From Spirochaetae bacterium HGW-Spirochaetae-4 (GTDB lineage Bacteria > Spirochaetota > Spirochaetia > Sphaerochaetales > Sphaerochaetaceae): DNA of 32,464 nt. Positions 1 through 32,464 of this stretch are shown here, piece by piece. The notes under the pieces are model-generated. The model searched no databases and was not told the DNA's origin. It saw nothing but the letters and a program-made list of their open reading frames with translations. The DNA is taken from positions 1 to 32,464 of the forward strand of contig PGXU01000032.1 of the NCBI GenBank assembly GCA_002839335.1, written 5' to 3'. Each line of letters opens with the position of its first letter. Positions within the stretch are counted from its first letter, which is position 1. Position numbers and translations under genes: made by a program.

Positions 1-642
1 TGGTCGATTGGAATCCTCCCGCACCACGGGTGGCCCCAATGGATCGACTCCATGATCGCGATCGCTTCCTTTGGTGTCTTGCTCGCGATACTGGTGGCGT
101 TGGTCGGGTATTGGGGATCACGGTACTTCCTATCGATCCGACGAAAGGCCTACTCCGATGGGATGACGGGAGTCCTGAATAAGACGGAATTCATAAAGGT
201 CCTGCGGACCGAGACGCGCTTATGTGCCCGAAACCATACCCGTTTCGCGCTGGCTTTGCTCGATATTGACGATTTCAAGCATGTGAACGATATGTATGGG
301 CATCTGGAGGGTGATAGGGCGTTGCTTACCCTGGTCAATAGGATTTCACAGACTGTCCGTTCCGACGATATGGTTTGCAGGTTCGGGGGAGATGAATTTA
401 TCATCCTGTTCAAGCACATGGAGCCTGATGCGGCTCCCCGTATGGCTGCGAACCGCGTATTCAATACTATCGGCACACTCCCGCTGGCTATTGGAACGAA
501 GACAGTCCAAATCAAGACAAGCATGGGAGTTGCCATCTATGGAATCGATGGTACGGATCCCGATACATTGCTGAAGAGAGCCGATGCCCTTCTGTACAAA
601 GCCAAGGAACAGGGCAAGAACAAACTGGTCTTCAGTCGATAA
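1..642 (+). CDS. GGDEF-domain diguanylate cyclase, 5' end missing
   Basis: The reading frame is open to the left edge of the window, so the N-terminal (probably sensory) part lies outside and the ATG at 52 is probably internal. The visible part starts with a hydrophobic stretch typical of a last membrane helix (IASFGVLLAILVALVGYW), followed by a complete GGDEF domain. The active-site motif RFGGDEF is intact, the metal/GTP region reads DIDDFKHVND, and an inhibitory I-site RxxD (RSDD) sits five residues before GGDEF. It should therefore make c-di-GMP from two GTP at the membrane, with product inhibition. The next gene on the same strand begins 61 bases after the stop. The signal it senses cannot be told from this fragment. 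Confidence 0.9.
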   Translation, partial: WSIGILPHHGWPQWIDSMIAIASFGVLLAILVALVGYWGSRYFLSIRRKAYSDGMTGVLNKTEFIKVLRTETRLCARNHTRFALALLDIDDFKHVNDMYGHLEGDRALLTLVNRISQTVRSDDMVCRFGGDEFIILFKHMEPDAAPRMAANRVFNTIGTLPLAIGTKTVQIKTSMGVAIYGIDGTDPDTLLKRADALLYKAKEQGKNKLVFSR

Positions 643-703
643 CAGAGAACGTCATGCGACAAATTCAATGGACTTTTACCACTCGGGGAGGTATGGTTAT
701 AGT

Positions 704-2386
704 ATGAAACTGACATTTTTCGGCGGTGCAAGAACCGTCACCGGTAGTTGCACACTGATCGAGTGCGCAGGATTGCAAATTTTGGTGGATTGCGGTCTAC
801 CTCAAGGAAACGACGAGAAGAAGATAGGCCTCGAACTTCCTTTTCGTGCCTCGGAAATAGATTATGTGTTTCTGACCCATGCCCATATCGATCATTCCGG
901 ACGGATACCGCTTCTGGTGAGGGATGGGTTTAGAGGTACGATACACAGTACCGAAGCCACCGCGGATCTCTGCTCGATCATGCTCGCCGATTCCGGCCAT
1001 ATCCAGGAAATGGAAACAGAATGGCAAAACCGGAAACGCCGAAGGTCCGGCAAACGTGAAATCGAACCGCTCTATACAGTCGAGGATGCCCACAAGGCAA
1101 TGGATCTGTTCACCGGACATCCGTATGCGAAACGATTCACGGTGGATACGGGAATTGAAGTTGAATTTTCCGATGCCGGACACCTGTTGGGATCTTCCTC
1201 CATCCAGGTGTGGTTGACCGAGGGTGGGGAGACCAAAAGCATTGTCTTCAGTGGTGATATCGGAAACCTTGATCAACCGATCATCAACGATCCGGTGTAT
1301 TTGGTGGAAGCCGATTTTGTCGTGATGGAGTCGACCTATGGCGACCGGTTGCATGAGAAGCCGGAACATGCGAGCCAAAAGGTTTCCACAGAAGAGCGAT
1401 CCAAGGAACTGGCCGATATCATTCGGGAAACATTTGCCCAGGGAGGGAATGTGATCATCCCATCGTTCGCCGTTGGAAGGACGCAAGAACTGCTTTACCT
1501 GCTGCGCCATATCATAACGCATGGCATGCTTCCGGAAATCCCCCAAATTCCAGTATTTCTCGACAGTCCCCTTGCAATCGAGGCGACCAAGATATTCTCC
1601 CGGAATATCGAAGGGTATTTCGACGATGAAGCCATGGAGTTGGTGGCGAAAGGGCTGAATCCGCTTATGTTCGATTCCTTGACCACTACGGTCACCGCAG
1701 ACGAATCCCGCGAATTGAACAGGAGGGAGGGGAGTGCGGTTATCATCAGTTCCAGTGGTATGTGTGAGGCGGGGCGAATAAAGCATCATCTGAAACACAA
1801 CCTGTGGAGGGCGGAGAGTACGATAGTGTTCTGCGGGTACCAGGCGAACGGTACGTTGGGCCGCTCGATTCTGGATGGTGCGGAGAAGGTAACCATTTTC
1901 GGAGAACACATAGATGTCAGGGCCTCCATACGAAGGCTCGAGGGAATCAGCGGCCATGCCGATCAGGACGGGTTGATCCGATGGATCTCCGAATTCGAGA
2001 AAAAGCCCAAGCATGTGTTCGTGGTGCATGGGGACGAACAAGTCGCACAATATTTTGCCGGTCTTATCGCAACCACCATCAATGTGTCGGCATGGGCACC
2101 GGAGTTGAACCAAACCTTCGACCTGTTGGGTGGTTCCTTGCCTGTTGCCAAGCAATCGAAGCTGGAGACTGCCGGGCTGAAGGAGCTCCAGACGGCATAT
2201 GCCCAATTGGATCGAACCCTTGCCAGTCTGCAATCGGTCGCGGATCGGATGCGCTCACACGGTAGCCAATTGGATCGGCAAGCTGGTACACGCGAAGCAC
2301 AACGGTTGGCGAATGCCGTGTCGCGTTTTGCCGAGGATTTGGATATCCTACGTAGCCGATGGGATGCGAACGGGAAAGGCCGATAG
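704..2386 (+). CDS. MBL-fold / beta-CASP RNA-processing nuclease (CPSF73/Ysh1-type)
   Basis: A 560-residue metallo-beta-lactamase protein of the beta-CASP group, predicted cytoplasmic RNA endonuclease or exonuclease. The zinc motif HAHIDH is at residues 59-64. Further family signatures follow: VVMESTYGDR, a beta-CASP block (GGNVIIPSFAVGRTQE, VFLDSPLA), SSSGMCEAGR, and the C-terminal RMMBL motif SGHADQ near residue 415. After the catalytic part comes a roughly 70-residue Q/L/R-rich tail that looks like coiled coil. I chose ATG 704 because homology begins at MKLTFFGGARTVTG and a purine-rich GGGGAGG lies at 685-691; the open frame extends upstream to 584 but would overlap the previous gene. The spacing from that SD is long (12 nt), and a -10-like TATGGT ends 6 nt before the ATG, so the start could also be leaderless. 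The convergent TauE gene stops 5 bases away. Confidence 0.9.
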   Translation: MKLTFFGGARTVTGSCTLIECAGLQILVDCGLPQGNDEKKIGLELPFRASEIDYVFLTHAHIDHSGRIPLLVRDGFRGTIHSTEATADLCSIMLADSGHIQEMETEWQNRKRRRSGKREIEPLYTVEDAHKAMDLFTGHPYAKRFTVDTGIEVEFSDAGHLLGSSSIQVWLTEGGETKSIVFSGDIGNLDQPIINDPVYLVEADFVVMESTYGDRLHEKPEHASQKVSTEERSKELADIIRETFAQGGNVIIPSFAVGRTQELLYLLRHIITHGMLPEIPQIPVFLDSPLAIEATKIFSRNIEGYFDDEAMELVAKGLNPLMFDSLTTTVTADESRELNRREGSAVIISSSGMCEAGRIKHHLKHNLWRAESTIVFCGYQANGTLGRSILDGAEKVTIFGEHIDVRASIRRLEGISGHADQDGLIRWISEFEKKPKHVFVVHGDEQVAQYFAGLIATTINVSAWAPELNQTFDLLGGSLPVAKQSKLETAGLKELQTAYAQLDRTLASLQSVADRMRSHGSQLDRQAGTREAQRLANAVSRFAEDLDILRSRWDANGKGR

Positions 2387-2391
2387 GCGAC

Positions 2392-3123
2392 TTACCATAG
2401 CTGTTGGATAATGATGACAGCTCCGGATATTCCGACGAAACCGTACACGAGCTTACGCAATATCTGGTGCGGAATCCTCTTGAACAATTTCAACCCAAGG
2501 AAGGTTCCGACTGCGATCCCACTCCAGCCGGCCAGGATCACAGGCAAGTCGGACCATGCGAGCGCTCCACGTCCGGTGCGGATGATGATCGTGCTGATAT
2601 TCGAGAGCAGGAAGTAGCACTGGATAGTCGCAAGATAGCGTTCCTTGGATTTTTGTGCACTCAGAAGGTATATCGCTACCGGAGGGCCGCCGATTCCGAA
2701 CAGTCCGTTTCCGGTGCCGGCAACCACACCCATGATTGCCCCGGTTGTCACTGTCGGGTGGACAGTGATTCGCTCGCTGTACCGGACGGTGAAGATACTT
2801 ATGGCAATCAATGCCGCGCCAAGGATTATCTGCAGGCTGCTCTGGTCCATTTCGATCGAGACCAATGTGACAAGGATTCCGAAAGCTAGGGACACTATCA
2901 GAAGCGGCAGCAATGTCTTCCAATCGATATGCTTGAAGTAGATGATGGTAAGGTAGATAGTGCTGGCCATCGCGATTACCTGGCAGAGTGCGACGGCAGT
3001 CGAGAATGGAAAAAGCGCTGGGAGGAATATCATGGCGAGCACCGGAAAGCCGAAACCGATATTCGTTTGCAGGAATGCACCGGTGAGGGCAATAAGGAAG
3101 AGGGCGAGCATGATTGTTGTCAT
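2392..3123 (-). CDS. TauE/SafE-family membrane permease
   Basis: A 243-residue polytopic inner-membrane protein with about eight hydrophobic helices, beginning MTTIMLALFLIALTGAFLQT. The N-terminal FGFPVLAMIFLPALF and the central GTGNGLFGIGGPPVAIYLL match the two halves of the TauE/SafE (DUF81, sulfite exporter) family. The family moves small anions such as sulfite or sulfoacetate across the membrane; the substrate here cannot be inferred. The open frame runs upstream to 3321, but that extension is not hydrophobic and overlaps the divergent PIG-L gene, so I place the start at 3123. No SD precedes it; instead TATGAT (3130-3135, minus) ends exactly 6 nt before the ATG, suggesting a leaderless message. 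An in-frame ATG at 3148-3150 is the alternative start. Confidence 0.85.
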   Translation of the reverse strand: MTTIMLALFLIALTGAFLQTNIGFGFPVLAMIFLPALFPFSTAVALCQVIAMASTIYLTIIYFKHIDWKTLLPLLIVSLAFGILVTLVSIEMDQSSLQIILGAALIAISIFTVRYSERITVHPTVTTGAIMGVVAGTGNGLFGIGGPPVAIYLLSAQKSKERYLATIQCYFLLSNISTIIIRTGRGALAWSDLPVILAGWSGIAVGTFLGLKLFKRIPHQILRKLVYGFVGISGAVIIIQQLW

Positions 3124-3129
3124 AGGATC

Positions 3130-3135
3130 ATCATA
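3130..3135 (-). promoter_or_regulatory. -10-like hexamer of the TauE gene, leaderless geometry
   Basis: Read on the minus strand, TATGAT is followed by six bases (GATCCT) and then the ATG. Transcription would start at or next to the A of the start codon. The -35 is poor (ATACCA at 18 bp, 3 of 6). Supported mainly by the same spacing at other SD-less genes in this window. Confidence 0.45.
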
Positions 3136-3153
3136 GCAGAGACCTTGCATCCA

Positions 3154-3162
3154 TGGTATGAT
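3154..3162 (+). promoter_or_regulatory. extended -10 for the PIG-L gene
   Basis: TGGTATGAT is a TGn extended -10 element. It lies about 47 bases upstream of the PIG-L start, giving an expected leader of roughly 40 nt that contains the strong SD at 3197-3203. No good -35 is visible, which is normal for extended -10 promoters. Confidence 0.4.
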
Positions 3163-3208
3163 AATTATGACGAAATAACCTGTTCCGACAAACGGTGGAG
3201 GAGATACT

Positions 3209-3910
3209 ATGAAGATTCTTGCTATCGGAGCACATCCCGACGATGTGGAGATATGTTGCTTCGGAACCTTGGCCAGATGTGTCGAACGGGGCGATTCTGT
3301 GGTGGTCTGTTCGGTTACCAATGGAAACCAAGGTCATTTCGGGATCGGGCCCGAACAGTTGCGTATGATCAGGATGGCGGAGGGTGCGAAGGCATCCCAG
3401 ACCATTGGAGCCTCGTACTGCACGTTGGATGTGGACGATATGACGCTCAATCAGACCGACAAGAGTCTTCGCCTTCGTATGACCGAATTGATACGGTCGG
3501 TACGCCCGGATGTGATAATCACCCACGATGTTGACGATTACCATCCGGATCATGTCGCTACCGAGGAACTGGTCTTCTATTGCATGGTCCAAGCGAATCT
3601 TGCCCATATCAAAACGGAAAGCCCCGCACTCGATGCCCCCTGTGTCCTCTATCATATGGACAAGGTCGGTGGCGGACTGTTCATTCCAACCGAATTCGTG
3701 GATATCACATCAACGTTCGAGAAGAAAGGGGAGGCATTGGCTTGCCACGTGAGCCAAATCGAATATCTACGTAAGAGCAGCGGTTTGCACATACTCCATG
3801 GGATGGAGGTGTTGGCCGAATATCGGGGGATGCAGTGCGGCTGCAGATATGCGGAGGGGTTCCGTGCTTCGGACAAACGTCCGGTTCCAGCCTTCCGTGT
3901 GTTGCCCTGA
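3209..3910 (+). CDS. PIG-L family N-acetylglucosaminyl deacetylase-type hydrolase
   Basis: A 233-residue protein with the two metal-binding signatures of the PIG-L (LmbE) family: AHPDDVE at residues 8-14 and YHPDH in the middle (DVDDYHPDHVATEE). The family are zinc-dependent deacetylases acting on N-acetylglucosaminyl conjugates (GlcNAc-phosphatidylinositol, mycothiol and bacillithiol precursors, antibiotics). Length is normal and no signal peptide is seen, so it is predicted cytoplasmic. The ATG at 3209 has an excellent SD, GGAGGAG at 3197-3203. It stands alone between the divergent TauE gene and the convergent DUF72 gene, so context gives no substrate. A role in bacillithiol-like thiol synthesis is possible, but no glycosyltransferase or ligase partner is nearby. 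Confidence 0.88.
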   Translation: MKILAIGAHPDDVEICCFGTLARCVERGDSVVVCSVTNGNQGHFGIGPEQLRMIRMAEGAKASQTIGASYCTLDVDDMTLNQTDKSLRLRMTELIRSVRPDVIITHDVDDYHPDHVATEELVFYCMVQANLAHIKTESPALDAPCVLYHMDKVGGGLFIPTEFVDITSTFEKKGEALACHVSQIEYLRKSSGLHILHGMEVLAEYRGMQCGCRYAEGFRASDKRPVPAFRVLP

Positions 3911-3966
3911 TCTGTACCATCCGCTCCAAGCCGGTCACAAGCGTATGCCGGTACAGGTCGCTGGCT

Positions 3967-4818
3967 TCAGCGCATCAATGCCCGCAACCGTTCTATGGTA
4001 AGCGGGGCAGAACCTTCGTAGTGGTTGTTGACTTGGACAAACACGGTTCTTCCCCGTTCGGCCATGGTGGTGACCGAGAGCGCTATAGTTGCCAATTCCC
4101 TGTCACGGGGATTGATTATCCGGTTCCACTGGCCACCCGAGTCGATTTCCATCTCTTCCCGGTCCTCTCCATGCAGACGGATACTCACTGTCTCGCCAAA
4201 CAGTTGTTCATACCGTTCGATAGTCTGGGAAATATCGTCCATCCAATATCCTTGGATCAGTACCGGTGCGATGTGACGGTCAGATAACCAGGTGAACCAA
4301 TCGCCATGAAGCCATGCGGGATTGCGTAGCTCGATCGCATAGGGGAGCTCTGGTGGAAGCTCCTGGAAGAAGCGATCCAACCTGGCCATGAACAGCTTCT
4401 GGCTTTCCATGCTTCGTTTGTTCAGGTATCCGAACTGGAACATGAGCAAGCCGATCTTCGACCGTATCGGTTCCAACGAGGCGATAAACGCATGCATGAG
4501 TGACGGATCGAGAAAAAATTCGTTTGGTAGCATGGTTCCCTGCGAATCCTTGTCATGGAAAGGTCGGGTAAGTGCATTGGGACATTTGATGGTGAATTTG
4601 AAGTTTTCCGGGGTAGCCGCACCATATTCCACGACTGTCTCGTGTTTTGGCAGGCCCGCACTCCGTCTGCCCAACGACCAGAACCATTGGTCTATCTCCA
4701 CCATTTCATAGTGTTGGGCATACTTCGCCAAAAAACTGTCCTGGTCGATGTGTGAATAGACCAGATCCAGCCACGAAGGATATTTCCAAGAACAGGTTCC
4801 GAACAGTATCGTTCCCAT
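3967..4818 (-). CDS. DUF72 family protein
   Basis: A 283-residue protein starting MGTILFGTCSWKYPSW, the characteristic opening of the DUF72 (YecE) family, which adopts a TIM-barrel fold. Other family landmarks are the W-rich VEIDQWFW region, FKFTIKCPNALTR, the LLMFQFG strand, YAIELRNPAW and, near the C-terminus, VFVQVNNHYEGSAP. Biochemical function is not established for the family; resemblance to AP-endonuclease-type barrels has been noted. It is divergent from the esterase gene. The start has no convincing SD; a promoter TTGCCT-17-TAGATT places transcription initiation on the start codon itself. The gene is convergent with PIG-L, with 56 bases between the stops and no terminator I can recognise. 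Confidence 0.88.
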   Translation of the reverse strand: MGTILFGTCSWKYPSWLDLVYSHIDQDSFLAKYAQHYEMVEIDQWFWSLGRRSAGLPKHETVVEYGAATPENFKFTIKCPNALTRPFHDKDSQGTMLPNEFFLDPSLMHAFIASLEPIRSKIGLLMFQFGYLNKRSMESQKLFMARLDRFFQELPPELPYAIELRNPAWLHGDWFTWLSDRHIAPVLIQGYWMDDISQTIERYEQLFGETVSIRLHGEDREEMEIDSGGQWNRIINPRDRELATIALSVTTMAERGRTVFVQVNNHYEGSAPLTIERLRALMR

Positions 4819-4824
4819 GATTCC

Positions 4825-4853
4825 AATCTACCTATGCCACGTGCGGCAGGCAA
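4825..4853 (-). promoter_or_regulatory. promoter of the DUF72 gene (leaderless geometry)
   Basis: On the minus strand TTGCCT (4848-4853) and TAGATT (4825-4830) are 17 bp apart. Six bases separate TAGATT from the ATG at 4818, so +1 would fall on the A of the start codon. Confidence 0.5.
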
Positions 4854-4916
4854 GCGGTGCTCGTGGTGGGTAGCGGTGTTCGTGCCGAATCAGATATCTA
4901 GGGGACACGAATTCTT

Positions 4917-4946
4917 TTGACACCCCTGTGGACGAACGTGTACTGT
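4917..4946 (+). promoter_or_regulatory. promoter of the esterase gene (leaderless geometry)
   Basis: A perfect TTGACA (4917-4922) is followed after 18 bp by TACTGT (4941-4946), and six bases later by ATG 4953. A TTG start codon at 4917 would otherwise be possible in frame; its bases are better explained as the -35 box. Confidence 0.5.
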
Positions 4947-4952
4947 GAACCA

Positions 4953-5927
4953 ATGGCATTTATCATCTTCTTGCTACTCATGATAACTTCCTCAGGTGCC
5001 GCCTGGTACATTACCAGAAAGGAAAAGCGGAGTTTCCGGAGTTGGACAAGCGAGCAATTGCTGCATCTGAGGTTGAAGAAGGGTTGGTTCCATGCGAACG
5101 AGGATCCCCATCAATTCTTAACGCAACAAGGTGTGGTGAATGAAAAACCCTATATCATGCCGGCTCCCTTGAAGCTGCTTGGCGTTATCGAACGCAAGGT
5201 GATCGCCGATCTCGATTGCGTTGTCCTGCAGGAACGCAGCGGCACGACAAACCTGAGGATACTCTATCTGCACGGGGGAGCGTATGTCGAACAACCGATT
5301 CTTCCCCATTGGCTATTTCTCGACAGGATCAACAATGTGTGCAGGGCGATCATCACCGTTCCCCTCTATCCCAAAGCTCCGGTGCACACATTCGAGGAGA
5401 CGACCGACCGGTTGCTCGAACTCTATCGGAAGATGCTGGAAGGATCGAAAGCAAGGAACATCGTTATCATGGGTGATTCTGCGGGGGGAGGTTTGGCTTT
5501 GGTCTTGTCGCAGCAGATAGCATTGTCGAATCTGCCCATACCCAAGGCAACCATCCTCATTTCCCCATGGTTGGACATCACCTTGCGGAATGCCGATATA
5601 GATGCACTCGAAACGAAGGATCCCATGCTGGACAGGCGCCATCTGCAAATAATGGGGCAAGCGTGGGCTGGAAACGGGGACCCCAACCATTGGATGGTAA
5701 GTCCCATCAACGGTCCGCTCGTAGGGCTTCCGCCATTGTCGCTGTTTATCGGCACCCATGAGCTTTTCCTTGCCGATGCACGGAAGTTGTTGCTGCTATG
5801 CAAGAGAAATGGCGTTAAGATCGATTATCAAGAGTATCCAAAGATGAACCACGATTTTCCGCTTTTTCCTATTCCCGAGGCATGGAAAGCACTGAAACAT
5901 ATCGTGGAGATCATCAAGGGGTATTGA
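4953..5927 (+). CDS. alpha/beta hydrolase, hormone-sensitive-lipase-type esterase
   Basis: A 324-residue hydrolase with an N-terminal hydrophobic anchor (MAFIIFLLLMITSSGAAW), so probably membrane-tethered. The oxyanion-hole motif HGG (LYLHGGAYVE) is near residue 107, the nucleophile elbow GDSAGG has Ser near residue 176, the acid is probably within THELFLADA, and the His lies in MNHDF near residue 300. This is the HSL (family IV) arrangement, acting on short-chain or aryl esters; the natural substrate is unknown. The frame can be extended to a TTG at 4917, but that codon is part of a consensus -35 box, and ATG 4953 sits at the predicted transcription start. The stop is 6 bases from the stop of the convergent DUF3006 gene. 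Confidence 0.88.
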   Translation: MAFIIFLLLMITSSGAAWYITRKEKRSFRSWTSEQLLHLRLKKGWFHANEDPHQFLTQQGVVNEKPYIMPAPLKLLGVIERKVIADLDCVVLQERSGTTNLRILYLHGGAYVEQPILPHWLFLDRINNVCRAIITVPLYPKAPVHTFEETTDRLLELYRKMLEGSKARNIVIMGDSAGGGLALVLSQQIALSNLPIPKATILISPWLDITLRNADIDALETKDPMLDRRHLQIMGQAWAGNGDPNHWMVSPINGPLVGLPPLSLFIGTHELFLADARKLLLLCKRNGVKIDYQEYPKMNHDFPLFPIPEAWKALKHIVEIIKGY

Positions 5928-5933
5928 TACCTT

Positions 5934-6095
5934 TCAATCTACTTTCTGATAGACTCCATCGACATATATCAATTGGTCACCTGCGACCGAATCCACAGGG
6001 ATATCCTCAAACGGAATGTTGACGGTTCGATCATCCGTTGCATTGCAAACTGCGTAATCTTCTTCGAATCGTTCAATCCTGTACAAAATGTCCAT
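5934..6095 (-). CDS. small DUF3006-type protein
   Basis: A 53-residue acidic protein on the minus strand. It begins MDILYRIERFEEDYAVCNA, continues with a short acidic and hydrophobic stretch (VNIPFEDIPVDSVAGDQL) and ends VYQKVD. The pattern of an ID/ER-F-E-x-x-Y-A-V opening strand followed by a P-hydrophobic strand and a GD-hydrophobic strand matches the DUF3006 family of tiny beta-rich proteins. Function is unknown; in other bacteria the domain often accompanies ComEC or MBL-fold proteins, whereas here it is alone. The ATG has a very strong SD (AAGGAGG, minus strand, about 5 bases away), a good argument that it is real despite its size. The single Cys is not part of any motif. Confidence 0.75.
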   Translation of the reverse strand: MDILYRIERFEEDYAVCNATDDRTVNIPFEDIPVDSVAGDQLIYVDGVYQKVD

Positions 6096-6403
6096 ACATC
6101 CTCCTTGTTGGGTATGCTCGGGTAGTGTGCTCTGGTAACATCATGGTGGTATGTGAGCTATGGCAACCATACGGGAGCCCGGCTTTGTTACCCCGGACCA
6201 TATGCGCCGCTGTGAACTGACTGTCGGTCATGGTGGACAAATATATTGCCATCAGGCCTCCTGAGGCCATTATGGATGACAATTCTGCACCTGTCAAACA
6301 GAGATTCTTCAAGAGACGCATGCATCGCGCACAGTTTTTTCACCAAAACTTGCTTTTCCCGTTGGGTTGGCGTAGAATAGGCGTTTATGAGTGGAGAAGT
6401 CGG
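6096..6403. other. 308-base stretch without a convincing gene
   Basis: The last part (6350-6403) is the promoter and leader of the next gene. The rest holds a small hairpin, GGCCT-CCTG-AGGCC at 6255-6268, with a further CCAT/ATGG pairing outside it and no U-run, so it is not a standard terminator. Open frames on both strands cross the region, but their translations have no family resemblance and odd composition (His, Thr and Met rich on the minus strand). I see no tRNA, riboswitch or mobile-element end. Confidence 0.5.
6350..6378 (+). promoter_or_regulatory. promoter of the two-TM protein gene
   Basis: TTGCTT (6350-6355), 17-bp spacer, TAGAAT (6373-6378). The predicted leader of about 20 nt holds GGAG just before ATG 6404, which decides the start against the upstream in-frame codons at 6230 and 6272. 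Confidence 0.6.
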
Positions 6404-7894
6404 ATGATCGATGTTCGTGTACATTCCAGCAGGCACCTCGAGACAAAAATCACCTATCCCATATCGGAGCATACCTCGTATGACAGGGATGTGAATTATT
6501 ATATCTTCACTCCCGCCCAATTGCATGTCTCTGCTGGTTTCATCTCAGATGAAGCGATGTTGAGAAAATTCCAGGCCCATGCCCGCTACAGCTCACCGGA
6601 AATCACCTTGGACGAGTTGTTGGACAAGGGAAACAGGACGAGTCCATTGGTATTGCTGGAATCATATACCCAACAACGTGTCGAACGGTCGGGTGACGTC
6701 GCCGATACGATTTTCATGCATGAGTTGCAGACGCTGTCCAACTCGTTTCGACATGAATCTGGAATCATCTTGTCCGAATGCAGGGAACTGGCCAAGGAGA
6801 ACAAGCTGGACGAGCTCAGAGGATTGCTCCAAGATTGGTACAAGGAAACCGGATATGCCATGGAACGGTTCCGGGCACTATTGAAAATGATGCGGGTGCA
6901 TTATCCCACCGGGAACCGTATGGTGACCGCTTTCGAGTGGGCCGATGAGGCGATCAGCCTGGTGGTGGAAAGCACCAGCCTTGAAATGTACCTTTCGTTG
7001 GAACCGTTGTTCGGTGAGTTGCAGGAGTCCGCATACAACCTGTTGCGTCATTCGCGGGCAGAACTCGGGTATCGTCGCGAACAGAAATACGAATCGGTCG
7101 TCAGCAAGGGCAACCGGTATTCGACCGAAGCTGTCGCCTACCGGTCGGGAGTACTCAAGAAATGGACCCAGTCGGTGCTATACCTTACCCCTGTCCACTC
7201 GAAGGCTCCCCAACGGGTCGCTGGAGTCCTGGCGGGAACGGCCGCCGCCATAGCGATGACGTTCGCAACGCTGGCCGCCATATTCGCCGAAACCTTTTTC
7301 TTGAAGAACAGCATGCAATGGGCGTTGCTGGTGATTCTTGCCTATGTGTTCAAGGATAGGATCAAGGAGGGGTTGCGGGCGTTGTTCTCGCGTGTCGTTC
7401 CGCGCCTGCTTGCCGATCAGATATCCTCCTTCATTTCTCCTCGTACCGGCAAGAGGTTGAGTAGGACGAAAGTGGTCATACACATAAAGAAGGCTTCCGA
7501 CATGCCGCCTGAAATACAGGACAAGCGTCTTGAGGATGGGAATCCGTTCCAAGACATGTTGCCCCAAGAGGACGTCGTCCACTACACCCGTTTCGTCAAG
7601 ATTTTCAAGACCGAGAAGGATAGGACAATCGGGCCTTGGATCAATGCGATCACTGTCATCACACGCATCCGGATCGACGATTGGCTGAAGGAAATGGACG
7701 ACCCGAACGATGTCATGTATGTGGCCTCCGGTGATGGTGACTTTGAACAGCAGAACAGCGATAGGGTATACCATGTCCATCTGGTGATCACCGAGACATC
7801 CAAGAAACAGAACATCAACGATATCCACCATTATCGTATCATCATGAACAAGAAGGGAATATTGCGGATGGAGACATTGGACAGACCCCAGTGA
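6404..7894 (+). CDS. uncharacterised protein with two central membrane helices
   Basis: I do not recognise a named family. The 496-residue product begins MIDVRVHSSRHLETKITYPI and has a mostly polar, helical N-terminal half (to about residue 270). Two hydrophobic segments follow, around residues 270-320 (VAGVLAGTAAAIAMTFATLAAIF and QWALLVILAYVF), joined by a short loop, and then a soluble C-terminal domain of about 170 residues rich in beta-type segments (TKVVIHIKKASDM, VYHVHLVITETS, HHYRIIMNKKG). No catalytic motif or signal peptide is evident. The helical hairpin in the middle suggests two cytoplasmic domains held at the membrane. Start chosen from the GGAG SD and the promoter at 6350-6378. 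It is monocistronic and convergent with the HD hydrolase gene. I recall unnamed proteins of similar opening and layout in other bacteria but cannot confirm this without a search. Confidence 0.8.
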   Translation: MIDVRVHSSRHLETKITYPISEHTSYDRDVNYYIFTPAQLHVSAGFISDEAMLRKFQAHARYSSPEITLDELLDKGNRTSPLVLLESYTQQRVERSGDVADTIFMHELQTLSNSFRHESGIILSECRELAKENKLDELRGLLQDWYKETGYAMERFRALLKMMRVHYPTGNRMVTAFEWADEAISLVVESTSLEMYLSLEPLFGELQESAYNLLRHSRAELGYRREQKYESVVSKGNRYSTEAVAYRSGVLKKWTQSVLYLTPVHSKAPQRVAGVLAGTAAAIAMTFATLAAIFAETFFLKNSMQWALLVILAYVFKDRIKEGLRALFSRVVPRLLADQISSFISPRTGKRLSRTKVVIHIKKASDMPPEIQDKRLEDGNPFQDMLPQEDVVHYTRFVKIFKTEKDRTIGPWINAITVITRIRIDDWLKEMDDPNDVMYVASGDGDFEQQNSDRVYHVHLVITETSKKQNINDIHHYRIIMNKKGILRMETLDRPQ

Positions 7895-7927
7895 CCTGTT
7901 CCAAAGCCAACCACTAGTTCATGTTGT

Positions 7928-8482
7928 CTAGGCCAGGTCCAATTCCGGTGCGATTTCGCGCATGCCTTCGATCGTAAGCTGTATGACCTGGTCGAGTTCC
8001 ATACCCACCATCTGTGCTCCCTGGGCAATCAGTTCCCTATTCACCCCAACCGAGAAACCCTTGGTCTTCCACTTCTTCTTCACCGATTTCACTTCCAGGT
8101 CCATGAGGCTTTTCGAAGGACGCATGAGAGCCGTGGCTGTGACCAATCCGGTCAGTTCATCGATGGTGAACAGGACTTTTTCCATGGGATGTACCGGTTC
8201 CACATCGCTGCACAAAGTCCATCCATGGGATACGACCGCATGGATGATATCGTCGGATGCTCCGGCGGCCGAGAGGAGTTCGGGAGCCTTCTTGCAGTGT
8301 TCGTCGGGATACTGCTCGTAATCGATATCGTGAAGAAGCCCTACAATGCCCCAAAATTCCACATCATGTCCCATTTCCCGGGCAAAGCGGCGCATGACAG
8401 ACTCCACGGACAATGCATGCTTGTAGAGACTGTCCGAGGTGTTGTATTGCCGATACAACTGAAGAGCTTCATTTCTGGTCAT
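7928..8482 (-). CDS. HD-superfamily hydrolase (COG2316-like)
   Basis: A 184-residue protein beginning MTRNEALQLYRQYNTSDSLY. It has the early His (KHALSVE), the HD doublet in GLLHDIDYEQYPDEH, a later His in VVSHGW, and the Asp in IDELTGL, so the metal-dependent phosphohydrolase site is complete. The strongly conserved tail region LMDLEVKSVKKKWKTKGF is typical of a widespread group of stand-alone HD hydrolases whose substrate is not known. Upstream in-frame codons to 8536 are rejected because GGAGGA (8487-8492) lies just before the ATG at 8482 and the extension runs into the promoter region. A perfect 18-bp palindrome overlaps the predicted -10, so the gene is probably repressed by a DNA-binding protein. 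Confidence 0.87.
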   Translation of the reverse strand: MTRNEALQLYRQYNTSDSLYKHALSVESVMRRFAREMGHDVEFWGIVGLLHDIDYEQYPDEHCKKAPELLSAAGASDDIIHAVVSHGWTLCSDVEPVHPMEKVLFTIDELTGLVTATALMRPSKSLMDLEVKSVKKKWKTKGFSVGVNRELIAQGAQMVGMELDQVIQLTIEGMREIAPELDLA

Positions 8483-8509
8483 TGTGTCCTCCAAGGTCAA
8501 AAAAGTACC

Positions 8510-8527
8510 ATACAAATCAATTTGTAT
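8510..8527. promoter_or_regulatory. 18-bp perfect palindrome, probable operator
   Basis: ATACAAATCAATTTGTAT: two 8-base arms that are exact reverse complements around a 2-base centre. It covers the predicted -10 and transcription start of the HD hydrolase gene, the usual place for a repressor dimer. Confidence 0.6.
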
Positions 8528-8549
8528 CATCTGCATCGGTTTACCGCAA
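8521..8549 (-). promoter_or_regulatory. candidate promoter of the HD hydrolase gene
   Basis: On the minus strand TTGCGG (8544-8549), 17 bp, TACAAA (8521-8526). The expected leader is about 32 nt with the SD near its end. The match is moderate (3 and 4 of 6). Confidence 0.4.
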
Positions 8550-8562
8550 TATCTCCGGTAAA
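8540..8562. repeat. 7-bp inverted repeat over the -35 region
   Basis: TTTACCG (8540-8546) and CGGTAAA (8556-8562) are exact complements with a 9-base centre. The site overlaps the -35 of the HD gene and lies upstream of the corA leader promoter, so it could serve either direction. It is distinct in sequence from the 18-bp palindrome beside it. Confidence 0.45.
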
Positions 8563-8595
8563 ACTTTCCAATCCCCCTTTATCACATGACCGCTA

Positions 8596-8606
8596 TGTGG
8601 TATCAT
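8596..8606 (+). promoter_or_regulatory. extended -10 promoter of the corA leader
   Basis: TGTGGTATCAT contains a TGn extended -10 (TGG plus TATCAT). No strong -35 is visible (TTTATC at 17 bp). It would give a leader of roughly 50 nt before the leader ORF. The same TGTGGTAT core occurs at the predicted promoters of rplU and pta. Confidence 0.5.
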
Positions 8607-8665
8607 TTTTACGTCTCGGGCATTGCCGATATGGCGATGGATTCTTTTCATACAAGGAGGATGCT

Positions 8666-8755
8666 ATGTCTACTTCAGACGATGGCGGGAGTATACGCTA
8701 TCGCCCATTAAAAAAATACATTTCAGCGATCCTCCCGAACCAAGTCGACATTTAG
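8666..8755 (+). CDS. 29-residue leader ORF upstream of corA
   Basis: ATG 8666 follows a textbook SD (AAGGAGG, 8654-8660) and the frame closes with TAG at 8753-8755, 50 bases before corA. The peptide is basic in the middle (IRYRPLKKYISAILPNQVDI at its end), contains two prolines, and matches no family I know. A start signal this strong on so short an ORF, directly before a Mg2+ transporter gene, argues for a translated leader used for regulation, similar in principle to the mgtL and corL leaders of Salmonella but with no visible sequence relation. The stop codon lies immediately before the first of two competing hairpins. An alternative is a genuine small protein. Confidence 0.6.
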   Translation: MSTSDDGGSIRYRPLKKYISAILPNQVDI

Positions 8756-8757
8756 TT

Positions 8758-8806
8758 CCAGCCCTACCAGGGCTGCTGGTTCCCGGGGACTGCCGAGGAG
8801 GAACCA
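8758..8806 (+). promoter_or_regulatory. mutually exclusive hairpins controlling the corA start
   Basis: Hairpin 1 pairs CCAGCCCT (8758-8765) with AGGGCT (8769-8774) and, after a 2-base bulge, TGG (8777-8779). Hairpin 2 pairs TGGTTCC (8777-8783) with GGAACCA (8800-8806), covering the end of the SD (GAGGAGG, 8795-8801) and the first base of the corA ATG. They share bases 8777-8779. A ribosome terminating at the leader stop (8755) would cover hairpin 1 and favour hairpin 2, closing corA; without leader translation hairpin 1 forms and corA opens. The pairing is seen; the mechanism is inferred. Confidence 0.5.
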
Positions 8807-9834
8807 TGATCACAATCCGAAACGATATTGCCAGCAGAATTCCAGGTGACAATGTATCTTCAGGCGGGTACACTTGGATCGATGCCCGAGAGATTACACG
8901 TGACGATATTACTGAATTGCAGGAAGACTACGGCATCAGCTCCGAGCTTCTTGCGGACATCATGGACTTGGACGAACAATCCCGGATAGAAAAGGAAGAT
9001 GACTACGTTGCCCTTATCGTGAGGCTTCCGGCTTTCGCGGATGATAGCCATGGCATCAACCAATATTGCGTTCCGCTCGGCATAGTCATGATGAAGGACA
9101 CCATCATCACCATTTGCCAGAGCGATAGCGTGATACTCGAGGACTTCGCGCGCAACCGGTTCAGGCAGTACCCGGTACAGACGCAGGAAGGATTTGTCAT
9201 CAGTCTCATGGGGCGGGCGGCCATGGTCTTTATCCGGCTGTTGAAATACCTGAACAGGCAGAAGAACCTGATTGAAGAAGAATTGCATAAATCCGTCCGA
9301 AATGACGAACTTATCCAATTGCTCTCCATTCAGAAATCACTCGTGTACTTCACCACCAGTCTCACGACCAATGAAATCCTCTTGGAAAAATTGCAGAAAT
9401 CTCCGTATTTCCGCGTGAACACAGAAGAGGAGCGGGAATTCCTGGAAGATATCATCATCGACAACAAGCAAGCTATCGAGATGTCCAACATCTACTCGTC
9501 GATTCTCACCGGGACCATGGATGCCTTCGCCTCGGTCATCTCCAACAATCTCAGCATAATCATGCGAAGACTTACGGTTATTTCGATTGCATTCATGTTT
9601 CCAACCTTTCTCGTCGGGTATTATGGCATGAACCTGAAGCTTCCCTTCGCGGGGAATCCGTTCATGATGTATTGGATCATTGGAATAGGCCTCGTCGCGG
9701 GGTTTGGAAGCACCTACATATTGAGCGACAAGCGATCGAGGAAACGTGCCGAACGGCATTTGGAATCGGCAAGGAAACGTCGGGAAAAGCAACGGCGTTC
9801 CAATCGTCGCAAGGGGCGCGTCCGGGAGGATTGA
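8806..9834 (+). CDS. corA: CorA-family Mg2+/Co2+ channel
   Basis: A 342-residue CorA protein. A long cytoplasmic N-terminal domain (alpha/beta, then long helices through LIEEELHKS and LEDIIIDNKQAIEM) is followed by two C-terminal helices; the signature YGMN in VGYYGMNLKLPF closes the first helix near residue 274, and the second is YWIIGIGLVAGFGSTYIL. The family forms pentameric channels for Mg2+ (also Co2+, Ni2+) in the inner membrane. A strongly basic tail (KRSRKRAERH onward) after the second helix is longer than usual for the family. Start at 8806 is set by GAGGAGG at 8795-8801 and the family N-terminus; open frame upstream belongs to the leader region. Expression is probably controlled through the leader ORF and competing hairpins just upstream. 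Confidence 0.93.
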   Translation: MITIRNDIASRIPGDNVSSGGYTWIDAREITRDDITELQEDYGISSELLADIMDLDEQSRIEKEDDYVALIVRLPAFADDSHGINQYCVPLGIVMMKDTIITICQSDSVILEDFARNRFRQYPVQTQEGFVISLMGRAAMVFIRLLKYLNRQKNLIEEELHKSVRNDELIQLLSIQKSLVYFTTSLTTNEILLEKLQKSPYFRVNTEEEREFLEDIIIDNKQAIEMSNIYSSILTGTMDAFASVISNNLSIIMRRLTVISIAFMFPTFLVGYYGMNLKLPFAGNPFMMYWIIGIGLVAGFGSTYILSDKRSRKRAERHLESARKRREKQRRSNRRKGRVRED

Positions 9835-9857
9835 CTGTGCGCCGGGTTTCCTATACA
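9831..9857 (+). promoter_or_regulatory. possible promoter of the CxxxCxxCC gene
   Basis: TTGACT (9831-9836, overlapping the corA stop) and TATACA (9852-9857) are 15 bp apart, shorter than ideal. The predicted leader of about 22 nt carries the AAGGAG SD. Confidence 0.35.
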
Positions 9858-9885
9858 TTGCCTCCAACCTCCAAGGAGTGGGGTG

Positions 9886-10563
9886 ATGATGGAAGCTCTC
9901 TATTCGCTCTGCGATCGATTTTCCGAGTTTTCTGTATCCAGCCAATGGCGTTCGCTATTGGATTTATATCTACTTATTGAAAAAGAAACTACAAGCTTCC
10001 AGCAGACGTATGGCGTGGCGTGTCCTCCGGGGTGCGGCACTTGTTGTGAGCACTTTGTTCCCGAGCTGACCGAGCTGGAAGCCTCCATGATAGGCGCGTA
10101 CCTGCTTTTCGTGAAACAAGACCCTTCGGTGCTTGCAAGACTCGATGCATACGAAGCCTCTAGCGGTACGTGTCCGCTCTATAATCCCGACTCACCGTAC
10201 CACTGCACCGTGTATCCCGTCCGAGGTATGATCTGCCGTCTGTTCGGAGCCTGTCCCTCGGAGGACAAATTCGGGAACCCGATCTTCCGCAAATGCAAAT
10301 ACAACACCGATGTCCAATCCCCTGTCCTATTGGATGCCAAGGATTTTGGCACTGGTGCCGCCGTTGTCACGACCATGCGGAAACTGTCCGTTCAATTTTC
10401 GGCTTTGGAGCCGCTTGCCGCTACGCTACCGATTGCGGATGCGGTTATGCGTTCCCTGTCCCGGTTGCAGTTCATTGCTGCGCATATGGGTAGCGATTCT
10501 CATGACGATGACAATGGTGGTTCAGACCCCTTGGTTCCAACTCCCACACCCTTGGCTTCCTGA
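9886..10563 (+). CDS. CxxxCxxCC (YkgJ-type) metal-cluster protein
   Basis: A 225-residue protein with the cysteine signature of the YkgJ / Fe-S-oxidoreductase-like family: C-PPG-C-GT-CC about 50 residues in. A second conserved block follows (TCPLYNPDSPYHC, YPVRGMICRLFGACP). The family is thought to bind zinc or an iron-sulfur cluster; function is unproven. AAGGAG at 9873-9878 fits ATG 9886 (7 nt) better than the in-frame GTG at 9883 or ATG at 9889. The last 64 bases overlap the 3' end of the convergent MFS gene; the overlapping tail is low-complexity (DDDNGGSD, PTPTPLAS), so the two stops may have drifted past each other. It follows corA by 51 bases and may be partly cotranscribed. Confidence 0.85.
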   Translation: MMEALYSLCDRFSEFSVSSQWRSLLDLYLLIEKETTSFQQTYGVACPPGCGTCCEHFVPELTELEASMIGAYLLFVKQDPSVLARLDAYEASSGTCPLYNPDSPYHCTVYPVRGMICRLFGACPSEDKFGNPIFRKCKYNTDVQSPVLLDAKDFGTGAAVVTTMRKLSVQFSALEPLAATLPIADAVMRSLSRLQFIAAHMGSDSHDDDNGGSDPLVPTPTPLAS

Positions 10564-11750
10564 TTTCGTTTCCCGAGTATCCGGATGACACCAAGGCATG
10601 CAAGCATGGCAAGCGGATATGCGGTTCCTGCCAGCATTCCCACACGCAATGGGGAGAGGGTGGCCGACGCGGGTACAAAGTCCGCTATGAGTCCGAGCAA
10701 CCAAGGTCCGACAGCAGCTCCGGTATCTCCTCCCGCAGCAAGGATCGCAAACATCGATGCACCGGCAAAAGGAAAGCGATGGGCTGCGTTGACGACCGAA
10801 CCTGGCCACAGGAGCGCAACACCAAGCCCGCAACCGGCACACGCTACCAGCGAAATCCACGGTATCGGGGAGAGTGCCGCCACAAGATAACAACCCGCGG
10901 CGAAGAACGATCCCCAGAACATGACGTGCCACACGTCGATATTCTTTCCATATTTGCCATAGAGCATCCTTCCCGTTCCGAGCAAGGCGGCGAACAGGCA
11001 AAGGCCCAACAGGTCACCCGTAGTCTTCGAAAGTCCAAGTGTAGTCTCGGCGTATGCCGATGTCCATTGGGACATCGATACTTCCGCAGCACCCCCCAGT
11101 GCTATTCCAATCACCACCAACATGAAGAATGGGGAAGCCAGTAGTGTCCTTGTCGAGGTCCGGTGTTCGTCCGGAACCTGGGGAGCAAGGGGGACACGGA
11201 GAAAATTGAAAAAGTTGAGCAACGGTATGATCGACCAGATGAGGACTATGATAGGCCAATTCACACTGCCGAACAGGGCTATCATGACCGAAGTAAGCAC
11301 CACGACACCGATGAACCCCCATGCGTAGAACGCGTGGAGAAGACTCATGGCAGCCGCTTTCGCCTCCGAGGGAATCGCTTGGACTATCGCGCTGAGCAGT
11401 AGCTCGAGCAATCCGCCACCACAGGAGAATATGACTGTGGCGAGCATGATGCCAAGATAGGGATTTGTTGGGAACAACCGGGGAGCAAAAGCGAACATGA
11501 CAAAGCCGAGGAACACCATAAGGTGTCCGAACGTAATGAATGGACGCACCCCATAGCGGTCCACCGGTTTGCTGAATGCGAGATCGGCCACTATCTGGGT
11601 GAAGAAGTTGATGAGGGTCAACCTTCCGACTTGTTCGAACGAAAGTCCGAAACCTTGCATGAGTGTCACAAACAATAATGGTGACAGATTGGTCACCAGC
11701 GCTCCTACCAGGTTGCCCAGGTAGCAAGCGCGGATAGTAGATGTATACAT
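10500..11750 (-). CDS. MFS transporter
   Basis: A 416-residue integral membrane protein with about twelve hydrophobic helices in two halves separated by a polar loop (VPLAPQVPDEHRTSTR). Helix 1 starts right after the N-terminus (ACYLGNLVGALVTNLSPLLF). The loop 2-3 motif is a variant (SKPVDRYGVRPF, compare GxLaDrxGrr), and GGDTGAAVGPWLLG occurs in the second half. It resembles the fucose-permease/putative sugar branch of the superfamily, but I cannot name a substrate. The start cannot be later because helix 1 begins at once. No SD precedes the ATG; a promoter TTTACA-18-TATAAT ends 7 nt before it, so the message is probably leaderless. The promoter overlaps that of the divergent HAD gene, and the 3' end overlaps the CxxxCxxCC gene by 64 bases. 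Confidence 0.88.
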   Translation of the reverse strand: MYTSTIRACYLGNLVGALVTNLSPLLFVTLMQGFGLSFEQVGRLTLINFFTQIVADLAFSKPVDRYGVRPFITFGHLMVFLGFVMFAFAPRLFPTNPYLGIMLATVIFSCGGGLLELLLSAIVQAIPSEAKAAAMSLLHAFYAWGFIGVVVLTSVMIALFGSVNWPIIVLIWSIIPLLNFFNFLRVPLAPQVPDEHRTSTRTLLASPFFMLVVIGIALGGAAEVSMSQWTSAYAETTLGLSKTTGDLLGLCLFAALLGTGRMLYGKYGKNIDVWHVMFWGSFFAAGCYLVAALSPIPWISLVACAGCGLGVALLWPGSVVNAAHRFPFAGASMFAILAAGGDTGAAVGPWLLGLIADFVPASATLSPLRVGMLAGTAYPLAMLACLGVIRILGKRNQEAKGVGVGTKGSEPPLSSS

Positions 11751-11757
11751 AAAGCGG

Positions 11758-11787
11758 ATTATATACCCGGGTGACGTACCCTGTAAA
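11758..11787 (-). promoter_or_regulatory. promoter of the MFS gene (leaderless geometry)
   Basis: Minus strand: TTTACA (11782-11787, 5 of 6), 18 bp, consensus TATAAT (11758-11763). Seven bases separate it from the ATG at 11750. It overlaps the divergent HAD promoter by 17 bp. Confidence 0.6.
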
Positions 11788-11800
11788 GTTCGGTTATACT
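11771..11800 (+). promoter_or_regulatory. promoter of the HAD-phosphohexomutase block (leaderless geometry)
   Basis: GTGACG (11771-11776), 18 bp, TATACT (11795-11800), then exactly six bases to ATG 11807. No SD exists between them. Confidence 0.5.
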
Positions 11801-11806
11801 TGAATC

Positions 11807-12487
11807 ATGACAACACACAACACATTTTCAGCAGTATTGTTCGACCTTGACGGTACCCTGGTGGATACCTCGCGAGATATTTCCTTCGCGCTCAATGCGG
11901 CCCTATCCAGTGCGGGTGTCGCACCGGTTTCCGACAACGATTGCATGCGGTATGTCGGGAGAGGGTTGCGCAACGCGTTGGCCTGTGCCATGCGTGATGC
12001 AGGGGAGACCGTTGGCGACCATGATATGGACGTATTGCTCGGAATATTACAAAAAACATACGAAGAACATCCGTTTGACAGGGCCCGGGTGTATCCGGGT
12101 ATCGACCGCATACTCGAGAAATCTGTTGCAGGTGGGTATAAACTCGGAGTACTATCGAATAAGGACGATTCGTTGGTCAAGCGTATCGTAGCAGAACTCT
12201 TCGGACACGTACCGTTCATCATGGTGCAGGGAGCGACAGGGCATATTCCCCTGAAACCCGACCCGACATCGGCCCGTATGTTTGCGCGATCCGCCGGGTG
12301 TGCTGCCGATTCTGTGCTCATGGTAGGTGATACCGAAGTGGATTATTTGACGGCATTGGCTGCCGGAATGCGGACGGCAGTGGTAACCTGGGGATTTCGA
12401 AGCAGGTCGAACTTGGAATCCGCAGGGTGCGCACCATTGTTCGATACGGTTGAGGAACTTGAGACGGAGGTATTCCCATGGCAATGA
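11807..12487 (+). CDS. HAD phosphatase, phosphoglycolate-phosphatase-like
   Basis: A 226-residue HAD-superfamily hydrolase with all four motifs: FDLDGTLVDTS (catalytic Asp nucleophile, residues 12-22), LSNK in motif II, the lysine of KPDP in motif III, and VGDTEVDYLTALAAG in motif IV. The helical cap between motifs I and II is of the Gph/PGP type, so phosphoglycolate or a related sugar phosphate is the likely substrate. The gene product is cytoplasmic. It opens a five-gene collinear block; its last 10 bases overlap the start of the phosphohexomutase gene, which suggests coupled synthesis and perhaps a joint role in sugar-phosphate handling. There is no SD, and the -10 box ends 6 nt before the ATG. 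Confidence 0.9.
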   Translation: MTTHNTFSAVLFDLDGTLVDTSRDISFALNAALSSAGVAPVSDNDCMRYVGRGLRNALACAMRDAGETVGDHDMDVLLGILQKTYEEHPFDRARVYPGIDRILEKSVAGGYKLGVLSNKDDSLVKRIVAELFGHVPFIMVQGATGHIPLKPDPTSARMFARSAGCAADSVLMVGDTEVDYLTALAAGMRTAVVTWGFRSRSNLESAGCAPLFDTVEELETEVFPWQ

Positions 12488-14196
12488 AGGAACAGGAGAA
12501 GGTACTCATCTACCAAAAGGCCCAGGAGTATGTGCAGACTGAATCGGAAGCCCAATTCAAGAAGGAGATAGTCGATGCCTTGGACGAGCATGCCGATGAT
12601 GAACTCTATGACAGGTTCTATACGACGCTCTCGTTCGGCACTGCAGGAATGAGGGGGGTGATCGGCGGTGGAACGAACCGGATCAATCCATACATGGTGA
12701 GGAAAGTCACCCAAGGAATGGCCGATTATCTGGTGTCCCAGGTTGCCAATCCCTCTGTGACCATCGCCTTCGATTCACGCAACTATTCAGAACTGTTCGC
12801 GCGACAAGCTGCGTTGACCCTCTGTGCCAATGGGGTGAAGGTGTATCTGTACAACACATTGCATCCTGTGCCGATGCTCTCCTTCGCGTTGCGCTACCTG
12901 AAGACAACAGCGGGTATTGTAATAACCGCCAGTCACAATCCCGCCAAATACAATGGATACAAGGTGTATTGGTCGGATGGTGGACAAGTTACTCCTCCGC
13001 ACGATATCGGTATCGCCGAACGGGTCGCAGCCGTAGTGCCAGGAGCAATCCGCACCATGAGCCAATCGGAGGCCAAGGCTTCGGCCTTGTTGTCGAATGT
13101 CCCCGAATCGGTGGATGAAGCCTATTATTCCATGGTAACCGAGAGTCTTGCTCGTCCCGGATTGCTTTCGAGTAGTTCCGTGACCGTCGCCTATACACCT
13201 CTGCATGGAGCCGGGAATATTCCGGTCCGCACCATTTTGGCCAAACTCGGTGTGCATTGCGAAGTAGTGGAGCAGCAAGAGCTTCCGGATGGGGATTTTC
13301 CGACGGTATCCATGCCGAACCCGGAAGATCCACAAGCCATGCGGCTGGCAATTGGACTTGGTATCCAATGCAAGGCCGATATCGTCCTGGGAACCGATCC
13401 TGACGGCGACCGCTTGGGCATAGCGATTCCCTCTGGTCCGAACAAGGACTCCTTTTCATTGCTCACCGGGAACCAGATCGCAGTCCTGCTCTGCGACTAC
13501 CTGATCCAAACATGGAAAGAACGTTCCCAAGAAGGAGCCAGACAGCCTTTGGTCGTGAAATCGATAGTGACGACCGACTTGGTGCGGGAAATAGCCGAAA
13601 AGAATGGCGCCGCTTGTGTCGATGTGTTGACCGGATTCAAATACATAGCCGAAAAGATAGCGGCGCTCGAGCATTCGGCGAAACAATTCTTCCTCTTTGG
13701 TTGTGAAGAAAGTTTCGGATACCTCTCGGTCCCACAGGTTCGTGACAAGGATGCAGTCTCCACGGCTGTTCTGGCCGTAGAAATGATGAGCCATTATGCA
13801 TCCAAAGGATTGTCGCTGAAGGAGCGGCTCAACCAGATATACGATTCCTATGGATATTACACCGAAGCGGTACTTTCCTTCACCTATGAGGGGAGTGCGG
13901 GAAAGCAGAAGATGGCGGACATCATGAAGGATTTCCGTTCGTTGAAGGTTTCCGATACTTTCGCCGGATATACCATTACCGAAGCGACGGACCTGCTGCA
14001 TGGTGGCCCGGATGGACTTCCCCCTTCGGATGTGATTATACTACGTTTTACCACAGGGGACAAATTGGTGGTTCGGCCATCTGGCACCGAACCGAAAGTC
14101 AAATACTATCTGTTCTTCCATACCGACGGTAAGGATAGGGAATCGTTCAAGGCAACATTGCAAGAAAAGATTGCAAATTTCAAGTCGGTATTATAA
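12478..14196 (+). CDS. phosphoglucomutase/phosphomannomutase (phosphohexomutase)
   Basis: A 572-residue alpha-D-phosphohexomutase of the long PgcA type. It has the early FGTAGMRG motif, the phosphoserine loop TASHNP (Ser near residue 152), the metal loop GTDPDGDRLG near 305, the sugar-recognition motif FGCEESFGYL, and the phosphate-binding RPSGTEPK near 533. It interconverts hexose 1- and 6-phosphates (glucose, possibly mannose), feeding glycolysis and cell-envelope sugar nucleotide synthesis in the cytoplasm. The ATG at 12478 has GGAGG at 12466-12470 and overlaps the HAD stop by 10 bases; a second in-frame ATG two codons later is less well spaced. The next gene follows after 11 bases. Confidence 0.93.
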   Translation: MAMKEQEKVLIYQKAQEYVQTESEAQFKKEIVDALDEHADDELYDRFYTTLSFGTAGMRGVIGGGTNRINPYMVRKVTQGMADYLVSQVANPSVTIAFDSRNYSELFARQAALTLCANGVKVYLYNTLHPVPMLSFALRYLKTTAGIVITASHNPAKYNGYKVYWSDGGQVTPPHDIGIAERVAAVVPGAIRTMSQSEAKASALLSNVPESVDEAYYSMVTESLARPGLLSSSSVTVAYTPLHGAGNIPVRTILAKLGVHCEVVEQQELPDGDFPTVSMPNPEDPQAMRLAIGLGIQCKADIVLGTDPDGDRLGIAIPSGPNKDSFSLLTGNQIAVLLCDYLIQTWKERSQEGARQPLVVKSIVTTDLVREIAEKNGAACVDVLTGFKYIAEKIAALEHSAKQFFLFGCEESFGYLSVPQVRDKDAVSTAVLAVEMMSHYASKGLSLKERLNQIYDSYGYYTEAVLSFTYEGSAGKQKMADIMKDFRSLKVSDTFAGYTITEATDLLHGGPDGLPPSDVIILRFTTGDKLVVRPSGTEPKVKYYLFFHTDGKDRESFKATLQEKIANFKSVL

Positions 14197-14207
14197 AGGT
14201 CGTCAAC

Positions 14208-14987
14208 ATGGCATCATGTTTTATCTTACGAAGAAATCGTGAAAAATCTCTCTATCTGACTCCTTTCGTCGATCCGAAACTCGCTCCATCCTGGCAAGAG
14301 GATGATGAAATCCATTGGCTTGCCTCCACCGGGTTGAATACCCACGAGAAGGACGACGCACTGTTCACCCTCTATACCCAAATCGATCGCGGCGTGGACC
14401 GTTGGATCCAGGACGCACGGTATATTCCCCGGTTGTTGGTGTCCTCGGCGGTATTCCTTACCGTCTACTTTTTCTTCTCCCTGGCGGTACGCGATCCCAT
14501 TCCCATGGTGGATGAATTGGTTCTTGCCATAGTAGCCTCCTTTCTGGCAGCGTATGCCTTGTCGAAAAGGGACAAGAAGGGTGAGTTGGCTATGAAACGT
14601 CGCTTGGAGCTGAAGCAGAACGCTTCGCGTTGCGATTACAGTATCCTGGAGGGGCTTTCCTCCTACGAGGCGTATCTCGATACCTGCTCTTACCTGGATA
14701 CCCTTGACCTGGCCGACAGGTTGGCATTGACCGGAGATGCGGATTTGCCGGCTCTGGAAATCTCCGAATCAGAGACTGGCCCTTGGCAGAAGGAGTTCAA
14801 GGATATCCTTCTCCGACATTTCGAGCTCACCGACCGTCCTCTGTATGCCCTGTACGTGCAAGTGATGCGCGTACGGACGTCCGAGGCCGGAGACGAGGCT
14901 TTCGCCGCGCGACTCATCAAGTTGGCCATGCACAAGAATCTTGATCTATCCTTGCTTGCATTGTTGGTTGTAGCTTCGAAGCATTAA
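14208..14987 (+). CDS. uncharacterised membrane protein
   Basis: I do not recognise the family. The 259-residue product has a polar N-terminal stretch (with a charged WQEDDEIHWLAS), two hydrophobic helices around residues 80-125 (LLVSSAVFLTVYFFFSLAV and ELVLAIVASFLAAYAL), and a basic turn after the second (SKRDKKGELAMKRRLELK). A helical, acidic C-terminal domain follows and ends in a hydrophobic LSLLALLVVASKH. The positive charge after helix 2 suggests both termini are cytoplasmic. The SD is AAAGG at 14195-14199, overlapping the phosphohexomutase stop. It lies between that gene and comEC on one likely transcript, so a role in envelope or surface processes is conceivable, but nothing in the sequence proves it. 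Confidence 0.8.
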   Translation: MASCFILRRNREKSLYLTPFVDPKLAPSWQEDDEIHWLASTGLNTHEKDDALFTLYTQIDRGVDRWIQDARYIPRLLVSSAVFLTVYFFFSLAVRDPIPMVDELVLAIVASFLAAYALSKRDKKGELAMKRRLELKQNASRCDYSILEGLSSYEAYLDTCSYLDTLDLADRLALTGDADLPALEISESETGPWQKEFKDILLRHFELTDRPLYALYVQVMRVRTSEAGDEAFAARLIKLAMHKNLDLSLLALLVVASKH

Positions 14988-15011
14988 CACCACTTCTGCA
15001 GTATATTCTGC

Positions 15012-16529
15012 ATGGAATGCTGTTCATCCGATAGATACACCAGACAAATTCCAAGGATTTTGGTAGGGTTGCCCATTTCTCTGTTGCTTTCGATACTCGT
15101 AACAGGAGTTGGGGGGATTGATATCGGATTCTCCAGGATCATGGCAGTAGCATTGGTGCTGTGGAGTTTCGGTTCATTGGTATTGATCCTCAACCATTCC
15201 CACGGTCCCACGTGTGTGGTGGAGGTCTTGGTTGCCCTGTGCCTCCTGTTCGCCGCGTGCACGCAGATGGCGCTCTTGGGACGTAGGAGTCAGCCACACT
15301 TCGGGTTTCCTCCGCATCGGGTTGTACATGTTGTGGGAACCACCCGTTTTGATTCCACATCGACAGAAAAAGGCAATTGCGTATTGCAAGGCACTATCGA
15401 TTCGGTTGGCAACAGGTTCGGGGATATGGTATCGGCAACAGGACCCCTCGTTGTGATTGGTCCTACCTGCACGATGGTTACGGCCGGTACGAAATACGAT
15501 GCCTACGGGGTGCTTGTCCGTACGGATACGAACGATTGGCTTTTCATCGCCTCACATCTTGGATTCGACCATCCATCTGGCTTGATACATCGCCTATCGG
15601 TGAGACGTATGCATGTTCTCCACCTCCTTTCACTACGTCTCGACGCTTTGGGAGGACCAGTAGCTCCCTTGGCAAAAGCATTGCTTCTGGGGGATGCGGG
15701 GATGCAAGGGTTCCCGTTGCGGAAAATGGCGATTGGAAGTGGTTGTGCCCACATACTGGCCCTGTCCGGCATGCATCTCCACTGTCTTGTCCTGATCATG
15801 CTCTTTTGTGGAAACAAGGTGCTGGGAAAACGGATTGCCCAACCGCTGGCATGTATCGGTGCCGTAGTGTATGTATGCATCGTGGGATTCAAACCTTCAC
15901 TGGTAAGGGCTATGGTATTGCTTTGCCTCCGTTCCTTGCGCAATAGGTTTCCGATCCTGCAATTGTTGGCCATCACGTTCCTGGTGCAGGTTTTCGCATT
16001 TCCCTGGACCATGAACTCGACAGGGGCGCTCCTCTCGTATTGTGCATTGTTCGCCATTATCGTCTGCTCTACGCCAATCGCAGGGACCTTGTCGCTGTGT
16101 ATGCCAAAATGGTTGGCCCTCGTGATGGGAACCACAATTGCGGCATCCTTGTGTACTGCTCCGATCTCCCTGATAGTGTTCGGGTCCTGGCATGGCATTG
16201 GTATCGTGCTCTCACCACTTGCGGCCCCGCTAGCTCTGGTCGTGTTGTTCTGTTCCCTCGTTTGGGTTGTGTTGCCATTGCCCCCGATCGGTATCATCGC
16301 GGTACAATCGACACGTGCGTTCCTCTACCTGATGGAATGGGGATCCGAATGGTCGGCGAACCACTTCTCTGGCGATGGTATTTCCGTTTGGTTGTGGAGT
16401 ACGGCGGTACTGTTGACTGCAACCGGAATTCTCAAGTATGCTGGCCAAACCCTTCGGAAAAGGAATAGACGCGCCTATGATTTGGGATTTTCCCTACGAT
16501 TCGCCAAACGCGATCATCGCATTGCTTGA
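15012..16529 (+). CDS. comEC: ComEC/Rec2-family membrane protein lacking the MBL domain
   Basis: A 505-residue polytopic protein. The N-terminal part has hydrophobic helices followed by a beta-rich soluble segment (about residues 110-190, DUF4131/OB-like). Then comes the competence domain with the signature LALSGMHLH near residue 250, the preceding PLAKALLLGDAG, and about eight further helices. Full-length ComEC proteins of about 750 residues end in a metallo-beta-lactamase-like domain; this one stops after the last helix with a basic tail, so that domain is absent. ComEC is the inner-membrane channel that takes up single-stranded DNA. No SD is visible before ATG 15012 (24 bases after the previous stop), so the exact start is uncertain. 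The 3' end overlaps rsmA by 53 bases. Confidence 0.82.
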   Translation: MECCSSDRYTRQIPRILVGLPISLLLSILVTGVGGIDIGFSRIMAVALVLWSFGSLVLILNHSHGPTCVVEVLVALCLLFAACTQMALLGRRSQPHFGFPPHRVVHVVGTTRFDSTSTEKGNCVLQGTIDSVGNRFGDMVSATGPLVVIGPTCTMVTAGTKYDAYGVLVRTDTNDWLFIASHLGFDHPSGLIHRLSVRRMHVLHLLSLRLDALGGPVAPLAKALLLGDAGMQGFPLRKMAIGSGCAHILALSGMHLHCLVLIMLFCGNKVLGKRIAQPLACIGAVVYVCIVGFKPSLVRAMVLLCLRSLRNRFPILQLLAITFLVQVFAFPWTMNSTGALLSYCALFAIIVCSTPIAGTLSLCMPKWLALVMGTTIAASLCTAPISLIVFGSWHGIGIVLSPLAAPLALVVLFCSLVWVVLPLPPIGIIAVQSTRAFLYLMEWGSEWSANHFSGDGISVWLWSTAVLLTATGILKYAGQTLRKRNRRAYDLGFSLRFAKRDHRIA

Positions 16530-17346
16530 GAGCCACGGATTCGCGATGTCGAAGAAGTTTGGGCAAAATTTTTTGATTTCCTCTTCGGCACGCCAAAAGA
16601 TAACCGATTGCCTGCAACCGCTCACTGGTCGTCGAGTTTGGGAAATCGGTCCCGGAATCGGCGCTCTGACAACGTTGCTCCTACAGAATGAAGCGCAGGT
16701 GACCGCATTTGAAATAGACCATGGCTTTTGCCGGATACTCCGGGAGGAAGCTTTTCCGAATGAAGACAAGTTGATCCTGATCGAAGGGGATGCGCTCAAG
16801 ACTTGGCATTCGATATATGGACAGGAAGGCGTGCCCGATCTCATATTCGGCAATCTGCCGTATAACATCGGCTCCATCTGTATCGCCAGGTTCCTCGAAT
16901 CCCAGTGTTTGCCCCAACGGATGGTATTTACCCTTCAAAAGGAAGTCGGCGAGAGGCTGGGTGCAGGACCGGGATCCAAAGCGTGGTCGACCCTCTCCAT
17001 ACTCGCCCAGATCGATTACCAGATCGAACAAGTATCCTTGATCAAAGGCAGTGCCTTCTTTCCACCTCCCAATGTCGATTCCGTGGTGATTCGCATGGAG
17101 AAGCGTCCCCAACCGTTGGTGAAGGTCGCTATCAGGGAATTGTTCCTCCAGCTCATGGACGACTTGTTCACACAACGCAGGAAAACTGTCCGGAACAACC
17201 TGTTGCATGGGAAGGCCGGCTCGCGCCATGGCAAGGAATTGGTATTGCAGGCTTTGGCCGATGCGGATATCCCCGAATCGGAACGGGCGGAAAAGCTTGG
17301 GTTCGAGGAATTGTTGCGCTTGGTAGAAGCTTTCGCAATATTATAG
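16477..17346 (+). CDS. rsmA: 16S rRNA dimethyladenosine transferase RsmA (KsgA)
   Basis: A 289-residue SAM-dependent methyltransferase that dimethylates two adjacent adenosines near the 3' end of 16S rRNA during small-subunit assembly. It has the family opening SKKFGQNFLIS, motif I EIGPGIGALT, the acidic motif II (AFEIDHGFCRIL), and the catalytic NLPYNIGS near residue 126. An Arg-rich helix, FTQRRKTVRNNLL, follows in the C-terminal domain. The ATG at 16477 gives the usual short N-terminal extension (SPNAIIALLESHGF); an ATG at 16438 is possible. It overlaps comEC by 53 bases (or 92 with the earlier start), so translation is likely coupled. The convergent MATE gene stops 12 bases downstream. 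Confidence 0.93.
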   Translation: MIWDFPYDSPNAIIALLESHGFAMSKKFGQNFLISSSARQKITDCLQPLTGRRVWEIGPGIGALTTLLLQNEAQVTAFEIDHGFCRILREEAFPNEDKLILIEGDALKTWHSIYGQEGVPDLIFGNLPYNIGSICIARFLESQCLPQRMVFTLQKEVGERLGAGPGSKAWSTLSILAQIDYQIEQVSLIKGSAFFPPPNVDSVVIRMEKRPQPLVKVAIRELFLQLMDDLFTQRRKTVRNNLLHGKAGSRHGKELVLQALADADIPESERAEKLGFEELLRLVEAFAIL

Positions 17347-17358
17347 CTGTCTACACCA

Positions 17359-18762
17359 TCAATCTTTCCACGCATCGATCCAGGTACCTTTGCGGTATCT
17401 GCGGTAATTGAGGAGACCCCTGACCACAAGATCGGCGACCATGCATCCCCAGGCTGCCTCTAAGCCGAAGCCGAATCCAAGTATGAGTATCGAGGCAGGT
17501 ATCAGTCGAACGACCCACATGCCGATCAACGAATTGATGAATGGCCACTTGGTATCTCCGGCACCGCGAAGTATGCCGCTGATTACGATGCTCAAGGCAA
17601 AGAACGGTTCGGCAAAGGCTTCGATCCGCAAGACCCGTGAACCGAGTTCTATGACCGCCAGATCGGGAGAGAAGAATGCCATGAGTTGTCGTGAGAATAT
17701 ATACATGAGCAAGCCGGTACCAGACATGAGCATGACACCCCATCTGAGACTGCGCTTTGCGAAGTCGAGCGCCATTTCCCGTTTCTGCGCACCCAGGGAT
17801 TGCGCGACCAATGTGGTCGCTGCCAATGAGAATCCACTGACAGGCATATAGGTTATCGATTCGGCTGTGATTGCCAGGTGGTGTGCGGCCAATGAGACAG
17901 TGCCGATCCTGGTTACTAGGATTGTGAGGATAATCTGCCCGATGGAGAGTGTAGCCCGTTCCAATGCGAGCGGCGTCCCCAATCTGAATACTTGACGCAT
18001 GACGCTCCAATCGACTTTCCAGGAAACTCCTCGAAATGGCGTTCGCAACGGCGAGTCCTTCAATACGAGTACCCCAAGAAGAATCAATGCACTGAGTGCC
18101 GTTGCCCCTGCTGTTCCAATCGCCGCACCCTTCACACCGAGACCTGCCCCCGGCATCACAAAGTCCCATCCGAACATGCTGACTTGCCGAGTCGGGAAAA
18201 TAAGGAGGTAGTTGGCAACAATATTGGCGACATTGGTGATGATGTTGGCGATCAAAGGGGAACGGGTATCTCCGGAACTTCGTATCAAGTTCGCCATATA
18301 GGCAAAGAGGATGGTGAAAGGGTAGGCCAATGCGATGATGCTCATGTATGTACCCGCCACAGGTACAACCTGATCTTCTACTCCGATCCAGACCGGCAGC
18401 ATTCTCGCGATACTGAGCATAAGGGTTGTTACGACTGCCGAGAATCCGACAACGGCCAGCAACGCTTGCCGGACGGTATGTTGGACGGCCGTGTTGTTGC
18501 CCGCTCCAATCTGACGTGCCGCCAGTACGGCAAACGCTGCACCGAATGAATACATCATTCCGTTTACGAGCCAGATGGTCGAACTGTTCGCCGCCACGGC
18601 GGCAGTCGCGACTGCTCCCAACGATCCCACCATGGCAGAATCGACATAATGGACCATTGTCTGGAAACTCTGGTCCAGGATGACTGGCCACGCGAGTATC
18701 CATATGGTACGTGCCGACGTCCTGGAAGGGTCGAGTAATGAATTGTATTGTCGAGAACTCAT
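17359..18762 (-). CDS. MATE-family efflux transporter
   Basis: A 467-residue protein with about twelve hydrophobic helices in two homologous halves. The first half opens with RTIWILAWPVILDQSFQTMV and has the typical VDSAMVGSLG at the end of helix 1. The second half has the matching LGTPLALERATLSIGQIILT. Loop motifs NLIRSSGDTRSPL and GILRGAGDTKWPF are the paired RGxGDT signatures of the family. MATE proteins export drugs, metabolites or envelope precursors in exchange for Na+ or H+. The start ATG (18760-18762) overlaps the TGA of the upstream GGDEF-EAL gene, and GGAAGGGA lies about 8 bases ahead, so the two proteins are made together. The substrate is unknown. Confidence 0.92.
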   Translation of the reverse strand: MSSRQYNSLLDPSRTSARTIWILAWPVILDQSFQTMVHYVDSAMVGSLGAVATAAVAANSSTIWLVNGMMYSFGAAFAVLAARQIGAGNNTAVQHTVRQALLAVVGFSAVVTTLMLSIARMLPVWIGVEDQVVPVAGTYMSIIALAYPFTILFAYMANLIRSSGDTRSPLIANIITNVANIVANYLLIFPTRQVSMFGWDFVMPGAGLGVKGAAIGTAGATALSALILLGVLVLKDSPLRTPFRGVSWKVDWSVMRQVFRLGTPLALERATLSIGQIILTILVTRIGTVSLAAHHLAITAESITYMPVSGFSLAATTLVAQSLGAQKREMALDFAKRSLRWGVMLMSGTGLLMYIFSRQLMAFFSPDLAVIELGSRVLRIEAFAEPFFALSIVISGILRGAGDTKWPFINSLIGMWVVRLIPASILILGFGFGLEAAWGCMVADLVVRGLLNYRRYRKGTWIDAWKD

Positions 18763-20660
18763 GGATCGATTCCCTTCCGTTGCTGGATGTGTTCGATCAG
18801 ATCGCTACCCGGCATGGGTTTGGCAAATAGAAAACCCTGCACGCGTGTGGCCCCGGCCTCGGAAAGCAATGCAAGCTGTTGCTCGGTTTCCACTCCCTCT
18901 GCGACAATCTTTTTTCCCATACTCGTAAGCATCAACATGATCGACTCGATCAGAGTATAGTTCTTTTGGCATGCTTGGACGATACTCTTGTCCACTTTTA
19001 CGGTACTAAAAGGCAAATTTACCAAATATTCCAAATTCGAGTAACCTTTTCCGTAATCGTCGAGGGAGAAGCTGATTCCGTTGGCAGCCATATGGTCCAT
19101 CGCCTCCTTGACCCGGTCGAACGATTCGACGATCACCGATTCCGTCAATTCGAATTTTATGTTCCGGGGGGAAACTCCATTCTCACGAATCACACCGAGA
19201 AGATGCTTTTCCATGGACGGTTCCAGGAAGTTGATCGCCGACAGGTTTATGGCAATCCTGGAAAGGTGCGACGGATTGTCCTCCAACTCCTTCCATAGCA
19301 AACACACCTTGCGGAGGATCATATAGGTGAGATCTATGATCAACCCGCTGGTTTCGGCGATCGGAATGAATTCGGCGGGTGAGATAGGACCGAGGGCAGG
19401 ATCGTCGATACGTGCAAGTGCTTCGGCGGAATAGATGTTGAGTGTTTGGGTTTCGAAAATCGGTTGGTACAACACCTGGACCGAGTCGGTTTCTATCGCG
19501 GACCTGATAGCTTGTTCCACATCCCGTTTCCGCTGGTGTATCGCGCTGATATCCCGGGTATATCGTGCGACAGCCAGCGTATTGCAGCTTTTTGCCTTGA
19601 CCAGCGTAAGATCGATGGCGTTGATCATTTCCTCGGCATTCTGCAAGTGTCCCGGAAATGGTACAAGGGCAAGCCGTATGTCGGTACGGGCATTCGCCCC
19701 GCCGATTTCCCAGGGTGCATCGAAGCGTTGCCGGATGGTGCGCAAGGTCCGTTGGATATCCTCTTCCTCTACTTCCCGTAAGATCAGGCCGAACTGGTCT
19801 CCACCGTACCTGTATACGGTCTTGTCGTAAGCGACCCTGCCAAAAAAATTTCCCACTGCTTTCAGCAGCTTATCGCCATTGTGTTGCCCGAACTTCTGGT
19901 TGAAGTATTTGAAATTCTCGATGTCGGCGATCAATACGGTACCTCGGGCAGTCCCGTTGAATAGTTTTCTCAGTTTGTTTATGAAAGCACCCCTGGTAAG
20001 TACTCCAGTCAATTGGTCGATGGAAAACCTTCGGTTCTGGATTATCAGGTAGGTGGTGAGGGCTGCAATGCTGATGGCGGTACTGACGAGCAGGTGGTTT
20101 CCGATAATGGCATAGGAGATGACCGAGATTGTCAACATGACAGGTATGAAGGTAAGGCTTCGACGGGTAGAGACCGGCAGATATTTCCATCTGTACAACA
20201 CCGGTACCAGTACCCCGATAGCCCACAGGACAGTCAGAAATGCCAATACCATACGTTTGGTACGTACGGTGAACAGGCCGTCTTTGGGTATATCGGCGAT
20301 TGATGCGATGGTGAAGATGACGACAGCGATGGCAGCGTAGGTTCCGATCCTTCCGATGTTCCGATGTCCTTCGAACAGATTTTCCAGAACGAACATCATC
20401 CAAAGGAATAGGGTGACAAGCAGGCAGATCGCATGAAGATTTCCGAATGTACGTATAGCCCATGGGGGACAGTTGTAGTTCGATGCCGAACATACGGCAC
20501 GGGAAATGCCCATCATGATGGTGACCAGGCCGGCGACACCGATCCTACGGAACAATCCGTCCTTGAAAGTTTCGGTGAGTAGACGGTGCCTGAAAGTATC
20601 CACTAAAATGGTAACCATTACGAACAGGGCGACGAAATCGCCTTCAAATAACAAGTTCAC
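18759..20660 (-). CDS. membrane GGDEF-EAL protein (GGDQF variant, intact EAL site)
   Basis: A 633-residue c-di-GMP protein. The N-terminal 200 residues hold six or more hydrophobic helices, probably a sensory membrane domain. The GGDEF domain follows (about 215-375); its signature reads YGGDQF instead of GGDEF and no clear I-site precedes it, so cyclase activity is doubtful. The EAL domain (about 390-630) keeps the residues needed for hydrolysis: EALAR near 413, INLSAINF, ELTES, DDYGKGYSNL, VKVDKS, VAEGVET and QGFLFAKP. It is probably a phosphodiesterase with GGDQF as a GTP-binding regulator. I place the start at GTG 20660, seven bases after GGAG and about 26 nt below the predicted transcription start; a TTG at 20690 is too close to the -10. 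Its stop overlaps the MATE start. Confidence 0.88.
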   Translation of the reverse strand: MNLLFEGDFVALFVMVTILVDTFRHRLLTETFKDGLFRRIGVAGLVTIMMGISRAVCSASNYNCPPWAIRTFGNLHAICLLVTLFLWMMFVLENLFEGHRNIGRIGTYAAIAVVIFTIASIADIPKDGLFTVRTKRMVLAFLTVLWAIGVLVPVLYRWKYLPVSTRRSLTFIPVMLTISVISYAIIGNHLLVSTAISIAALTTYLIIQNRRFSIDQLTGVLTRGAFINKLRKLFNGTARGTVLIADIENFKYFNQKFGQHNGDKLLKAVGNFFGRVAYDKTVYRYGGDQFGLILREVEEEDIQRTLRTIRQRFDAPWEIGGANARTDIRLALVPFPGHLQNAEEMINAIDLTLVKAKSCNTLAVARYTRDISAIHQRKRDVEQAIRSAIETDSVQVLYQPIFETQTLNIYSAEALARIDDPALGPISPAEFIPIAETSGLIIDLTYMILRKVCLLWKELEDNPSHLSRIAINLSAINFLEPSMEKHLLGVIRENGVSPRNIKFELTESVIVESFDRVKEAMDHMAANGISFSLDDYGKGYSNLEYLVNLPFSTVKVDKSIVQACQKNYTLIESIMLMLTSMGKKIVAEGVETEQQLALLSEAGATRVQGFLFAKPMPGSDLIEHIQQRKGIDP

Positions 20661-20692
20661 CTCTGAGCTCCACACTGTTGCATATGGCAAAC

Positions 20693-20721
20693 ATTGTACG
20701 GGAGGTTTTTTGATATTACAA
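20693..20721 (-). promoter_or_regulatory. promoter of the GGDEF-EAL / MATE operon
   Basis: Minus strand: TTGTAA (20716-20721), 17 bp, TACAAT (20693-20698). The predicted start is near 20686, which supports the GTG at 20660 as start codon. Confidence 0.55.
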
Positions 20722-20765
20722 GTATAAATAATAAAATGAATGCTGCTTCAGATCGATTTGATGCA

Positions 20766-20803
20766 TAAAAAATACAGCAGGCCGGGTTAATACGGCCTGC
20801 TGT
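20766..20803 (-). terminator. Rho-independent terminator of pta
   Basis: On the minus strand an 11-bp perfect stem (ACAGCAGGCCG / CGGCCTGCTGT) with an 8-base loop is followed by ATTTTTT. It begins 20 bases after the pta stop and is the clearest terminator in the window. Confidence 0.92.
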
Positions 20804-20823
20804 GCAGCAGTTGGACCAAAAGG

Positions 20824-21822
20824 TCAGTTTCCTGCTTGGGCCAGCGTGATCGCACTGGTCACCACGATATCCTCGATGCTGCAACCTCGGGAGAGGTCGC
20901 TCACCGGTTTCGCGAAACCTTGCAGGATCGGACCGTAGGCCTCGGCGCCGGCGAGACGTTGCACAAGCTTGTATCCGATATTTCCGGCTTGCAGGTCGGG
21001 GAACACCAATACATTGGCTTTTCCGGCCACAGCCGACCCCGGTGCCTTGCTCTTGCCGACAGACTCGATTATGGCTGCATCGAGCTGCAATTCGCCGTCG
21101 ACCTGGAGGTCGGGACGCTTTTGTTGGAGCAGTTGCACCGCGGTGGCAACCTTATCCACAAGCGGGCCTTTCGCGGAACCCTTGGTTGAATAGGAAAGCA
21201 TGGCCACCACCGGTTCGGCACCCAAGTATATCCGACAGGACTCTGCCGATTCCTCGGCGATTTCGGCCAATTGCTCCGCGGTGGGTTCTGGAATCGTCGC
21301 GCAATCGCTGAATATGAAGGAGCCGTTTGCTCCCAGGTCCGTCTTGTCTGTTGCCATGACGAAACAGGATGATGCGCTTTTGATTCCCGGTTTGGTCTTG
21401 ATGATATGGAAGGACGCCAAGAGGACATTACCTGTCGTATTCTCGGCTCCAGCCACCATGGCGTCGGCATCACCCAGCCTGACCATCATGGCACCGTAGC
21501 GGAGCTGGTCGGCGATACCTTCGTATGCCGCTTCCTCGGTCATTCCCTTGTGTTTCCGCAACGAATAGTATTCCGTCGCGTACTTCTGACGCAAGGAAGA
21601 GGTCGCCGGATCGACCACTTCGATACCATCGAGCGTTACTCCGGCTGCGTCAGCTGTCTTTCGGACCGCTTCGACAGTACCCAACAATGTGACGCGGGAA
21701 GCCAATTTCTCGTCGACTATCTTTCGGGCAGCCGCCACGGTTCTCGGCTCGGTTCCTTCGGGCAGGACAAGAGCCTTCTGCAATTGTACTGCCTTCGCTT
21801 TCATGTTCTCTGAAAATGTCAT
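20824..21822 (-). CDS. pta: phosphate acetyltransferase
   Basis: A 332-residue single-domain Pta converting acetyl-CoA and phosphate to acetyl phosphate and CoA, the step before acetate kinase in fermentative acetate formation. Family landmarks are ALVLPEGTEPRTVAAA near the N-terminus, LRYGAMMVRLGDADAMVAGAE, TTGNVLLASFHIIKT, FSDCA, VAMLSYSTKGSAKG, and GNIGYKLVQRLAGAEAYGPILQGFAKPVSDLSRG near the C-terminus. The length is that of the short, one-domain type without the N-terminal regulatory domain of enterobacterial Pta. The SD is AGGAG 7 bases before the ATG (minus strand). It is a single-gene unit: its own extended -10 promoter upstream and a strong terminator downstream. No ackA lies next to it in this window. 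Confidence 0.95.
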   Translation of the reverse strand: MTFSENMKAKAVQLQKALVLPEGTEPRTVAAARKIVDEKLASRVTLLGTVEAVRKTADAAGVTLDGIEVVDPATSSLRQKYATEYYSLRKHKGMTEEAAYEGIADQLRYGAMMVRLGDADAMVAGAENTTGNVLLASFHIIKTKPGIKSASSCFVMATDKTDLGANGSFIFSDCATIPEPTAEQLAEIAEESAESCRIYLGAEPVVAMLSYSTKGSAKGPLVDKVATAVQLLQQKRPDLQVDGELQLDAAIIESVGKSKAPGSAVAGKANVLVFPDLQAGNIGYKLVQRLAGAEAYGPILQGFAKPVSDLSRGCSIEDIVVTSAITLAQAGN

Positions 21823-21858
21823 GTGAATCTCCTAGAATCGGATCGTATTTTCCCCCTT

Positions 21859-21887
21859 AGGATACCACAATGGCCGTTACAATTAAA
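21859..21887 (-). promoter_or_regulatory. extended -10 promoter of pta
   Basis: Minus strand: TTTAAT (21882-21887), 17 bp ending in TGTGG, then TATCCT (21859-21864). The TGTGGTAT core (21862-21869) is shared with the corA leader and rplU promoters. Confidence 0.45.
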
Positions 21888-21948
21888 TACCTTCAGCTCA
21901 CCAAGCTGCCAATTGTCTGCATTGCGGCTTCTATGATAGGATGCGCGC

Positions 21949-22698
21949 ATGAATGTCGGAATATATGGATTGGGTCGGTTCGGAGCCTTCTGGGCAACGG
22001 AACTTGCCAAACAGGTACAGGTGAAAGGATATAACCGCTCACCACAGAAGACGCTCCCGCAGGGCGTATTGTCCGCGACCGAGGATGAAGTGCTCGCTTG
22101 CGATGCGGTGATCCTCTGTGTTTCGATTTCCTCCTTCAAGCGCGTCGTCGCTTCCATCGCTCCGCGACTAAAACCGGGAACGGTGGTCATGGATACGTGT
22201 TCGGTCAAGACGTATCCTGCGCAGATCATGCGGGAATTGTTGCCATCCCATGCCAATATCATTGCCACGCACCCGATGTTCGGCCCCGATTCCGGAAAGG
22301 ACGGTATAGCCGGATTGCCATTGGTGTTTACACCGGTCCGGTGCGAAGCCGAGTTGGCCGCGACATGGAAAGCGCTGTTCCTTTCCATGAACCTGAAGGT
22401 TCTGGAAATGGATTGTGACCAGCACGACCGCGAGGCTGCGTATTCACAGGGCGTAACCCACTTTGTGGGTCGGGTGCTCGATGAATTGCATCTTGCTCCG
22501 ACACAGCTGGCGACAGTCGGATACCATCGCCTCATGTCTATCGTCGAGCAGACGTGCAACGATCCGATCCAGCTGTTCTATGATTTGCAGAGATACAATC
22601 CATATGCGCATGACATGCACGAACGGTTGAAGACTGCGCTCGATACCGTCTTGGCCGTTCTCGATGCACATGACGACACTCCCGTGGAGACTAGATGA
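21949..22698 (+). CDS. prephenate dehydrogenase-like NAD(P) oxidoreductase (TyrA family)
   Basis: A 249-residue protein with an N-terminal Rossmann fold (NVGIYGLGRFGAFWATELA, GxGxxG), a D-A-V-I-L-C-V-S strand end, VVMDTCSVK, and the family motif THPMFGPDSG with its substrate-binding His. A helical C-terminal half includes YSQGVTHFVGRVLDEL. TyrA proteins oxidise and decarboxylate prephenate to 4-hydroxyphenylpyruvate in tyrosine synthesis. It is at the short end of the family and has no ACT or chorismate-mutase domain. Other aromatic genes are absent, so the substrate is inferred from the motifs only. The start has AGGA 7 bases upstream; TAGGAT also lies exactly 6 nt before the ATG with TTGTCT 18 bp further up, so leaderless initiation is possible. 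The stop overlaps the mtaB start (ATGA). Confidence 0.83.
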   Translation: MNVGIYGLGRFGAFWATELAKQVQVKGYNRSPQKTLPQGVLSATEDEVLACDAVILCVSISSFKRVVASIAPRLKPGTVVMDTCSVKTYPAQIMRELLPSHANIIATHPMFGPDSGKDGIAGLPLVFTPVRCEAELAATWKALFLSMNLKVLEMDCDQHDREAAYSQGVTHFVGRVLDELHLAPTQLATVGYHRLMSIVEQTCNDPIQLFYDLQRYNPYAHDMHERLKTALDTVLAVLDAHDDTPVETR

Positions 22699-24044
22699 GA
22701 GTTTTGATTTATACACTGGGATGCAAGTTGAACCAATGCGAGAGCGAGGCGATTGCGGATGCATTCGCCAAGGAAGGGTTCGAGATCGTCCGCACAGACG
22801 AAGCCGCCGACTTGTGTATTGTGAATACCTGTACGGTAACGGGAAAAGCCGAGCAAAAAGCTCGGAGGATGATTCGCAAATACGCCGTACAGGTGCAGCA
22901 ACCCGTCGTGTTGGTCACCGGTTGTTATGCCCAGTTGGAGAAGGACGCCTTGCAAGACCTGTCCGAACGGGTCGTGGTCGTTTCCTTGGACGAGAAACCT
23001 TCCTTGCTCGGTCTTCCCAACATGTTGGCCAACCATCTCGTTGCCAACTTGGACCTGTTGCAATCGGTACGTGCATTCGTCTCGCAAGCTGGCGAGGACA
23101 AGGTGTCGCCAGCAAGTTCACCGTTCGATTACGATGCCGCGACATTCTCCTTCCACAGCAGGGCCTTCCTGAAAATCCAGGATGGTTGCGACAATTCCTG
23201 TGCGTATTGTCGGGTCACCATAGCCAGGGGCGATGCGGTTAGCCTGGATCTTGGGGAAGTCGTGAAGCGATCATTGGTTTTGGAGCAGGATGGTTTCAAG
23301 GAGATTGTGTTGACTGGAGTCAATATCAGCGCATATCGAAGCGGTGACGCTTCCTTGGCCGGGCTGCTCGATTCGTTGTTGAAGCATCTTGGTCCCGGTA
23401 TCCGTTTGCGGCTCAGTTCCCTTGAACCGGATCGGCTGGACGACCATCTGTTGGATATGTTCGCCGATTCCAGGATCCAACCGCACTTCCATATACCTAT
23501 CCAGTCGGGGTCGAACCAAGTCCTGCAGCGGGTGAACCGTCACTACGATGTGTCCCGTATGGAACAGGCGGTTGCCAGGTTGCGACAGGTCAAGGATGAT
23601 CCGTTCATCGCCGCCGATATCATCACAGGATTGCCGGGGGAGACCGACGGTGAGTTTGAGAAAACCGTAGAATTCCTGAAATCCATGGATATCAGCCAGT
23701 TGCATGTCTTTCCTTTCTCTCCAAGACCATTGACGGCACTACATACGGCCAAGGACAAGGTTCCCGAAAGTGTCAGGGATGAGCGGGCGAAGTTTTTGCG
23801 GGATCTGTCGGCAATCCATTTCCGACGATACTTGAACCGGCAGATCGGCAAAGATGTCGAGCTCATTGTAGAGGAACAGAAAGGCGGGACATGGTCGGGA
23901 TTGACGGGCAACTACCTGAAGATCAAGGTGTTGGACACCCCTTCCTGGTTGACAAGAGGCTCTTTGGCCTCCGTACACCTCGAAAGGGATGCCCGAACCG
24001 GTATGCCGGTAGGCAGGTTCCTGGAAACTCAGACGCCTGAATAG
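22695..24044 (+). CDS. mtaB: tRNA (t6A37) methylthiotransferase MtaB-like radical SAM protein
   Basis: A 449-residue methylthiotransferase with the three family domains. The N-terminal UPF0004 domain carries three cluster cysteines (LGCKLNQCES, NTCTVT, TGCYAQ). The radical SAM domain carries C-x3-C-x2-C in CDNSCAYCRV at residues 165-172, followed by TGVNISAY and HFHIPIQSGS. A C-terminal TRAM domain includes VEEQKGGTWSGLTGNYLKIKV. The opening LGCKLNQCES is typical of MtaB, which adds a methylthio group to t6A at position 37 of ANN-decoding tRNAs, rather than MiaB or RimO. It uses two [4Fe-4S] clusters. The ATG overlaps the tyrA-like stop, with GGAG five bases before it. The 3' end overlaps the convergent SDR gene by 16 bases. 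Confidence 0.9.
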   Translation: MRVLIYTLGCKLNQCESEAIADAFAKEGFEIVRTDEAADLCIVNTCTVTGKAEQKARRMIRKYAVQVQQPVVLVTGCYAQLEKDALQDLSERVVVVSLDEKPSLLGLPNMLANHLVANLDLLQSVRAFVSQAGEDKVSPASSPFDYDAATFSFHSRAFLKIQDGCDNSCAYCRVTIARGDAVSLDLGEVVKRSLVLEQDGFKEIVLTGVNISAYRSGDASLAGLLDSLLKHLGPGIRLRLSSLEPDRLDDHLLDMFADSRIQPHFHIPIQSGSNQVLQRVNRHYDVSRMEQAVARLRQVKDDPFIAADIITGLPGETDGEFEKTVEFLKSMDISQLHVFPFSPRPLTALHTAKDKVPESVRDERAKFLRDLSAIHFRRYLNRQIGKDVELIVEEQKGGTWSGLTGNYLKIKVLDTPSWLTRGSLASVHLERDARTGMPVGRFLETQTPE

Positions 24045-24862
24045 GCGTTGAATCCACCATCGACAGGAATTATCACACCGGTCACGAAACCGGAAGCTTC
24101 GCTATCGATCAGATACTGTACGGTTCCCAACAGGTCCTTGGGATCTCCGAACCGACCCATGGGAGTTCCAGCGATGATCTTCTTGGATCGTGCTGTCGGC
24201 ATCCCTTGCGCATCGAAGAGGAGGTTCCTGTTCTGGGCTGTCGCGAAGAATCCGGGAGCGACGGCGTTCACACGGATTCCCACATGGGAAAAATGCACCG
24301 CCAGCCATTCGGTCAGATTGTTCACCGCCGATTTCGCGGCCGAATACCCCAAGACTTTTGTCAGGGGATGGTACGAGGACATCGACGAAATGTTGAGGAT
24401 GCTGCAACCCGCACGCCCTATCATGTCGCCGGTGAATTCCTGGGTGGGAAGAAAGGTCCCGAGGAAGTTCAGGTTGAATACGCCTTGGACGGCTTCCTGG
24501 TTCAAGGAGAAGAACGAACGGAGGGAAGGGTCGAGGTCGTTCTCGTGGTATTCCACCGCTGTGACCGCTTCGTCCATGTTGCCGCCTGCGCCGTTTATCA
24601 GGATGTCGCAGGGGCCGAAGTCGGTTTGCACCTGGGCATGCACTGCCTTCAGACCATCCTTGTCGAGTACATCGACTTGGTAGGGTTTTGCTATCCCTCC
24701 CGCAGCTTCGATTTCCTGCGCAATCTTCTCAACTTTCGAAAGGGTCCTGTTCAGGAGGGCGACTTTCCCTCCCACCGATGCGATATGTCGGGCGAATTCA
24801 CTGCAGAGAACTCCACCCGCTCCTGTAATAACTACTGTTTTTCCTTTGATGCCGTTGCCCAT
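24029..24862 (-). CDS. SDR oxidoreductase, sugar-acid (D-mannonate/D-fructuronate) type
   Basis: A 277-residue classical short-chain dehydrogenase: cofactor motif TGAGGVLCSEFA near the N-terminus, the NAG-type motif INGAGG, catalytic Ser in NISSMSSY, and the YSAAK catalytic pair. The sequence NAVAPGFFATAQNRNLL in the substrate region is what I associate with the SDR branch acting on D-fructuronate/D-mannonate and similar sugar acids. That substrate is inferred, not shown. GGGVL-like cofactor binding without a downstream basic residue is compatible with NAD. The start at 24862 is fixed by AGGAGG seven bases upstream; the frame continues to 24913 through the promoter. It is divergent from an AraC-type regulator gene, which is its likely controller. 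Its end overlaps mtaB by 16 bases. Confidence 0.88.
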   Translation of the reverse strand: MGNGIKGKTVVITGAGGVLCSEFARHIASVGGKVALLNRTLSKVEKIAQEIEAAGGIAKPYQVDVLDKDGLKAVHAQVQTDFGPCDILINGAGGNMDEAVTAVEYHENDLDPSLRSFFSLNQEAVQGVFNLNFLGTFLPTQEFTGDMIGRAGCSILNISSMSSYHPLTKVLGYSAAKSAVNNLTEWLAVHFSHVGIRVNAVAPGFFATAQNRNLLFDAQGMPTARSKKIIAGTPMGRFGDPKDLLGTVQYLIDSEASGFVTGVIIPVDGGFNAYSGV

Positions 24863-24891
24863 TGGGTGCCTCCTGGCGATTGGATAGATGT

Positions 24892-24920
24892 ATAGTAGCA
24901 GTTTTTTTATCACAGCTAAA
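24892..24920 (-). promoter_or_regulatory. candidate promoter of the SDR gene
   Basis: Minus strand: TTTAGC (24915-24920), 17 bp including a run of seven A, TACTAT (24892-24897). The leader is short, about 25 nt, with AGGAGG at its end. Confidence 0.4.
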
Positions 24921-24932
24921 GACCACAGGAGA

Positions 24933-24938
24933 TATAAT
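24933..24938 (+). promoter_or_regulatory. -10 box of the AraC-type regulator gene
   Basis: A consensus TATAAT embedded in the palindrome GATATAATATC (24931-24941), with no recognisable -35, as expected of an activator-dependent or autoregulated promoter. ATATCCTT occurs twice downstream (24937-24944 and 24965-24972). Confidence 0.45.
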
Positions 24939-24991
24939 ATCCTTGCTTTTCGGACTAAACATGGATATCCTTAAGGCAAAGGTGAGGAACT

Positions 24992-25753
24992 ATGGAAGAA
25001 AAAACCGATCCGGATCAAGCGATTACTGAGAAAGGATTCATGCCTGACTCGATGAATATGGTACAGATCGAACGACGGTATGAATTGGAACAAGAAATGT
25101 TGCATGCAGTCAAATGGGGCAATCCCTACAAGGTAGAGGATGTGCTCGACATGCGACGCAAGATTTTCCCCGATCTCGTATGTTGTGGCAAAGAAAGTGC
25201 TACCGAAGCATTGCGCTGTTGCAAGAATGAACTCGTTGCCTTGAATGCCCTGTGCCGCTTCTCTGCCAAGCAAGGTGGAGTGCAGCCGCTATATCTCCAT
25301 AGCCTGTCCAACAAATATGCGCTCATGATTGAGAATGCTGTCTCGATAGCCTATCTGCACGATGTACTCTATCCCCAGATAGCCATCGATTATGCGACTG
25401 CGGTACTTGAATTCTCCATCAACAGTTATAGTCCCATGATCAAGAAGATTGTCACCTACCTGACAGTGCATCTGACAGAAGATGTCCGGATAGAGCAACT
25501 TGGGAAAATGCACAATACCCACATCTCACATATCTCGCGCAAGTTCAAGAAAGAGACAGGAATGTCGATTCCAGCATATGTCAGCAAGCAGCGGGTGGGA
25601 CTTGCGAAGCTCTATTTCGAAGATGGTCAGACATCCATAAAGGATATCTCGGACCTGTTGGGGTTCAACGACAGCAATTATTTCAGCAAGGTCTTCAAAC
25701 GGTATGCCGGCATGACACCATCCGATTACATCAATTCCATTCACGAACGGTAA
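24992..25753 (+). CDS. AraC-family transcriptional regulator
   Basis: A 253-residue regulator. The C-terminal 100 residues form the double helix-turn-helix of the AraC/XylS family: VRIEQLGKMHNTHISHISRKFKKETG, then the linker helix AYVSKQRVGLAKLYF, then IKDISDLLGFNDSNYFSKVFKRYAGMTPSDY. The N-terminal 150 residues are not a cupin sugar-binding domain. They resemble the helical domain found ahead of this HTH in many Firmicutes and spirochaete regulators (LEQEMLHAVKWGNPYKVEDVL, LNALCRFSAKQGGVQPLYLHSLSNKYA). The effector is unknown. The start ATG has GGTGAGG ahead of it. It is divergent from the SDR gene with 129 bases between, which contain both promoters, so local control of sugar-acid metabolism is the simplest reading. 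Confidence 0.9.
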   Translation: MEEKTDPDQAITEKGFMPDSMNMVQIERRYELEQEMLHAVKWGNPYKVEDVLDMRRKIFPDLVCCGKESATEALRCCKNELVALNALCRFSAKQGGVQPLYLHSLSNKYALMIENAVSIAYLHDVLYPQIAIDYATAVLEFSINSYSPMIKKIVTYLTVHLTEDVRIEQLGKMHNTHISHISRKFKKETGMSIPAYVSKQRVGLAKLYFEDGQTSIKDISDLLGFNDSNYFSKVFKRYAGMTPSDYINSIHER

Positions 25754-25771
25754 TCGGGCAAGTTCGATAGC

Positions 25772-26728
25772 TCAGCGTATGGAAGTGGGATTGTCACACG
25801 TCTTCTCAAGGTTGCGCGGCGCCAATTCCCGCATGATACTTTTCGGTTCCTCGTTCTGGACCAGGGTATTTGCGGGAATGTCGTGCCGAATCCAAGAGTT
25901 TGAGCCTACAATGGTATTTTCACCTATCGTTATGTCTCCCAACAATGTGGCGTTCGCGTAGACCGTCACACGGTCCTTCAGTGTCGGGTGGCGTCTGGCT
26001 CCCCGTATCAAGGTTCCGCAGGCGTTCTTCGGGAAGCTCAAGGCTCCCAAGGTGACCCCCTGATAAATCTTCACTTGATTTCCAATGACCGAAGTCTCGC
26101 CGATAACCACTCCGGTTCCATGGTCGATGAATAGGCAGCGGCCGATAGTAGCCCCTGGATGTATATCTATGCCGGTTTGCTTATGGACTGTCTCGCTGAG
26201 CATCCTGGGAACCAAAGGAACTTTCTCCATATAGAGGAAGTGGGCGATCCTGTGGATAGTCAACGCCCGCACCCCCGGGTAGGAGATGATCGTCTCGCGG
26301 ATAGAGGTCGCGGCCGGGTCTCCGTCGAAAGCGCTCTGGGCATCTTCCTTCATCATCCTCCGAAGCGAGGGAAGGGCTTCGAACAACTTGTGCACAGCTT
26401 GTTGGGCAAGATTGTGGTATGGTTCGGTGAATTCATCCGCAAGGTTGAGTGGGTTCTCATGGTACCAAGCGACAAAAATCTGCTTTTGCAGGTTGTCGCC
26501 GATTTTGGTGAGCAGCGAGGCCACAACTTCCCTGATTCCCGAATTGTCCATGACCCGTCGTCCGCTCCTCCCTGGAAACAGCAACTCCATGAAGTCTTCG
26601 ACAATTGCCTCGATTTCCATCATCGATGGAATCGGTCGGAAGCTGATAAAGCTCGCTTGTCCGTACCGTTCGAAACTTTCCATGTACGGATCGACGAACC
26701 GGTCGAAATCTGCGTGTGTTTCATCCAT
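25772..26728 (-). CDS. cysE: serine O-acetyltransferase, long form
   Basis: A 318-residue serine acetyltransferase making O-acetylserine from serine and acetyl-CoA, the first committed step of cysteine synthesis. The C-terminal third is a left-handed beta-helix with hexapeptide repeats and the family signature GIDIHPGATIG, LFIDHGTGVVIGET, VKIYQGVTLGA. The N-terminal helical part (about 170 residues) is longer than in E. coli CysE and resembles the EpsC-like long form found in Bacteroidota and spirochaetes. GGGAGGGG lies 7 bases before the ATG at 26728 (minus); in-frame codons further upstream to 26977 cross the argS promoter and are rejected. It has its own promoter, back to back with that of argS. 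The AraC gene stops 18 bases away, convergently. Confidence 0.92.
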   Translation of the reverse strand: MDETHADFDRFVDPYMESFERYGQASFISFRPIPSMMEIEAIVEDFMELLFPGRSGRRVMDNSGIREVVASLLTKIGDNLQKQIFVAWYHENPLNLADEFTEPYHNLAQQAVHKLFEALPSLRRMMKEDAQSAFDGDPAATSIRETIISYPGVRALTIHRIAHFLYMEKVPLVPRMLSETVHKQTGIDIHPGATIGRCLFIDHGTGVVIGETSVIGNQVKIYQGVTLGALSFPKNACGTLIRGARRHPTLKDRVTVYANATLLGDITIGENTIVGSNSWIRHDIPANTLVQNEEPKSIMRELAPRNLEKTCDNPTSIR

Positions 26729-26761
26729 ATGAGAACCCCTCCCGAGGATGTCTTGCCCAAA

Positions 26762-26790
26762 ACAATACACCAACACCTTCCTTTGCTCAA
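26762..26790 (-). promoter_or_regulatory. promoter of cysE
   Basis: Minus strand: TTGAGC (26785-26790), 17 bp, TATTGT (26762-26767). The leader is about 27 nt. The -35 boxes of cysE and argS are 15 bases apart and nearly identical (TTGAGC, TTGAGA). Confidence 0.6.
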
Positions 26791-26805
26791 GGCGGCGTCC
26801 TCTAC

Positions 26806-26834
26806 TTGAGAGGATGCCCGGATTTCCGTATAGT
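26806..26834 (+). promoter_or_regulatory. promoter of argS
   Basis: TTGAGA (26806-26811), 17 bp, TATAGT (26829-26834), good on both boxes. The start of transcription near 26841 excludes in-frame codons upstream of 26872. Confidence 0.65.
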
Positions 26835-26871
26835 TGCAATGGTGCGTCCACATGGCGCGAATGGAGAAACG

Positions 26872-28647
26872 ATGATGATGCAACAGATACGGAACACTTG
26901 GAAAGAGCTCGTTGAGAGGGAATTGGCCCTCTATGCCACAGAAGTCTTTGGAACAGCCGAAGCGCTACAGGGTGCACCGTCCTTGACCGTGCAGAAGCCG
27001 CCCAAACCGGAATTGGGCGATGTGGCTTTTCCGTTGTTCGCCTATGCGAAAGGTTTCAGGATGGCACCGAACAAACTGGCCGAGATCCTACGCGAGAGGC
27101 TTTCCGAAAAATCCGACCTGCCGATCGGCGAGCTTTTGGTCGCAGGACCCTATTTGAACGTGCGTGTCGATATTTCCGCTTTGGCGATGGAGGTCCACCA
27201 ATCGGTGAACCGCGACGGGGATTCCTATGGTAGTGGGGATATGCTTGCGGGTAAGAAGATCATGGTCGAATTCAGTTGTCCGAACACGAACAAGCCGCTG
27301 CATCTCGGGCATTTACGCAACGATGCGATCGGGGAGAGCATATCCGCTATCCTGAAGGCGAACGGGGCCGACGTCCTGAAGGTCAACCTGATAAACAACA
27401 GGGGCGTGCATATCTGCAAATCGATGTTGGCGTACCAGAAGTTCGGCAATGGGGAGACTCCTGAAAGTGCCGGCATCAAGGGCGACCATCTGGTGGGCAA
27501 GTATTACGTCAAGTTCGCCCAATGGGAAAAGGAAGACCCCAGTGTGACCACCCTGGCCCAGGAAATGCTCAAGAAGTGGGAAGAAGGCGATCCCGAGGTT
27601 TTGTCCCTGTGGACCCTCATGAACGGGTGGACACTCGATGGTGTGGCCGAGACCTACAAGAATACGGGCATATCGTTCGACAAGTATTATTATGAAAGCA
27701 ATACCTACATGTTGGGAAAGGACACTGTCCTGCAGGGTGTGCAGAAGGGCGTATTCTACAAGGAAGACGATGGTTCCGTTTGGATAGACCTGGCGGAAAT
27801 CAACCTCGACAAGAAGGTGTTGTTGCGCAAGGACGGTACATCGTTGTATTTGACCCAGGATATCGGCACTGCGATTTCCCGGCATGGCGATTGGCCATTC
27901 GATTCGCTCATCTATGTGGTGGCCAGTGAACAGACATACCATTTCAAGGTCCTGTTCCATGTATTGGAAAAGCTTGGGTATCCCTGGGCCTCCGACTTGC
28001 ATCACCTGGCCTATGGAATGGTCAATCTCCCCGAAGGAAAGATGAAGAGTAGGGAAGGGACCGTTGTCGATGCGGACGATCTGTTCGAACAGCTGACACT
28101 GTTGGCAATGTCGGAAATCAAGGAAAAGGAACGGGAGGATGCCGTGGGCGATGTCAGGGCAACCAGCGAAGCTATCGCACTCGGAGCCCTGAACTACTTC
28201 CTGCTGCAGGTCAATCCAATGAAGGATATGGTGTTCAACCCTTCCGAATCGATCTCTTTCAGTGGAAACACCGGTCCGTATCTGCAATACATGGGTGCCC
28301 GGATACACAGCATGATCCGCAAATTCTCCGAAGTGGCGAAAGATTATGAAGATATTGCATTCGACGGTTCATTGCTTTCATTGCAAGAAGAGCGGGAATT
28401 GGTTAAACTCATCGCGGGATTTGGTGAAGTGGTCCAAGAGGCGGGACGGGACCTCAACCCATCTGCGATCGCGGCGTATCTGTATGAGCTCTCGCGATTG
28501 TTCAGCAAGTATTATCACGATCATCCCGTATTGAAGGCTCCGTCGGCACCGTTGGTGAGGGCGAGAGTCTCGTTGGTATCCATGGTGCTCCAGGTTCTCC
28601 GCAACGCGTATGCTTTGGTGGGGATTCCGTTCTTGGAGTCCATGTAG
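26872..28647 (+). CDS. argS: arginyl-tRNA synthetase
   Basis: A 591-residue class I aminoacyl-tRNA synthetase charging tRNA-Arg. Visible domains are the N-terminal Add1 domain (to about 110), the Rossmann catalytic core with FSCPNTNKPLHLGHLRN (the HIGH motif as HLGH, near residue 144), the KMSK-equivalent loop GKMKSREGTVV, and the C-terminal anticodon-binding helical domain with the conserved SGNTGPYLQYMGARIHSM and a final LLVSM-type helix. Length is normal. The ATG triplet row at 26872-26880 offers three starts; 26872 is five bases and 26875 eight bases after GGAG, so either may be used. The open frame upstream to 26716 is excluded by the promoter. It is followed after 81 bases by the rplU promoter region. 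Confidence 0.95.
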   Translation: MMMQQIRNTWKELVERELALYATEVFGTAEALQGAPSLTVQKPPKPELGDVAFPLFAYAKGFRMAPNKLAEILRERLSEKSDLPIGELLVAGPYLNVRVDISALAMEVHQSVNRDGDSYGSGDMLAGKKIMVEFSCPNTNKPLHLGHLRNDAIGESISAILKANGADVLKVNLINNRGVHICKSMLAYQKFGNGETPESAGIKGDHLVGKYYVKFAQWEKEDPSVTTLAQEMLKKWEEGDPEVLSLWTLMNGWTLDGVAETYKNTGISFDKYYYESNTYMLGKDTVLQGVQKGVFYKEDDGSVWIDLAEINLDKKVLLRKDGTSLYLTQDIGTAISRHGDWPFDSLIYVVASEQTYHFKVLFHVLEKLGYPWASDLHHLAYGMVNLPEGKMKSREGTVVDADDLFEQLTLLAMSEIKEKEREDAVGDVRATSEAIALGALNYFLLQVNPMKDMVFNPSESISFSGNTGPYLQYMGARIHSMIRKFSEVAKDYEDIAFDGSLLSLQEERELVKLIAGFGEVVQEAGRDLNPSAIAAYLYELSRLFSKYYHDHPVLKAPSAPLVRARVSLVSMVLQVLRNAYALVGIPFLESM

Positions 28648-28671
28648 GTATTACCATGCAGGTATTGCCAT
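28647..28671 (+). repeat. tandem 11-bp direct repeat upstream of rplU
   Basis: GGTATTACCAT (28647-28657) and GGTATTGCCAT (28661-28671) differ at one base and have a 14-base period. The second copy contains the rplU -35 box. Each copy is itself close to a palindrome (GGTATTACC). It could be a tandem protein-binding site. Confidence 0.4.
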
Positions 28672-28693
28672 TAATCGACTGTTGTGGTATAAG
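28665..28693 (+). promoter_or_regulatory. promoter of the rplU-rsfS operon
   Basis: TTGCCA (28665-28670), 17 bp ending in TGTGG, TATAAG (28688-28693). It combines a -35 with a TGn extended -10, as fits a strongly expressed ribosomal protein operon. The leader is about 29 nt. Confidence 0.65.
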
Positions 28694-28728
28694 GTAGCCT
28701 GCACATTTTAGAGTAAGGATGTATACAC

Positions 28729-29040
28729 ATGTACGCACTGGTAGAGATTCTTGGCAAGCAGTACAAGGCGCAAGAAGGCGCAACATTGAAAGTCGATAAG
28801 ATCGATATGGAATCTGGCAAAGAGCTGGAGTTCGATACAGTTGTCGCGATCGCGGATGGTGAAAAGTCCGTGTTCGGAACACCCTATGTCGAGGGTGCGA
28901 AGGTTGTCGCCACATTGGGTGATATCGTGAAGGGCACGAAGATCAAGGTCTTCAAGTACCATCGCAGAAAGGGATACCGAAGGACACAAGGCCATCGCGA
29001 GAAATATTCGATGCTCACAATCAAAGAGATTAAGGCGTAA
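28729..29040 (+). CDS. rplU: 50S ribosomal protein bL21
   Basis: A 103-residue bL21 of normal length. It opens MYALVEILGKQYKAQEG and ends with the 23S rRNA-binding basic segment KVFKYHRRKGYRRTQGHRE and ITIKEIKA-like tail (SMLTIKEIKA). AAGGAT lies 9 bases before the ATG. It heads the ribosome and GTPase block rplU-rpmA-obgE-nadD-yqeK-lipoprotein-rsfS. The gene for the L27-processing protease Prp, which separates rplU and rpmA in Firmicutes and some others, is absent: only 13 bases lie between them. Confidence 0.97.
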   Translation: MYALVEILGKQYKAQEGATLKVDKIDMESGKELEFDTVVAIADGEKSVFGTPYVEGAKVVATLGDIVKGTKIKVFKYHRRKGYRRTQGHREKYSMLTIKEIKA

Positions 29041-29053
29041 GGAGAAATAGGCA

Positions 29054-29308
29054 ATGGCTCATAAGAAAGGTGGCGGTAGCTCAAGAAACGGTCGTGATTC
29101 CAATTCGCAACGTCTGGGAGTCAAAAGGTTCGGCGGACAGATTGTCAAAGCCGGAGAGATTATCGTGCGTCAGCACGGCAATAAATTTCATGCGGGCGAA
29201 AATGTTGGCTGCGGAAGGGATTTCACCCTTTTTGCAAAGGAATCCGGAGCAGTGGATTTCCATATTCGCAACAACCGCAAATACGTTCGTATCCTCGCAT
29301 CAGAGTGA
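29054..29308 (+). CDS. rpmA: 50S ribosomal protein bL27
   Basis: An 84-residue bL27. It begins [20 protein letters not shown], the standard form whose N-terminal arm reaches the peptidyl-transferase centre. There is no cleavable N-terminal extension of the Prp-dependent type, in agreement with the lack of a prp gene. The remaining sequence ([35 protein letters not shown]) is typical. The SD AAGGAGA overlaps the rplU stop region. Confidence 0.97.
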
Positions 29309-29322
29309 GGATAAGGCGGTAA

Positions 29323-30984
<1,662 letters not shown>

Positions 30985-31004
<20 letters not shown>

Positions 31005-31569
31005 CCAGTATGTCTCCAAACATGTTTGTGATAAGCGTCTGGCGCATTGCCGTTCAACGGCATCGCAGGCTGAGGCGCTGTTGACTCGATTCGAACCGAC
31101 CCTGGAAGGGACGGCCGGTCGTGTGGTTGGGCTCTGGCATGATGTGGCACGAGAGTGGGGGGAATCCCAACTGCTCGACTATTGCCTGTCGAACAATGTG
31201 CATATGGAGCCTGAAGAGATGAGGCATCCCATGTTGCTGCATGGAGCGGTGGGCGCCCATCTGTTGTTGTCCTTCGTTCCCGGAGCCGAGGATGCATGGC
31301 GTACCGCAATACGGTGGCACACCCTAGGATCGCCGGATATGGGATTCTTGGGCGCGGTACTGTTTGTAGCCGATTACCTGGAACCGCTGCGCTCCTATCT
31401 TGATGAAGACACAAGGAAGGCCATGCTGGGCAAAGGTACTTTGGAAGAGATTTGTCTGGAAGTTGTACAACAGCAGTTGTTGCACATACAATTGGGTGGC
31501 AAGTCGCCGGCGAGCTCGACCCTGGCCTTGGCTGAATTCCTGCACAAGGGAGGATCGTTCGGTACATGA
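30985..31569 (+). CDS. yqeK: YqeK-type HD domain phosphohydrolase (Ap4A hydrolase family)
   Basis: A 194-residue HD-domain protein of the YqeK family, which splits diadenosine tetraphosphate symmetrically. Metal-site residues are in place: KRLAHCRST (first His), GLWHDVAREW (HD doublet), MLLHGAVGAHL (two His) and VADYLEP (final Asp), with IRWHTLGSPDM between. The ATG at 30985 lies inside the last codons of nadD (20-base overlap); the open frame upstream to 30844 is a shadow within nadD. Position after nadD is the usual one in Firmicutes and spirochaetes. The stop overlaps the start of the next gene (ATGA). Confidence 0.9.
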
Positions 31570-32198
31570 GGCGTATAGTCACGATTCTCCTGCTGCTCTA
31601 TTTGTCGATGGTGGCCATATCCTGTGCCAAACAGCCTTCATACGATGTCTGGTATGGATATTCGGACCGCTATGGATTCATGGTCGTGTCGGTGGAGAAG
31701 GGTAAGGCTGTGGTTGTCGCGGCGATTCCGCAACCGATCCTGGGCGACTACCGCAGGGCATTGGCGGCCCAAGGTATCGAATCCGACAACCTGGGGGCTA
31801 TCCAATCCTTGTTCGGCTTGGAGGCCAACCATTATCTGAGGGGAGATGCCCAGCAGTGGTCGACGGTTGCCGAACAATTGATGCTGGCAGAGGGGTTGCC
31901 CTATCAGGGGGTCCGGCCATCGGTCGATGCTATTGCACGCCTGTTGGTCAAACATGCCGGACACTTGAGTAAAAATAGTACTATCGGTACACTAGGGAGT
32001 CTTGGCGGACCGAAAACCGATAGTAATGATATCGTATCCGCTTTGAAATTGTTGGAAAAGCGAGTTCCATTGCTGCGCGTGTATGATATGGGGAGATTTC
32101 TGTCCAAGGGGACGGAAACAGGACATTTGCAATGGTGGATAGGAAAATGGACAGATCAAGTATTGCGAGAAGCAGTACTCGAAATAGGAGTTAACTAG
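31566..32198 (+). CDS. predicted lipoprotein, degenerate LCP-like domain
   Basis: A 210-residue exported protein. The N-terminus MRRIVTILLLLYLSMVAISC is a lipoprotein signal with a relaxed lipobox (AIS-C, Cys20). The mature part holds a pattern like an LCP (LytR-CpsA-Psr) domain: GFMVVSVEKGKAVVVAAIPQ at the place of the usual hydrophobic strand plus SIPRD, then LGAIQSLFGLEANHYLRGD matching the lineage of LLG-x-x-x-D-H-Y. The catalytic Arg and Asp of SIPRDT are absent (AIPQPI), and the domain is short, so ligase activity is unlikely. The place between yqeK and rsfS is where many bacteria have an LCP gene, which supports the relation. Function of the protein is unknown; the LCP link is inference from position and pattern. 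AGGAG for rsfS lies in its last codons. Confidence 0.75.
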   Translation: MRRIVTILLLLYLSMVAISCAKQPSYDVWYGYSDRYGFMVVSVEKGKAVVVAAIPQPILGDYRRALAAQGIESDNLGAIQSLFGLEANHYLRGDAQQWSTVAEQLMLAEGLPYQGVRPSVDAIARLLVKHAGHLSKNSTIGTLGSLGGPKTDSNDIVSALKLLEKRVPLLRVYDMGRFLSKGTETGHLQWWIGKWTDQVLREAVLEIGVN

Positions 32199-32199
32199 C

Positions 32200-32464
32200 A
32201 TGATGGATGATGCGACAAAACTTTTGGCAGCTGAAATAGCCCAGTTTGTCACCGACCACAAGGGACTCGATCCTGTGGTGATCGATGTTTCGGAACATAC
32301 TGGATGGGCCGATTGTTTTATTGTGGCTACAGTCAATAGCTTGGGACATCTCAGGGGTGTCACAAAAGAGCTGTGGGGCTTTCTTGCGGAAAAAGGTATC
32401 ACTGTCCTCAACCGGCACAAGAGTGTCGCGGGAGATGGATGGGAACTTGTAGATTGTGGGAATA
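32200..32464 (+). CDS. rsfS: ribosomal silencing factor RsfS, 3' end beyond the window
   Basis: The first 88 codons of an RsfS/Iojap protein, which binds bL14 and keeps the subunits apart under starvation. Recognisable are KLLAAEIAQFVTDHKGLDPV, VSEHTGWADCFIVATVNSLGHLRG and the later GDGWELVDCGN, where the family has GW-x-LLD-x-G(D). The ATG at 32200 follows AGGAG (32186-32190) by nine bases; a second ATG at 32203 is possible. It directly follows the lipoprotein gene and closes the visible part of the rplU operon. Confidence 0.93.
   Translation, partial: MMDDATKLLAAEIAQFVTDHKGLDPVVIDVSEHTGWADCFIVATVNSLGHLRGVTKELWGFLAEKGITVLNRHKSVAGDGWELVDCGN

Follow-up and report, generated by a model that had tools for sequence, protein, structure and literature searches.

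A conserved leader ORF upstream of corA in Sphaerochaetaceae, a candidate translational attenuator resembling Salmonella mgtQ and MgtL

Leader peptides that sense Mg2+ through the stability of the ribosome are known from enterobacteria (Salmonella and E. coli), and the M-box (ykoK, RF00380) is an aptamer-based Mg2+ riboswitch. The Salmonella leader mgtQ joins acidic codons to a switch between stems 1:2/3:4 and stem 2:3, in which 3:4 hides the ribosome binding site (PMC8092293). In attenuators of the mgtQ type, the acidic codons reduce translation of the leader and increase that of the gene behind it. MgtL carries early acidic residues followed by P-L-P (PMC8934632), and ribosomes drop off at its EPDP sequence in low Mg2+ (PMC11282234). 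The gammaproteobacterial corA motif has been reported only from that class, uses Rho, and has a peptide poor in acidic and proline residues (PMC11552253, PMC6429828).

We analysed a stretch of 32,464 nucleotides (the window) from Spirochaetae bacterium HGW-Spirochaetae-4. It belongs to a 3.6-Mb genome that has its closest named relatives among Sphaerochaetaceae and other MAGs of the Spirochaetales. The leader of its corA gene is probably a translational attenuator working like Salmonella mgtQ and MgtL, with Mg2+ as its probable signal, a reading that we hold with fair confidence. Its mechanism is closest to Salmonella mgtQ, and its peptide is closest to MgtL. With mgtQ (the mgtB leader) it would share a short Shine-Dalgarno (SD)-led ORF, early acidic codons, the same alternative stems, translational control, and a Mg2+ transporter downstream, here presumably CorA. 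However, mgtQ has 8 codons, lies between mgtC and mgtB in enterobacteria, and encodes an unlike peptide, whereas the spirochaete sequence is the 5′ leader of corA in Spirochaetota and holds region 2 of the switch inside its longer ORF. An SD-led short ORF with early acidic codons was found at 87/87 loci of the family, upstream of a transporter whose substrate is presumed to be Mg2+. At every locus read the leader precedes corA, and by this setting it is not an mgtQ orthologue. Like MgtL, the leader has early acidic residues, with P-L-P right after them in most Sphaerochaetaceae, and stands before a gene for a presumed Mg2+ importer; MgtL, in contrast, has been described as acting by Rho-dependent termination, whereas the conserved spirochaete helices would act on the corA SD. 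An earlier sequence-only reading of this DNA had called the leader unrelated in sequence to mgtL. This holds insofar as no homology was shown, but most leaders of the family share with MgtL the early acidic residues and the P-L-P that follows. In corL/corA and the corA RNA motif, too, corA is preceded by a short ORF and RNA structures compete (PMC11552253, PMC6429828).

The corA locus and its leader ORF

The features of the locus, by position in the window, are these.

8579-8584, + strand: weak −35 element TTATCA, upstream of the predicted extended −10 element
8598-8606, + strand: predicted extended −10 element TGGTATCAT (motif TGnTAnnAT in relatives)
8621-8639, + strand: 5′ hairpin, CATTGCC-GATAT-GGCGATG, following closely on the predicted transcription start (pair probability 0.97 to 1.0)
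8654-8660, + strand: leader SD, AAGGAGG
8656-8687, + strand: region 1, from the leader SD to the Gly codons, predicted to pair with region 2 in the untranslated state (8656-8665 to 8725-8735)
8666-8755, + strand: leader ORF, MSTSDDGGSIRYRPLKKYISAILPNQVDI and stop, conserved in relatives with synonymous variation at conserved residues
8678-8683, + strand: acidic codons D5-D6 of the leader ORF
8725-8741, + strand: region 2, 3′ codons of the leader, AGCGATCCTCCCGAACC, predicted to pair with region 1 or region 3
8759-8775, + strand: hairpin 1, CAGCCCT-ACC-AGGGCTG, between regions 2 and 3, coexisting with either state
8777-8786, + strand: region 3, anti-SD arm TGGTTCCCGG (from pair probabilities and comparison)
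8793-8806, + strand: region 4, CCGAGGAGGAACCA, comprising the corA SD and the A of the start codon, sequestered by region 3 as hairpin 2
8806-9834, + strand: corA, CorA-family divalent-cation channel with a GMN motif (PF01544, E = 7.7 × 10−53, and translation)

The leader ORF begins at ATG 8666, has 29 codons, and ends at TAG 8753-8755, 50 nt before the corA ATG (8806), just as the sequence-only reading had described it behind its AAGGAGG; it is presumably translated in vivo. A TGnTAnnAT motif lies 20 to 100 nt upstream of the leader ATG at 40/61 loci, compared with 3.0 expected by shuffling. With the −10 element predicted at 8598-8606, the leader would be on the transcript, which makes it unlikely that transcription starts downstream of 8755. 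Hairpins like that at 8621-8639 were seen by eye at the same place in L016, L023, and L149, and a scan for intrinsic terminators between the leader and corA found none. The gene for an HD-domain protein (7928-8536, minus strand) diverges from corA, with a short promoter spacer common to both. The corA frame stays open upstream to TTG 8623 (8623-8805), overlapping the leader in another frame; a longer CorA starting at this TTG is not favoured, as the corresponding position in relatives carries a MITIR-like start preceded by an SD.

The same genome holds a second CorA-family gene of a different type (L217, G000:C116:13371-14240), in front of which no acidic leader ORF was found, making it a useful internal control. 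A search of the genome for MgtE gave no match. Given the second CorA gene without such a leader and the result for MgtE, the CorA encoded in the window, whose substrate is presumably Mg2+, may not be the sole Mg2+ route.

We took corA orthologues from the genome contigs and from whole genomes of the family, where 95/139 had a strong match. All 87 of the Sphaerochaetaceae loci analysed have an SD-led short leader ORF about 90 to 160 nt upstream of corA, and all 87 leaders have an acidic pair within their first nine residues. The pattern P-[LHYI]-[PS] follows soon after the acidic pair in 73/85 non-identical leaders; the window’s genus keeps the acidic pair and has RYRP in the place of P-L-P. 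The leader core takes the form MS..D[DE]GGS in the window’s genus and in Sphaerochaeta, and other forms in the family are MDEGGSxNPLP, MDDGSYPLP, ..SEEANPHPDS, and MREIDDSNPLP. Within the MS..D[DE]GGS group, Gly7 is coded by GGC, GGT, GGA, or GGG and Gly8 by three codons, with the residues invariant (13/13). This synonymous change at invariant residues suggests that the peptide appears to be under selection, to be read with the same bases also lying in helix 1:2 and the group having been picked by this motif. The exact pattern MSxxD[DE]GG[SG] occurs in 8/393 genomes across the phylum, once per genome in Sphaerochaetaceae and with two further matches in other families; it proved too strict for a phylum-wide search, and corA orthologues were read directly instead. 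NCBIfam models gave no match to the leader peptides, and no similar DNA was found in plasmids.

Covarying helices between the leader and corA

We assessed covariation with a partner-swap test, in which, at 61 dereplicated loci, the duplex energy of each true pair was set against the energies obtained with partners from other species. The regions were set by position and not by pairing (region 1, leader SD to codon 8; region 2, codon 13 to stop; region 3, stop to −13; region 4, −14 to +6 of corA). True partners paired better than swapped ones for 1:2 (z = −9.4), 2:3 (z = −15.0), and 3:4 (z = −11.2); because the loci are related by descent and P values overstate their independence, we relied on two safeguards, namely swaps confined within clades, which were still significant (1:2, z = −5.4; 2:3, z = −9.5; 3:4, z = −8.0), and the pairings 1:3, 2:4, and 1:4, which were null across the 61 loci. 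Because the core helices hardly vary in a covariation alignment of one genus, the test was run as swaps both across and within clades. Furthermore, region-2 bases are common to 1:2 and 2:3 in 95% of loci, and region-3 bases are common to 2:3 and 3:4 in 89%. Swap tests and shared bases together indicate mutually exclusive states, 1:2 with 3:4 versus 2:3, with 3:4 hiding the downstream ribosome binding site. Comparison among relatives thus shows a conserved leader ORF with conserved acidic residues and three covarying helices of which neighbours exclude each other.

The sequence-only reading had proposed as a check that the leader frame and the stems be conserved in relatives. With the leader at every family locus analysed and the swap tests positive, a lack of conservation is rejected, and this comparative evidence is decisive in setting the observation above chance. 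The proposal that leader translation controls corA through an SD-hiding fold is likewise strongly supported by comparison, but the alternative helix is 2:3, not hairpin 1 as had been supposed.

The helix sequences diverge between genera (GAAGGC/GCCTTC/GAAGGC in one; GGAGGA/TCCTCCCGAACC/GGTTCCCGG in the window), indicating that it is the topology that is conserved. In genera with MDEGG leaders (e.g., L167 and L166), the 3:4 stem holds the start codon and the SD lies in the loop (GATCTGAAGGC..GCCxxATGATC), whereas in the window the 3:4 stem contains the SD.

Modelled ribosome position and the signal it would read

We propose that, when the leader is untranslated, region 1 (the leader SD and acidic codons) would pair with region 2, leaving region 3 to hide the corA SD and start codon (OFF). 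If a ribosome is slowed or held over the first acidic codons, and in most species also at Pro-Leu-Pro, it would cover region 1 and not region 2; the freed region 2 would pair with region 3, making the corA SD easier to open (ON). A ribosome reaching the stop codon would cover region 2, and 3:4 would reform (OFF). Low Mg2+ would favour slow passage through the acidic and proline codons, as for MgtL, so that corA would be expressed under Mg2+ shortage. By analogy with the described leaders, pausing would occur at the acidic codons, Mg2+ would be the signal, and corA would rise as Mg2+ falls.

We modelled the cost of opening the corA SD under different ribosome positions. A first test, with the SD interval set at −16 to +3 and an exact stop footprint, gave no overall difference between the paused and stop states: in one genus this interval reached into the 2:3 helix, and at loci with a short spacer the ribosome at the stop codon sat over part of the SD. 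The cost was then defined over the corA SD and AUG (−12 to +3) with a region-2 mask, in a thermodynamic calculation without co-transcriptional folding; with this interval and mask, which were chosen after the first result and on which the swap tests do not depend, the mean opening cost was 9.6 kcal/mol for the untranslated leader, 6.0 kcal/mol with a ribosome at the second acidic codon, and 11.7 kcal/mol with region 2 removed. In the paused state, the true region 2 gave a lower cost than shuffled versions by 4.3 kcal/mol (P value = 1 × 10−11); for the untranslated leader, the true region 1 gave a higher cost than shuffled versions by 2.9 kcal/mol (P value = 2 × 10−11). Other Spirochaetota showed the same direction with smaller effects. 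Non-spirochaete corA regions given a mock leader showed no effect of region 1 or of region-2 removal, and a weak effect of their own versus shuffled region 2 (P value = 0.03). In these computations, the position of the ribosome is predicted to set the opening of the corA SD.

For the window itself the opening costs were 8.9, 5.2, and 9.3 kcal/mol, with the change on pausing being that from 8.9 to 5.2; when the ribosome front was placed 9 nt past the stop codon, the cost was 6.9 and not 9.3. In its paused state, helix 2:3 has a probability of about 0.5, and UCCUCC in region 2 captures the corA SD at 0.67. With region 2 able to pair with the SD in this way, full SD release is not predicted for the window species, where the paused-state model is only half convincing.

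The alternative that survives best keeps the same four-region switch and replaces Mg2+ with slow elongation in general (proline and EF-P, tRNA charging, another metal, or a ribosome-targeting compound) as the signal; we consider it unlikely, though it carries real weight. For the structural switch, it is enough that the ribosome moves slowly through the first half of the leader. Substrates differ among CorA-family proteins, and the second CorA paralogue in the genome has no such leader. Against a signal other than Mg2+, the leader is without a run of one amino acid, and its most conserved feature is the acidic pair, a known Mg2+-sensitive ribosome-destabilising element, which always stands before a CorA-family gene. 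A precedent on the other side is Salmonella mgtP, which senses charged tRNA-Pro (PMC8092293).

Simple coupling, in which leader translation opens the hairpin or delivers reinitiating ribosomes and raises corA constitutively, seems to us improbable. It draws on two subclades in which the leader stop lies mostly 17 to 39 nt before corA; this proximity makes the stop-state prediction unreliable there, and coupled reinitiation is possible in these subclades. At the 25 loci with a spacer of at least 40 nt, however, the opening cost was 5.75 kcal/mol with the ribosome at the acidic codons, 4.3 kcal/mol nine codons on, and 9.6 to 11.3 kcal/mol at the stop, where the ribosome restores sequestration (11.3 versus 5.75 kcal/mol, P value = 6 × 10−8). 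Moreover, coupling leaves the covariation of 1:2 and the keeping of the early acidic residues unexplained.

Hairpins 1 and 2, known RNA folds, and wider occurrence

Hairpin 2 is as it was first read: TGGTTCC (8777-8783) is complementary to GGAACCA (8800-8806), which takes in the last bases of the corA SD and the start-codon A, and the counterpart of hairpin 2 is conserved. Hairpin 1 had been placed at 8758-8779 and was thought to share 8777-8779 with hairpin 2, so that the two would be mutually exclusive. We found instead that it spans 8759-8775, that 8777-8779 are not needed, and that both hairpins stand together in the minimum-energy fold with pair probabilities of about 0.8 to 1.0 for each; as an exclusive pair they were rejected. 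Hairpin 1 is kept in the closest relative, L005. When its 5′ arm is covered, its 3′ arm turns to 8776-8780 instead, forming a minor variant hairpin (8766-8770/8776-8780) that makes hairpin 2 weaker, and it is only through this variant that the two compete. It is thus very doubtful that a terminating ribosome works by blocking hairpin 1, since the hairpins otherwise coexist and the covarying exclusive helices lie elsewhere. Against chance, the 86-nt region of the hairpins does not stand out by itself (z = −0.85), and the 234-nt leader does so moderately (z = −2.5).

A ligand-binding riboswitch or other metal-sensing RNA with the ORF incidental, for which the position upstream of a metal-channel gene might speak, is scarcely credible, given helices without conserved sequence or an aptamer-like core, a peptide that is the conserved part, and no Rfam match at gathering score or even at E ≤ 1. 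This agrees with the earlier reading, which had recognised no known riboswitch fold; the lack of a match extends to the corA RNA motif, which Rfam 15 may not hold. The M-box likewise controls Mg2+ transport genes, but the spirochaete leader is not aptamer-like, and the RF00380 covariance model gave no match in the leader or genome.

Returning to the attenuator, leaders with early acidic residues precede corA in other Spirochaetota as well (MSDTDGGGSS.., MPDSDSKPSEPLSPHIRQPRRG.., MDTDPGSS.., and MDGGSSSYPI..), and related leaders (MDTDPGS.. and MPDSDS..) do so in many Treponema and other Spirochaetota. At the non-spirochaete corA loci examined, the leader was not seen. We tentatively suggest, with a little less than even confidence, that the corA leader peptides of Spirochaetota form a phylum-wide class that arose independently of MgtL and mgtQ. 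The ribosome itself would be turned into the Mg2+ sensor by an acidic(-proline) nascent chain, and a fast-changing and always covarying four-strand RNA switch would read its position. If this is true, ribosome destabilisation as a Mg2+ sensor would be a general bacterial strategy and not just an enterobacterial one. Like peptide chemistry and switch logic, with different sequence in a distant phylum, would mean that the mechanism is widespread or evolved more than once, and the loci offer dozens of natural variants for asking which nascent-chain residues give ribosomes their Mg2+ sensitivity. The literature searched, mostly without subscription journals, held no description of spirochaete leaders of this kind, which may be new. 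The leader is too short and the RNA too variable for easy capture by gene annotation or structure-family searches.

In Treponemataceae, the leader is present at 20/26 analysed corA loci, and some loci outside Sphaerochaetaceae are without it. At three Treponemataceae loci (L191, L192, and L197), an MDSDPGS.. ORF starts 61 to 73 nt before corA and runs 29 to 56 nt into corA in another frame, a geometry unlike that of the window.
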